Made by a program: the position numbers and the translations under genes. This document shows, piece after piece, positions 1 through 60,048 of a stretch of 60,048 nucleotides of DNA (position 1 is the stretch's first letter; each line of letters opens with the position of its first letter). Source of the stretch: an uncultured Bacteroidales bacterium (GTDB lineage: Bacteria; Bacteroidota; Bacteroidia; Bacteroidales; Paludibacteraceae); contig CACYZT010000005.1 of the NCBI GenBank assembly GCA_902778935.1, forward strand, positions 85,932 through 145,979, written 5' to 3'. Below the pieces are notes generated by a model. The model was not told where the DNA came from. It saw nothing but the letters and a program-made list of their open reading frames with translations, and ran no database searches.

Positions 1-601
1 CATAACTGAGTTCTGTCGAATTGAAATCTCCGGCAACGATGACGGGATACGGACTTGCCTCTATCTCTTTGCGTACGATGCGCGCTTGCTCATTACGGCG
101 CGGGATGGCGCGAGACCATTTGTCCTTGATACGCTCGTATGTCGCTTTCACACCATCGTAGTTATGATGATTATCAAACTCTTCCAGGTCTTTCGCCGTA
201 AAACTATATGACTCCAAATGGTTGTTTATCAGACGAATAGTATCACTTCCTATGACTACATCGCATCGGTTGGCGATATTGCCTTTCCACTCGTAGTCCA
301 GCGTTTGCTTATTGATTAACGGATACTTGGACCATACCATGATGCCGAACTGATGACGGCTGTCATAGTTAGAGAAATCCAAATAGGAATAAGGATATTT
401 CTTACGCATAATATCCTTTACTTCCTGCAGCGTCAGATATTTGTCACTCTTCAGCACTTCCGCCTCCTGAAGACAAACGATATCTGCATCCTGCTGTTCC
501 AGAAAACGCAACACCTCATTCTGTTCGGGTTTCTTGAAATCGCCGAACCGATGGGTGTTCCACGTCAGAACTGTGATGGCTATGATAAGAGCTTTGAGCA
601 T
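1..601 (-). CDS. Endonuclease/exonuclease/phosphatase family protein (3' part cut by window edge)
   Basis: The first 200 residues of a metal-dependent phosphodiesterase of the EEP fold are visible; the C-terminus lies outside the window. The frame opens with MLKALIIAITVLTWNTHRFG, a short hydrophobic start running into the family's first motif (TWNTHRFG, Asn metal ligand). LQEAE near residue 50 supplies the conserved Glu, and VAGDFNSTEL near residue 195 the GDFN motif. The start lies 9 bp after the porX stop, so the two are probably cotranscribed. Substrate is not predictable: family members include nucleases, lipid phosphatases and sphingomyelinases. The N-terminus may be a membrane anchor or a weak signal peptide. 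Confidence 0.85.
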   Translation of the reverse strand, partial: MLKALIIAITVLTWNTHRFGDFKKPEQNEVLRFLEQQDADIVCLQEAEVLKSDKYLTLQEVKDIMRKKYPYSYLDFSNYDSRHQFGIMVWSKYPLINKQTLDYEWKGNIANRCDVVIGSDTIRLINNHLESYSFTAKDLEEFDNHHNYDGVKATYERIKDKWSRAIPRRNEQARIVRKEIEASPYPVIVAGDFNSTELSY

Positions 602-610
602 GTGATTTTT

Positions 611-2146
611 TTACCTTTTAGGAATAAGCGTAACGAGCGGAATGATCATCTCTTCGAGCGATATACCTCCGTGTTGGAAGGTATTGCGGTAGTACTGCGC
701 ATAATAATTGAATTGGTTCGGGTACGCGAAGAAATCGTTTCCGGTGCAGAAAGCATAGCTGCTACTTACATTCGGGCAAGGCAATCCGACGCGCTTCGGT
801 TGCTCGATGGTGAACACATTCTTTGAGTTACAATTGAGTGCTTTGCCTACTTTATAACGGATGTTGGTATTGGTATTTTTGTCCGCCACTATCTGCACGG
901 CGTTCTTGACGCGCGTCGTACCATGGTCGGTCGTCAGCACTAAAGTAAAGCCTAATTCCGCCGCATGGCGCAGCAGTTCGTAGGTAGGCGAGTGTTTGAA
1001 CCAACTGAGCGTGAGACTGCGGTATGCCGATTCATCGTTCGCCAATTCGCGCATCATCTTACTCTCCGTACGCGAGTGCGAGAGCATATCAATGAAGTTG
1101 AGAACCACTATGTTCAGCGGTGTGCGCGCGCCTTTCAATTGGGCAATCACGCGCTCGCAGAAATCGCTCTCGTTCACTTTCCAATAGTTGAAACTCTCTC
1201 TGCGGCGGTAACGGTCGAGCAGCGTCTGAACCAATTCTTTTTCGTATTGATTCTTGCTTTCTTCATCGCCCTCTTCCACCCAATATTGCGGGAACATCTG
1301 CTGAATCTGCAGAGGCATCAGTCCCGAGAATATAGCATTTCGTGCATACTGCGTGGCGGTCGGCAGGATGGAGGTATATTGCTCTTCGGTCTGAATGGTA
1401 TAGAAATCGCTGAGCAGAGGTTGGATAGTTTTCCACTGGTCATAGCGGAAGTTATCAATAACGCACAGTAGCACTTTCTCTCCTTTGTCCAGCAAGGGAA
1501 AAACGCTGTGTTTCATCACATCCGTGGACAAAAGAGGGCGTTTAGCGCCATCGGCGAACCAGTTTTCGTAGTTTCGCGCAATCCATTTGGAGAAAGCCGC
1601 ATTGGCCTGTGTGCGCTGGTCGTCAATGAGCGAGCGCATCGGCGAATTCTCCAACTCGATATCCCATTTGCTGAGCGTCCGCTCGATAGCTTGCCACTCT
1701 TCGATGGTGGTAGCGGTGTCAATCATATAGGAGATATCGCTCCATTCCTGACGGTAGTTCTGCTGCACTTGCTCCGTGACGATGGCCTGCTGATGGATAT
1801 GCTTCTTCAGGCAAAGGAGTATCTGGCTGGGGTTAACCGGTTTGATAAGGTAATCGGCGATTTTCTCTCCTATTGCCTGCTCCATGATATGCTCCTCTTC
1901 GGATTTGGTAATCATCACCACGGGCACTTCGGGATGCAGTCGTTTGATCTCCTGAAGTGTCTCCAAGCCCGTTAAGCCGGGCATATTCTCATCGAGGAAG
2001 ACAATATCCGGCACGACGGACTCCAACGCATCCAATGCGTCTTCTCCGTTGCTCGCCTTTTGCACCTCGTATCCTTTCTCTTTCAGATAAATAATATACG
2101 GTTGCAGCAAGTCAATCTCGTCATCAACCCAAAGTATTCGGTTCAT
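611..2146 (-). CDS. porX: PorX-like response regulator with PglZ effector domain
   Basis: A 511-aa two-domain regulator. Residues 1-120 form a receiver domain: acidic pocket D8/D9, phosphoacceptor D52 in FLDENMPG, switch T80 and K102 in LIKPVN. After a helical linker (about 125-215) comes an alkaline-phosphatase-fold PglZ domain, with CVIDNFRYDQW, ATQYARNAIFSG and TTDHGTTRV carrying the metal/nucleophile-type residues. This architecture is that of PorX, which with the kinase PorY controls type IX secretion genes in Porphyromonas. The ATG at 2146 is chosen over an upstream in-frame ATG (2188) because the latter lies inside the promoter. gldH and gldB elsewhere in the window fit a T9SS organism. 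Confidence 0.9.
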   Translation of the reverse strand: MNRILWVDDEIDLLQPYIIYLKEKGYEVQKASNGEDALDALESVVPDIVFLDENMPGLTGLETLQEIKRLHPEVPVVMITKSEEEHIMEQAIGEKIADYLIKPVNPSQILLCLKKHIHQQAIVTEQVQQNYRQEWSDISYMIDTATTIEEWQAIERTLSKWDIELENSPMRSLIDDQRTQANAAFSKWIARNYENWFADGAKRPLLSTDVMKHSVFPLLDKGEKVLLCVIDNFRYDQWKTIQPLLSDFYTIQTEEQYTSILPTATQYARNAIFSGLMPLQIQQMFPQYWVEEGDEESKNQYEKELVQTLLDRYRRRESFNYWKVNESDFCERVIAQLKGARTPLNIVVLNFIDMLSHSRTESKMMRELANDESAYRSLTLSWFKHSPTYELLRHAAELGFTLVLTTDHGTTRVKNAVQIVADKNTNTNIRYKVGKALNCNSKNVFTIEQPKRVGLPCPNVSSSYAFCTGNDFFAYPNQFNYYAQYYRNTFQHGGISLEEMIIPLVTLIPKR

Positions 2147-2165
2147 AGTTTTTCGATTTCGAGTA

Positions 2166-2197
2166 CAAAAGTACTGCTTTTTTTGCATATATGCAAA
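2166..2197 (-). promoter_or_regulatory. porX promoter with palindromic -33 element
   Basis: On the minus strand the -7 box is TACTTTTG (2166-2173), and TTGCATATATGCAA (2183-2196) is centred 16.5 nt upstream of its first base. The left arm provides the -33 TTG. The gene starts 20 nt downstream of the -7 box. Confidence 0.8.
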
Positions 2198-2247
2198 TAT
2201 TGTGCCATTTTAATTTTCAAATGGTCAAAAATTGATTATCCAACGGT

Positions 2248-2302
2248 AATGGACCGAGAATGACTCGAGAATGACTCGGTATTGAGTCGGGATTGAGTCG
2301 GG
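2248..2302. repeat. Degenerate 11-nt tandem array (5 units)
   Basis: Five consecutive 11-nt units fill the gap between porX and the rpsP promoter: AATGGACCGAG, AATGACTCGAG, AATGACTCGGT, ATTGAGTCGGG, ATTGAGTCGGG. Neighbouring units are most alike, so the sequence drifts along the array. No coding potential. Confidence 0.8.
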
Positions 2303-2373
2303 AGAGAAAAGGCGGGAAAATGATAGATTTAGGTGCAAGAATGCATTTTTTTGAAAGAAAAAAGGCAGAATAT

Positions 2374-2404
2374 TTGGTCAATTCAAAAAAAAGCAGTAAT
2401 TTTG
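2374..2404 (+). promoter_or_regulatory. rpsP promoter
   Basis: The -7 box TAATTTTG is at 2397-2404 and the -33 TTG at 2374-2376, with an eight-A tract in the spacer. This is the A-tract form of the promoter, without the palindrome, also seen at both tRNA genes and at lolD. Confidence 0.8.
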
Positions 2405-2407
2405 CAG

Positions 2408-2426
2408 CCCATTTCGTGTAAATGGG
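2408..2426 (+). promoter_or_regulatory. 5' leader stem-loop of the rpsP mRNA
   Basis: CCCATTT and AAATGGG pair around the loop CGTGT, right at the expected transcript start and about 70 nt before the ATG. It could stabilise the message or take part in ribosomal-protein feedback; the sequence does not say which. Confidence 0.5.
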
Positions 2427-2496
2427 ATTAACATTATTGTTTAACTCGGACAGACAACTCGTGCAGTTGAACGTCCCTAAAAATCAAAAAGTCTAA

Positions 2497-3075
2497 ATGG
2501 CAACAAAGATTCGTTTGGCTCGTCATGGTCACAAAGACTACGCTTTCTACCACATCGTAGTAGCCGACAGCCGCTCGCCGCGTGACGGCAAAATTATCGA
2601 ACGTCTCGGTTCATTCAACCCGAACACGAACCCTGCAGCAGTTATTCTCAATTTTGAGCGTGCTCTGTATTGGGTAAGCGTAGGTGCGCAACCGACCGAC
2701 ACCGTACGTACCATTCTTTCGAACGAGGGTGTACTTCTGATGAAGCACCTGAACGGTGGTGTCGCAAAAGGCGCTTTCAGCGCTGAAGAGGCTCAGAAGC
2801 GTTTCGACGCTTGGAAAGCAGAGAAAGATGCCAAGAACGGCAAGATCAGCAAGGCAGAGGCAGACAAGAAAGTAGCCGCTGCGAAGGCTCTCCACGAGCA
2901 AGAGGTAGAGACGAACAAGGCAAAAGCTGCAGCAATTGCACAGAAACGTGCAGAGGCAGCTGCTGAGTTGGCTGCCGCAGCTCAAGAGGCTGCCCAAGAG
3001 GCTGCTGCTGCAGAGGCAGAGGCCAAAGGTGAAGAAGCTCCCGCAGAGGAAGCTGCTGCTGAAGCTGAGGCATAA
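2497..3075 (+). CDS. rpsP: 30S ribosomal protein S16
   Basis: The S16 core occupies about residues 1-85 ([20 protein letters not shown], then [21 protein letters not shown]). A low-complexity Ala/Glu/Lys tail of about 100 residues ending in acidic EEAAAEAEA follows, giving 192 aa against about 80 in E. coli. Such extended S16 proteins are normal in Bacteroidetes. It is a single-gene unit with its own promoter, leader hairpin and terminator. The tail is predicted helical and highly charged; its role on the ribosome is unknown. Confidence 0.97.
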
Positions 3076-3100
3076 AAAGCCGCTCCTTTCGAGCAAAAAA

Positions 3101-3132
3101 GAGGTCCAAAACGTTAGTTTTGGGCTTTTTTT
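3101..3132 (+). terminator. rpsP terminator
   Basis: The stem CCAAAAC (3106-3112) / GTTTTGG (3117-3123) with loop GTTA is followed by GC and seven T: a rho-independent terminator 25 nt after the stop codon. Confidence 0.85.
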
Positions 3133-3153
3133 GTTGCAAAATAAAGAATTGTT

Positions 3154-3184
3154 TTGCATATATGCAAAAAATGTATTATCTTTG
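3154..3184 (+). promoter_or_regulatory. Polysaccharide operon (glf) promoter
   Basis: TTGCATATATGCAA (3154-3167) with -7 box TATCTTTG (3177-3184). Transcription should begin around 3190, giving a leader of only about 14 nt before the glf ATG. Confidence 0.8.
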
Positions 3185-3203
3185 CACACTTTTGTGTGCA
3201 TAG

Positions 3204-4337
3204 ATGAAAAGATACGATTACTTAATAGTAGGTTCAGGCCTTTTCGGCGCGACGTTCGCATACAAGTCCCGCGAGGCGGGCAAGCGCTGTCTGGTGATAG
3301 ACAAACGTCCCTATTTGGGCGGAAACGTATATTGCGAGGAGACGGAAGGCATTCATGTGCATAAGTATGGCGCGCATATTTTCCATACGAGCAACAAAGC
3401 GGTTTGGGATTTTGTGAACGGGTTAGTTCCATTCAACCGCTATACCAACTGTCCGGTGGCTAATTACAAGGGCGAGTTGTATAATCTGCCTTTTAACATG
3501 AACACTTTCTATCAGATGTGGGGTGTTCGTACGCCGGAAGAAGCGCAAGCGGAGATAGGCCGTCAGCGTTCGGCTATCCGCCATCAGTTGAATGGCCGTG
3601 AACCGCAGAACCTCGAAGAACAGGCTCTTCTGTTAGTGGGAAAAGACATCTATGAGAAACTGATTAAGGGTTATACGGAGAAACAATGGGGCAGGCCTTG
3701 CACAGAACTGCCGGCGTTCATCATTCGTCGTCTTCCGTTGCGGTTTGTGTATGACAATAATTATTTCAATGACTCCTATCAAGGTATTCCGAATGAAGGT
3801 TACAATGTGCTGATTGAAAGGCTGTTAGATGGTGTTGAGACACGTGTTAACTGCGATTTCTTTGCTGAGCGTGAGGAGTTAGAGTCGTTGGCTGAGGCGA
3901 TTGTTTATACGGGTCCAATAGACCAGTTCTACGACTATCGGTTCGGCAAATTGGACTATCGTACGGTACGTTTTGAAACGGAAGTTATGGCGACTCCCAA
4001 TTATCAGGGCAACGCGGTTATCAACTATGCGGACCGCGAGACACCCTACACGCGCATCATCGAGCACAAGCATTTTGAGTCGTTCGGTCAGACGGTCTAT
4101 GAGAACCCGAAGACGGTCATCAGCCGTGAGTTCAGCACGGAGTGGCAGCCGGGTATGGAACCGTACTATCCTGTGAACGACGAGCGGAATACGGCGCTCT
4201 ACCATCAATACAAAGAACTTGCGCAGCAGGAGAGTAAGGTATTCTTCGGCGGACGGCTTGCGGAATATAAATACTACGACATGGCGCCGACTATCGAACA
4301 GGCGTTGCGTTTGGCAAACGAACTATTGAGCAAATAA
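3204..4337 (+). CDS. glf: UDP-galactopyranose mutase
   Basis: Flavoenzyme that converts UDP-galactopyranose to UDP-galactofuranose, supplying Galf for surface glycans. Length (377 aa) is normal. The N-terminal FAD-binding Rossmann motif is VGSGLFGATFA, followed by the family's KYGAHIFHT, NLPFNMNTFYQMWG and EKQWGRP signatures; RTEYKYYDM-type residues close the protein (RLAEYKYYDM). It is the first gene of a seven-gene same-strand run with gaps or overlaps of only a few bases, so the encoded glycan probably contains galactofuranose. Confidence 0.97.
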   Translation: MKRYDYLIVGSGLFGATFAYKSREAGKRCLVIDKRPYLGGNVYCEETEGIHVHKYGAHIFHTSNKAVWDFVNGLVPFNRYTNCPVANYKGELYNLPFNMNTFYQMWGVRTPEEAQAEIGRQRSAIRHQLNGREPQNLEEQALLLVGKDIYEKLIKGYTEKQWGRPCTELPAFIIRRLPLRFVYDNNYFNDSYQGIPNEGYNVLIERLLDGVETRVNCDFFAEREELESLAEAIVYTGPIDQFYDYRFGKLDYRTVRFETEVMATPNYQGNAVINYADRETPYTRIIEHKHFESFGQTVYENPKTVISREFSTEWQPGMEPYYPVNDERNTALYHQYKELAQQESKVFFGGRLAEYKYYDMAPTIEQALRLANELLSK

Positions 4338-4339
4338 TA

Positions 4340-5581
4340 TTGCAGCGGATCTATAAAAATATGGTTTCAGTCGGAGTACTACAGGTAGCGAACTACCTGA
4401 TTCCGTTTCTGGTACTCCCTATTATCAGCCGAATCTTAGGCGCGACTCTCTTTGGTTCGGTCAGTTATGCGCAGAATATCGTGAGCTACCTGACGCTGCT
4501 GGTCAATTTTGGGTTTGAATACTCTGCTACTCGTCAGATAGCCTTGGCAGGCGAAGACAAAGAGGCTAAGCGTCGGATTTTCTGGGCAGTAATGAGTGTC
4601 AAAGGTATTCTTCTGCTCGTATCGTTCGTCATCATGGCCATCTTGCCGTTTTTCCTTGACCGTGTAGCAGCCGACCCGCGGCTATACCTCTATACGGCGA
4701 TGATTAACATCGGAATAGTGCTCTTTCCGACCTGGTATTTGCAGGGCGAGCAACAGATGGACAAGATGGCCTGGGCAACTTTTTTCACGAAGTTGTTAGG
4801 AGCAGGCTTGGTTCTACTGCTAGTTCGCGAGGCTTCTTCGTATCGGTTGTACCCGTTGTTACTCTCGGTAGCCAGTATAGTAGTTGGCGGCGGAGCGTTG
4901 CTGTATGTCATTCGCCATTTCGGTATCGGTTCATACGAGTGTACGCGCGCATCTATGCGCGAAGTGCTGTCGCCGAGTTGGCCGATTTTTCTCAATAATC
5001 TCTTCGGCAGCCTTTACACCACGGTGAATATGACCATTTTAGGTTTCTACGTTACAGACACTGTTGTGGGTTATTTCTCTGCGGCGCAGAAACTGATTAT
5101 GGCATTGATTATGGTGGTTGTTTTGCCGGTAAGTATCTCCGTTTTCCCTGAGATCAGCAAACGATTTGAAGCGTCAAAAGAAGGCGGTCTCGCTTTCCTG
5201 AAGCGGGTAATGGTTTATGCAGGTTCAGCGGCCTTGATGGTCTCCATCGCCACGTATTTCATAGCTCCGATAGCCATCCGCATAGTGTATGGTGTGGATT
5301 TTACGGAAGCCATCGCTGTTCTGAAATGGTTAGCGCCGATTCCATTCCTCGTCATGATGGCTACTCTGCTGACGATTCAGGGTTTATACGGAATAGGGCT
5401 GCAGCGATATGCGCCATGGATCGGGTTAACCTTGGCGGTAGTGTGTATCACGATGAACATAGTACTGATTCCCCGTATGGGCATAGCGGCGGTATGTATC
5501 AGCTGGATTACCTCCGAGGTACTGGAATGCGTCCTCTCGGGCACTATACTGATGATTAAAGGAAAGAAAAGAGAGAAATGA
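4340..5581 (+). CDS. wzx: Polysaccharide flippase (Wzx/MATE-like)
   Basis: About 413 aa, twelve or so hydrophobic segments, with the family's opening (NYLIPFLVLPIISRILG) and the FGSVSYAQ loop. It flips undecaprenyl-linked repeat units across the inner membrane. Start choice is uncertain: a TTG at 4340 two bases after the glf stop keeps the amphipathic RIYKN segment seen in relatives, whereas the first ATG is at 4361. Its stop overlaps the next start (ATGA), indicating coupled translation. The gene symbol is by role; sequence divergence in this family prevents naming a specific substrate. Confidence 0.88.
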   Translation: MQRIYKNMVSVGVLQVANYLIPFLVLPIISRILGATLFGSVSYAQNIVSYLTLLVNFGFEYSATRQIALAGEDKEAKRRIFWAVMSVKGILLLVSFVIMAILPFFLDRVAADPRLYLYTAMINIGIVLFPTWYLQGEQQMDKMAWATFFTKLLGAGLVLLLVREASSYRLYPLLLSVASIVVGGGALLYVIRHFGIGSYECTRASMREVLSPSWPIFLNNLFGSLYTTVNMTILGFYVTDTVVGYFSAAQKLIMALIMVVVLPVSISVFPEISKRFEASKEGGLAFLKRVMVYAGSAALMVSIATYFIAPIAIRIVYGVDFTEAIAVLKWLAPIPFLVMMATLLTIQGLYGIGLQRYAPWIGLTLAVVCITMNIVLIPRMGIAAVCISWITSEVLECVLSGTILMIKGKKREK

Positions 5582-6798
5582 ATTTAATCATTATCATACA
5601 AACCATAGCCATTCTGTTTGGGTTGACGGATTTCCTGACAGAACGATATCCCCGTTTGCAGCGGGATATCTACCATATTGCTTTGTTTGTAGTGACCTTT
5701 CTTTTTGCCATCAAATATTACTACGGTCCGGATATCATGAGTTATGTTCCGTTCTACGAGACGGTGCCTACTCTGTCATCTATCTGGTCGAATCCCGACG
5801 ATTTACGCTTTCATTTCGAGCCTGGTTTTGCCACTTTCTGCAGGATATTGAAAGACTGCGGGTTGTCATTTTACTGGATGACCGCAGTACTGACTATCCT
5901 GTATTTTATGACGATTCACCTGTTTCTGCGGAGGATTGAGTCCAAGCGTTCATTCGCTTTGGCAATCCTGGTAGTGCTGGAATACAATGTTGTTTGCTAC
6001 GAGTTAAGGCAATGTCTGGCGATTGTGTTCTTTTTGCTGATGGTAATGAGTCTGGACCGCAAACAGTATTTGTGGACGTTTGTCTGCGCTTTGTGTGCGG
6101 TCGTAACGCATAAATCAGGAATAGCGGTAGTTGTACCTACTCTCCTCTATTTTCTCATCAGCCAGCGGAACTCCCTGCGCACATTATCGCAGCTACTCCT
6201 TATTGCACTGGTTGTCATGTTATTACTGCCAATGACGAACCTTTCGTTCAGTTTCCTTTCTGCCCTTCCTCTGCCATCATCCATCCTTTACTCCATAAGC
6301 CATCATCTCTCGTTAGGTCGGCAGATTCAAGTGGTGTTCATCGTATATATCGTTGCGCTGATGATTTTAGTGCATTTCTCGCAATACACCCGTTCGCGTA
6401 TGGAATCGATTGCGTTGGCTGCGATGATCGGACTGGTGTTCATCGTTATGCTATACCAGTATTACTATCTGCTCAATCGTATTCGCTCGTATTTCACGCC
6501 GCTAATCCTTGTTTTCATCTTCCGGTATGTGCAGCAAGCGGAGCGCGAACACAAAAGCATTCCGTACGGTCAACTTCTCAAGCAATCTGCGTGCTTCATC
6601 ATGATGCTCTATATGATACATGCCACCTACGCCATTCATCGCGGAGACCGCATGGTGAAGCATAAGGTCAACGAAGCATGCACGGTCTTTGAACTCATTG
6701 ACCATAGGGCATCGGATGTACAGAAATCGCAGATGAAGAAAGCCGAATTATGGTGGGCAGAGGATTTCATGAAGGATGACACCAACAAGATTAAGTAA
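5578..6798 (+). CDS. EpsG/Wzy-type polysaccharide polymerase
   Basis: A 406-aa multi-spanning membrane protein (about ten segments). KYYYGPDIMSYVPFYE near residue 56 is the EpsG-family signature, and the large periplasmic-type loop and Arg-rich stretches (YELRQC near 140) are typical of O-antigen/exopolysaccharide polymerases. It would join repeat units flipped by the preceding gene. The last 50 residues are hydrophilic (KAELWWAEDFMKDD) and probably cytoplasmic. It overlaps the flippase by 4 bp and ends 2 bp before the next gene. Confidence 0.82.
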   Translation: MNLIIIIQTIAILFGLTDFLTERYPRLQRDIYHIALFVVTFLFAIKYYYGPDIMSYVPFYETVPTLSSIWSNPDDLRFHFEPGFATFCRILKDCGLSFYWMTAVLTILYFMTIHLFLRRIESKRSFALAILVVLEYNVVCYELRQCLAIVFFLLMVMSLDRKQYLWTFVCALCAVVTHKSGIAVVVPTLLYFLISQRNSLRTLSQLLLIALVVMLLLPMTNLSFSFLSALPLPSSILYSISHHLSLGRQIQVVFIVYIVALMILVHFSQYTRSRMESIALAAMIGLVFIVMLYQYYYLLNRIRSYFTPLILVFIFRYVQQAEREHKSIPYGQLLKQSACFIMMLYMIHATYAIHRGDRMVKHKVNEACTVFELIDHRASDVQKSQMKKAELWWAEDFMKDDTNKIK

Positions 6799-6800
6799 AC

Positions 6801-7631
6801 ATGCTCCATATTCTCCTATCGACATATAACGGCGAGCGGTTCATTTGCGAACAGATTGACTCGATTTTGGCTCAGAGGTACAGCGAGTGGCGACTCTATA
6901 TCCGCGATGACGGTTCCAAGGACGGCACAATGACGATTTTGCGTACGTTCGCGCAGAAACATCCGGGGAAGATTTTTATAGACGAAAGCGAACCGAAAAG
7001 TCTCGGAGCGATGCGGTCGTTCGAATATCTCATGGCGCAGCATGGCGAGGCGGAGTATTTTGCTTTTGCGGACCAGGACGATGTTTGGTTTCCCGATAAG
7101 ATAGAAATCAGTATGGCGGCGATGGAGCAAGCCGAGCAAAGCCATCCGAACCAACCGATTGTCGTACACACGGATTTGAAGGTGGTGGATGAGCAATTAA
7201 AGGAAATTGCGCCTTCGTTCTGGAGATACAGCAATATTCATCCCGATTTAGTGGACAATCATCTCCATTACCTGGCAATCTGTAACAGCGTGACTGGTTG
7301 TGCGATGATTTTTAACCGCAAGGCGCGCGATTTGTCACTTCCCATGAGTCCTAAAGCATATATGCATGACGCATGGGTTGCGTTAATCACCCTATATAAC
7401 GGCGGAGAGGTCGTTCCTATCGATGATGCAACCATAGCCTACCGTCAACACGGAGATAATGTACTGGGGGCTGTGCAATACACCTCTTTCGGACGCTCCA
7501 TAGCACAACGAATGAACGATGCGAAGATTGCCTACAACAGAGCGAAAGGAAAAGTATTCCATACTTGGGCCGGATTCATCGGATGGAAAATCATCTATTT
7601 CGTACATCGAATGGCACGAAAAGGTCAATGA
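6801..7631 (+). CDS. Family 2 glycosyltransferase (rhamnosyltransferase-like)
   Basis: A 276-aa GT-A fold enzyme. LLSTYNGERFI begins the nucleotide-sugar domain; RDDGSKDGT (about 35) and FADQDDVW (about 90) give the Asp residues for metal/UDP or dTDP binding. The C-terminal half carries YMHDAW and YRQHGDN, usual in the rhamnosyltransferase-like subgroup. It shares a 23-bp identical stretch near its 5' end with the next gene, pointing to duplication. Acceptor and donor cannot be predicted. Confidence 0.88.
   Translation: MLHILLSTYNGERFICEQIDSILAQRYSEWRLYIRDDGSKDGTMTILRTFAQKHPGKIFIDESEPKSLGAMRSFEYLMAQHGEAEYFAFADQDDVWFPDKIEISMAAMEQAEQSHPNQPIVVHTDLKVVDEQLKEIAPSFWRYSNIHPDLVDNHLHYLAICNSVTGCAMIFNRKARDLSLPMSPKAYMHDAWVALITLYNGGEVVPIDDATIAYRQHGDNVLGAVQYTSFGRSIAQRMNDAKIAYNRAKGKVFHTWAGFIGWKIIYFVHRMARKGQ
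6822..6844 (+). repeat. 23-bp exact repeat shared by two adjacent glycosyltransferase genes (copy 1)
   Basis: The 23 bases encoding part of STYNGERF are identical at 7649-7671, including third codon positions, although the two proteins differ substantially overall. Copy 1 of the pair. Confidence 0.85.
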
Positions 7632-8347
7632 ATAGTGTTTGCGTAACAACATATAACGGCGAGCGGTTCATAGAAGCGCAGTTACGCTCGATTCTGTCAC
7701 AGATTGCACCGGATGACGAGGTCATCGTTTCTGATGACGGTTCGATGGACAACACCCTCAAAATCGTCGATTTCATCGGGGATAAACGCATCCGTGTCCG
7801 GCATAGTAATGCACATTATTTCAAAGATAATTTCATTGAAGCAATGCAGGAAGCAAAAGGTGATATTATATTCCTTAGCGACCAAGACGATGTATGGCTA
7901 CCCGGAAAATATGAGCGATGCTTACAGGAATTGAGAGATGTGGATCTCGTATGTACCAATAGCCAAATGACGGATGGAGAATTGAATATTATCGAACCGA
8001 ATTTCTTCTCCGTTTACCATTCGGGGCCGGGAGTACTAAAGAACGCGATGAATAATACCTATTATGGCTCCTGTATGGCTTTTCGGCGGACGGTTTTAGA
8101 AGCGGCTCTTCCGATGCCTCCGACACGGGAGATAGGTCACGATATATGGTTAGGATTAGTAGCCGAAATGACTGGTAAAGTGCGTTTTATCGATACGCCC
8201 TATTTGCTTTATCGCCGTCATGAAGATACGAAAACAAGCACCAAGGGGTTGCTGAATCGCAGTAAACGGCCGTTGTGGTTAAAAATATGGAGCCGTGCAG
8301 TCGTGCTTTATTATGTATGTAAATTCAAAATCAAACATGGAAAATAA
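7628..8347 (+). CDS. Family 2 glycosyltransferase
   Basis: A 239-aa paralogue of the preceding enzyme: TTYNGERFI, SDDGSMDNT and LSDQDDVW occupy the same positions, and HDIWLGLVAEM matches the HDAWVALI region of the neighbour. The start at 7628 overlaps the previous stop by 4 bp (ATGA); an earlier ATG in frame would extend deep into the previous gene and lacks family similarity. It probably adds a second sugar of the same repeat unit. Confidence 0.86.
   Translation: MNSVCVTTYNGERFIEAQLRSILSQIAPDDEVIVSDDGSMDNTLKIVDFIGDKRIRVRHSNAHYFKDNFIEAMQEAKGDIIFLSDQDDVWLPGKYERCLQELRDVDLVCTNSQMTDGELNIIEPNFFSVYHSGPGVLKNAMNNTYYGSCMAFRRTVLEAALPMPPTREIGHDIWLGLVAEMTGKVRFIDTPYLLYRRHEDTKTSTKGLLNRSKRPLWLKIWSRAVVLYYVCKFKIKHGK
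7649..7671 (+). repeat. 23-bp exact repeat (copy 2)
   Basis: Second copy of the block at 6822-6844, in the same frame, encoding part of TTYNGERF. Confidence 0.85.
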
Positions 8348-9098
8348 CAATTTAGTATCTATCATCACTCCGCTCTATAACACTGAGCGATTTGTTGGAC
8401 AGACTATCGAGAGTGTGCTGGCGCAGACATACACGGAGTGGGAGATGATTGTGGTCAACGATGGCAGCAAGGACAACGGACCGGATATCGTCCGCCAATA
8501 TGCAGCCAAAGACAAACGCATCAAGCTCCTTGAGCAACCCAACAGCGGTTGTGCTTCCGCGCGTAATCACGGTATCCGTGAAGCCAAAGGACGCTATTTC
8601 TGCTTCCTTGATTCCGATGACTATTGGGATCCGGAATTTCTGAAAGAACAACTGCATTTCATGGCAGAGAAAAAGGCGGCTATTGTCACATGCTCCATTC
8701 GACGAGTGGATGAAAACGGCGTTGCTATATTGAGTCCGCAGATTGTGCCGCAACGCATGACATACTATGACATTCTCAAGAGTTGCAATTTACCGTGCCT
8801 GGCTACCGTTATTGATTCCGGCCGTCTTCATGATATTCGTTTTCGTGAGGAACTGCGCAACTTACGTGATGACTACGCCCTATGGCTTTCGCTTATGAAG
8901 CAGACAGACTACGCTTATGGCAACCAGCAGGTTCTGGCCAACTACCGCATCTCATCCGCTCAGGTAACAGGTAACAAGCGGAAAGTGATTATTCCGCAAT
9001 TCATGGTAAACTATAAGGTGGAGAAACTGGGTTTTTGCCGCAGTCTTTATTATCTACTCCATTGGGCGTGGAACGGATATAAGAAATACCACGAATAA
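8337..9098 (+). CDS. Family 2 glycosyltransferase
   Basis: A 253-aa GT-A enzyme. SIITPLYNTERFV, VVNDGSKDNGPD, SGCASARNHG and FLDSDDYWDPEF are the standard motifs of bacterial GT2 proteins; the SDD motif binds the metal-nucleotide. The ATG at 8337 lies inside the end of the previous gene (11-bp overlap). It belongs to a different GT2 subgroup from the two genes before it. Confidence 0.88.
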   Translation: MENNNLVSIITPLYNTERFVGQTIESVLAQTYTEWEMIVVNDGSKDNGPDIVRQYAAKDKRIKLLEQPNSGCASARNHGIREAKGRYFCFLDSDDYWDPEFLKEQLHFMAEKKAAIVTCSIRRVDENGVAILSPQIVPQRMTYYDILKSCNLPCLATVIDSGRLHDIRFREELRNLRDDYALWLSLMKQTDYAYGNQQVLANYRISSAQVTGNKRKVIIPQFMVNYKVEKLGFCRSLYYLLHWAWNGYKKYHE

Positions 9099-9103
9099 AA
9101 CCC

Positions 9104-9952
9104 ATGCTCAATATATCCATCGTCTTATATCATCCGAAATGGGAGCAGGAGGTGATGCCTCTTGTAGGGGAGTTGCTACGGGTGAAATGTTTGCGAAAGA
9201 TTTATCTGCTGGATAACAGCGAGAAAGACTGGTTGCGCGAACATGTGGATATGGAGAAATCGCCGGCTTCTCTGCCGCTAATGGACACGATTCCTTCGGT
9301 TTCATCGGGGAAAATCCGCTATATGGCGATGCCGGATAACCTCGGTTACGGACGGGCACATAACATCGCGCTGAGGGAGAGTGCCTATTACAAGACGGAC
9401 TTTCATCTGGTGATGAACAGCGACATCCGCGTCAAGGCGGAGGATATCGATGCCATGTGCGATTTCATGCTGCTCAACCCGCAGGTAGGCCAACTGATGC
9501 CGAGAGTGGTCAATCCCGACGGCACGCAGCAGTATCTGGCTAAACGGCTTCCTTCTCCGATGGATGTGTTCGGTCGGCGTTTCTTACCGAAATGGTTGAA
9601 TGCGCGACGTAACCGACGCTTTGAGTTACGCGACAAAGACCTTTCTCGGCCTATCAATGCGCCTTACCTGAGCGGCTGTTTCATGCTGCTGCGAACCAAG
9701 GCAGCCGTGGAAGCGGGACTGTTCGACGAGCACTATTTTATGTATCCGGAGGACATCGACCTGACGCGTACCATCCATCGCAATTATCTCACGCTCTATT
9801 ATCCGCAGTGGACCATTACGCATGCGCACGCACACGCTTCCTATAACAATAAGCACATGCTCCGGATTCATATCCAAAACATGTGCCGCTATTTCAACAA
9901 ATGGGGTTGGCTCTTCGACTCCGAGCGAAGGCGTTTCAACGCTCAGCTTTGA
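9104..9952 (+). CDS. WbbL-type family 2 glycosyltransferase (probable rhamnosyltransferase)
   Basis: A 282-aa enzyme. DNLGYGRAHNIAL, LVMNSDIRV and SGCFMLLRTKAAVEAGLFDE followed by FMYPEDIDL are the hallmarks of the dTDP-rhamnosyl transferase (WbbL) branch. Last gene of the polysaccharide operon; it converges on the exchanger gene 20 bp away, with only a weak GCTCA/TGAGC hairpin at the junction. Confidence 0.88.
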   Translation: MLNISIVLYHPKWEQEVMPLVGELLRVKCLRKIYLLDNSEKDWLREHVDMEKSPASLPLMDTIPSVSSGKIRYMAMPDNLGYGRAHNIALRESAYYKTDFHLVMNSDIRVKAEDIDAMCDFMLLNPQVGQLMPRVVNPDGTQQYLAKRLPSPMDVFGRRFLPKWLNARRNRRFELRDKDLSRPINAPYLSGCFMLLRTKAAVEAGLFDEHYFMYPEDIDLTRTIHRNYLTLYYPQWTITHAHAHASYNNKHMLRIHIQNMCRYFNKWGWLFDSERRRFNAQL

Positions 9953-9971
9953 GCACTCAGCGCACTTTTGC

Positions 9972-10958
9972 CTATACCGACATCAGCCGATAGGTCAAAT
10001 ACCCTCCGTACATCAATACCAGCAATGCGCCTGCCCAGCGATTGAGTTCGTGCTTTGCGTTGGTCAGTAAGGCTACCTGAACGACTATACTGCCGATAGC
10101 CGCCATCCATGCATCCAGTTCGATACCATCGTATGCCGGCAACGGATGAATAACCGCACTTGTGCCCAGCACGAAGAAGACATTGAATATATTGCTGCCG
10201 AATACATTTCCGATAGCGATGTCGGCTTTATGCTTGAATGCAGCGATGATAGAGGTTGCCAATTCCGGCAATGAAGTACCCAGCGCCACGATGGTCAGAC
10301 CAATGATTGCTTCACTCACGCCCATCCGCGTAGCGATATCTACGGCACTCTCCACTATCAGCTCTCCTCCTACGGCAAGGCCTATCAGACCTACCACGAT
10401 GAGCACGATTGCCTTACCGACAGCCATCGGCTTGACGCTCTCTTCCGTCTCATCCGGATGCTCTTTGGCATGAACGAACGTGAAGTAGAGAAAGAAAATG
10501 AAGATGGCTAACAGGATGAGTCCGCCTATCCGACCGACGCCTTTACCCGATTCGCCAATGGGTAAATTGACCGCCACTAATACGAATACGATGACGCCGG
10601 CTATGACCGACAGCGGGATATCGAAGTCACGGCTGTGTTTCTGCGAAGCCAAGGGATAGACAAGCGCGGTGAGACCGAGGATGACAAAAGTATTGATGAT
10701 ATTCGAGCCCAGGATGTTTGTGAGCGCTAACTCGGTGGAACCATGCGCCACGGATACCATATTCACCACAAACTCCGGCATGGAAGTACCGAACGCCACC
10801 ACGGTTAGACCGATAACCAAATCGCTAATACCAAAGCGTTTGGCGATAGCCGAAGCACCGTCCACCAGCCAGTCTGCGCCCTTAACCAAGGCGATGAAAC
10901 CGATGATGATGAACACGATGCCCACCCACAAGCCGTAGGATAATAATGATTCTATCAT
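9972..10958 (-). CDS. Calcium/sodium antiporter (YrbG family, CaCA superfamily)
   Basis: A 328-aa inner-membrane exchanger with about ten helices in two inverted halves. The two alpha-repeat signatures are AFGTSMPEFVVN (about 57) and ALGTSLPELATS (about 215), each bearing the ion-coordinating acidic residue; GSNIINTF and GSNIFNVFF follow them. Between the halves is a hydrophilic loop (HAKEHPDETEES). It starts 12 bp after the ychF stop and is likely cotranscribed with it. Confidence 0.92.
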   Translation of the reverse strand: MIESLLSYGLWVGIVFIIIGFIALVKGADWLVDGASAIAKRFGISDLVIGLTVVAFGTSMPEFVVNMVSVAHGSTELALTNILGSNIINTFVILGLTALVYPLASQKHSRDFDIPLSVIAGVIVFVLVAVNLPIGESGKGVGRIGGLILLAIFIFFLYFTFVHAKEHPDETEESVKPMAVGKAIVLIVVGLIGLAVGGELIVESAVDIATRMGVSEAIIGLTIVALGTSLPELATSIIAAFKHKADIAIGNVFGSNIFNVFFVLGTSAVIHPLPAYDGIELDAWMAAIGSIVVQVALLTNAKHELNRWAGALLVLMYGGYLTYRLMSV

Positions 10959-10970
10959 TATGTTAAATGG

Positions 10971-12077
10971 TTACACGTTGAATAAGAAATGCATAATATC
11001 TCCGTCCTGAACGACATAGTCCTTTCCTTCGATACCCAATTTGCCGGCAGCACGGCATTGTGCTTCGCCTCCAAACTCGATGAAATCGGCGTATTTGATT
11101 ACTTCTGCACGGATGAAGCCTCTCTCGAAATCGGTATGGATGACTCCGGCGCATTGCGGTGCTTTCATACCTTCACGGAAGGTCCAAGCGCGCACTTCAT
11201 CGCTTCCTGCGGTGAGGAAGGTACGCAGTTTGAGCAGCGCGTACGCGGCTTTGATAAGTCGGTTGACGCCGCTCTCTTTCAGTCCTATCTCTTCGAGGAA
11301 CATCTGTCGTTCTTCGTAGGTCTCCAGTTCCGCTATCTCGCTCTCCGTCTTGGCTGCCAGCACCAGCACCTGTGCATCTTCGTCCTTGACTGCCTGACGC
11401 ACCTGCTCCACATATTCATTTCCGCTTACCGCAGCCGCCTCATCGACGTTGCAAACGTACATAACGGGTTTGTTGGTCAGCAGAAAGAGCTCTTTAGCCG
11501 CAGCCTCCTGCTCTTTGTTCTCCAGCTCCACCGTGCGTGCGTTCTTGCCCTGCGAGAGCGCCTCGCGGTATTTGACGAGCACTTCCAGTTGCAGCTTGGC
11601 GAACTTGTCTCCTCCGGCTTTGGCTGCTTTCTCGCATTTCTGGATGCGGCTCTCGACGGTCTCCAAGTCTTTGAGTTGCAGCTCGGCGTCAATGATCTCT
11701 TTGTCCCGCACGGGATTCACGCTTCCGTCCACATGCACGACGTTTTCGTCGTCGAAGCAGCGCAGCACATGGATGATAGCGTCCGTCTCGCGGATGTTAG
11801 CGAGGAACTTGTTTCCCAGTCCTTCGCCCTTGCTGGCACCCTTGACCAGACCGGCTATATCGACGATCTCCACGGTGGTAGGAATCACGCCGCGTTCGGG
11901 GTGACATATCTCTCCGAGTTTGATAAGCCTCTCGTCCGGCACGGTGATGACACCCACATTCGGCTCTACGGTGCAGAAAGGAAAATTGGCGCTCTGCGCT
12001 TTTGCATTGCTCAAACAATTAAAGAGGGTACTCTTGCCCACATTCGGCAAACCCACTATTCCACATTGTAAACTCAT
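10971..12077 (-). CDS. ychF: Ribosome-associated ATPase YchF/OLA1
   Basis: A 368-aa OBG-family P-loop NTPase that binds ATP rather than GTP. Visible are the G1 loop GLPNVGKSTLFN, G3 DIAGLVKGASKGEGLGN, the coiled-coil insert (about 130-210) and the C-terminal TGS domain (about 280-368). The G4 position has the altered NVDEAA-type sequence that explains ATP preference. It has its own promoter. The reverse strand stays open for most of the gene, which is a codon-bias artefact. Confidence 0.96.
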   Translation of the reverse strand: MSLQCGIVGLPNVGKSTLFNCLSNAKAQSANFPFCTVEPNVGVITVPDERLIKLGEICHPERGVIPTTVEIVDIAGLVKGASKGEGLGNKFLANIRETDAIIHVLRCFDDENVVHVDGSVNPVRDKEIIDAELQLKDLETVESRIQKCEKAAKAGGDKFAKLQLEVLVKYREALSQGKNARTVELENKEQEAAAKELFLLTNKPVMYVCNVDEAAAVSGNEYVEQVRQAVKDEDAQVLVLAAKTESEIAELETYEERQMFLEEIGLKESGVNRLIKAAYALLKLRTFLTAGSDEVRAWTFREGMKAPQCAGVIHTDFERGFIRAEVIKYADFIEFGGEAQCRAAGKLGIEGKDYVVQDGDIMHFLFNV

Positions 12078-12126
12078 TTACGATTTGACGATTTTGATTT
12101 ATAATTAACGATTTCAAAATTTCATG

Positions 12127-12157
12127 CAAAGGTACTACAAATTTTGCAAATGTGCAA
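12127..12157 (-). promoter_or_regulatory. ychF promoter
   Basis: On the minus strand, -7 box TACCTTTG (12127-12134) and the variant palindrome TTGCACATTTGCAA (12144-12157) at the usual 16.5-nt centre-to-box spacing. Confidence 0.75.
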
Positions 12158-12476
12158 AAAAAAACGGCACTTACTCCATTTTTTCTCAACTTTGCGTAAA
12201 ATTTTGCTAAAAAAACGCAAGCATGATTCTTAAAATTTATACAAGTCACCACCGCAAAGTATGTACCCTGAATTGTCCCCGTCAATCGGGGAAACTGGCC
12301 TCCGCCGGAAGGGGTAAGACATTATTCGGAGTACATGCTAAAATGGCATAAAAAGAACAAGGTGGCGCCTCGCCGCCAAATACTCTCTATGCCGGATTAT
12401 TACGTCCGTTAGTCCCTTTGCCTTTACAAAAAATCTACTCTCACTGGAGGGAAAACCTATAAATAAACATTTGCTC

Positions 12477-12530
12477 TGAGAATTGTGAGAATTCTCAGAT
12501 TTCTCACTTTTCTCACTTTTCTCACTGCAA
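12477..12530. repeat. Degenerate 9-nt tandem array (6 units)
   Basis: Units read TGAGAATTG, TGAGAATTC, TCAGATTTC, TCACTTTTC, TCACTTTTC, TCACTGCAA. The middle contains three perfect copies of TTTCTCACT. Intergenic, no coding potential. Confidence 0.7.
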
Positions 12531-12643
12531 ATATTCATTATTCATTCATCAAATCGTTAGTGGTTCTTATATTTAGTCATCCGTTAAGCATTACCGATAG
12601 TAAGTAAGGGGTAAGTAAGAAGAAAGCCAACAGCCAAAGCAAG

Positions 12644-12680
12644 AAAAAGCGCACAAAAAATGCGCTTTTTCTGTTTTTTC
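12644..12680. terminator. Terminator hairpin abutting the uxaB promoter
   Basis: AAAAAGCGCA and TGCGCTTTTT pair around CAAAAAA, followed by CTGTTTTTTC. It works as a rho-independent terminator rightwards, and the A/T flanks allow leftward use too. It ends exactly where the uxaB promoter begins, and no gene upstream needs it. Confidence 0.75.
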
Positions 12681-12711
12681 TTGCATATATGCAAAAAAAG
12701 TTGTAACTTTG
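12681..12711 (+). promoter_or_regulatory. uxaB operon promoter
   Basis: TTGCATATATGCAA (12681-12694) and -7 box TAACTTTG (12704-12711), expected start near 12718, 44 nt before the ATG. Confidence 0.82.
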
Positions 12712-12761
12712 CAGCGGAAAACATCGACTAATCAAAATATATTCATTTAATACTTAAAACT

Positions 12762-14297
12762 ATGGCAAAAAAAGCATTGAACAAGTGGACCGCTCCGAAG
12801 AGCGTGGCTCCCGAGAAGATCATTCAGTTTGGTGAAGGTAACTTCCTCCGCGCTTTCGTGGACTGGATTGTGTGGAACATGAATGCAAAGACCAATTTCA
12901 ACGGTTCCGTAGCCGTCGTACAGCCGATTGAGAAAGGTATGGTAGAGTGGCTCAACGGTCAGGACTGTCTCTATCACGTGAACCTCCAGGGACGTCTGGA
13001 CGGCAAGGCAGTCAACAGTCTGGAGCGTATCGACGTCATCAGCCGCGCGCTGAACCCCTACACCCAGAACTGGGCATTCATGGCGCTCGCAGAGCAGCCG
13101 GAAATCCGTTTCGTCATCTCCAACACGACCGAGGCAGGTATCACTTTCGATGACAGCTGCAAGTTCACCGACGCTCCGGCTTCTTCCTATCCGGGCAAAC
13201 TCGTGCAACTGCTCTTCCGCCGCTACAAGACTTTCAACGGCGATCCGACCAAGGGTCTTATTTTCATGCCGTGCGAGCTCATCTTCCTCAATGGACACCA
13301 CCTCAAAGACTGCATCCGTAAGTACATTGAGCTCTGGAAAGATGATTTCGGCGCTGACTACAAGGGATTCAAAGACTGGTTTGAGAAATACAACTACGTC
13401 TGCGCTACCCTCGTTGACCGTATCGTTCCGGGTTTCCCGCGCAAGGACATCGCCGAGATCCAGGAGAAAGTGGGTTACAACGACAACCTCGTTGTGCAGG
13501 CTGAGATTTTCCACCTCTGGGTAATCGAGAAACCGGAGAACATGTCTATCGCTGAACTGGAAGCTGAGTTTCCTGCTAACAAAGCCGGTCTGAACGTCCT
13601 CATCGCTGAGAGCGAGAAACCGTACCACGAGCGCAAAGTGACGCTTCTCAACGGCCCGCACACCGTGCTCTCTCCGGTAACGTACCTCTCCGGCGTCAAC
13701 ATCGTTCGCGATGCTTGCAACCACGAGGTACTGGGCAAGTACATCCATAAAGTGATGTTCGACGAGTTGCTCGAGACACTCAACCTGCCGAAGGAAGAGC
13801 TGAAGGCATACGGCGAATCCGTATTGGAGCGCTTCAACAACCCCTACGTAGATCACCAGGTAACCTCCATCATGCTCAACTCGTTCCCGAAATTCGAGAC
13901 ACGCGACCTGCCGGGTCTGAAGATTTATCTGGAGCGCAAGGGCGAACTGCCGAAAGGACTCGTTCTCGGTCTGGCTGCTATCATCGAGTACTACAAGGGT
14001 GGCGTTCGCGAGGACGGCGCACCGATACAACCGAACGATGCACAGGAGATCATGGACCTGCTCAAAGACCTCTGGGCTACCGGCGATACCCGCAAAGTGG
14101 CAGAAGGCGTACTCGGCGCAACCGATATCATCTGGAAAGAGTCCAAAGAGGACCTCAACAAGATTCCGGGTCTCACCGACCTCGTTGAACTCTACCTCAA
14201 CTCTATCGAGACAATCGGCATGCTCCCAACGGTACAAGCCATGCTCGCTGTAGATAAGGTGGATGACGTCATTGCTAAAATTAAAAGTCTCTTCTAA
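12762..14297 (+). CDS. uxaB: Tagaturonate reductase (altronate oxidoreductase)
   Basis: A 511-aa member of the mannitol/hexuronate dehydrogenase family that reduces tagaturonate to altronate with NADH, in galacturonate breakdown. IIQFGEGNFLRAFVDW is the N-terminal nucleotide-binding motif; VISNTTEAGI, the FMPCELIFLNGHHLKDCI region and KVTLLNGPHTVLSPVTYL (about 285-305, catalytic Lys/His area) are family landmarks. First gene of a run of six with overlaps or tiny gaps; the next gene encodes the following pathway step. Strongly biased codons leave the opposite strand open across the whole gene. Confidence 0.95.
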   Translation: MAKKALNKWTAPKSVAPEKIIQFGEGNFLRAFVDWIVWNMNAKTNFNGSVAVVQPIEKGMVEWLNGQDCLYHVNLQGRLDGKAVNSLERIDVISRALNPYTQNWAFMALAEQPEIRFVISNTTEAGITFDDSCKFTDAPASSYPGKLVQLLFRRYKTFNGDPTKGLIFMPCELIFLNGHHLKDCIRKYIELWKDDFGADYKGFKDWFEKYNYVCATLVDRIVPGFPRKDIAEIQEKVGYNDNLVVQAEIFHLWVIEKPENMSIAELEAEFPANKAGLNVLIAESEKPYHERKVTLLNGPHTVLSPVTYLSGVNIVRDACNHEVLGKYIHKVMFDELLETLNLPKEELKAYGESVLERFNNPYVDHQVTSIMLNSFPKFETRDLPGLKIYLERKGELPKGLVLGLAAIIEYYKGGVREDGAPIQPNDAQEIMDLLKDLWATGDTRKVAEGVLGATDIIWKESKEDLNKIPGLTDLVELYLNSIETIGMLPTVQAMLAVDKVDDVIAKIKSLF

Positions 14298-14300
14298 TTT

Positions 14301-15782
14301 ATGACAAATATCCTGAAAATCAACCCTGCCGATAATGTGGTGGTAGCTATCCAACCGCAGTCGGCAGGCGCGGTTATTGAGGTGGACGGCAAGCAAATCA
14401 CCGTACTGGAGGATGTGCCCGCCGGACATAAAATAGCCCTCAAAGACTTGGCACAGGGCGAAAACGTAATCAAATACGGATTCCCTATCGGCCATGCCAA
14501 AGAAGCAAAGAAAGCAGGTTCGTGGATGAATGAGAATAACATCAAAACGAATCTCGCCGGACTGCTCGAGTATGAGTATCATCCGAAAGACGTTGTGCTC
14601 AATATCCCCGATGAAAACAGAACTTTTATGGGGTATCGCCGCAAAGACGGACAGGTTGGAATACGTAACGAAGTATGGATTATCCCTACCGTCGGTTGCG
14701 TGAACGGTATCATCCAGAAATGCGCAGAACGCCTCCGTCAGGAGACCGGCGCAGACAATATCTTCGCCTTCACCCATAACTACGGCTGCTCCCAGTTGGG
14801 CGATGACCATGAGAATACGAAAAAAATACTGCGGGATATGATTCATCATCCCAATGCAGGCGCTATCCTCGTGGTTAGCCTCGGTTGCGAGAACAACCAG
14901 CCCGATGTCTTCAGAGAGTTCTGCGGAGAGATTGATGAAGACCGCGTGAAATTCGTTACCACGCAGAAAATCCAAGGCGATGAGGTCGAGTACTGCATGC
15001 CTATCCTGCGTGACCTATATACGAAAACGCAACGCGACAAACGCGTGGCAGTGCCCTTGAGCGAACTGCGCGTTGGGCTCAAATGCGGCGGCTCCGACGG
15101 CTTCAGCGGTATTACAGCAAACCCGCTCCTCGGTATGCTCTCCGACTGGCTCGTAGCGCAAGGCGGTACGACCGTACTGACCGAAGTGCCGGAGATGTTC
15201 GGAGCGGAGACAATCCTCATGGACCGTTGCGCTAACAGAGAGCTCTTCGACCAAACGGTACACCTTATCAATGACTTCAAGGATTATTTCCTCAGCCATG
15301 GCGAACCGGTGGGCGAGAACCCGAGTCCGGGCAACAAAGCCGGTGGTATCTCCACGCTCGAAGACAAAGCGCTCGGTTGTACGCAGAAATGTGGTAAGTC
15401 GCTCGTTCGCGGCGTGATGCCCTACGGCGAACGCTTGCAAGTGAAAGGACTCAACCTGCTCTCTGCTCCCGGTAACGACCTCGTAGCCTCTACAGCGCTC
15501 GCTTCCTGCGGATGTCACATGGTGCTCTTCACTACCGGTCGTGGCACACCATTCGGAACATACGTGCCGACTATGAAGATTTCCACCAATTCAACGCTGT
15601 ATAAGAACAAACCGAACTGGATTGATTTCAACGCCGGCGTCATCGCAGAAGGCGAACCGATGGAGCAGGTAGCCAAACGCTTTGCGGACTTCGTCATCGA
15701 CATTGCCAACGGCACCAAGACCAACAACGAAAAGAACGGATACCACGAGATAGCCATCTTTAAGAACGGTGTTACTCTCTAA
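14301..15782 (+). CDS. uxaA: Altronate dehydratase
   Basis: A 493-aa iron-dependent dehydratase converting altronate to 2-keto-3-deoxygluconate. The N-terminal SAF-like domain (about 1-95, with EDVPAGHKIAL) is followed by the long catalytic domain: GYRRKDGQVGIRNEV, PTVGCVN, HNYGCSQLGDD, LKCGGSDGFSGI and FTTGRGTPFG. Three bases separate it from uxaB, and its 3' end overlaps comF by 14 bp. No uxaC or kdgK/kdgA is in the window, so the rest of the pathway is elsewhere. Confidence 0.96.
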   Translation: MTNILKINPADNVVVAIQPQSAGAVIEVDGKQITVLEDVPAGHKIALKDLAQGENVIKYGFPIGHAKEAKKAGSWMNENNIKTNLAGLLEYEYHPKDVVLNIPDENRTFMGYRRKDGQVGIRNEVWIIPTVGCVNGIIQKCAERLRQETGADNIFAFTHNYGCSQLGDDHENTKKILRDMIHHPNAGAILVVSLGCENNQPDVFREFCGEIDEDRVKFVTTQKIQGDEVEYCMPILRDLYTKTQRDKRVAVPLSELRVGLKCGGSDGFSGITANPLLGMLSDWLVAQGGTTVLTEVPEMFGAETILMDRCANRELFDQTVHLINDFKDYFLSHGEPVGENPSPGNKAGGISTLEDKALGCTQKCGKSLVRGVMPYGERLQVKGLNLLSAPGNDLVASTALASCGCHMVLFTTGRGTPFGTYVPTMKISTNSTLYKNKPNWIDFNAGVIAEGEPMEQVAKRFADFVIDIANGTKTNNEKNGYHEIAIFKNGVTL

Positions 15783-16449
15783 TCTGCTCGACCTCTTCTT
15801 CCCTCGCACGTGCCCCATGTGCGGGGGATATGTTGGTAAAAAGGCAGGTCTATGCGATACGTGCCTGACAACCCTGCCAAGAACCGAACAGGCTGTACTC
15901 CGCGAAAACATGACGGAAACAGCACTGGCGGATGTGAAGCATCTGGATCGGGCTGCCGCATTCTTGTTCTTTGAGAAAGACCACCCCATACAGGGACTGG
16001 TACATCGGATGAAATACGCGGACCAACCGATGATAGCCTACCAACTCGGACGACAGGCAGCGATGGAGTTCCAATATGCGGATTTCTTCGATTCCATCGA
16101 TGTTATTGTGCCTATGCCGCTGCATAAGAACCGCCTACGCGAACGGGGGTACAATCAGTCGGAATACATCGCACGGGGAATAAGCGATGTGACCAACATA
16201 CCGGTGGACACCACCCATGTGGAGCGTATCAAGGATACACCCAAACAAGCACTGCAGGAGGGCAAAGCGCGGCAAGAGAATGTAGCAGGCGCCTTTGCGG
16301 TCAACCATCCGGAACAGATGTATCACATGCATATATTGGTAGTCGATGATTTAATCACTACCGGCGAAACGATGAAAGCTTGCCTGCATGCCATGCAGAC
16401 AATCAGAGGAGCAACATTTAGCGTCTTTGCACTATGCAAAGCAAGATAA
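15769..16449 (+). CDS. ComF-family amidophosphoribosyltransferase-like protein
   Basis: A 226-aa protein starting at a GTG within the end of uxaA. A CxxC...CxxC zinc-ribbon (CPMCGGY, CDTCL) opens it, then FFEKDHPIQGLVHRMKYA, VPMPLHKNRLRERGYNQ and the type I PRTase loop VVDDLITTGETM. ComF homologues are needed for DNA uptake in Gram-positives and Haemophilus; in Bacteroidetes the function is inferred only. No ATG upstream in frame makes the GTG the best start. Confidence 0.88.
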   Translation: MLLSNLLDLFFPRTCPMCGGYVGKKAGLCDTCLTTLPRTEQAVLRENMTETALADVKHLDRAAAFLFFEKDHPIQGLVHRMKYADQPMIAYQLGRQAAMEFQYADFFDSIDVIVPMPLHKNRLRERGYNQSEYIARGISDVTNIPVDTTHVERIKDTPKQALQEGKARQENVAGAFAVNHPEQMYHMHILVVDDLITTGETMKACLHAMQTIRGATFSVFALCKAR

Positions 16450-16450
16450 C

Positions 16451-18052
16451 ATGACAAAAAAATACGATTATTTGATTATTGGCGGCGGAGTAGCCGGACT
16501 GAGTTTTGCGCTCAAAGTAGCCCGTTCCGGTAAGTACCGCATCGCGTTGTGCTGCAAGACGACGCTCGAAGAAGCCAACACCGCTAAAGCACAAGGCGGT
16601 ATCGCATCGGTAACCAATCTAATGGTCGATGATTTCGAGAAACATATCCACGATACCATGGTGGCGGGTGACTGGCTCAGTGACCCTTCGGCGGTAGAGC
16701 AGGTGGTGAAAAATGCACCGAGGGCCATCGAAGAACTCGTCAACTGGGGCGTGAACTTCGATAAGAAAGACGATGGATCATTTGACCTCCATCGCGAAGG
16801 AGGCCACTCAGAGTTCCGTATTCTCCATCATGCCGATGACACCGGAGCAGAGATACAACGAGGACTGATGACCGCCGTAAGGGACAATGAGTTCATCGAT
16901 GTGCTGGAGAACCATTTCGCAGTAGAGATTATAACGCAGCACCATCTGGGCGTTCGTGTAACACGCCGTACACCGGATATCGAGTGCTACGGAGCCTATA
17001 TCCTCAATCCCGAAACACAGAAGATAGATACCTATCTCAGCCGTGTCACCCTCATGGCTACGGGCGGTACCGGCGCAGTCTATGCCACTACCACCAATCC
17101 CGAGATAGCTACCGGCGACGGTATCGCCATGGTCTATCGCGCTAAAGGATTGGTCAAAGATATGGAGTTCGTCCAGTTCCATCCTACGAGCCTCTTCAAT
17201 CCCAAAGAGACCCATCCCGCCTACCTCATCACCGAAGCTATGCGCGGTTACGGAGGTATCCTTCGACTGCCTAACGGCGAAGAGTTTATGCAGAAATACG
17301 ACCCGCGTCTCTCCCTCGCTCCGCGAGACATCGTAGCACGAGCCATCGATAATGAGATGAAGATTCATGCCATCGACCATGTCTGCCTCGATGTGACGCA
17401 CAAAGACCCCGAAGAAACCAAGCATCATTTCCCCAATATCTACGCCAAGTGCCTGAGCATCGGTATCGATATCACAAAGCAGTATATCCCCGTCGCTCCC
17501 TGTGCCCACTATATGTGCGGAGGTATCAAGGTGGACTTGGACGGACAGTCGTCTATCCATCGTCTCTATGCTGTCGGGGAATGCTCATGCACCGGTCTTC
17601 ACGGAGGAAACCGTCTGGCTTCGAACTCTCTCATCGAGGCGGTTGTCTATGCGGACGCCGCAGCCAAACATAGCCTTAGCATGATAGAAAACTACGATTT
17701 CAACGACCAAATTCCTGAGTGGAACGACGAAGGAACGCTGAGCAACGAAGAGCGAGTACTCATCGCGCAGGATGTCAAAGAAGTTGGACAAATCATGTCT
17801 ACTTACGTCGGTATCGTGCGTTCGGACTTGCGTCTGCGCCGCGCATGGGAGCGTCTGGACCTCCTCTACGAAGAGACCGAAGACTTGTTCAAACGCGTGA
17901 AGGCGGATAAGGAGATTTGCGAACTGCGCAATATGATTAATGTCGGCTATCTGATTACCCGTCAGGCCATAGAACGTAAGGAGAGTCGTGGATTGCACTT
18001 CTCGATAGATTACCCGAGAAAAGAATCAGAGCACCCCAGAGAAGTATGGTAA
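16451..18052 (+). CDS. nadB: L-aspartate oxidase
   Basis: A 533-aa flavoprotein of the succinate dehydrogenase/fumarate reductase group; oxidises aspartate to iminoaspartate in de novo NAD synthesis. FAD site IIGGGVAGLSFAL; substrate region HREGGHSEFRILHHADDTG; MATGGTGAVY; APCAHYMCGGIKVD; GECSCTGLHGGNRLASNS. The C-terminal helical domain has RERKESRG-type residues (RQAIERKESRGLHF). The ATG at 16451 follows the comF stop directly; an earlier in-frame ATG lies inside comF. nadA and nadC are not in view. Confidence 0.96.
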   Translation: MTKKYDYLIIGGGVAGLSFALKVARSGKYRIALCCKTTLEEANTAKAQGGIASVTNLMVDDFEKHIHDTMVAGDWLSDPSAVEQVVKNAPRAIEELVNWGVNFDKKDDGSFDLHREGGHSEFRILHHADDTGAEIQRGLMTAVRDNEFIDVLENHFAVEIITQHHLGVRVTRRTPDIECYGAYILNPETQKIDTYLSRVTLMATGGTGAVYATTTNPEIATGDGIAMVYRAKGLVKDMEFVQFHPTSLFNPKETHPAYLITEAMRGYGGILRLPNGEEFMQKYDPRLSLAPRDIVARAIDNEMKIHAIDHVCLDVTHKDPEETKHHFPNIYAKCLSIGIDITKQYIPVAPCAHYMCGGIKVDLDGQSSIHRLYAVGECSCTGLHGGNRLASNSLIEAVVYADAAAKHSLSMIENYDFNDQIPEWNDEGTLSNEERVLIAQDVKEVGQIMSTYVGIVRSDLRLRRAWERLDLLYEETEDLFKRVKADKEICELRNMINVGYLITRQAIERKESRGLHFSIDYPRKESEHPREVW

Positions 18053-18843
18053 AAGCGATAAGCCTTCATAGTGTCGTTCCCGTCAGAGCGGAAGCCTCTG
18101 AGAAAAGCGAGCAAACAACGCAGATGCTGTTCGGCGAGTTATGTACAGTATTGGACGAAAAACCCCGATGGAACCGTATCAAACTGGACTCTGACGGACA
18201 GGAAGGATGGGTAGATGCGAAGATGATTTGCCCGATGAAATCGCAGGAATACGCTTCGTATGCCAAAGCCTTCAAAACGGCAGCCATCGTCTCTATGCCT
18301 ATGGCTTATGCCATGAGTGAGAATAACGGACAGACCATTCCGCTCACTGCCGGTACACGCCTGACGAACTATAAGGACGGACGGTTTGAAGTGCTGGGTG
18401 TTGGTTTCCGTATTGACCCCGCTATGGTTCGTACCCAACCGGCGGAACTCAACCTGCAGTCATTACTGGAGACCACACGCTTCTTCCTCAATGTACCCTA
18501 CCTCTGGGGCGGAAAGAACGCCATGGGAATGGACTGCTCCGGTTTCACACAGGTGATAATGGATTTGTTTGGCAAGAAACTGCTGCGCAATGCGAGCGAG
18601 CAGGCTACACAAGGACGGTCAATCACGGACCTAAAGAAAGTGAAAGCAGGTGACCTCCTGTTCTTTGACCATGAGGACGGCAAAATCAGTCATGTAGGCA
18701 TCGCTATTGACTCCGAGCGCGTCATTCATTGCTCCGGACGCGTGAAAGTGGAGAAACTCGACCGAAACCCTTCCGGCGAGGTTTGTATCCTTTCTGCGGA
18801 AGGACATTATACCCATCATTTAGTTTCTATTCGACGAATATGA
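18046..18843 (+). CDS. NlpC/P60 (C40) cell-wall peptidase with N-terminal SH3b-like domains
   Basis: A 265-aa cysteine peptidase. The N-terminal 130 residues look like bacterial SH3 modules (VVPVRAEASEKSEQTTQMLFGE, EGWVDAKMI). The catalytic domain starts near 145: WGGKNAMGMDCSGFTQ holds the Cys nucleophile, and HVGIAIDSERVIHCSGRV the His with the following polar residue. It resembles gamma-D-Glu-diamino-acid endopeptidases that trim muropeptides. No signal peptide is visible, suggesting cytoplasmic peptide recycling. It overlaps nadB by 7 bp and the sirtuin gene by 4 bp. Confidence 0.9.
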   Translation: MVKAISLHSVVPVRAEASEKSEQTTQMLFGELCTVLDEKPRWNRIKLDSDGQEGWVDAKMICPMKSQEYASYAKAFKTAAIVSMPMAYAMSENNGQTIPLTAGTRLTNYKDGRFEVLGVGFRIDPAMVRTQPAELNLQSLLETTRFFLNVPYLWGGKNAMGMDCSGFTQVIMDLFGKKLLRNASEQATQGRSITDLKKVKAGDLLFFDHEDGKISHVGIAIDSERVIHCSGRVKVEKLDRNPSGEVCILSAEGHYTHHLVSIRRI

Positions 18844-19541
18844 GCAAGAACATTGTTGTTTTTACCGGTGCCGGCGTCAGTGCCGAAAGCGGTTTAGGTA
18901 CGTTCCGTGATTCGGACGGGTTATGGGAGAAATACCGCATCGAAGATGTGTGTACGCATGAGGCATGGTTGCGCAATCCGCAGCTATGCGTCGATTTCTA
19001 TAATGCACGCCGTAAGGATACCTTGGCTGCCAAGCCGAATGCAGCCCATATAGCTATCGCCAAGTTGCAGCAGGCTATTCCCGGCACACGTATTATCACG
19101 CAGAACATAGATGACTTGCACGAGCGTGCCGGCGCTACCGATGTGGTACACCTGCATGGCGAGATAACCAAACTGCGCTCCGAAAACAACGAAACGGCCA
19201 CCGTGCCGCTCAATGGATGGGAGCAACATTACGGTGACCGTCATCCGGACGGTTCGTTACTCAGACCATATATCGTCTTCTTCGGAGAAGGAGTGCCTTA
19301 TTTCGATGAAGCATGCCATATCGCTTCGCAGGCAGATATCATGGTGGTCATAGGAACGAGTCTCAATGTGTATCCTGCTGCTTCGCTCATTCACTATGCG
19401 CCGGAGAAATGCCCTATCTACTTCGTGGACCCGGGACAACCCGAGTTCGGCGTATGGGCAGACCGCATCACCCATATCCGTAAGAAAGCCACTGAAGGCG
19501 TTCCTGAACTGGTGGAGCAGCTGATACGTCAAGCGCAATAG
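18840..19541 (+). CDS. cobB: Sirtuin (Sir2 family NAD-dependent protein deacylase)
   Basis: A 233-aa class III sirtuin. FTGAGVSAESGLGTFRD binds NAD; QNIDDLHERAG and VHLHGEI include the catalytic His; RPYIVFFGEGVPYF gives substrate contacts; VVIGTSLNVYPAASL closes the Rossmann fold. The Cys zinc-binding pairs between the HGEI and RPYIVFFGE motifs are absent, as in short bacterial sirtuins. The ATG at 18840 overlaps the previous stop. It ends a NAD-themed group: nadB makes the precursor and this enzyme consumes NAD. Confidence 0.93.
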   Translation: MSKNIVVFTGAGVSAESGLGTFRDSDGLWEKYRIEDVCTHEAWLRNPQLCVDFYNARRKDTLAAKPNAAHIAIAKLQQAIPGTRIITQNIDDLHERAGATDVVHLHGEITKLRSENNETATVPLNGWEQHYGDRHPDGSLLRPYIVFFGEGVPYFDEACHIASQADIMVVIGTSLNVYPAASLIHYAPEKCPIYFVDPGQPEFGVWADRITHIRKKATEGVPELVEQLIRQAQ

Positions 19542-19544
19542 CGC

Positions 19545-19564
19545 ATCGCACTATGCATTGCGAT
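19545..19564. terminator. Hairpin between convergent cobB and araC genes
   Basis: ATCGCA and TGCGAT pair around CTATGCAT exactly at the convergent junction, spanning the araC stop. There is no T-run, so a terminator role is only suggested. Confidence 0.35.
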
Positions 19565-20396
19565 ACGATTTAGGCGTCTCGCCAACATGCGACTTGAAGA
19601 AGCGATTGAAGAATGCGACATTATCAAAACCCAGACTGAGCGCTATCTCTTTGACCTGAAGATTTGTAATCTTCAGTTGTGATTTCGCGTCCGTGATTAT
19701 CGCTTCGATGATGATGTCGCCGGCGGTACGATCTCCTACGGACTTGATGGTCGAGCATAGGTGCGGCAAGGTCAGACGCATCGCATCAGCATACTGGCTC
19801 ACATGATGCCACTCGTGGTAATGCTTGAGCACCAACTGGCAGTAATCCTGGTAGATCTCTGTTTTTCGGTCAAGCGGCTTAACGAGGTACTCATCCTGCT
19901 CACGGGCATAACGGGCAAAACTCGCCTGAAGCAGATTGAAGATATGCGTCATTTTCTCCGTATCGAGCATAGAAGGCTGAGCATTGAGCGCCGCATAGAC
20001 GGCTTCGTACATCTTTACCAATACCTGCGCATGATTGTCCGTAGTACTGATTTTCGGAGAGTGTAACTGAATAGAGGTAAGAGACATGCGGTTGTTGACC
20101 GTATGCTTCTCCAGAAATTTGCTACCGAACACAATCCAGTAAACGAGCGCATCTTCTGAGAACTCGCGGATAAGCAGAAAACTGCCCGGTTCGAGCAACA
20201 GGATATCATTGGCTTTGAAATCGTACTCGGTCACATTGATAGTCGCATGAGCCGTACCGCGCACTAACAGCGCATACACGCCGCACTTGATTTTACACGG
20301 ATAACGACCATACTCGTTCATCAATTTACCGCTCGCGTCACCAATCATGTAATCGCCATACGGGCAATCAACAATAGGAATATTATTCTCTTTCAT
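19551..20396 (-). CDS. AraC-family transcriptional regulator
   Basis: A 281-aa regulator with an N-terminal cupin-like effector domain (about 1-150: KCGVYALLVRGTAHATIN, LLEPGSFLLI) and a C-terminal double helix-turn-helix (about 185-281: HVSQYADAMRLTLPHLCSTIK, then IALSLGFDNVAFFNRFFKSHVGETPKSYR). The effector pocket type suggests a small sugar or metabolite ligand. The ATG at 20396 is used because the promoter occupies 20444-20474, over the upstream in-frame ATG. Targets unknown; the convergent uxaAB operon is a possible but unproven one. Confidence 0.9.
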   Translation of the reverse strand: MKENNIPIVDCPYGDYMIGDASGKLMNEYGRYPCKIKCGVYALLVRGTAHATINVTEYDFKANDILLLEPGSFLLIREFSEDALVYWIVFGSKFLEKHTVNNRMSLTSIQLHSPKISTTDNHAQVLVKMYEAVYAALNAQPSMLDTEKMTHIFNLLQASFARYAREQDEYLVKPLDRKTEIYQDYCQLVLKHYHEWHHVSQYADAMRLTLPHLCSTIKSVGDRTAGDIIIEAIITDAKSQLKITNLQVKEIALSLGFDNVAFFNRFFKSHVGETPKSYRNA

Positions 20397-20443
20397 CTGC
20401 GTACTTTTTATGCTATTCTTAACAATCGTATCAAAATTCGCTG

Positions 20444-20474
20444 CAAAAGTACTACTTTTTTTTGAATTATGCAA
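20444..20474 (-). promoter_or_regulatory. araC-family gene promoter
   Basis: Minus-strand -7 box TACTTTTG (20444-20451); TTGCATAATTCAAA at 20461-20474 retains the left arm of the palindrome. Confidence 0.7.
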
Positions 20475-20502
20475 ATTTTAGAGCACTTTTTTAGAAAAAG
20501 AA

Positions 20503-22740
20503 TTAAATATGCTCCAGTTTTGCATGGGTGAGAAGCAGTGTTTTGATGCCCTGCGTATCGAAATGAATCTCTATCTTATCGTTCTCCGTTGCGTTGTCGT
20601 GATAGGTGCGGATAATTGTCCCTGCTCCGAATACGCGGTGACTCACTCGGTCGCCTGCTTTCCAATCGGAGCTAAGCGGAGTAGTCGAGGAACTCGGAGT
20701 TACCGGAGTAACTTGCTTTACAGGCGTAGCTGCTCTTTCAGCAAAGCGGTCTTTCAGTCCGAAGGACGGTCTTTCAGGCGTTTGCGCCGGTCTTGAAATC
20801 TCAAAATACTGCCGGTCTATATCCTGAAGGAAGCGGCTGGGTGAATTGAAAGCGAAACTACCATTGCGGAAACGCTGGCGTGCAAAGGACAGATGGCATT
20901 GCTCCATCGCGCGCGTGACAGCAACATAGAGCAAACGGCGTTCTTCCTCTATCTCCTGCGGCTTGACGCAGAACTGCGAGGGGAAGAGATTCTCTTCCAT
21001 CCCTACGATGAAGACCACAGGAAACTCCAGTCCTTTCGCAGCATGCACCGTCATGAGGGTTACACGTTCCGTGGTGTCAGCGAGATTCTCGTCCTGGTCG
21101 GTAAGCAGACTCACTTCGCTTAGGAAATCCGTTATCGGCGTAAAGTCAATACCTTCTTGGGCGCGCTGCTCCACAAACTCATGGATACCGTTGAGCAACT
21201 CCTGCACATTCTGCGCACGGTCGATGCCCTCTTGCGTCCTATCCATGGCCAGAGCGGTCATCACACCGGATACTTTGAGTACCGTCTCGGCGAAAGCAAA
21301 GGCATCCATCATCTCGCTTTGATTATGGAATGTATCAATCATCTGCGCAAACGCCTGTAGCTTTTTGACGGTCGCTGTGCCGACCTCCAAGTTGGTCTCA
21401 GCGGGTTGACGCATGACATCGAGGTAACAGCAGTGATGCTCAATCGCGTTCGCAGATACTTTTTTCATCGTCGTATCGCCTATACCTCGTCCCGGGAAAC
21501 CGACGATACGCAGTAGTGCTTCGTTGTCTCGTCCGTTGACCGCCAAACGCATATAACCAAGCGCATCCTTAATCTCTTTACGCTGGTAAAACGATGTACC
21601 GCCGTAGATACGATAGGGTATGTTGAGTTTGCGAAGTTCTCCTTCAATCACACGGCTCTGTGCATTCGTACGATAGAGCACGGCTATAGAATCATAACCT
21701 TTGTAGCGCAGTTTTTGTATTTTCGTAGCGACGCCGAGAGCTTCCATTCGGTCATCCGTATAGGCTTGAAGACTCAGCGGTTGACCGGTCTCTTTCTCGG
21801 AATAGACAGTCTTGCGAATCTGGTTTATATTCTTGTGAATGAGAGAATTAGCGGCATTGACAATAGTCTGCGTAGAGCGATAGTTACGCTCGAGTTTGAA
21901 TATCTTGGCATCGGGATAGACCTGCCGGAAATTAAGGATATTTCGAATATCCGCTCCGCGGAACGAGTAGATACTCTGCGCATCGTCGCCCACTACGCAG
22001 ATGTTATTCTGCGGTTCTGCCAATCGCTTGACGAGACGGAACTGGATAAGATTCGTATCTTGATACTCATCCACGAGGATATACCGGAACTGCTGCTGGT
22101 ATTTCTCACGCACCTCAGGACTGATATCCATGAGCCGCAGCATATTAATCAACAGGTCATCGAAATCCATGGCATTCGCTGCTTTGAGCCGCAGCTGATA
22201 CTGCTCATAAATGACCGGCAACTCATACATCCGCATCTCGCGGTCTTCGCGTAGTAGCTGCTGGCTCTGAGCATATTCAAGCGGACCGATACCGCAGTTC
22301 TTTGCCATAGAAATGCGACTGAGCACGGCGCTCGACTTGTATACTTTCTCATCTAATCCGCGCTCCTTGCATATCGCTTTGATGACGGATTTCATATCCG
22401 TTGTATCGTAGATAGAGAAATCATGCGTGAAACCGAGTAAGTCAGCATGCGGGCGGATGAGACGCGTGCATACACTATGGAACGTGCCCATACAAAGATA
22501 ACGCGCATCGCTGGCGGACACGAGTTTGGCGATTCGCTCTTTCATCTCACGGGCGGCTTTGTTAGTAAAAGTAAGCGCCATGATACGCCCGGCAGGAATA
22601 CCTTGCTGCAACAGGTATGCGATACGATAGGTCAGCACACGCGTTTTACCCGAACCCGCGCCGGCTACTATCAACGAGGCGCCTTCCGTACACATCACAG
22701 CTGCCCGTTGAGACTCATTTAATTGGTCCAAAAAATCCAT
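20503..22740 (-). CDS. pcrA: ATP-dependent DNA helicase of the UvrD/PcrA group
   Basis: A 745-aa superfamily 1A helicase for repair and replication-fork upkeep. Motifs in order: GAGSGKTRVLTYR (Walker A), MALTFTNKAAREM, FDDLLI, LVDEYQDTN (Walker B), VVGDDAQSIYSFRGAD, LERNYRST, TVHAAKGLEF and LLYVAVTRA. The C-terminal tail has the Tudor-like WKAGDRVSHRVFGAG. Residues about 647-675, the linker before that tail, are encoded by repeats of the same family as two intergenic arrays (see the entry at 20721). The ATG at 22740 sits 9 nt below the -7 box. Confidence 0.95.
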   Translation of the reverse strand: MDFLDQLNESQRAAVMCTEGASLIVAGAGSGKTRVLTYRIAYLLQQGIPAGRIMALTFTNKAAREMKERIAKLVSASDARYLCMGTFHSVCTRLIRPHADLLGFTHDFSIYDTTDMKSVIKAICKERGLDEKVYKSSAVLSRISMAKNCGIGPLEYAQSQQLLREDREMRMYELPVIYEQYQLRLKAANAMDFDDLLINMLRLMDISPEVREKYQQQFRYILVDEYQDTNLIQFRLVKRLAEPQNNICVVGDDAQSIYSFRGADIRNILNFRQVYPDAKIFKLERNYRSTQTIVNAANSLIHKNINQIRKTVYSEKETGQPLSLQAYTDDRMEALGVATKIQKLRYKGYDSIAVLYRTNAQSRVIEGELRKLNIPYRIYGGTSFYQRKEIKDALGYMRLAVNGRDNEALLRIVGFPGRGIGDTTMKKVSANAIEHHCCYLDVMRQPAETNLEVGTATVKKLQAFAQMIDTFHNQSEMMDAFAFAETVLKVSGVMTALAMDRTQEGIDRAQNVQELLNGIHEFVEQRAQEGIDFTPITDFLSEVSLLTDQDENLADTTERVTLMTVHAAKGLEFPVVFIVGMEENLFPSQFCVKPQEIEEERRLLYVAVTRAMEQCHLSFARQRFRNGSFAFNSPSRFLQDIDRQYFEISRPAQTPERPSFGLKDRFAERAATPVKQVTPVTPSSSTTPLSSDWKAGDRVSHRVFGAGTIIRTYHDNATENDKIEIHFDTQGIKTLLLTHAKLEHI
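20721..20794 (-). repeat. Mini-inverted-repeat array inside the helicase coding sequence
   Basis: Four units of the GGTCTKTCA repeat family on the plus strand: spacers GCTCTTTCA, GGTCTTTCA, GGTCTTTCA and GGTCTT, separated by small inverted repeats GC-AAA-GC, GTCC-GAA-GGAC and GGCG-TTTG-CGCC. In the gene's sense direction it encodes the flexible linker with LKDRFAE. Compare the arrays at 29221 and 35406. Confidence 0.7.
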
Positions 22741-22749
22741 AAGCGACTG

Positions 22750-22780
22750 CAAAATTAGTATTTTTTTTCTATTTACACAA
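22750..22780 (-). promoter_or_regulatory. Helicase (pcrA) promoter
   Basis: Minus-strand -7 box TAATTTTG (22750-22757) with TTG at the expected -33 position (22778-22780). The very short leader (about 10 nt before the ATG) makes this message nearly leaderless. Confidence 0.65.
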
Positions 22781-22808
22781 GTAAACACGATTAAATTTTA
22801 CAATTTTT

Positions 22809-22839
22809 TTGTCTATATGCAAATTTTTTTGTAACTTTG
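22809..22839 (+). promoter_or_regulatory. rsmF promoter
   Basis: TTGTCTATATGCAA (22809-22822, right arm of the palindrome intact) with -7 box TAACTTTG (22832-22839). Confidence 0.75.
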
Positions 22840-22859
22840 CAGCCGATTTTGTATAAAGT

Positions 22860-24203
22860 ATGCTACCGGTCGATTTCATAGAGAGTATGCATCAGCAGTT
22901 GGGCAACGAGGCAGAACAGTTGTTACGGGCGCTGGAAACAGAGCCTGTGACTTCAATTCGCCTGAATTCCAAACTCGATGTGCTCACTTTCGATTGCGAT
23001 ACGGATGAAGTGCCTTGGCATATCGACGGATACTATTTATCCGAACGGCCGCAGTTCACGCTTGACCCGCTTTTCCATGCCGGTTGCTACTATGTACAGG
23101 AAGCCAGTTCGATGTTCCTGCAGCAGGTGCTCGAGCAGTATGTGGACTCTTCGTCTATCGTGCTTGACCTCTGCGCGGCGCCGGGTGGTAAATCAACGCT
23201 TATCAGCGAGTATCTCGGTAACGATGGACTGCTGCTGAGCAATGAGGTGGTTCGTCAGCGGGTGTTTATCCTGAGCGAGAATATCCAGAAATGGGGTAAC
23301 GGTAATACCGTTGTCACCCATAACACGGCCGCCGAATACGGCGAACGCTGCAAACATTTGTTTGATTGTATTTTGGTGGATGCACCCTGTTCCGGAGAAG
23401 GCATGTTCCGTAAGGACGAGCAGGCGCGGAACGAATGGAGCCTAAAGGCTGTCAAGCTCTGCGCAGAGAGGCAACGTAGTATTCTCATGGATGTATGGGA
23501 TGCGCTCAAGCCGGGAGGTATTCTTATCTATTCCACTTGTACCTTCAACGAAGAAGAGAATGAGAAAAACGTAGAGTGGATAGCCGAGACACTGGGAGCC
23601 GATGTGCTGCCGGTTGATTATGAGCCCTCATGGGGTATCACCGAAGCAAACGCAGGGTATCATTTCTATCCGCATAAGACGAAAGGGGAAGGTTTCTATA
23701 TCTGCGCGCTCCGCAAGCATGAGAACGAGCCCTTGGATCAAGCGAAAATCAAAACGCCTAAGAACACTCCGAATATCCTTCATCCGGAGTATCTGCCGGT
23801 CATGCGAAGTTGGCTGCAGCACCCTGACGATTGGGCTATTCGCTATTCCGACCGATTCGCAACAGCCTATCCGTTTAAGTTCAAAGAGATTATCGATTGG
23901 CTCTCCACGCAGATGACCTGCATCTCTACAGGATTCGGTTTGGGTGAGGAGCGCGGCAAAGGTATCGCGCCGCAGCATAGCCTGAGTATGACGAAAGACC
24001 TCCGTAAGGAAGCCTTTCCAAATATACCGCTTACGCGCGAACAAGCATTGGCGTATCTTAGGACTGAGGCTTTGATGCTCGCCGGTGTCCCCCTCGGCCT
24101 CGTCCTTTTGACCTATGAGGGTGTCCCCCTCGGTTTCGCGAAGAATGTCGGGAACCGCCTGAACAACCTTTACCCGAACGAGTGGAGGATTCGTCACTTG
24201 TAA
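22860..24203 (+). CDS. rsmF: 16S rRNA (cytosine-C5)-methyltransferase, RsmF/NOL1-NOP2-Sun family
   Basis: A 447-aa SAM-dependent RNA methyltransferase. LDLCAAPGGKST is the SAM-binding loop, VDAPCSGEGMFRK the first catalytic Cys region, and YSTCTFNEEENE carries the second conserved Cys. The C-terminal third is the RNA-binding PUA-like/RsmF tail ending NNLYPNEWRIRHL. Within that tail GVPLG occurs twice (GVPLGLV and GVPLGFA) from a DNA repeat around 24081-24135. The last 146 bp are shared, antisense, with the end of the DEAD-box gene. Exact target C (1407 or another) is not deducible. Confidence 0.93.
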   Translation: MLPVDFIESMHQQLGNEAEQLLRALETEPVTSIRLNSKLDVLTFDCDTDEVPWHIDGYYLSERPQFTLDPLFHAGCYYVQEASSMFLQQVLEQYVDSSSIVLDLCAAPGGKSTLISEYLGNDGLLLSNEVVRQRVFILSENIQKWGNGNTVVTHNTAAEYGERCKHLFDCILVDAPCSGEGMFRKDEQARNEWSLKAVKLCAERQRSILMDVWDALKPGGILIYSTCTFNEEENEKNVEWIAETLGADVLPVDYEPSWGITEANAGYHFYPHKTKGEGFYICALRKHENEPLDQAKIKTPKNTPNILHPEYLPVMRSWLQHPDDWAIRYSDRFATAYPFKFKEIIDWLSTQMTCISTGFGLGEERGKGIAPQHSLSMTKDLRKEAFPNIPLTREQALAYLRTEALMLAGVPLGLVLLTYEGVPLGFAKNVGNRLNNLYPNEWRIRHL

Positions 24204-25356
24204 GGGATTTATCGTGCCCCTTAGGAGCTAAGAATCGCTCTATCCTTTTCCAGTAATGTACATCATCCGGTGCGATGAGCGTCAGCGCTTCACCGCTGTT
24301 CTCTGCGCGTGCCGTTCGACCGATACGATGGACATAGTCTTCGGGATCATGAGGCACATCGTAATTGATGACCAGTGGAACGTCGGTCACATCGATTCCG
24401 CGCGCTACTACATCGGTAGCCACGAGCACATCAATCTTTCCGTTTCGGAAATCGAGCATCACCTGATCCCGCTCATTCTGCTCAAGGTCACTATGCATAG
24501 CGCGCGCGTCTATAGATAAGGAGCGTAGCGTACGCGTCAGGTCCTTGACACGCTGCTTCTTTCCGGCAAATATAATGACTTTTTTCAGTCCGCTGTAAGA
24601 GTCGTTTGAGCCTGTTTCGCTCTCCGTCCGTTTCGCAGACAGGCACGAGAGAACGGCTTCCACTTTCTTGCCTTCGTCCACATACTCATGCATCTGCTTG
24701 ATGGTCTCGGGTGGACGAGAGATGGCTATCTGCACCTCCTTCGGGTCATGCATAATCGATTTCGCCAACCGGCGAATCTTATCAGGCATTGTAGCGGAGA
24801 ACATGATTGTCTGGCGCTCTTTGGGCAGTTTGCGGACGATGGTCATGATATCATCGTAGAAACCCATATCAAGCATTCGGTCCGCTTCGTCCAAGATAAA
24901 ATATTTGATGCCCGAGAAATCGACATCGTATATATTCATCTGACTGAGCAGTCGTCCGGGCGTAGCGATGACGATGTCCGCTCCTTTCTGCAAACCCGTC
25001 ACCTGCGTTCCCCAGGCTCCATTGTCCTTACCGCCGTAGATAGCTACGGATGAGAATGGCACATAGAATCCGAATCCCTCCATTTGCTGGTCTATCTGCT
25101 GCGCCAACTCGCGGGTAGGAGCCATGATGATGGCATTCAACTTGTCTGGGTCGTGGTCGTCGTATGCGAGATTGGTCAACAGCGGCAGGATATACGCGGC
25201 CGTCTTGCCCGTTCCCGTCTGCGCGCACGAGATAACATCGTGACCTTCCAATATAATGGGAATCGTTTTCTCCTGCACCGGAGTACACACATCAAAATGC
25301 ATGTCCCACAATGCATCCAATACATCATCCGAAAGTGCTAACTCGTCAAAAAACAT
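24058..25356 (-). CDS. DEAD-box RNA helicase
   Basis: A 432-aa helicase: Q-motif region VCTPVQEKTIP, AQTGTGKTAAY (I), PTRELAQQ (Ia), FILDEADRMLDMGF (II), MFSATMPDK (III), ATDVVARGIDV (V) and HRIGRTARA (VI). A basic Ser/Gly/Arg/His tail of about 55 residues follows (GGSRHSSRNRGGHPHR), typical of RNA-binding tails in RhlE-like proteins. It is the fourth gene of the operon starting at the thioredoxin promoter. Its last 48 codons lie opposite the end of rsmF, so both C-termini are constrained by the same DNA. Confidence 0.94.
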   Translation of the reverse strand: MFFDELALSDDVLDALWDMHFDVCTPVQEKTIPIILEGHDVISCAQTGTGKTAAYILPLLTNLAYDDHDPDKLNAIIMAPTRELAQQIDQQMEGFGFYVPFSSVAIYGGKDNGAWGTQVTGLQKGADIVIATPGRLLSQMNIYDVDFSGIKYFILDEADRMLDMGFYDDIMTIVRKLPKERQTIMFSATMPDKIRRLAKSIMHDPKEVQIAISRPPETIKQMHEYVDEGKKVEAVLSCLSAKRTESETGSNDSYSGLKKVIIFAGKKQRVKDLTRTLRSLSIDARAMHSDLEQNERDQVMLDFRNGKIDVLVATDVVARGIDVTDVPLVINYDVPHDPEDYVHRIGRTARAENSGEALTLIAPDDVHYWKRIERFLAPKGHDKSLTSDESSTRSGKGCSGGSRHSSRNRGGHPHRSKGRGRGGHRRASKPQS

Positions 25357-25377
25357 GTACGAAGTACTATTTTATAA

Positions 25378-26931
25378 TTATTTCTCCCAGCCTTCGAACA
25401 CTTCCGGGCCATAAATATTATCTTCGTCTGCGTCATGCAGAGGAGCCCATAGTTGTGCGAAGAACGGATTTTGTTTCGCCACTCTGTCCCAATGCCAAGG
25501 TATCTGTTTCTCCTGCGGTTCATGCGCATACGGATAAGGCATGTCGAACGGACTCCAGTGACCACCGAGCAAGATGAGACGTGGCGATGCTTTGAAAGTA
25601 TGACCGTTTGCATCCTCCCATTCCAACTGTGTGTCCCATAGCGCCATGCCTTCCTCTTTCGGTTGAGCAGATAGCAGTTTGCCGCCACGGAACGCAGCTG
25701 CTTTCTGCAGGTCCTTAATAGTAAGCGCCTCCATCGGTTTGGATTCATCATAACCATGGTCAAGCAGCACGGGTGTCTCGCTGTTGTGGCTAACATCGAA
25801 ATGTGCCCAATCGGGGATAGCTTTATAGGCTTCCAAACTGCCATAGTAGGCATTGATACGCGGCGTGACATGGTTCTTTATCCACCATTGTGTGCCGTGC
25901 TCTTTGCTGTTGGCCATGAACCACATCGCCGCTTTCACGCAATGCGGGAACAGTTTGGCAATACGCGTCTTGGCGGCGAACTTGATTCCTCCCGGCAGCG
26001 ACGGAGCTTTCGCCATTTGCGCAAAATACTCTTTAACGGGAATGTTCGCACGGAAATGCAGGTAGTTCTCCAGTTTGTCTCCGTCTATATACCACATACC
26101 GTGGAAATTGCGGGTTGTGAACCAATTGGCATTAAATATCTGCTCCGGCTTCGGGCAACCGATGCAGTCCAGCAGCAGGCATTCGAACTCATAGTTCGAT
26201 AGGCGGTACTCCGCTCCCGAACCGATGTTGTAGTAGTTCTTCCAGAACTCTTGCGGCACTTCGGGACGACATACCCGCTCCAGCAGTCGTCCGCTATCTT
26301 CGACAGTCGCCCACTCCAGCACTCCGCGGATAGGCACATGGAACATGATCGGGTCGTAGTTCTTGAGAATAGCCGGATAGAGAATACCCGACTGACGCAG
26401 ACTCACCCATGTCTTGATACCCGAATCGGTGATGATGCGCTCGGCTTGTGCTTTGGTCAGACCGTAATGGTCATATGCCGACACACATATCGGATCACCG
26501 GCTCTACCCCAATGGAGCGGTTCGCGACGATCGCCCATCTGAGCTACGGAACCGATATAGACCACTTTCGGTTGATGCTCTTGCTGAGTCAAAACAGCCT
26601 TGGTGATGTTCTGCGCTGCCGTGATATTCGTGCGCAGCGTTGCTTTGGGACGATAGTCCGCCTGCGGCGAAACCATACCGCCCACATGCAGCACAATGTC
26701 AGCACCCGTCACGCCTTTGAGCACATCTTCGTACTTCGTCAGGTCACCCCAAATAATGTGCAATGCAGGGTGCTTGGCGATCAAAGGAGCAAGCAATTCC
26801 TTGTTTTTCGCACTCGGACGAGCCAGAATGCGTAACTCGTACTTATCGGGATAACGCAGGATTTCAGTCATTCCTGCGTAGCCCATGGTGCCTGTAGCAC
26901 CGGTTAAAAACACGATTGTTTTATCAGCCAT
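25378..26931 (-). CDS. Extended SDR-family NAD(P)-dependent epimerase/dehydratase-like protein
   Basis: A 517-aa protein. TGATGTMGYAG near residue 10 is the nucleotide loop, IIWGDLTKYEDV and VLHVGGMVSP follow, and YDHYGLTKAQAE near 170 is the YxxxK catalytic pair with Ser from VYIGSVAQMGD. At over 500 residues it is much longer than ordinary epimerases (about 330); the C-terminal 170 residues are rich in Trp, Pro and His and have no family I recognise. Substrate unknown. Located between the cvrA-like transporter and the helicase, 5 and 21 bp from each. Confidence 0.8.
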   Translation of the reverse strand: MADKTIVFLTGATGTMGYAGMTEILRYPDKYELRILARPSAKNKELLAPLIAKHPALHIIWGDLTKYEDVLKGVTGADIVLHVGGMVSPQADYRPKATLRTNITAAQNITKAVLTQQEHQPKVVYIGSVAQMGDRREPLHWGRAGDPICVSAYDHYGLTKAQAERIITDSGIKTWVSLRQSGILYPAILKNYDPIMFHVPIRGVLEWATVEDSGRLLERVCRPEVPQEFWKNYYNIGSGAEYRLSNYEFECLLLDCIGCPKPEQIFNANWFTTRNFHGMWYIDGDKLENYLHFRANIPVKEYFAQMAKAPSLPGGIKFAAKTRIAKLFPHCVKAAMWFMANSKEHGTQWWIKNHVTPRINAYYGSLEAYKAIPDWAHFDVSHNSETPVLLDHGYDESKPMEALTIKDLQKAAAFRGGKLLSAQPKEEGMALWDTQLEWEDANGHTFKASPRLILLGGHWSPFDMPYPYAHEPQEKQIPWHWDRVAKQNPFFAQLWAPLHDADEDNIYGPEVFEGWEK

Positions 26932-26936
26932 ATCGG

Positions 26937-28556
26937 TTAGTTATTTTTTCGATGAATCCATGACACCGCTTTGACGATGCGTTCTTGTGCTTTGCGACGT
27001 ACTTCTGCTCGCCATTGTGCCTCTTCCTCGGCATCGCTCATCATCTGGTGGAAACTCTCTTCGGCATCCTTATCGCTGATGACGAGCAGTTGGTCGCCGA
27101 GTTGCAGTTCGCTCGAACCGGTAGGAATAAAGAAATCTTCACCGCGGCGCACCATAACGATAAGTGTGTGCGGAGGGATATCCAGTTCTTTCGGGGTGTT
27201 ACCTTTCTCCAAATGCTTCGGAGTTACCTCCACTTCGCGGGCCAAGGACTGTATCTCTTCCGGCAAATCCAGATCGAAATGCTCAAGCGTATGCGCTTTG
27301 ATGGGCGGAGTCGCCAAATTGAGTTTGCGTGCTATCGGAGTGAGTGATGTTCCTTGTGTCAGCAGCGACACGAGCGTACAAAGGAAGACTACATTGAAAA
27401 TCATATCGGCATGCGGTACTCCGCCTGCCTTGCACATGATTGCGAAAATGATAGGCACCGCTCCTTTGAGACCAACCCAACTGAGAAATGCGCGGTCGCG
27501 TTGACGGTATTGGTCGCGGAAAGGCAGCATACAGAGTAAGACGGACAGAGGGCGCGAGATACAAATCATCACAATACTGATAATCAGACACGGCAGCCAC
27601 ACTTTCACTTTAATCAAATCCATCGGCTGAACCATTAGACCTAACATAAGGAACATCACCAATTGGCTGAGCCACGCCAGACCATTGAAGAACGAACGCG
27701 TCTGACGCTTGCGGGTAAACTTGCTATTGCCGATGATTAAACCGCCCACATAGACTGCGAGATAGGTGTTTCCTTTCAGATAATAGGTAATGGAGAAAAT
27801 GAAGATACATGCCGTCAAAATCATAATGGGGTACAGCGATTCGTTGCCCAGCTTAACGCGACGCATGATTGCTACGATTCCTTGTCCGAACGCGAAACCG
27901 AGCACCGAACCCATTACCAATTGGATGAGGATAGTCTGGATGATAGGCAATGCGGTAACCGTTTCCGCCGAGCCGCTCAGTTGCGCCTTGCTCACTACCA
28001 CGCCTATCAGGGTGGAAGTTAACACATAGGCCATAGGGTCATTGGCGCCGGACTCCAACTCCAGCAACGGACGAAGATTATGCTTCAGACCGACGCCGTT
28101 CGTGCGGAGTACGGAGAACACGCTCGCGCTATCCGTACTCGACATGGTCGCTGCCGTCAGCAAAGCGACCCAGATAGACATCGTATAGACGGCATTGATC
28201 CAACTGAATAGATAATAGATGATAACACCCGTGATGACGCATGTCAATATCACGCCTAACGTAGCGAGCGTCACACCCGGAGCGATGACCGTCTTTATCT
28301 CGTTGAATTTGGTCTCCATACCGCCGGTAAACAGGATTATACACATCGCCATCGTACTCAGCGCCTGCGCCACGTTGGTATCGATCGTCACACCGTCCAT
28401 ACCGAAAAAAGATGCCATGCTATTCGAACCGAACAGCATTCCTACTATCAGGAAGAGCAGCAATGCCGGAACGCCAAACTTATAACCGATCTTGTCCGCA
28501 AAAATACTGACAAAAAACAGCAATGATAAAATCAGAAGGACAAATTCTACTTGCAT
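26937..28556 (-). CDS. Potassium/proton antiporter, CvrA/NhaP2 type
   Basis: A 539-aa CPA1-family antiporter. About 12-13 membrane helices fill residues 1-390 (LFLIVGMLFGSNSMASFFG; SSTDSASVFSVLR and LESGANDPMAYVL carry the transport acidic residues). A cytosolic RCK-C/TrkA-C domain (about 425-500: PPHTLIVMVRRGEDFFIPTG, LQLGDQLLVISD) would bind a regulatory nucleotide. It starts 3 bp after the thioredoxin gene's stop. Confidence 0.92.
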   Translation of the reverse strand: MQVEFVLLILSLLFFVSIFADKIGYKFGVPALLLFLIVGMLFGSNSMASFFGMDGVTIDTNVAQALSTMAMCIILFTGGMETKFNEIKTVIAPGVTLATLGVILTCVITGVIIYYLFSWINAVYTMSIWVALLTAATMSSTDSASVFSVLRTNGVGLKHNLRPLLELESGANDPMAYVLTSTLIGVVVSKAQLSGSAETVTALPIIQTILIQLVMGSVLGFAFGQGIVAIMRRVKLGNESLYPIMILTACIFIFSITYYLKGNTYLAVYVGGLIIGNSKFTRKRQTRSFFNGLAWLSQLVMFLMLGLMVQPMDLIKVKVWLPCLIISIVMICISRPLSVLLCMLPFRDQYRQRDRAFLSWVGLKGAVPIIFAIMCKAGGVPHADMIFNVVFLCTLVSLLTQGTSLTPIARKLNLATPPIKAHTLEHFDLDLPEEIQSLAREVEVTPKHLEKGNTPKELDIPPHTLIVMVRRGEDFFIPTGSSELQLGDQLLVISDKDAEESFHQMMSDAEEEAQWRAEVRRKAQERIVKAVSWIHRKNN

Positions 28557-28559
28557 ATC

Positions 28560-28982
28560 TTAATCTTTTTTGAGCAAAAACTCCTCAATTATCTGCACGA
28601 TGTTCTCCTTGGGATAAAGACCCTGTAGCAACATCGGTTTTCCCTCCATCGGGATATAGAGTACCTGCGGAATACTATTGATACCGAATAGATATGCTAA
28701 CTCGCGCTCGCGTTCCGTATCTACTTTATAGAACACCACTTGGTCGCAATAGGTCTGACTCAACTCCTCCATGATAGGAGCCAGCCGTTTGCACGGACCG
28801 CACCAGGTGGTATAGAAATCAATCACGCAAGGTTTGTCACCTTTGAATTTCCAATCTTTGTTGTTTTTGTAGTCAAATACGCGCTCCGAAAACTGCGCCG
28901 TAGTCAAATAACGCACATCGTCTGCACGCAAGCCGACAAATGCTACGAGACTCAAAAACGCTATTAAAATCATTCTTCGCAT
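28560..28982 (-). CDS. Secreted thioredoxin-fold protein
   Basis: A 140-aa protein with an N-terminal signal peptide (MRRMILIAFLSLVAFVGLRA, cleavage likely after GLRA) and one thioredoxin domain with active site TTWCGPCKRL and the cis-Pro loop NSIPQVLYI. It should act in the periplasm as a thiol reductase or oxidoreductase. The start at 28982 is preferred to an upstream ATG because the promoter ends at 29007. First gene of the operon with the antiporter, SDR and DEAD-box genes. Confidence 0.92.
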   Translation of the reverse strand: MRRMILIAFLSLVAFVGLRADDVRYLTTAQFSERVFDYKNNKDWKFKGDKPCVIDFYTTWCGPCKRLAPIMEELSQTYCDQVVFYKVDTERERELAYLFGINSIPQVLYIPMEGKPMLLQGLYPKENIVQIIEEFLLKKD

Positions 28983-29006
28983 AATACGCCAATTTAAAAT
29001 CGGCTG

Positions 29007-29037
29007 CAAAGATACGATATTTTTTGCATATATGCAA
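29007..29037 (-). promoter_or_regulatory. Thioredoxin-cvrA-SDR-helicase operon promoter
   Basis: Minus-strand -7 box TATCTTTG (29007-29014) and perfect TTGCATATATGCAA (29024-29037) at the 16.5-nt spacing. Confidence 0.82.
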
Positions 29038-29094
29038 ATTTGGAACTACAATTTTGCTCGCAAGAGGCTATTTTTGCCCTTTTTACGCACTTAT

Positions 29095-29193
29095 ATGCTT
29101 ATCAAATGCTGGTCAAGTGCTTATCAAATGCGTATCGAAAAGCTTCCATTATGCTTCCAATTAGCTTCCAATTAGCTTCCATTAAGCTTAGAT
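29095..29193. repeat. Degenerate 11-nt tandem array (9 units)
   Basis: Nine uninterrupted 11-nt units, beginning ATGCTTATCAA, ATGCTGGTCAA, GTGCTTATCAA and drifting into TATGCTTCCAA, TTAGCTTCCAA, TTAGCTTCCAT, TAAGCTTAGAT. The core GCTT is kept in seven of the nine units. Neighbouring units resemble each other more than distant ones. Confidence 0.85.
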
Positions 29194-29220
29194 AAACTTT
29201 CGCCATATTCCTCTCCTACA

Positions 29221-29367
29221 GGCCGTAGGCCGGTCTTACAGTGCAACGGTCTTTCGATATATCGCTCTGTCGGTAAATCAGTCTGTCAGTCCGCAGGACG
29301 GTCTGTCAGCCGTAGGCGGTCTGTCTTCTGAGGTCACACCTGGTAGCGGTCTTACAGCGTAGCGGTA
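29221..29367. repeat. Mini-inverted-repeat array with constant GGTCTGTCA spacer (locus A)
   Basis: Plus-strand structure: an inverted repeat with a three-base centre, then a spacer close to GGTCTGTCA, repeated. Clear inverted repeats are GGCC-GTA-GGCC, GT-GCA-AC, GTCC-GCA-GGAC, GCC-GTA-GGC, AGGT-CAC-ACCT and GC-GTA-GC. Arms differ from unit to unit but always match each other. The array stops at the GH53 stop codon and so would form the 3' end of its mRNA. Confidence 0.75.
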
Positions 29368-30399
29368 TTATCTTAGCATGACTCGGAGCGTTTCGGAGGG
29401 CTCGCCTTCTTCTGTGAACGCACCCATACCATAACTACCCCATCCTAACGGGATATATTCGGCCGGACGCCAACCGCCGTACACTTCCGGTTCCCAGTAG
29501 AAAATACCGGCACACGAATCGATAGCCGTGATACGCTCGATGAAATCAGCCATGACAGAAACCGATGTCGGGTCGTTCGCAAAAGTTCCTACCTCGGCTA
29601 TCATCACCTTGCAATGCCAGTCACGAATCAAACGCTTGATATTCTCTTCCGCCAATTCATTCATCTCTTGCCATGACTTGCCTCCGTTCCATGCACTCAT
29701 CATCGGATAGTGCGACAGACCTATCATATCCCATCGTCCGCCGTGCTCACTCATCGATTTCCAGAACCAGTCTCGTTGCTCGTAAGCGTTATCAACATGA
29801 ACAATCACAATAATATCTTTGAACACTTCCTTGGCGGCCTTATAGCCCATCGCGGTAAAGCCTGCATACTGCTCCCAGTTTCCTTGCTCCTTGTCCACAC
29901 GGCCCATCGGCCAGAGCATGCCGTTCGGCGTCTCATTACCTATCTGCACCCACTCCGGCTCGATACCTTTCTCTTTGAGCGCATTCAGCACATCGAGTGT
30001 GTGCTCACGAACCGCCTCAAGCATCGTCTCGTAGTCGTAGTTCTGCCATGCGGCAGGGATGGTCTGATGGGACGGGTCGGCAAAGAAATCCGAATAATGG
30101 ATATCTATCAAGATTCGTTGTCCTGCCTTGGCTGCACGCTCGGCGAGTGCCAGCATATCGGCTTTATTACTCCAGCCTGTAGTATGGTTTACCCATACGC
30201 GCAGACGAACGGCGTTCATGCCCTCAGCGCGCAAGCGTTCTATACAATCGTAGCCAAACATACTGTCCTGCTCCATCTCACTGAGCCAACTCAAATCACA
30301 ACCCTTCGCCCACGAACCACGCGGACTGTCGGTACGATAATAACAACTCGTCAGAATAACTGCCAAAGAAGCAATAAAAATGAGTCTTTTCATATCCAT
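29368..30399 (-). CDS. GH53 endo-beta-1,4-galactanase, lipoprotein
   Basis: A 343-aa enzyme cutting beta-1,4-galactan (pectic arabinogalactan). The signal is MDMKRLIFIASLAVILTSC, with lipobox LTSC for lipid anchoring. The TIM barrel shows GCDLSWLSEME, RLRVWVN, DIHYSDFFADPSHQ, QIGNETPNG (acid/base Glu), GLSHYPMM and MIAEVGT (nucleophile Glu), ending with FYWEPEV. There is no SusC/SusD pair nearby. Start could be 30399 or 30393 (two Met codons). Galacturonate (uxaAB) and galactan use together suggest a plant-pectin diet. Confidence 0.92.
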   Translation of the reverse strand: MDMKRLIFIASLAVILTSCYYRTDSPRGSWAKGCDLSWLSEMEQDSMFGYDCIERLRAEGMNAVRLRVWVNHTTGWSNKADMLALAERAAKAGQRILIDIHYSDFFADPSHQTIPAAWQNYDYETMLEAVREHTLDVLNALKEKGIEPEWVQIGNETPNGMLWPMGRVDKEQGNWEQYAGFTAMGYKAAKEVFKDIIVIVHVDNAYEQRDWFWKSMSEHGGRWDMIGLSHYPMMSAWNGGKSWQEMNELAEENIKRLIRDWHCKVMIAEVGTFANDPTSVSVMADFIERITAIDSCAGIFYWEPEVYGGWRPAEYIPLGWGSYGMGAFTEEGEPSETLRVMLR

Positions 30400-30417
30400 A
30401 GCATTTGATTTTGGGTA

Positions 30418-30448
30418 CAAAATTACATTAAATAATCCAAATATGCAA
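30418..30448 (-). promoter_or_regulatory. GH53 gene promoter
   Basis: Minus-strand -7 box TAATTTTG (30418-30425) and TTGCATATTTGGAT (30435-30448, left palindrome arm). Back-to-back with the tRNA-Met promoter 18 bp away. Confidence 0.72.
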
Positions 30449-30465
30449 AAAAAATGCAGAAAAAT

Positions 30466-30496
30466 TTGGTCATGTCGAAAAAAAGCAGTACCTTTG
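30466..30496 (+). promoter_or_regulatory. tRNA-Met promoter
   Basis: -33 TTG at 30466, seven-A spacer tract, -7 box TACCTTTG (30489-30496). The pre-tRNA leader (about 30503-30545) can fold through TCAGA/TCTGA and CCC/GGG. Confidence 0.78.
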
Positions 30497-30545
30497 CACC
30501 CGCTTTTCGTCAGAAAGCCCCTTTTTAGGGTCTGATGATGCGCGA

Positions 30546-30619
30546 GGCGGGATAGCTCAGCTGGTTAGAGCGCATGATTCATAATCATGAGGTCCCCAGT
30601 TCAATCCTGGGTCCCGCTA
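30546..30619 (+). tRNA. tRNA-Met (CAT), elongator type
   Basis: Acceptor GGCGGGA/TCCCGCT (G1.U72 wobble), D stem GCTC/GAGC, anticodon stem CATGA/TCATG with loop TTCATAA (anticodon CAT), T stem CCCAG/CTGGG with loop TTCAATC, discriminator A. CCA is not encoded. Lacks the initiator features (C1-A72 mismatch, three G-C pairs under the loop). A lysidine-modified Ile2 tRNA with the same anticodon cannot be fully excluded. Confidence 0.93.
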
Positions 30620-30622
30620 CAC

Positions 30623-30652
30623 AACAAGCACTTGGGAAACTAAGTGCTTGTT
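30623..30652. terminator. Bidirectional hairpin between tRNA-Met and trmB
   Basis: AACAAGCACTT and AAGTGCTTGTT form an 11-bp perfect stem with an 8-nt loop, 3 nt after the tRNA. The trmB stop codon (30640-30642) lies in the loop. It probably ends both convergent transcripts, although T-runs are short. Confidence 0.65.
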
Positions 30653-31428
30653 TTCGTATAGTTACGCCCGTAGGAGCGGTAGCTGTCTTTCTCTATTTCG
30701 ATAGTCGGTTCTTCGAAATGCTCAAGCGGCGTCAACTGCCATTCTATATACTTGATTCGCATACCGCGGTCGAGCCATTGCTCCTCATAATGGGTCTGAA
30801 GGGCTTTTGCGTCAGCAAAACATGCGATTCCATCGGTACTGTTTCCATAGAGGTCTTCTGTATAGCAGAGCACCGGATAAGGATTAAGCCGCAGCATCTC
30901 GCGCGTATATGTATAAAGGAAAGGGCTGTCCGTTTTGAGATGAATCAGACCGTTCGGTTTGACGATTTGCTGATAGCGCTGCATGAAATAGGTGGACGTA
31001 AGACGCTTCGTCGCTTTCTTCATCTGCGGATCACAGAATGTAATCCATATTTCATCGATTTCATCGGGAGAAAAGAAGGATGTCACTATCTCGATATTTG
31101 TGCGCAGAAATGCCACATTCGTCAGTCCTTCTTCCGTGGCTTGCTTCGCTCCCGCCCACATACGGGCACCTTTGATATCAATACCGATGAAATTCTTCTG
31201 CGGATACTTCTTCGCCAAACCGACCGTATATTCGCCCCGTCCGCAACCGAGCTCCAGCACAATAGGATGGTCGTTATGGAAGAAATGTTCGTGCCAATGA
31301 CCGGCCATCGGATGTTTCTCCGCAATGACACCTGACGGCAGACGGCTTCCCATCTCCCGTGCTCCGCATTGGAAGACATTCGTAAATGTCTCCATCTCGG
31401 CGAACTTCTTTAACTTATTCTTGCCCAT
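30640..31428 (-). CDS. trmB: tRNA (guanine-N7-)-methyltransferase
   Basis: A 262-aa enzyme making m7G46 in tRNA. LELGCGRGEYTVGLAKKYP is the SAM-binding motif I, followed by FIGIDIKGARMW, EIWITFCDPQ (family ITFPDPW region, here FCDPQ) and HLKTDSPFL. Long N-terminal extension of about 50 residues with a Lys-rich start is common in Bacteroidetes TrmB. It overlaps gldH by 14 bp as the last gene of the plsC-to-trmB run. Confidence 0.93.
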   Translation of the reverse strand: MGKNKLKKFAEMETFTNVFQCGAREMGSRLPSGVIAEKHPMAGHWHEHFFHNDHPIVLELGCGRGEYTVGLAKKYPQKNFIGIDIKGARMWAGAKQATEEGLTNVAFLRTNIEIVTSFFSPDEIDEIWITFCDPQMKKATKRLTSTYFMQRYQQIVKPNGLIHLKTDSPFLYTYTREMLRLNPYPVLCYTEDLYGNSTDGIACFADAKALQTHYEEQWLDRGMRIKYIEWQLTPLEHFEEPTIEIEKDSYRSYGRNYTKTST

Positions 31429-31882
31429 TCCGAATAACCTCCACTCCTATATCCGTTATACCGCGTAAGAGCGAGTCACGCATCCCTTGACGAACAGACA
31501 AACGATAGACTCCCGTATCGGGAAAAAGCTTGGCATCTTCCATCAGCACCGGCATCTCTATCATACCATGGTGTCTGTCTCCGAGCCAGCGGCCTCTGTC
31601 ATCCGCCAGATAGAACTCAATCGTATCCGTTTGACCCGCATTATCGACAAACAGCCACATATTCTGATAGGGATATCGCTCAGTATGCCGCACATAGACA
31701 ATCATCTGATACGAAGCCTCTTTGTCTGCAATGAAATAATCGAAATTCACCACGGAGTCTTGATGCCATTCTCCCGATTTCATCGGGGAAAAACGGCTAT
31801 AGACCACATTGCTGCTGCACGATGCAAACGAGAGCGCTAAAGTGGTAAGAACGATGATGAACCAAGCGTACGACTGTTTCAT
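31415..31882 (-). CDS. gldH: Gliding-motility lipoprotein GldH homologue
   Basis: A 155-aa lipoprotein: signal LTTLALSFASC with lipobox FASC, then a compact beta-rich domain with YVRHTERYPYQNMWLFV and RGRWLGDRHHG, the recognisable GldH core. GldH is needed for gliding in Flavobacterium; non-gliding Bacteroidales keep it, where its role is unclear and presumed T9SS- or envelope-linked. The holB-ricT-gldH order is common in the phylum. Confidence 0.9.
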   Translation of the reverse strand: MKQSYAWFIIVLTTLALSFASCSSNVVYSRFSPMKSGEWHQDSVVNFDYFIADKEASYQMIVYVRHTERYPYQNMWLFVDNAGQTDTIEFYLADDRGRWLGDRHHGMIEMPVLMEDAKLFPDTGVYRLSVRQGMRDSLLRGITDIGVEVIRNGQE

Positions 31883-32991
31883 GGTCTGTCCCTCCTGTCG
31901 TGTCTGTCGTTGTGATGGTGATGTTTTTTCTTCTTGCGGTCAAAACGCGTCACATCGCCATGACCGGTCTGATAACCGATTTCGGTACTAACGGCGCGTG
32001 TGCCCTCCAGACTGTCGGGTTTCTCTCCACGCCTGTTCATCTCTATGATTTCCCATGCCCGTGCTGCCGTCAGGGTCGTCAGATTGGCCATCGCGTGCTC
32101 ATCGGACGAATAGGTAACCGTTCCTGCCAAGGGGTCTGACGAGAAGAAATAATAGGTACCTAACATCGTTTCCAACTGGATATTACGCCCCGGCAGACCT
32201 TTGGAAGCATCTTCGTAAACCGGTACTTCGTAGTTAAGACAGCATTTGAGCTTCGCGCACATACCGGCTAACTTCTGCGGGTTCGGAGAGATATTCTGCA
32301 GTCGTGCAGCACCCGTTCCTACGGACGTGAAGTTAATCATCCATGTGGAGCAACATAGCTCGCGTCCGCATGGTCCCGTACCGCCGATACGTCCTGCTTC
32401 CTGACGTGCGCCGATCTGCTTCATCTCCACGCGGATACGGAATGTTTCGGCATATACTTTGATCAGCTGGCGGAAATCCACGCGTCCGTCAGCAATATAG
32501 AAGAAGATGGCTTTCGAGCCGTCACCTTGATACTCCACATCGCCGATTTTCATCTCCAGCCCGAGCGATTTAGCCAGTTCACGGGCTTTGATCATCGTCT
32601 CGTGCTCGCGAGCATGGGCCTGTTCGGCACGCTCCAAGTCTTCATCTGTCGCAACACGCAGCACCTGACGAATCTCATACCGCGATGAATCGATTTTATT
32701 CTTCTTGATTTGCAACTCTACGAGTTTGCCTGTCAGCACTACTTCGCCCACATCGTATCCGGGGTTTGCTTCCACTACCACCTTGACGCCTTTCTCCAAA
32801 GGCAGATGGTTGCTGTTGTGGAAATAACCCTTACGGGTGTTTTTGAACTGCACCTCGATGAGGTCGGTCAGTTGTGTATTCTCAGCAAGGTCACTCAGCC
32901 AATCGCATACAGGCAGCATGTGCGCAGAGTTGCGCTTCGTAGCCTCAGCGCCTAATTCGCTATGACCTGTTCCGGTTGTGTATTTCTTCAT
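31879..32991 (-). CDS. ricT: PSP1-domain protein (RicT/YaaT-like)
   Basis: A 370-aa protein. The PSP1 domain covers about 40-240, with KKNKIDSSRYEIRQVLRVAT, FFYIADGRVDFRQLIKVYAE and GGTGPCGRELCC. The Cys-rich motif may carry an Fe-S cluster as in Bacillus RicT, which with RicA/RicF affects RNase Y processing. The C-terminal 30 residues are Lys/His-rich (KKKKHHHHNDRHDRRDRP). It overlaps holB and gldH by 4 bp each. Confidence 0.88.
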   Translation of the reverse strand: MKKYTTGTGHSELGAEATKRNSAHMLPVCDWLSDLAENTQLTDLIEVQFKNTRKGYFHNSNHLPLEKGVKVVVEANPGYDVGEVVLTGKLVELQIKKNKIDSSRYEIRQVLRVATDEDLERAEQAHAREHETMIKARELAKSLGLEMKIGDVEYQGDGSKAIFFYIADGRVDFRQLIKVYAETFRIRVEMKQIGARQEAGRIGGTGPCGRELCCSTWMINFTSVGTGAARLQNISPNPQKLAGMCAKLKCCLNYEVPVYEDASKGLPGRNIQLETMLGTYYFFSSDPLAGTVTYSSDEHAMANLTTLTAARAWEIIEMNRRGEKPDSLEGTRAVSTEIGYQTGHGDVTRFDRKKKKHHHHNDRHDRRDRP

Positions 32992-34145
32992 TTCTTTGGT
33001 TTTTTAATCAACACTATTATTTGGAGGCAGAGGTCAAAGAAAATCATCTTTGCGCTGCCGTTTTGTTCGATTTGTCGTTCGGCAAGGTCTAGTTGGTTCA
33101 TGATTTGCTCCACGTTGCCGTCATGGATGAACGGTGCAAACTTGGTGGAGAAAGCCCGTTCGCCCTCCATTTGGTAATTCAGTTCGTCAGCATGGAGATT
33201 GCGGATATAGTTCTCCCTTACTTGTTGCTGTGCGTACTGGAGAAAATGTTTCTGTTTCTCACGGCCTGTGCCCGCCATATCGAGACTCCATTGGCGCAAG
33301 CGCTTGAGCGATTCGTATTTCTTATGCGGGTCTTTGAGCACTCCTACCGTATAGGCATCTCGAAAAAGGGCGATAAAATCGGCTAATTCCTGTTGATTTG
33401 TCTCGGTTTCATCGGCTTTTTTGAGCGCAGCCAGATAACTGCCGTTGGCGATACGCGCGATGTCGGTTGCTTTAGCGGCATCGATGCCTTTCTGCATCAA
33501 AGCGTCAACTATTATCTGTTCTTCCAGTCGCGGAATGCGAATCGTCTGAACACGAGAGAGAATGGTGGATAGCAACTGTTCGGGGTGCTCGGAGACGAGC
33601 AGAAAGACCGTTTTGTCCGCCGGCTCCTCGAATATCTTCAGCAGTTTGTTGGCGGTCGCAGCGTTCATTTTCTCAGGTTGCCAGATGATGACGATTTTGT
33701 ACCCGTCGCCGAAAGCTTTGAGACTCAGCTTGCGCAATATCTCGCCGCTCTCCTTTTCGTATATCATCGATTGTTTGTTATCCACCCCTAACGCCACATG
33801 CCAATCATCCAAGTCGAAGTACTGTTTCTCCAGAAGGATAGTGCGCCATGGCTCCAGATAATCGTTACAGGTGTCGCCTGCATCCGTCTTGACGATAGGA
33901 AAAACAAAATGCAAATCCGGATGCTGCAAATGTTGAAACTGCAGACAGGTCGGACATGTGCCGCAACTGTCTTCATCCGTACGATGCGGACAGTTGAGGT
34001 ATTGCGCATAAGCGAGCGCCAGTTGTAACTTACCGATACCCGAGATACCGGTAAACAGTTGTGCATGAGGGATACGGCCCTCACGCACAGACTGACGTAA
34101 CTGCTGCTTCGTCGCTTCTTGTCCTATGATTTCCCGAAAAAGCAA
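32988..34145 (-). CDS. holB: DNA polymerase III, delta' subunit
   Basis: A 385-aa clamp-loader ATPase-like subunit. TGISGIGKLQLALAYAQYL is a P-loop; CPHRTDEDSCGTCPTC supplies the zinc-binding cysteines; LLKIFEEPADKTVFLLV and LLSTILSRVQTIRIPRL (sensor 1 SRC-like region, here SRV) follow, then the helical collar domain. It starts the run of overlapping genes shared with ricT and gldH. Confidence 0.9.
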   Translation of the reverse strand: MLFREIIGQEATKQQLRQSVREGRIPHAQLFTGISGIGKLQLALAYAQYLNCPHRTDEDSCGTCPTCLQFQHLQHPDLHFVFPIVKTDAGDTCNDYLEPWRTILLEKQYFDLDDWHVALGVDNKQSMIYEKESGEILRKLSLKAFGDGYKIVIIWQPEKMNAATANKLLKIFEEPADKTVFLLVSEHPEQLLSTILSRVQTIRIPRLEEQIIVDALMQKGIDAAKATDIARIANGSYLAALKKADETETNQQELADFIALFRDAYTVGVLKDPHKKYESLKRLRQWSLDMAGTGREKQKHFLQYAQQQVRENYIRNLHADELNYQMEGERAFSTKFAPFIHDGNVEQIMNQLDLAERQIEQNGSAKMIFFDLCLQIIVLIKKPKK

Positions 34146-34155
34146 TTTGGGATTT

Positions 34156-34593
34156 TTAATTTTGAATCTTTAACTCTGCGCGCAGCGCATTCACCATCTC
34201 CGCATATTCGGCCTCGGTCAAATAGACTTGCTCGGGGTTCATACGGAATGTACCGCCGAAATCAGGCCCTCCTTCGTATTTCGGAGCCAAGTGGAAATGT
34301 AAGTGGCTCAGCTTGTCCGAAAAAGCACCGTAGTTGATTTTATCGGGGTGAAACAGTTTCTGCATCGCACGCGTCACATCCGTCACATCCGCCATGAACA
34401 GATTACGCTGCTCTTCGCTCAGTTCGTTCAGATCATTCACATGCTCGTCATACGCTACCAGACAACGGCCGGTATATGTCTGCTCCTTAAATAGAAACGC
34501 ACGCGATACGCGCAGGTGCGCGATAGGAATCATCAGTTTTTCCAAAGTCTCATTGTTCGTGCAATAGAGACAGTCTTTCGGGTCTGAATACAT
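34156..34593 (-). CDS. HIT-family protein
   Basis: A 145-aa nucleotide-binding protein. The histidine triad HLHFHLAPK near residue 105 has the H-x-H-x-H pattern; CLYC near the N-terminus may bind zinc; GRCLVAYDEHVNDLNEL is the substrate-cleft region. Such proteins hydrolyse AMP or GMP conjugates; the substrate is unknown. Confidence 0.88.
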   Translation of the reverse strand: MYSDPKDCLYCTNNETLEKLMIPIAHLRVSRAFLFKEQTYTGRCLVAYDEHVNDLNELSEEQRNLFMADVTDVTRAMQKLFHPDKINYGAFSDKLSHLHFHLAPKYEGGPDFGGTFRMNPEQVYLTEAEYAEMVNALRAELKIQN

Positions 34594-34597
34594 AGTA

Positions 34598-34653
34598 TTA
34601 ACAATTTAACGATTTAACAATTTAACAACTTAACGGGTTAACTTGTTAACCCC
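34598..34653. repeat. Degenerate 8-nt tandem array (7 units)
   Basis: TTAACAAT, TTAACGAT, TTAACAAT, TTAACAAC, TTAACGGG, TTAACTTG and TTAACCCC fill the gap between plsC and the HIT gene. The last unit supplies the plsC stop codon (TAA on the minus strand). TTAAC is constant and the last three bases drift. Confidence 0.85.
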
Positions 34654-35371
34654 TCTTCCCTCCTTCTATAACGGCGTTACGAACCGCTTCGATGGCTTCG
34701 TTGGCATCGGCAAACTGCTTGAGGTCGATAGGTTCGCCTATGTGCATGTGTACCGGCACTCGGTGTACGAACGGCTTGCCTTTCGGCAGTACTTCAAAAC
34801 AACCGTTGAGGGACAGCGGGATAACGGGCAAGCCCAAATCCCATGCAATCTGGAATGCACCGCGTTTGAAGCGTCCCACTTCGCCGTTGAGCGTACGCGT
34901 GCCTTCCGGGAAAATAACCGTGCACACACCGTTGACAAGCTGTTTCTCCACTTCTTTAAGACTCTCCAACGCCGCTTTCGCATTCCTTCTGTCCACGAAG
35001 ATATGTCCGGCTGCCTTGCAACCCGTTCCCACAAAAGGCACCTTGCGAAGCTCCGCTTTCATCAGCCATTTGAAAATAACCGGAAGCCAACCGTAGATGA
35101 GCCATACATCAAACATCGACTGATGGTTGGAGACAAACACATAACTCTGACCGGGATTGATATGCTCGGTTCCGTCAACCGAAACGGGCAGAAACATCAG
35201 CCAGAAGAATGATCTGGACCAGAACTGCTGCACTTTGTGTACAAACTCCGCGTTACGCCAATGAACGGTACAAATCGTGAATACCGCAGTAAAAACCGTC
35301 AACGCGCACAATATCGGCCACGCGATGAGGTATTGGTAAATCCAATAAAAGGGACGTAAGATATATTTCAT
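34646..35371 (-). CDS. plsC: 1-acyl-sn-glycerol-3-phosphate acyltransferase
   Basis: A 241-aa membrane-bound acyltransferase that forms phosphatidic acid. An N-terminal hydrophobic stretch (about 10-35) precedes the catalytic SNHQSMFD motif (family NHxxxxD), then GTGCKAAGHIFVDR, FPEGTRT and the last motif IPLSLNG. It has no clear promoter of its own; the upstream gap is occupied by the 35406-35495 repeat array. Confidence 0.93.
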   Translation of the reverse strand: MKYILRPFYWIYQYLIAWPILCALTVFTAVFTICTVHWRNAEFVHKVQQFWSRSFFWLMFLPVSVDGTEHINPGQSYVFVSNHQSMFDVWLIYGWLPVIFKWLMKAELRKVPFVGTGCKAAGHIFVDRRNAKAALESLKEVEKQLVNGVCTVIFPEGTRTLNGEVGRFKRGAFQIAWDLGLPVIPLSLNGCFEVLPKGKPFVHRVPVHMHIGEPIDLKQFADANEAIEAVRNAVIEGGKRG

Positions 35372-35405
35372 AGGCTTGCTTTTATCTTTTTTCTTTTGTC
35401 TTTGA

Positions 35406-35495
35406 GGCCGTCAGGCCGGTCTTTGTTCTTTTGTCTGTCAGCGCAGCGGTCTGTCAGCGCAGCGGTCTGTCTTCTGTCAGGCCGCAGGCCGGTCT
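35406..35495. repeat. Mini-inverted-repeat array with constant GGTCTGTCA spacer (locus B)
   Basis: Inverted repeats GGCC-GTCA-GGCC, GC-GCA-GC (twice) and GGCC-GCA-GGCC alternate with GGTCTTTG, GGTCTGTCA, GGTCTGTC and GGTCTA. The last base triplet CTA is the stop codon of the sugar-kinase gene on the minus strand. Same family as the array at 29221. Confidence 0.78.
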
Positions 35496-36498
35496 AATCT
35501 TTATCATACTTCTGCATGAACCCGCGGTACAGAGCGCAGATACGCCGTATTTCCTCCCATGCATCTTCGTTCAACTTCGTTCCTACCACTTCCACCACGC
35601 GTCCGGCGGCTATAGTGCCTATCTCGGCACAACGACGGATATCAAACCCGTCGGAGAGCGCGTGCAGAAAACCTCCCGCGAAATAGTCACCCGCTCCCGT
35701 GGAATCGGTACAACTGGTCGTGATGGCGCCTATATGATGACGTTTGCTGCCCTGTTGTACATACGAACCGTTCTTACCCACTTTGACAACCGCTATGTCG
35801 CATTGCTCGGCTATCATCTGAACGGACTCTTCAGGATTAAGATGGGTATAGGCAAACGACTCATCCTCGTTGGCAAACACAATATCGACATACTGCTTGA
35901 CAAGCGCTTTGAGGAACGCATGGTTCTCATTGACCACGTTGTACGATGCCAGATCAAGCGACACCATACAACCTGCCTCTTTCGCAAGACGTATCGATTT
36001 CTCCAATAGGTCGTGGTTCTGAACCAGATAGCCTTCGATATGGAAGATGTCAAAGCCGTTGAACGCATCTTTCTGGATATCATCGGCGCATAACTCAGCC
36101 GCAGCGCCTAAGTAAGTAGCGAAAGTGCGCTCGCCGTCGGGAGTAACCAGCACTATCGAAAAACCGGACATCGACGACTGTGAGAGAAGCAGAATAGGCT
36201 TCACACCATTCTTAATCATGTCCTCGCGGTAGAAATCGCCTACTTCATCGTTGCCGATTTTACCGATAAAGGCTGATTTGCCGCCCAAAGAAGCGATACA
36301 GTTAATCGTATTCGATGCCGAACCACCCGCAACCATTCGTTTGCGAACCGACAGAAAACGATATTGAATCTGTTCCGCTTGCTCTTTGGAGATAAGATTC
36401 ATACTTCCCTTCGGAAATCCGAGCTCGCGCAAGTCATCCTCGCTCACCTGCAGAAGAATGTCCGTAAGGGCGTTACCTAAACCTAAAATTTTCTTCAT
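35494..36498 (-). CDS. PfkB-family carbohydrate/nucleoside kinase
   Basis: A 334-aa ribokinase-fold enzyme, closest in look to bacterial adenosine kinase-like proteins. GLGNALTDIL opens it; GGSASNTINCIASLGG is PfkB signature 1 and DSTGAGDYFAGGFL signature 2, with catalytic Asp in GAGD. Substrate not certain (adenosine, ribose or fructose-type sugars are possible). The stop is a TAG inside the repeat array; the promoter is divergent from tRNA-Asn. Confidence 0.9.
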   Translation of the reverse strand: MKKILGLGNALTDILLQVSEDDLRELGFPKGSMNLISKEQAEQIQYRFLSVRKRMVAGGSASNTINCIASLGGKSAFIGKIGNDEVGDFYREDMIKNGVKPILLLSQSSMSGFSIVLVTPDGERTFATYLGAAAELCADDIQKDAFNGFDIFHIEGYLVQNHDLLEKSIRLAKEAGCMVSLDLASYNVVNENHAFLKALVKQYVDIVFANEDESFAYTHLNPEESVQMIAEQCDIAVVKVGKNGSYVQQGSKRHHIGAITTSCTDSTGAGDYFAGGFLHALSDGFDIRRCAEIGTIAAGRVVEVVGTKLNEDAWEEIRRICALYRGFMQKYDKD

Positions 36499-36546
36499 TT
36501 TTTATCTTTTTTTGCCCAAAATGGGGTGAATTATCAAAAAACTTTG

Positions 36547-36577
36547 CAAAGATACGAATTTTTTTTCAAAAAAACTT
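36547..36577 (-). promoter_or_regulatory. PfkB-kinase promoter (weak match)
   Basis: Minus-strand -7 box TATCTTTG (36547-36554). No proper TTG at -33; only a T/A-rich tract. Overlaps the -33 end of the divergent tRNA-Asn promoter, so the two may interfere. Confidence 0.55.
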
Positions 36578-36606
36578 GCGTATTTAAAAAAAAAGCAGTA
36601 CTTTTG
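36576..36606 (+). promoter_or_regulatory. tRNA-Asn promoter
   Basis: TTG at 36576, nine-A spacer tract, -7 box TACTTTTG (36599-36606). The initially transcribed bases CACCCGCTTTT are the same as at tRNA-Met. Confidence 0.78.
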
Positions 36607-36652
36607 CACCCGCTTTTGAAAATGAAACGCAAAAGTGAGTAAAAAAACAGTT

Positions 36653-36726
36653 GCTTCCTTAGCTCAGTCGGTTAGAGCATCTGACTGTTAATCAGGGGGT
36701 CCAAGGTTCAAGTCCTTGAGGGAGCG
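36653..36726 (+). tRNA. tRNA-Asn (GTT)
   Basis: Acceptor GCTTCCT/AGGGAGC, D stem GCTC/GAGC, anticodon stem TCTGA/TCAGG with loop CTGTTAA (anticodon GTT), T stem CAAGG/CCTTG with loop TTCAAGT, discriminator G; CCA not encoded. It stands at the left edge of the accessory stretch. Confidence 0.95.
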
Positions 36727-36728
36727 CG

Positions 36729-36764
36729 AGAGTGATGACGCAAAAAGTCATCACTCTTTCTTTT
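36729..36764 (+). terminator. tRNA-Asn terminator
   Basis: AGAGTGATGAC and GTCATCACTCT make an 11-bp perfect stem with a GCAAAAA loop, followed by TTCTTTT. Confidence 0.85.
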
Positions 36765-36793
36765 AATAAAAAAATAAAAAAAAACGCGCGCGC

Positions 36794-36824
36794 TTGCATA
36801 TATGAAAAAAAAGTTGTAATTTTG
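36794..36824 (+). promoter_or_regulatory. Promoter of the TGA-interrupted small gene
   Basis: TTGCATATATGAAA (36794-36807) and -7 box TAATTTTG (36817-36824), expected start about 36832, 14 nt before the ATG. The promoter is intact although the frame behind it is interrupted. Confidence 0.72.
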
Positions 36825-36845
36825 CACGATTTTCTAAACTCTGCC

Positions 36846-37064
36846 ATGAAAGACCTGCTTTTCACCTTCGATGAGGATGCGTGACGGACGCGCTACAAGT
36901 GGGCTATCGGAGTAAGCAATTTCCAGACATGCCGTTTCTATGATTTTGCTTCGGTAGCAGATATGCAAGCCATCGAGCCGCTCAATCAATCAGATACCGG
37001 CTTCCGCGATTTCGCCGACCCCAACTACCTCCGCCGAATCATCGCCATGTTCCCTAACGTGTAA
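36846..37064 (+). pseudogene. Small gene of unknown family with an in-frame TGA at codon 13
   Basis: From ATG 36846, the frame reads MKDLLFTFDEDA, then TGA (36882-36884), then 59 more sense codons in the same frame (RTRYKWAIGVSNFQTC, ending IIAMFPNV) to TAA at 37062. Without the TGA it would encode about 72 residues. The promoter and spacing are normal. Most likely a nonsense-mutated or truncated relic; recoding is the less likely reading. I do not recognise the protein, and no restart codon with good context follows closely. Confidence 0.5.
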
Positions 37065-37089
37065 GAATACTTTTTAATTCGATATTTTC

Positions 37090-37120
37090 TTGCATATCTC
37101 AGAAAAAAGTAGTACCTTTG
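37090..37120 (+). promoter_or_regulatory. XRE regulator promoter
   Basis: TTGCATATCTCAGA (37090-37103) with -7 box TACCTTTG (37113-37120). Only 17 nt separate the box from the ATG, so the leader is about 10 nt. Confidence 0.78.
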
Positions 37121-37137
37121 CAGCGTGATTTCGATGT

Positions 37138-37770
37138 ATGGATGTCAAGATTAACATAGTTAACGAGAATATCGTTCAAGTATTCACGATGGAGGACGAG
37201 CATGTTTGCTCGTTTGAGTTGCCTTGTGAAAGCGGCAAACTCACCTATTCGTATATGGCAACGCGGATAGAACATCTGTTTTATGATGATATCCAATCTG
37301 CGGATGTTTTGAATGCTATTTCATATGTAGTAAAGCGTTGTAAGGGCGAGGAAAGATTCGTGCCGCGCCTTTATTTTGAGGAAACGGAAGAGCGGCAAAA
37401 CATCGGTTCGCTTATTCGCGAAGTACGCATGAAACGCGGAGTCTCATCTAAAGATGTTGCGATGTTGGTTGGTCTCGCAGCCCCCAACTACTCACGTATT
37501 GAGAGCGGTCAGACTTCGCCCACTTACAAGACACTCGTGCGTATTTTTGACGTGCTGGATATTCACATGGATGTTCAACCGGCAGATCTTGCTCCGATAA
37601 ATGTAGAAGAGCGCGCGCAAGAGGAACGCAATGCAGCATGGGAAGTAGAACAAAAACGTATCATAGCGCAAGTTCGTAAAGAACATCCCAAAATGCTTCT
37701 ATGGTCAGTTGAGAAAATAAGAGAGACCAAGTATTATAGAGAACTCGTAAAGGAGTATAAGGGCAATTAG
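37138..37770 (+). CDS. XRE-family regulator with unknown N-terminal domain
   Basis: A 210-aa protein. Residues 89-142 form a helix-turn-helix of the Cro/C1 type (IGSLIREVRMKRGVSSKDVA, then PNYSRIESGQTSPTYKTLVR). Residues 1-85 form a separate small domain with alternating beta/alpha pattern that I do not recognise. The C-terminal 60 residues are charged and helical. The stop codon lies within the first copy of a 37-bp repeat. Likely the local regulator of the following genes; the repeat is a plausible operator, but nothing in the sequence proves it. Confidence 0.85.
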   Translation: MDVKINIVNENIVQVFTMEDEHVCSFELPCESGKLTYSYMATRIEHLFYDDIQSADVLNAISYVVKRCKGEERFVPRLYFEETEERQNIGSLIREVRMKRGVSSKDVAMLVGLAAPNYSRIESGQTSPTYKTLVRIFDVLDIHMDVQPADLAPINVEERAQEERNAAWEVEQKRIIAQVRKEHPKMLLWSVEKIRETKYYRELVKEYKGN

Positions 37771-37801
37771 CAAAAACGATAACAACTCTCGTTCGATATT
37801 A
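37765..37801 (+). repeat. 37-bp direct repeat, copy 1 (before nuclease gene)
   Basis: Starts AATTAGCAAAAACGATAAC and ends TTCGATATTA. It matches 38769-38805 at 35 of 37 positions (differences at repeat positions 20 and 27). It ends 28 nt before the nuclease ATG at 37830. Confidence 0.9.
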
Positions 37802-37829
37802 TACCATATAACACTAAAATTATATCATT

Positions 37830-38681
37830 ATGGAAACATTTCAAAAAAAAGTAAAAGACCATTTGGTAATTTACGCCAAAAATCAAAACGATTTAAAAAA
37901 TATTCTTGGTGGCATATGGAGAAAGAATAAATATGACCATATACTTATCAATAAAGAAAAGTATAAATACAACCTATTACCTGATTATCGTAAAAGTCTT
38001 GATGAGTACATTCGCAATCGCAAAAATGGTATCAAGTTGCACTCCGATGCCCATCATCTTAACTCATCGCAAATAATGTGTATGAACTTCTTTTATCCAT
38101 TAATTTGCGAGAATAAACTCTCTTATATACTAAATTTCATTAATCCCAACGGGCAATGGGGAGATGTTAAGCATGCTGCTTTTGAGAAAATTTCTGATAT
38201 TGACGGCAAGCAAAGGGGCGCTACTAATTTTGACTTCTTTGTAGAAACTTCGAATGGCTATAAAATCTATTTTGAAATCAAATACACTGAAAATGAGTTT
38301 GGCAGGGCTAAAGCAGATAAAAGCCATATTGCTAAATGGGACAAGATGTACAAGTCTTTAATTATTGATTCTCCTATACTTGAAAGTAATATAATTGATC
38401 AAAAGTATTTCTTTAAAAACTATCAGATAATTCGGAATTCCATTCATGTACAAAATTCTAATAAGGATTATTCCATCTTTTTAGTACCAGAGGCTACAGA
38501 TTATGGCAAAACAACACTATATAACAAAGCAAAGACGGTTATAGAAGAAGTTGTTAAAAAAGAAAGCGCAAACCACGTTCAAGTGCTCAGCTGGGAGAAA
38601 ATAATAAATGTTGTCGAGAACGACCCTCAACTTAAAGGCTATTACGCTGAATTTAAGAAAAAATACTTAGATTTCGTATAA
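37830..38681 (+). CDS. PD-(D/E)XK nuclease-like protein (putative restriction endonuclease, PGN_0703-like)
   Basis: A 283-aa protein. D135 in TNFDFFVET and E149-x-K151 in YFEIKYTE make the PD-(D/E)XK triad, with E119 upstream; HLNSSQIMCMNFFYPL near 77-91 resembles the conserved block of PGN_0703-type putative restriction endonucleases. The gene is clearly richer in A+T than its neighbours, with Lys/Asn/Ile-rich protein. No methyltransferase is adjacent. Bracketed by two 37-bp direct repeats and closed by its own terminator, it looks like a later-inserted cassette. A defence role is inferred from family and context only. Confidence 0.75.
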   Translation: METFQKKVKDHLVIYAKNQNDLKNILGGIWRKNKYDHILINKEKYKYNLLPDYRKSLDEYIRNRKNGIKLHSDAHHLNSSQIMCMNFFYPLICENKLSYILNFINPNGQWGDVKHAAFEKISDIDGKQRGATNFDFFVETSNGYKIYFEIKYTENEFGRAKADKSHIAKWDKMYKSLIIDSPILESNIIDQKYFFKNYQIIRNSIHVQNSNKDYSIFLVPEATDYGKTTLYNKAKTVIEEVVKKESANHVQVLSWEKIINVVENDPQLKGYYAEFKKKYLDFV

Positions 38682-38717
38682 AACAGCATTTTTTCTAACA
38701 GTCTTATTTCTCACTAT

Positions 38718-38752
38718 AAGCCCTGTATCTCATTGAATACAAGGCTTTTTTC
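38718..38752 (+). terminator. Terminator after the nuclease gene
   Basis: AGCC and GGCT plus TGTAT and ATACA pair (one C.A mismatch) around CTCATTGA, followed by TTTTTTC. Confidence 0.8.
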
Positions 38753-38768
38753 TTTATGTCCATATCCA

Positions 38769-38805
38769 AATTAGCAAAAACGATAACGACTCTCCTTCGA
38801 TATTA
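38769..38805 (+). repeat. 37-bp direct repeat, copy 2 (before the 91-aa gene)
   Basis: Second copy of the block at 37765-37801, two substitutions. It too ends exactly 28 nt before an ATG (38834). No TAnnTTTG box lies between the terminator and this gene. Confidence 0.9.
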
Positions 38806-38833
38806 AGGAATTGTAACAATAATTTTAGCTAAT

Positions 38834-39109
38834 ATGGAAAAAGAAATCAAAATTCAATTCGCGCTCCCGAATTTAGAGGCGATGCAAAGCTTTCTCGTAA
38901 CTCCTCCTGCTGACTGGCAAGACAAGATCTGCGACAAGCTGCAAGAGATTGTTATGGACTATCTGAACTCTAACCACTTGGCAATCAAGGCGCAATTGGC
39001 TGACTTTGCCGTGTGCGAAAGTGGCTGGCAGTATGCCGACAAGCAAGCCGAAATGCAAGTGGCATCCATCGTAAGTAACTATTTTGACATCTATTATGCG
39101 CAAGATTAA
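38834..39109 (+). CDS. Hypothetical protein, 91 aa
   Basis: Acidic small protein, helical by appearance, with no signal peptide or membrane segment (LPNLEAMQSFLVTPPADW; CESGWQYADKQAEMQ). I recognise no family. It overlaps the next gene by 14 bp and is likely cotranslated with it; conserved spacing from the 37-bp repeat suggests it was the original gene downstream of the XRE regulator. Confidence 0.7.
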   Translation: MEKEIKIQFALPNLEAMQSFLVTPPADWQDKICDKLQEIVMDYLNSNHLAIKAQLADFAVCESGWQYADKQAEMQVASIVSNYFDIYYAQD

Positions 39110-39779
39110 ACTGACATCTATTTCAAAGAACCCCAAAAATCGATTAACGAAAATGAGTATGAGACCAAATCTTTTAGACTTCACGGCTTCCGGGCAAGCC
39201 GTGATTGACATGCCAAACTTCAGCGAAATCTCCTTCTTGGAGAATTTCGGCTTTAGCCCGATTGAGAGTGTAGAGCATGAAATCAAAAATGCCGATTCGC
39301 CTGAGCGCGCCGCTTTTCTGCAACACTATGTAGATGTTTTCAAAAAGACATTTACCGAACTACCTAAATCATATATTGGAGAGGATGAAGATGAGGAGCC
39401 GTTTGACTTTCATTCTATGAGCAGGACAAGTATTCGTTTTAGCAATGTGCGCTTGCTTCATACCACAGCGTGGTATATGATGGGACATCTTGACTCCGAA
39501 ATCAATGCCGTTAAGCGACACCTTAACGAATTGGAATGTCTCGGAGTTGTAGTAGATAATTTGGAAGAGTTTATTCATCTCATCCGAATTTCCAAAGACC
39601 CTAAAGAGGCATGTGCCCGCTTTCAAAAGCGTTTAGAGATAGGCTACGTAAAAGCCCAATATCTTCTCAATCTACCGCTTGCTAAAGTTACCTCATTCGA
39701 TGCAGTAAAATTAGCCATCGAGAAAGAGGACTTTCAGAAACGTTTAGCATTTTTAGGACAATTAAATCAACCAAAATAA
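39096..39779 (+). CDS. Unknown protein with type IIA topoisomerase A-subunit-like coiled-coil/C-gate segment
   Basis: A 227-aa protein from ATG 39096 (an earlier TTG at 39084 is possible). Residues 1-117 are unrecognised, with an acidic stretch GEDEDEEPFDF. Residues about 118-222 run as GyrA/ParC do around the C-gate: a helix with LDSEINAVKRHLNEL, then NLEEFIHLIRISKDPKEA (compare the GyrA IDEVIxLIRxS pattern), a QAQAILDMRL-like piece (KAQYLLNLPLAKVTSF), and a final helix. No catalytic Tyr, WHD or DNA gate is present. The relationship is my reading of the pattern and is not verified. It abuts the polymerase gene with no gap. Confidence 0.6.
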   Translation: MRKIKLTSISKNPKNRLTKMSMRPNLLDFTASGQAVIDMPNFSEISFLENFGFSPIESVEHEIKNADSPERAAFLQHYVDVFKKTFTELPKSYIGEDEDEEPFDFHSMSRTSIRFSNVRLLHTTAWYMMGHLDSEINAVKRHLNELECLGVVVDNLEEFIHLIRISKDPKEACARFQKRLEIGYVKAQYLLNLPLAKVTSFDAVKLAIEKEDFQKRLAFLGQLNQPK

Positions 39780-42230
39780 ATGACTAATTATATGAATTTC
39801 ACACACTTACATGTACATTCCCATTTTTCTCGTATTGATGGAATGGCAAGAGTCCGCGACATCGTGGATAAATGTATCGCAACCGGCATGAACGCGGTTG
39901 CTCTTACCGATCATGGCAATATGTGCGGCATCAAAGAGCTGCTTGATTATTGCAAGTTAATTAACGAAGAACGCAAAATGTCCGGCAAAAAGCTTTTCAT
40001 TCCTATTGTAGGACTCGAGGCATATTGTGCGCGTCGTGGACGGCATTTTATGTCCGATGAAATCGACCGCGGAGGATGGCATATTATCTTGCTTGCAAAA
40101 AACAAAATAGGCTATCAGAACCTCTGCCGTCTTGTTTCTGCAAGCAATCAGGAAGATGCTTTCTTCGTTGTTCCTCGTATTGATCACGAACTGTTGGAGC
40201 AATATCACGAAGGCCTCATCTGTTGCTCAGCCTGTATTGGAGGCGAACTGCCGCAGAAAGTGCTTGCGGGCTTGCAGTCTGGTGATTTGAGCGAAGCACG
40301 CAAAACGGTTGAGTGGTTCAAAAACTTGTTTGGTGATGACTATTATATCGAATTGCAACGTCACGAAACACGCAGACCTGGCGCTAATCGGGAAACATTC
40401 AAGTTGCAATCTATGATTAATCCCGTGCTTATTGACTTAGCATATGAGTATGGAGTTAAGATTATTTGCTCCAACGACAGCCATTTCCTCAACAAAGATG
40501 AAGCTGACGCACAAGATTGCTGGATGTGTATCCGCACCAATAAAACGGTGGATGACAAAGACCGTATTCGCTTTTCCAAACAAGAATGGCTTAAAACGCC
40601 GGAAGAAATGGCTGAAATCTTTAGTGATCTTCCTGAAGCACTCGCAAATACGCAAGAAATAGTCGATAAAATCGAACTATATGACATCGAACATGCACCT
40701 ATTTTTCCTAAGTTAGAAATTTCTTCATCTCCCCAAGAGTACTTGCGTCAACAAGTATTACAGGGAGGTAAAGAGCGTTATGGGGAAGAATTCGTCCATT
40801 CTCATGCATTCACGCAACGTGCCGAAACCGAACTGGAAGCTTTCTGCGCTAAAGAAGAGACTATCACCTATCTCCTCATCTTAGCAGACATGGTGAATGC
40901 AGCAAGTAAAATGGGAATCATGGTTGGTCCAGGCCGTAGTTCAGCAGCAGGCTCACTCGTGTTATATTGCCTCAAAATAACCGACATTGACCCACTGAAA
41001 TATGGTCTGCTTTTTGAGCGTTTCTACACTGACAATGAAGCATTGCCGGACATAGATATAGATGTGGAAGATGGTGAACGCGAGAATTTAATTGACTACT
41101 TGTCGCAGAAGTATGGAGAATCACATGTTGCACAAATTTGTAATTGGCGCTGTACAAAAGGCGACTCTTGGAAACTCATTCATATAGGTCGAGCACTGCA
41201 AATTCCAGAGGAACGTATAAATGTGCTAATGAAAGACGACCATCAAATTTTAGAAACTAATGAGCGTAAAGCCATTAAATATCTACAACAATTAACAGGA
41301 ATCGGTATTGATGTTAGTTACACATGTGGAGTAGCTATTTGTGGAGAGGAATTTCCGAACTTACTTCCTTTGTGTAATGTCAAAGATATAAACTCCAATG
41401 ACACACGTATAATTGCTACCGGATATGGTTTTAAAGCCTTAGAGGATATAGGTGTCGTCAGGTTGGACATCCTTGGACTTTACGCATTAACTACCATTAA
41501 TGAATGTCTCAGAAAGATAAAACAGGTACATGGTATAGAACTCAACATGAATGCTATTCCTATGGATGACAAGGCAACACTTCAGATTTTTCAAGAAGGT
41601 CAAACTGCGGGTATTTTTCAGTTTGAGTCAAGAGGTGTGCAGAATGTGTTACGGGAATTGCACCCCGATAATTTTGAAGAATTGGTTGCTGTTAATACCA
41701 TGTATCGTCCTGGACCTGAAACCTACATTCAGCCCTTCATCAATCGCAAACGTGGCATAGAGCCAATCTCCTATGAACTCCCTGTGATGGAGAAGTTCCT
41801 GAAGGAAACAAAAGGATTCTTCCTATACCAAGAACAACTTATGCAAATGTGTCAAGAAGTAGCTGGTTTTACTCCGAAGGAAAGTGATCAATTCCGAAAA
41901 GATTCAGGGCGGTTAGGCAAATCTCCACTCACCGATATTTGGAAACGCAAGTTTATCGACGGAGGTATAGCAAACGGCTATGACGAGAAGGCATTGTCAA
42001 ATATCTGGACTACATGGGAGAAATCGCGTCTTTACGCTTATAACAAATCCCACGTCCTTTGCTATACATGGCTTGCATACCAAATGGCGTATCTCAAAGC
42101 ACATTACTTGGACGAATTCATACTTGCTTCCATTCTTGCAAAACGTGACTATGAATTATCAGGTCTTAGAAATCTCTTACAATCCTATAGAAACATTGAA
42201 AAAAATCAAAGGTTTGCGGAAATTATATAA
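39780..42230 (+). CDS. Short DnaE-like DNA polymerase III alpha subunit lacking C-terminal domains
   Basis: An 816-aa C-family polymerase against about 1,150-1,250 aa for replicative DnaE. PHP domain about 5-260 keeps likely metal ligands: H9, H11, H13, D44-H45 (TDHGN), E80, H101 and D233/H235 (NDSH). The palm has GPGRSSAAGSL (383-392), the catalytic Asp cluster PDIDIDVEDGER (423-434) and D563 in RLDILGL. It reaches the fingers (NKSHVLCYTWLAYQMAYLKA) and stops about 40 residues later, missing the helix-hairpin-helix, clamp-binding motif, OB fold and tau-binding domain. Third gene of the trio; likely a mobile or repair polymerase rather than the replicase. Confidence 0.88.
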   Translation: MTNYMNFTHLHVHSHFSRIDGMARVRDIVDKCIATGMNAVALTDHGNMCGIKELLDYCKLINEERKMSGKKLFIPIVGLEAYCARRGRHFMSDEIDRGGWHIILLAKNKIGYQNLCRLVSASNQEDAFFVVPRIDHELLEQYHEGLICCSACIGGELPQKVLAGLQSGDLSEARKTVEWFKNLFGDDYYIELQRHETRRPGANRETFKLQSMINPVLIDLAYEYGVKIICSNDSHFLNKDEADAQDCWMCIRTNKTVDDKDRIRFSKQEWLKTPEEMAEIFSDLPEALANTQEIVDKIELYDIEHAPIFPKLEISSSPQEYLRQQVLQGGKERYGEEFVHSHAFTQRAETELEAFCAKEETITYLLILADMVNAASKMGIMVGPGRSSAAGSLVLYCLKITDIDPLKYGLLFERFYTDNEALPDIDIDVEDGERENLIDYLSQKYGESHVAQICNWRCTKGDSWKLIHIGRALQIPEERINVLMKDDHQILETNERKAIKYLQQLTGIGIDVSYTCGVAICGEEFPNLLPLCNVKDINSNDTRIIATGYGFKALEDIGVVRLDILGLYALTTINECLRKIKQVHGIELNMNAIPMDDKATLQIFQEGQTAGIFQFESRGVQNVLRELHPDNFEELVAVNTMYRPGPETYIQPFINRKRGIEPISYELPVMEKFLKETKGFFLYQEQLMQMCQEVAGFTPKESDQFRKDSGRLGKSPLTDIWKRKFIDGGIANGYDEKALSNIWTTWEKSRLYAYNKSHVLCYTWLAYQMAYLKAHYLDEFILASILAKRDYELSGLRNLLQSYRNIEKNQRFAEII

Positions 42231-42257
42231 AAAGTCAACGTTTTACTGTATGCAAAT

Positions 42258-42288
42258 TTGCATATCTCAAAAATTTGTTGTACCTTTG
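42258..42288 (+). promoter_or_regulatory. Promoter of a short terminated transcript
   Basis: TTGCATATCTCAAA (42258-42271) and -7 box TACCTTTG (42281-42288). A separate palindrome ATGCAAATTTGCAT overlaps its upstream end (42250-42263). Confidence 0.78.
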
Positions 42289-42294
42289 CACCCG

Positions 42295-42366
42295 AAATGG
42301 ACAAGCAGTCCAAAAACACCATCACAGAAATAACGGAATTACCTCGAATTTTCATCGAGGTTTTTT
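42295..42366 (+). ncRNA. Candidate ~72-nt short RNA or attenuated leader
   Basis: Between the promoter at 42258-42288 and a strong terminator at 42341-42366 only about 72 nt are transcribed. A 32-codon frame starting at ATG 42297 (MDKQSKNTIT...) runs through the terminator to 42395, so a leaderless peptide or an attenuator for the gene at 42524 are alternatives to a small RNA. Confidence 0.4.
42341..42366 (+). terminator. Terminator/attenuator hairpin
   Basis: ACCTCGA (42341-42347) pairs with TCGAGGT (42355-42361), followed by five T and C. Confidence 0.8.
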
Positions 42367-42385
42367 CGGACCCATCTCGGTATTC

Positions 42386-42440
42386 GAGTGGGTGATTAGT
42401 GGGTGAATAGTGGGTCGTTAGTGGGTGGTTAGGCTTACGT
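42386..42440. repeat. Degenerate 11-nt tandem array (4-5 units)
   Basis: GAGTGGGTGAT, TAGTGGGTGAA, TAGTGGGTCGT, TAGTGGGTGGT and the half-matching TAGGCTTACGT. Lies between the short transcript and the 167-aa gene. Confidence 0.8.
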
Positions 42441-42523
42441 CAGACTGACTTCTTGCCAAGGACCTGCCAGAATGGCAGAAATAAATAAATCTATAAATAA
42501 TACTACAAAAACTATGCCAAACT

Positions 42524-43027
42524 ATGGCTAAAACTGAACTTTCCTCCGCTTTTGAAAATATTCGCGGAAAATTGAACAAAAAAGAACGAATTGTACATCG
42601 CCAAAAGAAGTATCGAGCTGAGACGGGAACTGTCATTTCGACAGCTTCACAAGAAGCTTATGCTATCCTTAACCCACGTGATTACAAGAAAAATCCGCCT
42701 AAAGGAGCCGAACTCCGTAATATTCAGTCGTTCGCCGATGCCAGTCGCGTCACAACACTCATCATTCGAGCCGGCAAATATACCCGGGAAGAATTGGCAT
42801 CTATGACGGATTCCGAGCGCCAACAAGCACTTGAATACCGCGATCAATTCGAGCATTTCAAAGCACGCTTTATGGCGCAACTGAAGAAACCCGACCAGCA
42901 AGCACCCATCTTGCCTAAAACAGACCCGCAGTTCAATCCTAATTCTTCCAAAGTACAGAGACGTACCTATCGAACGCTCAACACGTTCATTCGTGCCATG
43001 GTCCTACAAGCAATCAAATTGGCATAA
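42524..43027 (+). CDS. Conserved-looking hypothetical protein, 167 aa
   Basis: A basic, mostly helical soluble protein (KLNKKERIVHRQKKYR near the N-terminus; AKYTREEL-like central helices; RRTYRTLNTFIRAMVLQAIK at the C-terminus). No signal peptide, no membrane segment, and no family I can name. The nearest promoter is at 42258, with a terminator between, so expression may need read-through. Confidence 0.65.
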   Translation: MAKTELSSAFENIRGKLNKKERIVHRQKKYRAETGTVISTASQEAYAILNPRDYKKNPPKGAELRNIQSFADASRVTTLIIRAGKYTREELASMTDSERQQALEYRDQFEHFKARFMAQLKKPDQQAPILPKTDPQFNPNSSKVQRRTYRTLNTFIRAMVLQAIKLA

Positions 43028-43050
43028 ATGCAAAAAAAATGCGCAAAAAC

Positions 43051-43081
43051 TTGCATATATGCAAAAATTGTTGTACCTTTG
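43051..43081 (+). promoter_or_regulatory. mreB operon promoter
   Basis: Perfect TTGCATATATGCAA (43051-43064), -7 box TACCTTTG (43074-43081); the mRNA leader is about 90 nt. Confidence 0.82.
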
Positions 43082-43179
43082 TGCGATATTTCCGGAATGC
43101 GTGCGTTTCGGGATTGTTTCACATCGGTTAGACTACAGAGCGAACAACGCAAATTGCAAATAATTAATTAGATACACAT

Positions 43180-44199
43180 ATGGGACTTTTTTCTTTTACA
43201 CAGGAGATTGCCATTGACCTCGGAACGGCGAACACCATCATCATGTGCGATGATAAGATTGTGGTGGATGAGCCTTCCGTTGTGGCTATTTCCATGGCAG
43301 ACAACAAAATGGTGGCCGTCGGTCGTAAAGCGCAGCAAATGATCGGTAAGGGCGGCAGTATGATTCGTACCGTTCGTCCGTTGCGCGATGGTGTCATCGC
43401 CGATTTCTATGCCTGCGAGATGATGATTCGCGGCATGATTAAGATGATTCCGAAGCAAACGCGTCTATTCACTCCGTCCATCCGCATGGTCGTTTGTATT
43501 CCTTCCGGTTCTACCGAGGTCGAGATTCGTGCCGTGCGTGACAGCTCCGAACATGCCGGCGGACGCGACATCTATATGATCTACGAGCCTATGGCGGCGG
43601 CTATCGGTATCGGCCTGGACGTAGAGAGTCCCGAGGGCTGTATGATTGTCGATATCGGTGGTGGTACGACGGAGATTGCCGTCATTTCTCTCGGTGGAAT
43701 CGTTAGCAATAAGTCTATCAAGATTGCCGGTGACGATTTCAACCAGGATATCATCGAGTATATGGGCCGTATGCACAACCTCCGTATCGATGAGCCTACG
43801 GCGGAGCGTATCAAGATTCAGGTCGGTTCGGCGCTGCCCGAACTGGAGGACGCGCCGGAAGACTTCGTCGTTGTTGGTCCTAACAAAGTGACCGCTCTGC
43901 CGATGTCCGTTCCTGTGAGCTACCAGGAGATTGCACACTGCCTCGAGAAGAGCGTCAGCAAGATTGAGGGTGCTATCCTGCAGGCTCTCGAGTCCACGCC
44001 GCCTGAGTTGTACTCCGATATCGTGAAACGCGGTATCTACCTCACCGGTGGTGGCGCGCTGCTCCACGGTCTGGCTCGCCGTCTGACGGACAAGATTACC
44101 ATTCCGTTCCACGTGGCGGACGACCCGCTTCACTCTGTAGCTCGCGGTACCGGCGTAGCGCTGAAGAATGTGAATAACTTCGGCTTCCTCCTGCGCTAA
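43180..44199 (+). CDS. mreB: Rod-shape-determining actin homologue MreB
   Basis: A 339-aa bacterial actin. DLGTANTIIMCDD is phosphate-1, DIGGGTTEIAVISLGG phosphate-2, and GGGALLHGLARRL the adenosine motif; VCIPSGSTEVEIRAV and YEPMAAAIG are family blocks. N-terminal MGLFSFTQE resembles the membrane-binding amphipathic start. It heads the shape operon mreB-mreC-mreD-pbp2-rodA, whose products form the elongasome. Confidence 0.98.
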   Translation: MGLFSFTQEIAIDLGTANTIIMCDDKIVVDEPSVVAISMADNKMVAVGRKAQQMIGKGGSMIRTVRPLRDGVIADFYACEMMIRGMIKMIPKQTRLFTPSIRMVVCIPSGSTEVEIRAVRDSSEHAGGRDIYMIYEPMAAAIGIGLDVESPEGCMIVDIGGGTTEIAVISLGGIVSNKSIKIAGDDFNQDIIEYMGRMHNLRIDEPTAERIKIQVGSALPELEDAPEDFVVVGPNKVTALPMSVPVSYQEIAHCLEKSVSKIEGAILQALESTPPELYSDIVKRGIYLTGGGALLHGLARRLTDKITIPFHVADDPLHSVARGTGVALKNVNNFGFLLR

Positions 44200-44215
44200 A
44201 CGGGATTAGCGGCTT

Positions 44216-45007
44216 ATGCAGAATTTGCTCAAGATACTGCTGCGGTATAGCAACTTCCTTGTGTTCATCGCCTTGGAAGTTGCTGCGTTTTTGCTTATTG
44301 TCTTCAATAACGCCTACCCGAGGAGCAGCGTCTTGAGTACTGCCAACGACTTCGTAGCATGGCAGAATACCCTCGTCAGCGAAGTAAGCGGATACCTCAG
44401 CCTGCGGAGCGAGAACGAAGCACTCGCAGCGGAGAATGCGGACCTGCGCAACCAGATTAGCTCGATTTCATCGGAACAAACGGGAGAAGATATCCACTTC
44501 ATGCCCGCGAAAGTAGTGCAGATGACGACCGATGAATTGCATAACTATCTCACCATCAACCGCGGCAGTAACGACGGCATCCGTGTCGGGCAAGGCGTGC
44601 GTAACGCGGAAGGCGCAGTGGGTATCGTACGTACCGTCGGACGGAACTACAGCGTCGTACTGCCTCTCATCAATACGCACACGAACCTCAGTTGCCGCTT
44701 TACCAAAAACGACTATATCGGTACCCTCCAATGGGACGGCAAAGACAGCCGCTTTGCCTTGCTGGCGGATGTAGCAACCCACATGGTCGTGAATACCGGC
44801 GATACGATTGTCACAAGTGGACTTAGTCCCGTCTTCCCGGAAGGAATTCCCGTTGGAATCGTGGAAAATAGCATCCTGAATGAGGGCGATTCGTACTACA
44901 CCATACGCGTCCGGCTCAATACGAACTTCAAGCGCCTGAAGTACGTGGAAGTGGTTCAAAACGCAGCACAAGACGAACTGGAGGAACTGGAGAATGGAAT
45001 GGACTAA
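44216..45007 (+). CDS. mreC: Rod-shape-determining protein MreC
   Basis: A 263-aa bitopic membrane protein: one helix at about 12-30 (FLVFIALEVAAFLLIVF), a coiled coil at about 55-85 (SENEALAAENADLRNQI), then the beta-barrel periplasmic domain (NYLTINRGSNDGIRVGQGV, GIVRTVGRNYSVVLPL). It bridges MreB and the PBP2/RodA pair. Overlaps mreD by 14 bp. Confidence 0.95.
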   Translation: MQNLLKILLRYSNFLVFIALEVAAFLLIVFNNAYPRSSVLSTANDFVAWQNTLVSEVSGYLSLRSENEALAAENADLRNQISSISSEQTGEDIHFMPAKVVQMTTDELHNYLTINRGSNDGIRVGQGVRNAEGAVGIVRTVGRNYSVVLPLINTHTNLSCRFTKNDYIGTLQWDGKDSRFALLADVATHMVVNTGDTIVTSGLSPVFPEGIPVGIVENSILNEGDSYYTIRVRLNTNFKRLKYVEVVQNAAQDELEELENGMD

Positions 45008-45488
45008 ACAAATAGGACGATACGTAGTAGTGATGTTGCTCCAAGTGCTGCTCTTTGACCAGCTGCAGCTATGGGGCGCCTGTCATCCCTATATCTATAT
45101 CCTCTGCCTGCTGATGATGCCTATCACGCTGCCTCACAACGTGGATATGCTTATAGGAGCCTTGGTCGGTCTGGTGATGGATGTGTTCTGCAATTCGCTG
45201 GGCGTACATACAGCCGCCTGTATTCTGGTGATGTTCATACGCCCCTATCTGATAGGCGCACTCGTGAACGATAAAGACCGTCTCAACGAACAGATAAGCC
45301 TCCGCTCTATCGGCATGGAAGCCATACTGAGATATGTGGTCATCATGGTGATTATTCATCATCTGATGGTCTTCGCTTTAGCCGCATGGAGCTGGTCCCA
45401 TATCGGATTTGTACTTCTCGAAACGCTCGTAAGCAGTTTAGTGACCATCCTTATCATAATAGGATATAACATACTGAAATACAGATGA
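44994..45488 (+). CDS. mreD: Rod-shape-determining protein MreD
   Basis: A 164-aa inner-membrane protein with five or so helices (LLQVLLFDQLQL; LIGALVGLVMDVFCNSLGVH; LVSSLVTILIIIGYNIL). The GLVMDVF piece is a typical MreD signature. Overlaps mreC by 14 bp and pbp2 by 4 bp. Confidence 0.92.
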   Translation: MEWTKQIGRYVVVMLLQVLLFDQLQLWGACHPYIYILCLLMMPITLPHNVDMLIGALVGLVMDVFCNSLGVHTAACILVMFIRPYLIGALVNDKDRLNEQISLRSIGMEAILRYVVIMVIIHHLMVFALAAWSWSHIGFVLLETLVSSLVTILIIIGYNILKYR

Positions 45489-47323
45489 TTAATGACCCGA
45501 ATTATAGACGCCGATTCGTCATCAGTGGAATCGCCATTGGTGTAGTATTGGTGTATATTATTCGGTTGTTCTACCTGCAGATAATCGACCAATCAACCAA
45601 AGACCAAGCCGATAACAACGCACTGGTCAAACAGACTATTTATCCGTCCCGTGGCCTTATTTACGACCGGAACGGAGAGTTGCTCGTCTTCAATCAGCCG
45701 ATTTACGAAATCACAATGACGATGCGGGAGATGGGCAAAGACTGGGACACAACCGCCTTCTGCCGCAGTCTGCAGATCAGTCGCGCTGAGTTTGACGAAC
45801 GCATAAGCGAAATCAAAGACAAGCGCAAGAACCGCGGCTACTCCCGCTGGACACCACAGGTGTTCATGAGTCAACTCAAAAAAGAAGACATCGCTACGCT
45901 TCAGGAGTCCCTCTTCCTCTTTCCCGGCATCGCGATACAGAAACGTACCCTCCGCGACTATACCTACAAAGCCGCAGCACATGTCTTAGGCAGCGTGGGA
46001 GAAGTGAACCAGAACGATATAGACGGCGATGAGTACTACTCCCGCGGAGACTACTCCGGTCGAGACGGTCTGGAGCGAACATACGAGAAACAGCTCCGCG
46101 GAGAGAAAGGGGTGGAAATTATCATGCGTGACTCACGCGGACGTATCCAAGGCAGTTACCAGAACGGAGAATTGGACAAGACAGCCGTGGCCGGCACGGA
46201 CCTTCACACCACTTTAGACATTCAACTGCAACTATTAGCCGAACAACTCCTTGCCGGAAAAATCGGAAGTGCCGTAGCCATCGAGCCGAAGACAGGCGAG
46301 ATACTGGCGCTGGCATCGAATCCAAGCTGGAATCCTAAAGTGCTCGTGGGCAAAGAGCGCAGCAAGAACTATAACATGCTGCTCAACGACCCAACCAAAC
46401 CGCTGCTCAACCGCGCTACACAGGCTACCTATTCACCCGGTTCGACCTTCAAGACCATTCAGGCACTTGTCTGTCTTGAACAAGGCGGCATCACGCCAAA
46501 CACACTCTACCCCTGCTCGGGTCCGCAGAGCACACCAATCAAATGTACCCACCACCATGGTTCACCCGTGGCGCTGGACCGCGCTATCGAGCAAAGCTGT
46601 AACCCCTATTTCTGGTGCGCCTTCCGCGATCTGCTGCAGAAAGACGGATACGGAAAAGAGAATGAAAATTTCCGTCATCGGTACGAATTATGGCGCGACG
46701 CCGTAATGAGTTTCGGTCTGGGACAGCGTTTCACGGATTCGGACCTCGGAGAGCAGTCATCCGGAAGCATACCGAGCACAAAGTTCTTCGATAGAGTGTA
46801 CGGCAAAACAGGCTGGAAAGCGATTACCATCCGTTCGTTGAGCATCGGACAAGGAGAAGTACTCGTTACGCCGCTTCAACTCGCCAACCAGGCTGCTACT
46901 ATAGCCAATGAAGGATACTATATCTCACCGCACCTCAATAGAGACGATTCCATGCGGATTCATCGGCATAATTTGGACATTAAGAAGCGCCACTTTGAGG
47001 CAGTCAAAGAGGGCATGAACCGTGTGATGATTTATGGTACAGGACGCCATTTCGCTGTCGATAGTCTCCACATGGCGGGTAAAACCGGAACGGTACAGAA
47101 CCCGCACGGACGCGACCACGCTATCTTCATCGGGTTCGCGCCTGTCGAAGACCCGCAGATAGCCGTCGCTGTAGTCGTTGAAAACGCAGGTTTTGGCGCC
47201 ACTTGGGCTTGCCCGATAGCATCAATGATGATAGAGCAATATCTCACAGGCGAAGTGAAACGAAAAGATTTAAAGAAACGTATATCCGAATCAGTACTCA
47301 ATGAGAGCGTCAAGAAGTGGTAA
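45485..47323 (+). CDS. mrdA: Penicillin-binding protein 2 (elongasome transpeptidase)
   Basis: A 612-aa class B PBP. One N-terminal helix (about 12-30), pedestal domain with QNDIDGDEYYSRGDYSGRDG, then the transpeptidase: SPGSTFKTIQA (active Ser), SCNPYFW (SxN) and AGKTGTVQNPHG (KTG). The KSIGQG-type block appears as RSLSIGQGEVLVTPLQL. It crosslinks the peptidoglycan made by RodA, which follows with a 23-bp overlap. Confidence 0.96.
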   Translation: MINDPNYRRRFVISGIAIGVVLVYIIRLFYLQIIDQSTKDQADNNALVKQTIYPSRGLIYDRNGELLVFNQPIYEITMTMREMGKDWDTTAFCRSLQISRAEFDERISEIKDKRKNRGYSRWTPQVFMSQLKKEDIATLQESLFLFPGIAIQKRTLRDYTYKAAAHVLGSVGEVNQNDIDGDEYYSRGDYSGRDGLERTYEKQLRGEKGVEIIMRDSRGRIQGSYQNGELDKTAVAGTDLHTTLDIQLQLLAEQLLAGKIGSAVAIEPKTGEILALASNPSWNPKVLVGKERSKNYNMLLNDPTKPLLNRATQATYSPGSTFKTIQALVCLEQGGITPNTLYPCSGPQSTPIKCTHHHGSPVALDRAIEQSCNPYFWCAFRDLLQKDGYGKENENFRHRYELWRDAVMSFGLGQRFTDSDLGEQSSGSIPSTKFFDRVYGKTGWKAITIRSLSIGQGEVLVTPLQLANQAATIANEGYYISPHLNRDDSMRIHRHNLDIKKRHFEAVKEGMNRVMIYGTGRHFAVDSLHMAGKTGTVQNPHGRDHAIFIGFAPVEDPQIAVAVVVENAGFGATWACPIASMMIEQYLTGEVKRKDLKKRISESVLNESVKKW

Positions 47324-48764
47324 CATATTGAATAGCGTCGATTGGCTGACCATCGGACTATTTGTCGTGCTGGTCTTTTTCGGTTGGCTTAACATATACG
47401 GAGCCAGTTATACCTTTGACCAGACCAGCATCTTCGATTTCTCCAACCGCGCCGGAAAACAGTTCACCTGGATATTGGGTTCGTTCGTGTTAGGCATCGT
47501 ACTGCTGCTAATCGACTACAAGACCTACGATGTACTTGCCTATATAGCATACGGACTGATGCTCTTGCTGCTCTTGGCAACGCCGTTCTTAGCCCACGAT
47601 ATCAAGGGTTCGATGAGTTGGATATCCTTAGGCCCCGTGAGTCTGCAACCTGCGGAGTTCGCCAAGTGTATCGTGGCTCTCGCCGTTGCCAAATATATGG
47701 GTCGCTATGAGTACAAACTACGAACTTGGCGCGATCTCATCGTACCTTTTGCGCTCATCGGCATCCCTGCTCTCATCATCATGGTGCTGCAGAAAGAGAC
47801 CGGCTCCGCACTCGTCTTTGCCGCTTTCCTGCTTGTCTTCTATCGTCAGGGCATGAGCGGTTATGTGCTGCTGATGGGCCTGGCAGCGGTAGCACTCTTT
47901 ATCCTCAGTATCCGTTTCGGCGCTGTTCCTCTGCCCTACGGCTCTGGCAGTGTAGGAATGCTGACTTGTATGCTGTTGCTGACCATCGTGGAAATCTATT
48001 TCATCAGCAAGGAACATCCGATGCGCTGGCATGCATGGATACTGATTGGCAGCGTGGCTGCGGTCTATGGAATAGCCTTATTGGTCAATATATGGGTGCG
48101 TGTTCCGTTTGACTGGGTAGCAATGGGTATTGTGGTGGCTCTGATGCTCTATACAGTCTTTATCAGCATCTACTGGCGCAAATACCAACTGCTGCTCGTG
48201 ACGCTCTTCACGATGTTCTGTATCGGCTATACACACGCTTGCGATTTTGTGTTTACCAAAGTGCTACAACCGCACCAGCGTATCCGTATAGAGGTGCTGC
48301 TGGGAATGAAAGAAGACCCGGCGGGCGCCGGTTATAACGTCAATCAGGCGCGTATAGCCATCGGTTCGGGACGATTCTTGGGCAAAGGGTATCTCAACGG
48401 CACGCAGACCAAACTGCAGTTTGTGCCGGAGCAGGATACGGACTTCATCTTCTGCACCGTAGGTGAGGAATGGGGATTTGTAGGCTCGGTACTCGTGCTG
48501 CTTGTTTATTTGTTCTTTATTCTAAGACTGATAACCATCGCAGAGAGGCAACGGAGCGTGTTCACGCGTATCTACGCTTACGCAGTGGCAAGTATCTTCC
48601 TCTTCCATCTGACGATAAACGTAGGTATGGTATTAGGCTTGCTTCCCGTCATCGGTATTCCGCTACCTTTCTTCAGTTACGGAGGTAGTTCGCTGTGGGG
48701 ATTCACCCTACTATTATTCATCTTGCTGCGTCTCGATGCAGCCCGAATGGAACAGTTAGGCTAA
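47301..48764 (+). CDS. rodA: Peptidoglycan glycosyltransferase RodA
   Basis: A 487-aa SEDS polymerase with ten or more helices. Signatures: LGPVSLQPAEFAKCIVALAVAKY, LLQKETGSALVFAAFLLVFYRQG (family PDxGTA region), VLPVIGIPLPFFSYGGSS-type end (GLLPVIGIPLPFFSYGGSS) and the acidic EQDTDFIFCTVGEEWG loop. An insertion around residues 190-270 makes it longer than E. coli RodA (370 aa), as usual in this phylum. Confidence 0.95.
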   Translation: MRASRSGNILNSVDWLTIGLFVVLVFFGWLNIYGASYTFDQTSIFDFSNRAGKQFTWILGSFVLGIVLLLIDYKTYDVLAYIAYGLMLLLLLATPFLAHDIKGSMSWISLGPVSLQPAEFAKCIVALAVAKYMGRYEYKLRTWRDLIVPFALIGIPALIIMVLQKETGSALVFAAFLLVFYRQGMSGYVLLMGLAAVALFILSIRFGAVPLPYGSGSVGMLTCMLLLTIVEIYFISKEHPMRWHAWILIGSVAAVYGIALLVNIWVRVPFDWVAMGIVVALMLYTVFISIYWRKYQLLLVTLFTMFCIGYTHACDFVFTKVLQPHQRIRIEVLLGMKEDPAGAGYNVNQARIAIGSGRFLGKGYLNGTQTKLQFVPEQDTDFIFCTVGEEWGFVGSVLVLLVYLFFILRLITIAERQRSVFTRIYAYAVASIFLFHLTINVGMVLGLLPVIGIPLPFFSYGGSSLWGFTLLLFILLRLDAARMEQLG

Positions 48765-49216
48765 TGTTTGTCACAGACCCAATAGGAATCATCGGAGAAG
48801 AAGAAGCGGTTCGGATGCTGGAGAAAAAACGGCTCCGTATCCTCGAGCACAACTGGCGGATGGGACACCTCGAAGTGGATTTGATTGCGGAGAACAGAAA
48901 AGAGATTGTGTTCGTCGAGGTCAAAGCGCGTACGACCACTTTTGGTGGTATGATGCCGGAAGAATACGTGGATGAGGACAAAAAAAGACGCGTCATAGCC
49001 GCAGCAAACGCGTATATCAAACATAACAAGATAGAGAAAACACCGCGATTTGACATCATTGGTATAGTGGTGAATGCCGAAACAAAAGAGATTACCTACC
49101 GCCACCATCTGGAGAACGCCTTTCAGCCGCAGATACGAACCATTACAAGCGGTAGCTATAGCGGCAGTTGGCGTTGGCAACATCGCGGACACACGATAGG
49201 AAGAAGCAGAAAATGA
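48764..49216 (+). CDS. YraN family (UPF0102) nuclease-fold protein
   Basis: A 150-aa protein of the restriction-endonuclease-like fold. LRILEHNWRMGHLEVDLIAE and IVFVEVKARTT keep the E...D...ExK arrangement, followed by VIAAANAYI. Function unsettled; suspected resolvase-like. Its ATG shares a base with the rodA stop and its end overlaps mnmG by 4 bp. Confidence 0.92.
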   Translation: MFVTDPIGIIGEEEAVRMLEKKRLRILEHNWRMGHLEVDLIAENRKEIVFVEVKARTTTFGGMMPEEYVDEDKKRRVIAAANAYIKHNKIEKTPRFDIIGIVVNAETKEITYRHHLENAFQPQIRTITSGSYSGSWRWQHRGHTIGRSRK

Positions 49217-51084
49217 ATAAGGAATTTATATATGATGTGATTGTGGTCGGAGCCGGACACGCAGGGTGCGAAGCGGCCAGCGCTGCCTCCCGAATGGGTA
49301 GCAAGACGCTTCTTATCACAATGGATATGAATAAGATTGCACAGATGAGCTGCAATCCTGCCGTAGGCGGTATAGCTAAAGGGCAAATCGTGCGTGAGAT
49401 AGACGCACTGGGCGGACAGATGGGTATCGTTACGGACCGGAGTGCTATCCAGTTCCGAATGCTCAACCAAAGCAAAGGTCCCGCCATGTGGAGTCCGCGC
49501 AGTCAGAGTGACCGCAAGCGGTTCATCGAGCAATGGATAGAACGGCTCGCACATACGGACAATCTCTATCTATGGCAAGATATAGTGACAAGTCTTATTA
49601 TCAAAGATAATAAGGTATGCGGTGTAAAGACCGCCTTAGGTATCGAGATGCAGGCGCAGGCAGTGGTCCTCACCAACGGCACTTTCCTGAACGGACTGAT
49701 GCATTGCGGCAAAACGCAGATACCCGGAGGACGTACCTCCGAACCTGCCTCTCATGGCATAACAGAGCAGCTCGCGCAGTTAGGGTTTGCTACAGACAGG
49801 ATGAAAACCGGTACACCGGCACGCGTTGATGCACGCTCTATCCATTTCGACCAAATGGTACGGCAGGACGGAGACAATGACTGGCATCAGTTCTCGTATC
49901 TCAATAGCGTTCATCGGGAACTCAAACAAATGCCCTGCTGGATTACCTACACCAACACACAGACCCATGAGGCACTACGTGCCGGACTGGCAGATTCGCC
50001 CCTTTTCAACGGACAAATAAAGAGTATCGGACCGCGTTATTGCCCGAGTATAGAGACGAAAATCGTGACGTTCGCTGACAAGGAAGCCCACCAGTTATTC
50101 CTCGAACCCGAAGGAGTGGACAGTAATGAGTATTATGTGAACGGCTTCTCCAGCAGTCTCCCGTGGCAAGTTCAGTTAGCCGGACTCCGAACCGTTAAAG
50201 GACTGGAAGATGTAGTCCTTTATCGTCCCGGTTATGCCATCGAATATGACTTCTTCGACCCGACTCAACTGCACCATACCTTGGAGACCAAACGGATAAA
50301 GAACTTGTTCTTTGCCGGACAGATTAATGGTACTACGGGGTATGAAGAAGCTGCTGGACAAGGATTGGTGGCTGGCGTAAACGCGCATACCAATATCCAC
50401 GGAGGTACACCTTTTACCATGGGTAGAGACGAGAGTTATATAGGTGTGTTGATTGACGACTTGGTCAACAAAGGAGTGGACGAACCCTATCGAATGTTCA
50501 CTTCCCGAGCCGAGTATCGCATTCTGCTTCGTCAGGACAATGCGGACGAACGGTTAACCAAACGCAGTTATGAGATGGGATTGGCAGACAGAAACAGATA
50601 TGATTTGCTCTGCCGCAAACAAGCAAGTTGCGCCGATTTCATCGAATATCTTCAGCAGACCACCGTACACAAGGGAGAGATTGACAGCTGGTTAGAATCG
50701 ATAGGCAGTACATCCCTGCATGAGGGATGCAAATTGAGCGACCTCGTCCTTCGTCCCCAAGTAAGCATCAAAGCTCTGGCAGAAGTTCTACCGGAACTGA
50801 AAGCCAAGACCACAGAATTGACCGATGAGATTGTAGAGAGTTGCGAGATTCAAATTAAATACGCAGGATATATCAAACGCGAGCAAATGGAAGCAGCCAA
50901 GCTGCAACGTTTGGACCAGATACGTATTCCTGACAACTTCCATTACGATGAAGTGCAGAGCTTGAGTACGGAAGCCCGACAGAAACTAAGTCGTATCCGA
51001 CCGAAGTCCATCGGAGAGGCACAACGTATACCGGGTGTAAGCCCGAATGATATCAGCGTATTGCTCGTTTTGATGGGAAGATAA
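49213..51084 (+). CDS. mnmG: tRNA uridine-5-carboxymethylaminomethyl modification enzyme MnmG (GidA)
   Basis: A 623-aa FAD protein that, with MnmE, modifies U34 of tRNAs. VVGAGHAGCEAA is the FAD motif; CNPAVGGIAKGQIVREIDALGG, PGGRTSEPASHGI, MKTGTPARVD and GTTGYEEAAGQG are diagnostic. The C-terminal helical domain ends with the SLSTEARQKL and RPKSIGEAQRIPGVSPNDI motifs. Start 49213 overlaps yraN. A consensus parS site follows 34 bp after the stop. Confidence 0.97.
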   Translation: MNKEFIYDVIVVGAGHAGCEAASAASRMGSKTLLITMDMNKIAQMSCNPAVGGIAKGQIVREIDALGGQMGIVTDRSAIQFRMLNQSKGPAMWSPRSQSDRKRFIEQWIERLAHTDNLYLWQDIVTSLIIKDNKVCGVKTALGIEMQAQAVVLTNGTFLNGLMHCGKTQIPGGRTSEPASHGITEQLAQLGFATDRMKTGTPARVDARSIHFDQMVRQDGDNDWHQFSYLNSVHRELKQMPCWITYTNTQTHEALRAGLADSPLFNGQIKSIGPRYCPSIETKIVTFADKEAHQLFLEPEGVDSNEYYVNGFSSSLPWQVQLAGLRTVKGLEDVVLYRPGYAIEYDFFDPTQLHHTLETKRIKNLFFAGQINGTTGYEEAAGQGLVAGVNAHTNIHGGTPFTMGRDESYIGVLIDDLVNKGVDEPYRMFTSRAEYRILLRQDNADERLTKRSYEMGLADRNRYDLLCRKQASCADFIEYLQQTTVHKGEIDSWLESIGSTSLHEGCKLSDLVLRPQVSIKALAEVLPELKAKTTELTDEIVESCEIQIKYAGYIKREQMEAAKLQRLDQIRIPDNFHYDEVQSLSTEARQKLSRIRPKSIGEAQRIPGVSPNDISVLLVLMGR

Positions 51085-51091
51085 ACACAAT

Positions 51092-51110
51092 TAGTTTGCA
51101 AAGCAAACTA
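51092..51110. terminator. Perfect hairpin after mnmG
   Basis: TAGTTTGC and GCAAACTA pair around AAA (8 bp, perfect) between the mnmG stop and the parS site. No T-run follows, so it may mark RNA 3' ends or be part of the parS locus. Confidence 0.5.
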
Positions 51111-51117
51111 CCAGTAA

Positions 51118-51133
51118 TGTTTCACGTGGAACA
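51118..51133 (-). other. parS centromere-like site (ParB binding)
   Basis: On the minus strand the 16 bases read TGTTCCACGTGAAACA, an exact match to the chromosomal parS sequence bound by ParB/Spo0J in Bacillus and to the wide consensus TGTTNCACGTGAAACA. It is intergenic between mnmG and apt. parS sites cluster near oriC, and mnmG (gidA) is an origin-proximal gene in many bacteria. Confidence 0.85.
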
Positions 51134-51157
51134 GTAACAATAAAAACGCAAATAACA

Positions 51158-51697
51158 ATGACAGCAGAAGAAGTAAAATCATTAGTACGTAACGTGCCCG
51201 ATTTTCCAATCAAAGGCATCCAATTCAAAGACATCACTACCGTCCTTGATAATCCGGAAGGTTTATGCTGGATGCGCGATGAGATGGTAAGAAGGTATAA
51301 GGACCTCGGTATTACAAAAATCGTAGGTATCGAATCTCGCGGATTCATCTTAGCGCCGGCAGTGGCAATGGAGATTGGTGCCGGATTTGTACCCATTCGC
51401 AAACCGGGCAAGTTACCGGCAGAAACAGTAGAGGTAAGTTATGCCAAAGAATATGGAGTGGATACTATTCAGATACATAAAGATGCATTGACTCCCAATG
51501 ATGTGGTACTTATCCACGATGACATCTTAGCCACAGGTGGCTCAATGGCAGCCGCAGTAGAACTGGTGCGTAAATTGGGAGTTACGAAAATCTATGTGAA
51601 TTGTATTATCGAACTGGAAGGATTAAACGGACGGGCATTTTTAGCAGACCGAGGTGTGAATATAGATTGCCTTTTCGGGATAGAAGTGGATGAGTAA
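51158..51697 (+). CDS. apt: Adenine phosphoribosyltransferase
   Basis: A 179-aa type I PRTase that salvages adenine to AMP. NVPDFPIKGIQFKDITTVL is the flexible start, GIESRGFILAPAVA the adenine-side block and IHDDILATGGSMAAA the PRPP loop (more often VDDLLATGGT). Ends overlapping uvrC by 8 bp. Confidence 0.96.
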   Translation: MTAEEVKSLVRNVPDFPIKGIQFKDITTVLDNPEGLCWMRDEMVRRYKDLGITKIVGIESRGFILAPAVAMEIGAGFVPIRKPGKLPAETVEVSYAKEYGVDTIQIHKDALTPNDVVLIHDDILATGGSMAAAVELVRKLGVTKIYVNCIIELEGLNGRAFLADRGVNIDCLFGIEVDE

Positions 51698-53513
51698 TCC
51701 AAGAGAAGATCATATCAAATTGCTTTTAAAGCGCATTCCCGAGCAACCGGGAGTGTACCAGTATTTTGACAAAGACGGTCAAATCATCTATGTGGGTAAA
51801 GCCAAGAACTTGCATAGACGCGTTAATAGCTATTTCAACAAAGACCACCAGTCGTCCAAGACTCGGCAGTTGGTAACCCACATAGCCGATATACGCTACG
51901 TAGTTGTGGAGAGCGAACAAGACGCCTTCTTACTGGAAAACAATCTAATCAAACAATACCAACCGCACTATAACATTCTTCTCAAGGACGGAAAGAGCTA
52001 TCCGTCCATCTGCATTACGCGAGAACCCTACCCGAGGATATTCAAGACCAGAACAATCAACAAGAAAAGCGGAGAATACTATGGTCCCTTCAGCTTCAGC
52101 AACACGGTGGACATGGTATTGGAGTTGATTCATAAGTTATATCCTATCAGGACCTGCAACATGCCTATTTCTCCCGATTCCATCGAGAAAAAGAAGGTTC
52201 GTGTCTGCCTCAAATATCACCTTCATAACTGCTGCGGGATTTGCGAACTCAAACCGGGAAGCGAGCACTACAAGGAATGGATAGACCAGGCGCGCAAACT
52301 CATAAAAGGTGACGCGCACGAAATAGGCAAGCAGTTAGAGCAGGAAATGTCGATGAAATCGGCGGAACTTAAATTCGAAGAAGCGGCAGATATCAAACGG
52401 AAGATTGAAATGCTCGAGCAATTCAAAAGCAAGACCATTATCACGAATTCATCGGCAAAAGATGTGGATGTATTTGGATATGACGAGCAGGACGACCGCG
52501 TATATATATCGATGCTTCATGTGCATAAAGGCTCTATCGTGCGCGGGCAAACCATAGAATATCGCCGCAAGATGGAGGAGGAGAAAGAAGAACTGCTCGC
52601 GATGGGAATGATGGAATTGAGAGAACGTCTGGAGAGCACCACGCAAGACGTAATTGTCCCGTTCATTCCGGATGTTTTTGATGATTCGCTTCATGTATAT
52701 ATAGCCTTGAGCGGAGACCGAAAAAAACTGCTTGACCTCGCTATGCAGAACGTTAGGCAGTACAAACTCGACCGCCTCAAGCAGGAGGACAAACTCAACC
52801 CTGAGCAACGCGGCGTACGCATATTAACGGAACTGCAACAGATGATAGCTCTCCCTACTCTGCCTCGATGGATTGACTGCTTCGATAACTCCAATATCCA
52901 GGGAGAAAACGCGGTCGCCGGTTGTGTAGTCTATAGGATGGCAAAGCCAAGTAAGAGCGACTATAAGCGATTTGAGATAAAGACCGTCGCGGGCGCGGAT
53001 GACTACGCGAGCATGCGCGAAGTTGTGCGCAGAAGATACCAGCACCTCATAGACGAAGGCGCTCAGATGCCGGACCTCATCATTGCCGATGGTGGTATTG
53101 GTCAGATGCATGCCATCCGAGAAGCGGTGGAAGACCAGTTGGGTTTGTCTATACCTATAGCAGGTCTGAAGAAAAACGACAAACACCGGACGCAGACCTT
53201 ACTGTTCGGATTTCCTCCGGTCGAGATTGGCATGCCCGTGACGAGCGAAGTGTTCCGACTGCTGACGAACATCCAAGATGAAGTACATCGCTTTGCCATT
53301 ACGTACCATAAAAAGAAGCGCTCAAAGGCGCAAATCCATAGCCAACTTGATGATTTACAGGGAGTTGGCGAAGTGACGAAGCATAAAATACTCACCCATT
53401 TCGGCTCCGTGAAACGCGCTGGAATGGCAAGCAAAGAAGAAATGATTGAATTGCTCGGAAAGTCCAGAGGTTCAGCGGTTTACGAGCAATTACAGGCTAA
53501 AATAAGCCTCTGA
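51690..53513 (+). CDS. uvrC: Excinuclease ABC subunit C
   Basis: A 607-aa nucleotide-excision-repair nuclease. GIY-YIG domain about 15-95 (PGVYQYFDKDGQIIYVGKAK) cuts 3' of lesions; UVR motif about 205-240 binds UvrB; the C-terminal RNase H-like nuclease starts with CFDNSNIQGENAVAG and contains LIIADGGIGQMHA, then HhH repeats with LQGVGEVTKHKIL. Normal length. Confidence 0.97.
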   Translation: MSNPREDHIKLLLKRIPEQPGVYQYFDKDGQIIYVGKAKNLHRRVNSYFNKDHQSSKTRQLVTHIADIRYVVVESEQDAFLLENNLIKQYQPHYNILLKDGKSYPSICITREPYPRIFKTRTINKKSGEYYGPFSFSNTVDMVLELIHKLYPIRTCNMPISPDSIEKKKVRVCLKYHLHNCCGICELKPGSEHYKEWIDQARKLIKGDAHEIGKQLEQEMSMKSAELKFEEAADIKRKIEMLEQFKSKTIITNSSAKDVDVFGYDEQDDRVYISMLHVHKGSIVRGQTIEYRRKMEEEKEELLAMGMMELRERLESTTQDVIVPFIPDVFDDSLHVYIALSGDRKKLLDLAMQNVRQYKLDRLKQEDKLNPEQRGVRILTELQQMIALPTLPRWIDCFDNSNIQGENAVAGCVVYRMAKPSKSDYKRFEIKTVAGADDYASMREVVRRRYQHLIDEGAQMPDLIIADGGIGQMHAIREAVEDQLGLSIPIAGLKKNDKHRTQTLLFGFPPVEIGMPVTSEVFRLLTNIQDEVHRFAITYHKKKRSKAQIHSQLDDLQGVGEVTKHKILTHFGSVKRAGMASKEEMIELLGKSRGSAVYEQLQAKISL

Positions 53514-53535
53514 GAATTGAATAAAAAGCAAGAAC

Positions 53536-53991
53536 ATGCATATTTATACGATAAAAAAAACAAAGGAAGAAGGCCTTTTGGTGCTTAACGAGCAGGGCGA
53601 ACAGGTGAGTGCGTTAGATATTCTCCGGCAGGCGGAGCCGCACCGCGTGTTTGCCTTCGACGGACAGATGGGTGCCGGAAAGACAACCTTCATCAAGAAA
53701 CTATGCGAACAGATGGGTACGACCGATGTGGTCAACAGTCCTACTTTCGCGATCGTCAACGTGTACGATGTGGAACAACCCTACCGGGGTGAGGTGTACC
53801 ATTTCGATTGTTATCGACTGAAGGACATCCGAGAGGCGATCGATTTCGGAGCGGAGGATTATCTCTATTCGGGTAACTACTGCTTCATCGAGTGGCCGGA
53901 GATGATCGAAGCCCTTCTGCCGGAGGACACCGTGTATATCCGTATTACTCCGCAAGAGAACGGAGACCGACAATTGACAATAGAAATTTGA
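53536..53991 (+). CDS. tsaE: tRNA threonylcarbamoyladenosine biosynthesis ATPase TsaE
   Basis: A 151-aa P-loop protein: DGQMGAGKTTFIKKLCEQMG, VNSPTFAIVNVY, HFDCYRLKDIREA and FIEWPEMIEALLP. Needed with TsaB and TsaD for t6A37 formation. It lies 22 bp after uvrC. Confidence 0.96.
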   Translation: MHIYTIKKTKEEGLLVLNEQGEQVSALDILRQAEPHRVFAFDGQMGAGKTTFIKKLCEQMGTTDVVNSPTFAIVNVYDVEQPYRGEVYHFDCYRLKDIREAIDFGAEDYLYSGNYCFIEWPEMIEALLPEDTVYIRITPQENGDRQLTIEI

Positions 53992-53994
53992 CCA

Positions 53995-54819
53995 ATGAAA
54001 AAACTCCTCTATACAGGACTCGTGCTACTCTGTTTCCCACTGATGATGAGGGCACAGGAAAGCATCGACCATACCAATGTCCTCAAACTACGGTTCGGGT
54101 GGAATTACCAGTTAGACACCTATCTCAGTCCGTTGGCTTATCGAGGCATACAGCTGGGCATAGGCAACGAGTGGTGGCAACCATTTCGTCAGGACACACG
54201 TCTCGGCCGCACAGGCAGACTGACTAACTGGGCTCATGTAGGACGGGTTGATGTACGCGGTTTTAGTCAGACCAGTTCGGCTCGAAGTAACATCATCTAT
54301 GGTTTTAACGCCACTGGCGGTTGGGGAGCGTTTTACACCTGGCAGTGGTTGGACAATCGCCTTAAACTGCATTTAGGTCCGTACTTGGAGGCCGATGTCG
54401 CAGCACGCTATCATGCGTCGAATGTGAACAAACCGGTGTCGGTAGATATAGCGGTGGATGCCATGGCAATGACCGGTCTCTCGTGGTCTTTCTACGGCAA
54501 GAAAACCAGTTACCGCCTCAATTATCTGATACGCACCAACCTCATCGGTTTTGATTTCATGCCTGACTACTGGGAGTCGTATTACGAGATAACGGAGGGT
54601 GTGCAGGGCACGGCGCGGTGTTCGGGGCACTGGAATCACCATGTCGTCAAGCACGAACTGACCTTGGACCTCCAGTTCCCTCACTCCACTTGGCGTGTCG
54701 GCGCGGAGCATGAGTACTTGAATTACGGAACTAAGGACCTTCATTTCGTCCGCAACCAACTAAGCCTCGTCGTAGGCTGTATATGGAACTATCGAATCAA
54801 AGCCAATCATCGTTTATGA
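53995..54819 (+). CDS. DUF3316-like outer-membrane beta-barrel protein
   Basis: A 274-aa protein with a cleavable signal (MKKLLYTGLVLLCFPLMMRA, cut before QES). The body alternates short amphipathic strands with aromatic girdles, and QLDTYLSPLAYRGIQLG is the conserved DUF3316 block. Probably a small outer-membrane barrel specific to Bacteroidetes; function unknown. Overlaps the protease gene by 4 bp. Confidence 0.75.
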   Translation: MKKLLYTGLVLLCFPLMMRAQESIDHTNVLKLRFGWNYQLDTYLSPLAYRGIQLGIGNEWWQPFRQDTRLGRTGRLTNWAHVGRVDVRGFSQTSSARSNIIYGFNATGGWGAFYTWQWLDNRLKLHLGPYLEADVAARYHASNVNKPVSVDIAVDAMAMTGLSWSFYGKKTSYRLNYLIRTNLIGFDFMPDYWESYYEITEGVQGTARCSGHWNHHVVKHELTLDLQFPHSTWRVGAEHEYLNYGTKDLHFVRNQLSLVVGCIWNYRIKANHRL

Positions 54820-55820
54820 GAACATACACGCACATATTCTGTTTCGCTATTTTGTTGTTTCTGACTGCCTGCAGCTCAAAAGATGAGATGCCCTTCTCCG
54901 TCAATCCGGTGGATAATATCGAAGCGTTGTGGCAGATTATAGACACCAAATACTGCTATATCGAGGATAAAGGCATCGACTGGGCAGCTATCCATTATGA
55001 CTATATCGCCAAGGCGAAAGAGTTGAAGAAGGGTGACCAAGTGGCGCTTTTTGACTTGTGCGCAAGCATGTTGGACTCTCTGCGGGACGGACATGTCAAC
55101 CTCTATTCGCCTTTTGACGTAAGCCGCAACACCGCCTGGTACGATACTTTCCCTGTCAACTACAATGCCGCTCTTCAGTCGCTCTATCTGCACGATTACC
55201 GCGTGGCAGGAAGTCTGTACTACTGCACGGTGGACAATGACAGCATTGGATATATCTACTATTCGAGTTTCTCCAATGGTTTCTCTATCGGCAATTTAGC
55301 TTGGGTCTTTAATGCCTTTAAGGACTGCCGCGGTTTGATTATCGATGTGCGGCAAAACGGCGGTGGTTCGATTGAGTATGCATACCAGTTAGCAGCTCCG
55401 TTCTTCACTGATAATCAGACGATTGGCTATTGGCAGCACAAGACGGGCACGGGACATCAGGACTTCTCTCCGATGGAACCGATGACGCTGAACGCCTCGC
55501 TCTCGCCGGTCAAATGGAGCAAACCGGTTATCGTGCTTTGTAACCGCCGCAGTTATTCGGCCACGAACCTCTTCGTCAGCCTTATGCGCTACGCGCAGAA
55601 CGCAACGATAGTGGGTGGCATTAGCGGCGGAGGAGGAGGCATGCCGATGAGCTACGAGCTGCCCTGCGGATGGACGGTGCGCTTCTCCAGCGTGCGTATG
55701 TACGACCGCGATAAGAACGATATTGAGCAAGGGGTGACACCGGACGTGTTGGTAACGATGCAAAGCACCGACAGAGATGACATCATCGAGAAAGCGATAG
55801 AGCTGATTAATCAGGAATAA
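54816..55820 (+). CDS. S41-family serine protease, lipoprotein
   Basis: A 334-aa protein. Signal with lipobox FLTACSS near residue 15, so anchored to a membrane. CTP/tricorn-core domain from about 140: GYIYYSSFSNGF, LIIDVRQNGGGSIEYA and NRRSYSATNLFVSLM with the nucleophile Ser; GISGGGGGMPM follows. There is no PDZ domain between the N-terminal helical part and the protease core. The ATG at 54816 is chosen because the longer frame would put 11 polar residues before the signal. Confidence 0.87.
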   Translation: MRTYTHIFCFAILLFLTACSSKDEMPFSVNPVDNIEALWQIIDTKYCYIEDKGIDWAAIHYDYIAKAKELKKGDQVALFDLCASMLDSLRDGHVNLYSPFDVSRNTAWYDTFPVNYNAALQSLYLHDYRVAGSLYYCTVDNDSIGYIYYSSFSNGFSIGNLAWVFNAFKDCRGLIIDVRQNGGGSIEYAYQLAAPFFTDNQTIGYWQHKTGTGHQDFSPMEPMTLNASLSPVKWSKPVIVLCNRRSYSATNLFVSLMRYAQNATIVGGISGGGGGMPMSYELPCGWTVRFSSVRMYDRDKNDIEQGVTPDVLVTMQSTDRDDIIEKAIELINQE

Positions 55821-55841
55821 GAGTGATTATACAGAATTTAT

Positions 55842-55872
55842 TTGCACATTTCAAAAAAAAGCAGTAATTTTG
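55842..55872 (+). promoter_or_regulatory. lolD promoter
   Basis: TTGCACATTTCAAA (55842-55855), an eight-A tract, and -7 box TAATTTTG (55865-55872). Confidence 0.75.
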
Positions 55873-55893
55873 CACCGCAAAATTGGTTGACAG

Positions 55894-56553
55894 ATGATTG
55901 AAGTTAAGAATATACATAAGTCGTTCGGCGATCTGGAAGTGCTGAAGGGTGTAAACCTGACGGTGCAAAAAGGCGAGATTGTGGCGATTGTGGGTAAGTC
56001 CGGTGCAGGCAAGACTACCCTACTCCAGATTATCGGCACGCTGGACCAACCGACGCAGGGTGAGGTCCTTATTAATGGCGAAAGGCTGATGACAAAGGGC
56101 GAGAAAGAGTTGGCGGCGTTCCGAAACAAACATATAGGTTTCATCTTCCAGTTCCACCAGCTGCTTCCGGAGTTCACGGCGCTGGAGAACGTCTGTATTC
56201 CGGCGATGATAGCCCGCGAGAAAGAGAGCGACTACAAGGCGCGTGCCGTACAACTGCTGACGGAACTGGGACTCAAGGACCGAATGAACCACAAGCCCAA
56301 TGAACTCTCCGGTGGCGAGAAACAGCGTGTAGCGGCCGCAAGAGCGCTTATGATGAAGCCGGATATCATCCTTGCGGACGAACCTACCGGCAGTCTGGAC
56401 GAGAAGAACAAGAAAGAATTGAGCGAGTTACTGCAGAAATTGAGAAAAGAATACGGCCAGACCATTCTGCTTGTGACGCACGACAAAGAGTTGGCGGGTA
56501 TCGCCGACCGTGTGATTGAAATAAAGGACGGAGTGATCGAAAAGACAAATTAA
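55894..56553 (+). CDS. lolD: LolD-like ABC transporter ATPase
   Basis: A 219-aa ATPase: Walker [14 protein letters not shown]-loop [17 protein letters not shown], signature [15 protein letters not shown], Walker [14 protein letters not shown]-loop VTHDKELA. The [16 protein letters not shown] stretch is characteristic of LolD/MacB-type ATPases that power lipoprotein release. Its permease partner (LolC/E) is not in the window. Confidence 0.9.
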
Positions 56554-56560
56554 TATCATT

Positions 56561-57463
56561 ATGAAAAAGATTATTTACGGACTGTTTTTGGCCATTGTTC
56601 CGTTTATGAATGCAGCGGCAGAAAACGATTTAAAAGCCTATTTGAGTGGAGATACATTGTTCTACAATCAGGACTACCAAATCATGCCCGCTAAGAAAAT
56701 TAAGAAAGCGGTCTATTATGGTGTGGTAAAGGATATTGATGATAACAATATCGCTACGATTGCTGTTTACGACAAAAAAGACCACACATTGCTTGCGCTT
56801 CTAAAGCGAATTGCCTCGGGGAATGAATTCGGGGCAAAAAAAGGCGAACAATGCTATTATTACCCAGATGGAACAATCAAAGAAAAAGATGTTTACGATT
56901 TGTTTCACAATGACAAAAACGGCTACACTATCAGCCTTCCTGTTTCTGAGACACTTATGTATCCGGATGGCGTGAAACAGGAAGAAGTAACAATCAGTTA
57001 CAAGGGTAGCAAACGAGAGGAAACATACGAACGGAAGGGGTATTTTCCAAATGGTAATTTGCAGTTCCGTGAGGCAAAAGAGGGGAAAGATGCATATTCG
57101 TTGACTTTTTATGACGAAGCAGGTAATGTAATCAAAGAGGCACCTGTGGATTTCGTGCCGTACAAGACGATGCCGGAGTATCCTGGTGGACAGAAAGAGT
57201 TGATGTATTTCCTTTCCCAGTACGTTCAGTATCCTGTTGAATGTCAGAAAGGAGGCATTCAGGGCAGGGTTATTTGTCAGTTTGCGGTAGCCAAGAACGG
57301 CAAGATAGAGGACGTCAGGGTTGTTCGAAGCGGCGGTCATCCGCTTTTGGACAAAGAGGCGGTAAGGGTACTCCGCTCAATGCCGAAATGGTTACCTGGA
57401 AAGAAACGCGGCGAACCTGTGCGCGTTAAATATACCGTTCCTGTTAATTTTGCGTTGGAATAA
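56561..57463 (+). CDS. TonB C-terminal domain protein with MORN-like repeats
   Basis: A 300-aa exported protein (signal MKKIIYGLFLAIVPFMNAAA). The middle holds YPDG/FPNG turn repeats (YPDGTIKEKDVYD, YPDGVKQEEV, FPNGNLQFREA), and the last 90 residues are a TonB-C fold (MPEYPGGQKELMYFLSQYVQYP; VRVVRSGGHPLLDKEAVRVL). No membrane-spanning helix beyond the signal, so it is not a classical energy transducer; likely periplasmic. Confidence 0.85.
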   Translation: MKKIIYGLFLAIVPFMNAAAENDLKAYLSGDTLFYNQDYQIMPAKKIKKAVYYGVVKDIDDNNIATIAVYDKKDHTLLALLKRIASGNEFGAKKGEQCYYYPDGTIKEKDVYDLFHNDKNGYTISLPVSETLMYPDGVKQEEVTISYKGSKREETYERKGYFPNGNLQFREAKEGKDAYSLTFYDEAGNVIKEAPVDFVPYKTMPEYPGGQKELMYFLSQYVQYPVECQKGGIQGRVICQFAVAKNGKIEDVRVVRSGGHPLLDKEAVRVLRSMPKWLPGKKRGEPVRVKYTVPVNFALE

Positions 57464-57464
57464 A

Positions 57465-58469
57465 ATGAAAAAGATGTTTTTGTTCATATCGTGCGTGGTC
57501 TTTATGGCCGCTTGTCAGAAGGGGCGGTCCTATTTTCCGAAAGATATTGAGCCGCAAGAGATTGAAATTGTACGGTTCGATAATGCGCTAATGAATGTGC
57601 ATGAGGTGAGTGTGGCGCACGATATACGCGTGCTGTATGATGAGTATCCGAAGTTTATGCCCCTTTGGGTGGAAGATATATTAGGCATCCCGTCTGTAGA
57701 CACCGCTTATCTGGAGCAGGCATTGCCTAAATTCCTCAACGATACGCTCTATGGATTCCGGCAGACTAATGCTCGCGAGCAAGAGCTGTTTGCAGACATT
57801 AGCGACATTCAATCATCTGTCAATAAGGCGTTTGCGCGTATATCATACCTCTACCCAGAAACGGAGATGCCAACCCTCTATCTCTTCGTTTCAGGCTTTC
57901 AGACGCCTATCTATTTCGGCGACGAGCTCATCGGAATAGGTGCTGATATGTATCTGGGTAGCGATTATGAATACTACAACCGTGTGGTGTATGACTACCA
58001 GAAGCAAACGATGCGCAAAGAGTGCATACCGGCGGATGTAGTAACCGCTTACCTATTCCGCACACTACCCTACACTTCCGCCAAAAGCCGTCTGCTGGAC
58101 CAGATGCTCTATCGTGGGAAAATCATGTATCTGACTGCGCAGATTTTTGACGAGTTGCCGGGTTACGAGGTGATGGGTTGGACGAAAGAGCAATGGGACT
58201 GGTGCGTGAAGAACGAACGGGCTATCTGGCATCTGGTGATGGACAAACGCGACCTGTTCAAGACCGAGAGTCTCGTCCTGACCGGTTACCTCAACGACGG
58301 ACCGTTCACTTCGGAGATCTCGCAGGACGCACCGGGCAGACTGGGTATCTGGCTCGGTTGGCGCATTGCAGAGAGTTATATGGAGCATAACCAAAGCGTC
58401 ACGCTGCAGGACCTAATGGCGGAGCCGGACGCACAGAAGATTTTAGAGGACAGTTATTATAAACCATAA
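57465..58469 (+). CDS. gldB: Gliding-motility lipoprotein GldB homologue
   Basis: A 334-aa lipoprotein (VVFMAACQK, lipobox MAAC). EIEIVRFDNALMN near the N-terminus, GLDMYLG-type core (IGIGADMYLGSDYEYY) and the MGWTKEQWDWC block define GldB, which has a fold related to zincin-like DUF2268 proteases. ATG 57465 is used; an upstream TTG would lengthen it by five residues only. With gldH and porX it marks the T9SS/gliding gene complement. Confidence 0.9.
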   Translation: MKKMFLFISCVVFMAACQKGRSYFPKDIEPQEIEIVRFDNALMNVHEVSVAHDIRVLYDEYPKFMPLWVEDILGIPSVDTAYLEQALPKFLNDTLYGFRQTNAREQELFADISDIQSSVNKAFARISYLYPETEMPTLYLFVSGFQTPIYFGDELIGIGADMYLGSDYEYYNRVVYDYQKQTMRKECIPADVVTAYLFRTLPYTSAKSRLLDQMLYRGKIMYLTAQIFDELPGYEVMGWTKEQWDWCVKNERAIWHLVMDKRDLFKTESLVLTGYLNDGPFTSEISQDAPGRLGIWLGWRIAESYMEHNQSVTLQDLMAEPDAQKILEDSYYKP

Positions 58470-58473
58470 GAAT

Positions 58474-59640
58474 ATGCAAATTTCAAAACGAGTACAGCAG
58501 ATTGCTGCTTCGCAGAGCTTGGCTATGGCAGCGCGCGCAAAAGAGATGCAAGCAGCCGGTATTGATGTCATCAGCATGTCGCTTGGCGAGCCCGATTTGG
58601 ACACTCCGATCCATGTCCGCCGTGCGGCGCAGGAAGCGATTGACAACCACTGGTCGCACTACGGTCCGGTGGCCGGTATTCCTGCTTTGCGTGCCGCGAT
58701 AGCCGACCGGCAGAACAGCGCAGCGGGCAATGCTATCCGGTGGGAAGCGAATGATGTGTTGGTCTCCGTCGGAGCCAAGATGGCTATCTTCAATGCCGTG
58801 CAGGCGGCTATCAACCCGGGGGATGAGGTTATCATCCCTATGCCGAGTTGGGTGAGCTATACGGAGATGGTCAAGCTGGCAGAAGGAGTGGTAGTGCCGG
58901 TGGAAACGAAGTACGAGGATGACTACAGCCTCACAGCCGAACAGCTAAGGGCTGCGCTGACGGACAAGACCCGAATGTTGATTATCTGTTCGCCAAACAA
59001 CCCTACGGGTTCGATCTATAGCCGCGAGCAGTTAGAGGAATTAGCAGCCGTGCTGCGCGAATATCCGGATGTCATTGTCCTGGCGGACGAGATTTACGCG
59101 TGCCTCACCTATGGTACGCAGCCTACTACATGGGCTTCGTTCCCTGACCTGGCAGACCGTCTTATCGTCATCAACGGCGTGAGCAAAGCGTATGCCATGA
59201 CCGGTTACCGTGTCGGATGGCTGCTAAGCAAGGACAAAGCGTTTATAGCGGCGTGCACACGTCTGCAGGGACAACAGTTGACCTGCGCCACGATGGTCGC
59301 TCAGAAAGCCGCAGAAGTGGCTGTAAGCGGCTCTCAGGAATGTGTGCAGCAGATGTTGCATATCTTCGCCGAGCGGCGCGAACTCATCTGCCGGATGGCA
59401 GCTGAAGTGCCGGGATTCAAGTTCCGCGAACCCAAAGGTGCGTTCTATCTCTTCCCTGATGTGAGTGCTATAGGAACGGGTGACGAAGTGGCTCAGCTGC
59501 TGCTCGAGCAAGCACATGTAGCGGTCGTTTCCGGTTCCGCCTTCGGGTGCCCCAATTGTATCCGCCTGTCGTACGCCATTTCCACCGAAGAGATTGAAGA
59601 AGCAATGAGACGCATCAAAAACGTCCTCAGCCAACGATGA
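58474..59640 (+). CDS. PLP-dependent class I aminotransferase (aspartate aminotransferase-like)
   Basis: A 388-aa fold-type I enzyme. SLGEPDLDTP, VGAKMAIFNAVQA, PSWVSYTEMVKLA, CSPNNPTGSIYS, LADEIYACLTYG and NGVSKAYAMTGYRVGW (Schiff-base Lys in SKAYA) are all in place, and the substrate carboxylate Arg is in CIRLSYA. Likely aspartate/2-oxoglutarate; related prephenate activity possible. Overlaps sufS by 4 bp. Confidence 0.9.
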   Translation: MQISKRVQQIAASQSLAMAARAKEMQAAGIDVISMSLGEPDLDTPIHVRRAAQEAIDNHWSHYGPVAGIPALRAAIADRQNSAAGNAIRWEANDVLVSVGAKMAIFNAVQAAINPGDEVIIPMPSWVSYTEMVKLAEGVVVPVETKYEDDYSLTAEQLRAALTDKTRMLIICSPNNPTGSIYSREQLEELAAVLREYPDVIVLADEIYACLTYGTQPTTWASFPDLADRLIVINGVSKAYAMTGYRVGWLLSKDKAFIAACTRLQGQQLTCATMVAQKAAEVAVSGSQECVQQMLHIFAERRELICRMAAEVPGFKFREPKGAFYLFPDVSAIGTGDEVAQLLLEQAHVAVVSGSAFGCPNCIRLSYAISTEEIEEAMRRIKNVLSQR

Positions 59641-60048
59641 ACAGAGCCGATTTTCCGATATTGAACGAACAGGTACACGGACGGCCGTTGGTGTACCTCG
59701 ATAATGCCGCCACGAGCCAGAAGCCGCAGCAGGTGTTGGATGCCATCATGGAGGCCTATACCCGCTGGAACAGCAATATCCACCGCGGTGTACACCATCT
59801 GAGCCAGGTGGCAACGATGAAACATGAGGAGGCACGAAATGCCGTGGCTGAGTTCATCGGGGCGAAGAGTTCCGATGAGATCATCTTCACCAAAGGTACG
59901 ACCGACAGCCTGAACACACTCGCTTTCTCCTTTGGAGAAGCTTTCATCCATGAAGGCGATGAGATCATCGTGAGCGGAGTAGAGCATCATCCCGAAGTGA
60001 CGATCCAGCAACTGATGGCGGAAGGAGATGCACAGAAGATATTGGAAG
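59637..60048 (+). CDS. sufS: Cysteine desulfurase SufS (5' part, cut by window edge)
   Basis: 137 codons are visible: FPILNEQVHGRPLVYLDNAA, SNIHRGVHHLSQVAT, FTKGTTDSLNTLAFSFGEAF and DEIIVSGVEHHPEV, the N-terminal half of the PLP domain of a group II (SufS/CsdA) enzyme that supplies sulphur for Fe-S assembly. The PLP Lys and the active Cys loop lie beyond the edge. Start overlaps the aminotransferase stop (ATGA). Confidence 0.92.
   Translation, partial: MNRADFPILNEQVHGRPLVYLDNAATSQKPQQVLDAIMEAYTRWNSNIHRGVHHLSQVATMKHEEARNAVAEFIGAKSSDEIIFTKGTTDSLNTLAFSFGEAFIHEGDEIIVSGVEHHPEVTIQQLMAEGDAQKILE

What the first reader, a model, noticed from the sequence alone, without database searches (positions are those of the whole stretch)
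38834..42230. Contiguous trio: 91-aa protein, topoisomerase-C-gate-like protein and a tailless DnaE polymerase
Three genes with a 14-bp overlap and a 0-bp gap encode an unknown small protein, a 227-aa protein whose second half follows the GyrA/ParC coiled-coil/C-gate pattern, and an 816-aa C-family polymerase with intact PHP and palm residues but no clamp- or tau-binding domains. A stand-alone C-gate-like module coupled to a DnaE that cannot use the standard clamp contacts is unlike any replication or mutasis cassette I know (imuA/imuB/dnaE2 lacks such a partner). Placed between a tRNA and the shape operon, beside a nuclease cassette, it could be a defence, repair or element-replication module.
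Basis: partly seen in the sequence, partly recalled or inferred. Interest (0 to 1): 0.75.

Follow-up and report, generated by a model that had tools for sequence, protein, structure and literature searches.

The report
Decayed replication proteins beside DNA-cutting enzymes
A gene trio in a rumen bacterium carries worn-down copies of the cell's own DNA-copying and DNA-untwisting proteins, wired by a shared control sequence to a DNA-cutting enzyme, and it looks like part of an undescribed, still unproven, defence-type system.

Summary
The trio is real: p91, a 227-aa protein (p231) ending in a GyrA/ParC C-gate-like segment, and an 816-aa tailless DnaE. It does not look like a replication or repair cassette. 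It is one operon of a modular locus: an HTH regulator, PD-(D/E)XK nucleases, and, across relatives, proteins decayed from DnaE, GyrA, DnaB and sigma-70 region 2. A 37-bp element lies 60 bp upstream of both the nuclease and the trio. Across 178 genomes of the genus the element (17 sites) occurs in exactly the 8 genomes that carry the regulator.

In relatives the DnaE parts lose the PHP domain, some lose the third catalytic Asp, some are fused to the nuclease, while the nuclease motif stays intact in 17 of 18 checked. DnaE816 keeps 75.5% of 102 universal DnaE positions; 48 held-out genuine DnaEs keep 93.3-100%. Selection is purifying in 17 of 25 gene pairs.

Best mechanism (0.4): host-like modules bait phage takeover proteins and control the nuclease. 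No defence function is shown. Rivals: a targeting scaffold, nuclease restraint. My searches found no parallel.

The parts
37086..37126 (+). Promoter-like stretch before the regulator gene, of the type also found before p167 and mreB
   Evidence: Repeat family D1, 5 copies in 36400-43400. That it is the Bacteroidales -33/-7 promoter type is recalled.
37138..37770 (+). HTH regulator (HTH210), HTH_3 domain at residues 93-145
   Evidence: Pfam HTH_3 3e-11; present in 8 of 178 genus genomes, exactly those with the 37-bp element. That it binds the element is inferred.
37765..37801 (+). 37-bp element, copy 1; its core (37770) lies 60 bp before the nuclease ATG
   Evidence: 95% identical to copy 2; 0 matches in 100 shuffles; genus-wide scan; distances recounted.
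37830..38681 (+). REase-ARP PD-(D/E)XK nuclease, 283 aa
   Evidence: PF22558 E=5.1e-42; D...E-x-K motif present.
38769..38805 (+). 37-bp element, copy 2; its core (38774) lies 60 bp before p91
38834..39109 (+). p91, small protein of unknown origin
   Evidence: No Pfam family at E<=1. AlphaFold2 pLDDT 81.5, no viral or PDB fold match at E<=0.001. dN/dS 0.04-0.08 in three pairs.
39096..39779 (+). p231 (227 aa): N-terminal tag of the MRKI.ITN type, unknown middle, GyrA/ParC C-gate-like C-terminus
   Evidence: GyrA/ParC; tag; family alignment.
39519..39764 (+). Codons of the GyrA C-gate-like segment (residues 142-223 of the 227-aa protein)
   Evidence: hmmsearch with 22 GyrAs, 36.7 bits, no gaps.
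39780..42230 (+). DnaE816: PHP + NTPase/palm + fingers of DnaE, no clamp/tau region; three aligned palm Asp present (426, 428, 563)
   Evidence: keeps 77 of 102 universal positions; groups with the pseudo-DnaEs of relatives, SH-aLRT 93 (98 with the lone L158).

Best explanation
The trio is the replication-derived operon of a modular, HTH-regulated, PD-(D/E)XK-nuclease locus restricted, as far as searched, to one genus of Bacteroidales. SHOWN by sequence: a shared 37-bp element before the nuclease and the trio; decay of replication-enzyme features alongside kept nuclease motifs; fusion of nuclease and pseudo-DnaE in relatives; exchange among DnaE-, GyrA-, DnaB- and sigma-70-r2-derived parts; purifying selection in most measurable pairs. 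INFERRED: the modules no longer serve replication but bind. Most likely they are bait or sensors: phage proteins made to seize or block the host's replication (and perhaps transcription) machinery bind these copies, which are physically or operonically tied to the nuclease; binding then frees or activates the nuclease, which cuts DNA and stops the infection. The HTH protein probably controls both operons through the 37-bp element.
For: Regulator and element occur in the same 8 of 178 genomes, 17 sites, 0 for the reversed control pattern. 13 of the 17 sites lie 58-61 bp before an ATG: of nucleases, of the p91 operon and, in three loci, of the sigma-r2 mini-gene; the other 4 lie at 45-85 bp. Nuclease fused to decayed DnaE in 7 loci (L030, L082, L083, L093, L094, L095, L097; Pfam for four of these proteins, likeness for the rest), in one of them also to DnaB parts. 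Third palm Asp replaced (N, N, T, Q) in 4 of 4 short DnaEs checked; ExK motif kept in 17 of 18 N-type nucleases and 6 of 6 REase-ARPs checked. DnaE816 keeps 75.5% of 102 universal positions against 93.3-100% for 48 held-out genuine DnaEs. No methyltransferase family over its Pfam cut-off among the cassette proteins scanned. Patchy presence, 8 of 178.
Against: No defence function, phage target or binding is shown. PADLOC gave nothing for the trio or the nuclease, only weak HTH hits to the regulator. Likeness to the host proteins is modest (DnaE816 48.7% to its own DnaE; p231 GyrA part 23-33% to GyrAs), weak for a decoy that must look like its target. DnaE816 keeps all three aligned palm Asp, and its own dN/dS could not be measured (saturated; pN/pS 0.31), so catalysis is not excluded in the window itself. 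Most dN/dS values are low, not the diversifying pattern often expected in an arms race. Sigma-r2 could be a regulator rather than bait, and the window has none.
Confidence: 0.4

Rival explanations
1. Targeting scaffold: the DnaE-, GyrA- and DnaB-derived parts bind DNA structures or assemble dimers and deliver the nuclease to replication intermediates or to a phage fork; they are not bait.
For: Nuclease and pseudo-DnaE are fused in seven loci; palm-NTPase and finger parts are the ones retained when PHP is lost. The C-gate and DnaB N-terminal domains are dimerisation parts (recalled).
Against: Universal polymerase positions in the palm are lost (G387S, K561R in DnaE816; third Asp in short forms). 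It is unclear how host DNA would be spared without a methyltransferase.
Confidence: 0.25
2. Toxin-restraint module: p91, p231 and DnaE816 hold the nuclease inactive (antitoxin-like) and only their loss or titration matters; likeness to replication proteins is history, not function.
For: The same control element before nuclease and trio; p91 is the most constrained part measured, dN/dS 0.04-0.08.
Against: p231 is absent in L083 and L096, p91 in L030, L083, L093 and L094, although nucleases are present; antitoxins are seldom 816 aa and multi-domain (recalled).
Confidence: 0.15
3. A defence-associated or translesion polymerase: DnaE816 still makes DNA (perhaps untemplated, like defence reverse transcriptases) and p231/p91 are its accessories.
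For: PHP motifs and all three aligned palm Asp are present in DnaE816; a full PHP-DnaE relative beside a nuclease exists in L084.
Against: Related short forms lack PHP, about 110 palm/thumb residues and (4 of 4 checked) the third Asp, yet dN/dS of their pairs is 0.12-0.32; 25 of 102 universal positions are lost in DnaE816; none of the six window proteins scanned is ImuA or ImuB.
Confidence: 0.1
4. Remnant of a phage or mobile element's replication module.
For: DnaE is common in phages (1361 of 50,697 phage records match).
Against: No relative of p231 was confirmed in the viral-contig scan; four phage records match only its C-gate part, E 4e-5 to 7e-2; no phage or plasmid record covers 80% of the nuclease-DnaE fusion; DnaE816 groups with the chromosomal pseudo-DnaEs, not with the two phage DnaEs included; no integrase among the six window proteins scanned.
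Confidence: 0.05

Closest known systems
DnaE (C-family polymerase III alpha) and DnaE2/ImuB mutasome
   Same: PHP, NTPase/palm and finger domains; aligned palm Asp kept in the window copy.
   Different: No clamp/tau region; loses 25 of 102 universal positions; no ImuA/ImuB among the six window proteins scanned; several relatives look like pseudo-enzymes.
GyrA/ParC coiled-coil and C-gate
   Same: Gapless 82-residue match; GyrA/ParC are the best PDB hits.
   Different: Rest of PF00521 not matched; 23-33% identity; the first 130 or so residues match nothing at E<=1 in Pfam.
REase-ARP / PDDEXK_13 nucleases (PF22558, PF20796)
   Same: Nuclease domain and ExK motif.
   Different: Coupled by a control element or fusion to decayed replication proteins; no methyltransferase over cut-off among proteins scanned.
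Guard/effector-triggered anti-phage systems (PARIS, Panoptes, bNACHT25 with DnaJ; passages of PMC12409349, abstract of PMC12169576)
   Same: Idea: phage action on a host part or a decoy frees an effector.
   Different: None of these, in what I read, uses decayed copies of DnaE, GyrA or DnaB; no function is shown here.
Split sigma factor SigO-RsoA of Bacillus subtilis (one passage of PMC10141391; further details recalled)
   Same: The 90-97 aa sigma-70 region-2 protein in relatives, beside an HTH protein and a dedicated promoter-like element.
   Different: The window lacks the region-2 protein; HTH210 has an HTH_3 domain and no sigma region-4 match.

Membership tests
Type IIA topoisomerase subunit A (GyrA/ParC) | C-gate/coiled-coil segment | tested here: met
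   by sequence only; Pfam score below its curated cut-off in the window copy (27.4 vs 31), above it in L030 (34.9 vs 31). Fold not shown.
Type IIA topoisomerase subunit A (GyrA/ParC) | Breakage-reunion (WHD/tyrosine) domain | tested here: not met
   Only profile positions 326-416 of 432 of PF00521 are matched.
Functional DnaE polymerase | Universal DnaE positions conserved | tested here: not met
   77 of 102 kept; leave-one-out range of 48 genuine DnaE1/DnaE2 is 93.3-100%.
Functional DnaE polymerase | Three catalytic Asp of the palm | tested here: met
   D426, D428, D563 in DnaE816; third replaced in the 4 short DnaEs checked. Which residues are catalytic is recalled.
Functional DnaE polymerase | Clamp- and tau-binding C-terminal region | tested here: not met
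   No C-terminal domain by Pfam; alignment to own DnaE stops at 885 of a 1311-residue frame.
ImuA/ImuB/DnaE2 mutasome | DnaE2-type polymerase | tested here: not met
   DnaE816 lies with DnaE1, apart from 5 DnaE2 rows (100* branch, quick tree).
PD-(D/E)XK REase-ARP nuclease (neighbour) | Family match and D...ExK motif | tested here: met
   PF22558 5.1e-42; motif. Activity not tested.
Decoy/guard anti-phage system | Module binds a phage protein and thereby triggers an effector | not testable with these tools
   Needs binding and infection assays.
Known anti-phage system (PADLOC) | Match to a catalogued system | tested here: not met
   10 proteins scanned, 5 of the window and 5 of relatives: no hit for trio or nuclease; HTH hits only for the regulator, PDC-S11 3.5e-4 for an L035 protein.
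Split sigma factor | Region-2 protein plus region-4 partner acting at a dedicated promoter | tested here: inconclusive
   Sigma70_r2 E 1.1e-9 to 2.3e-8 in five relatives, element in front of them; no region-4 match in HTH210; no region-2 gene in the window (rest of the own genome not searched).

The most novel reading that the evidence does not exclude
A bacterial integrated-decoy immune locus: decayed copies of the host's DNA polymerase, gyrase, replicative helicase and sigma factor are kept as bait for phage takeover proteins and are tied, by fusion or by a shared regulator, to exchangeable PD-(D/E)XK nucleases.
Probability: 0.3. Interest if true: 0.93.

Novelty: categorically new. Interest (0 to 1): 0.76.

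Why it matters
If the modules are bait, bacteria would use the same trick as plant immune receptors with integrated decoys, with the essential replication machinery as the guarded set. That would point to phage proteins that attack DnaE, GyrA, DnaB and sigma factor in gut Bacteroidales. Even if the mechanism is otherwise, a regulated locus that preserves decayed polymerase and gyrase pieces beside active-looking nucleases had no parallel in the library and paper searches I made; these do not cover most subscription journals.

Tried and rejected
p231 as chance or as an FtsK gamma domain: PF09397 matches the 45-aa segment before DnaE in L084, L085 and L087 (best 3.6e-5; 7.9e-4 for the L084 segment alone) and weakly p231 of L029, L030 and L093 (0.0023-0.03), but GyrA/ParC scores better for p231 in each protein scanned; whether the L084-L087 segment comes from GyrA or FtsK is open.

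Structure of p231: pLDDT 41, not used for a fold search. p91: usable model (pLDDT 81.5, though the five models range from 42 to 81.5), but no match with E<=0.001 in viral or PDB folds.

p167 (42524-43027) as part of the system: rejected. It is a multi-copy family (9 matches in the own genome), and its 825-bp unit sits in another setting in G003. This search was meant as an empty-site check for the cassette and could not serve as one, because the unit itself is dispersed. No empty site was shown.

N-terminal tag as a genome-wide targeting signal: rejected. In 18 genomes the 12 strong rows (E<=1.4e-8) lie in these loci; weaker rows include one further nuclease-like gene of G081 (3.8e-4), p231 of G195 (0.005) and short matches that look like chance.

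The universal-position test was first made on columns that included the test controls; it was redone with each genuine DnaE held out. Four order rows were left out of the DnaE tree (L139, L143, L144, L147) to shorten it, and the tree is a quick one; L158 has a long branch.

Wide search: the L085-type nuclease was found in 1 of 393 order genomes (G255, without replication modules near it), p231 in 1 of 393 (the own genome).

Full report
Observation. The three genes are as described: p91 38834-39109; a 227-aa protein 39096-39779 overlapping it by 14 bp (called p231 here after its longer TTG form); DnaE816 39780-42230 with no gap. The GyrA/ParC likeness of p231 residues 142-223 rests on Pfam, NCBIfam, a profile of 22 GyrAs from genus and order and PDB sequences (25 of 27 rows at E<=1). 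The AlphaFold2 model was too poor to test the fold. DnaE816 has PHP, NTPase and finger domains and nothing after them by Pfam.

It is one operon of a larger locus. Upstream lie an HTH_3 regulator (37138-37770) and a REase-ARP PD-(D/E)XK nuclease (37830-38681, E=5.1e-42). A 37-bp direct repeat, 95% identical, lies before the nuclease and before p91; its core begins 60 bp before each ATG; none of 100 shuffles of the window gives a match even with 3 mismatches. A scan of 178 genomes of the genus with the element (up to 3 mismatches) found 17 sites in 8 genomes and none with the reversed control pattern. They are the same 8 genomes that hold the regulator. 13 of the 17 sites lie 58-61 bp before an ATG; the exceptions are the L096 DUF6946 gene (45 or 63 bp) and the sigma-r2 genes of L029, L092 and L096 (53-85 bp). 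Of 19 loci that I scanned for the 14-base core, the 8 with the regulator have it and the 11 without do not (five further 2-mismatch matches elsewhere in these loci look like chance).

What the relatives show. Regulator loci: L029, L030, L083, L092, L093, L094, L096 and the window. Counted over these 8: nuclease 8; DnaE-derived domain 8; GyrA-like p231 6 (absent in L083 and L096, though the L096 genome has one on another contig, L095); p91 4; sigma-70 region-2 mini-protein 7 (one broken, in L092; one partial and fused, in L083; absent in the window); DnaB-derived parts 3; a further small protein (p104) 7, five of them by matches over only 58-65 of 104 residues, absent in the window. In L029, L030, L092, L093, L094 and L096 the sigma-r2 gene also has the element in front. 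Loci where this regulator was not seen carry the same kinds of parts: L097 (and L095, a 3.7-kb contig of another genome) has nuclease-pseudo-DnaE, p231 and a short DnaE; L082 has a nuclease-pseudo-DnaE; L084 has a nuclease beside a full PHP-DnaE preceded by a 45-aa GyrA/FtsK-gamma-like segment; L085 and L086 have a nuclease beside that segment joined to a PHP-less DnaE, and L087 has the latter with a shorter nuclease frame. Their regulator is a WYL protein where seen (Pfam for L031, the same locus as L097; by eye for L082 and L085-L087). Among 178 genus genomes p231 is in 8, and the nuclease half of the L031 fusion is in at least 15 by my reading of the rows (other rows are host DnaE; the weakest rows were not listed). 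In order samples of 393 genomes p231 was only in the own genome and the nuclease in one other.

Decay and selection. The short DnaEs lack PHP and about 110 palm/thumb residues, and 4 of 4 checked have N, Q or T for the third palm Asp; L085-L087 and DnaE816 keep it. In DnaE816, 77 of 102 positions shared by 43 DnaE1 and 5 DnaE2 sequences remain; each genuine sequence, held out, keeps 93.3-100%, median 99.5%. The nine DnaEs of these loci form one group in the tree, SH-aLRT 93, or 98 with the lone L158. Yet the genes are kept: of 25 pairs, 17 have dN/dS 0.04-0.32; three have 0.50-0.75 (two near-identical pairs and the nuclease-DnaE pair L097/L095, also little diverged); five are saturated, among them the only pair for DnaE816 (pN/pS 0.31). 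The nuclease motif is kept in 17 of 18 N-type proteins checked (lost in L088; partial frames such as those of L087 and L091 were not checked) and in 6 of 6 REase-ARPs. So the cutting part stays active-looking while the replication parts drift from catalysis and are still selected: they most likely bind.

Mechanism. I commit to sensing: host-like parts that phage takeover proteins would bind, tied to a nuclease (0.4). In favour: fusion of bait and effector, several essential targets in one kind of locus, patchy presence, co-regulation, no methyltransferase over its cut-off among the proteins scanned. Against: likeness to the host proteins is modest (48.7% for DnaE816 to its own DnaE; 23-33% for the GyrA part), no fast evolution, no phage partner, and the sigma-r2 protein could instead be half of a split sigma factor reading the 37-bp element. 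A targeting scaffold (0.25) and nuclease restraint (0.15) remain serious. That phages attack gyrase, DnaB, polymerase III and sigma factors is recalled knowledge; of my searches on it, one search listed one paper holding all six terms (PMC6316719, listing only) and one search listed none that I took up.

Literature. PMC12409349: passages only; PMC12169576: outline and abstract; PMC10141391: one passage; all others: search listings. Searches for the family name REase-ARP (0 papers), decoy systems and degenerate DnaE, nuclease fusions or related terms listed nothing that looked like this locus. The library lacks most subscription papers, so absence from print is not shown.

Verdict. Observation confirmed; interpretation partly supported. 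The rating categorically new concerns the anatomy; function is unproven.

Noticed in passing
window 42257-43081: An approximately 825-bp unit holding the 167-aa gene p167 is 92% identical in G003 in another setting; p167 is a multi-copy family (9 matches in the own genome; 48 of 61 genus genomes searched have at least one).
   Followed up: partly
window 42387-42430: Tandem 11-bp repeats (three overlapping 22-nt copies) between DnaE816 and p167.
   Followed up: no
window 36847-37066: Relic reading frame with an in-frame stop, behind its own promoter-like repeat, between tRNA-Asn and the regulator.
   Followed up: no
L159 (G039:C46), 822-aa ORF: A lone, degenerate, tailless PHP-DnaE in another Bacteroidales family (80 of 102 universal positions), after a short ORF that looks like an AbiEi C-terminus (by eye, no call); it joins the pseudo-DnaE group on a long branch.
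   Followed up: partly
L161 (G255) 7799-8650: A stand-alone relative of the tagged nucleases without replication modules near it, close to an ATPase-like gene (by eye): perhaps the ancestral state.
   Followed up: partly
L085, L086 upstream of the nuclease; L030 13329-13892; L035 4033-5133: A palindrome-like GTGCCACAAGTTGGCAC before the nuclease gene of two loci with a WYL-type regulator; an ArdA anti-restriction gene beside the L030 locus and a Fic gene beside the L035 locus.
   Followed up: no
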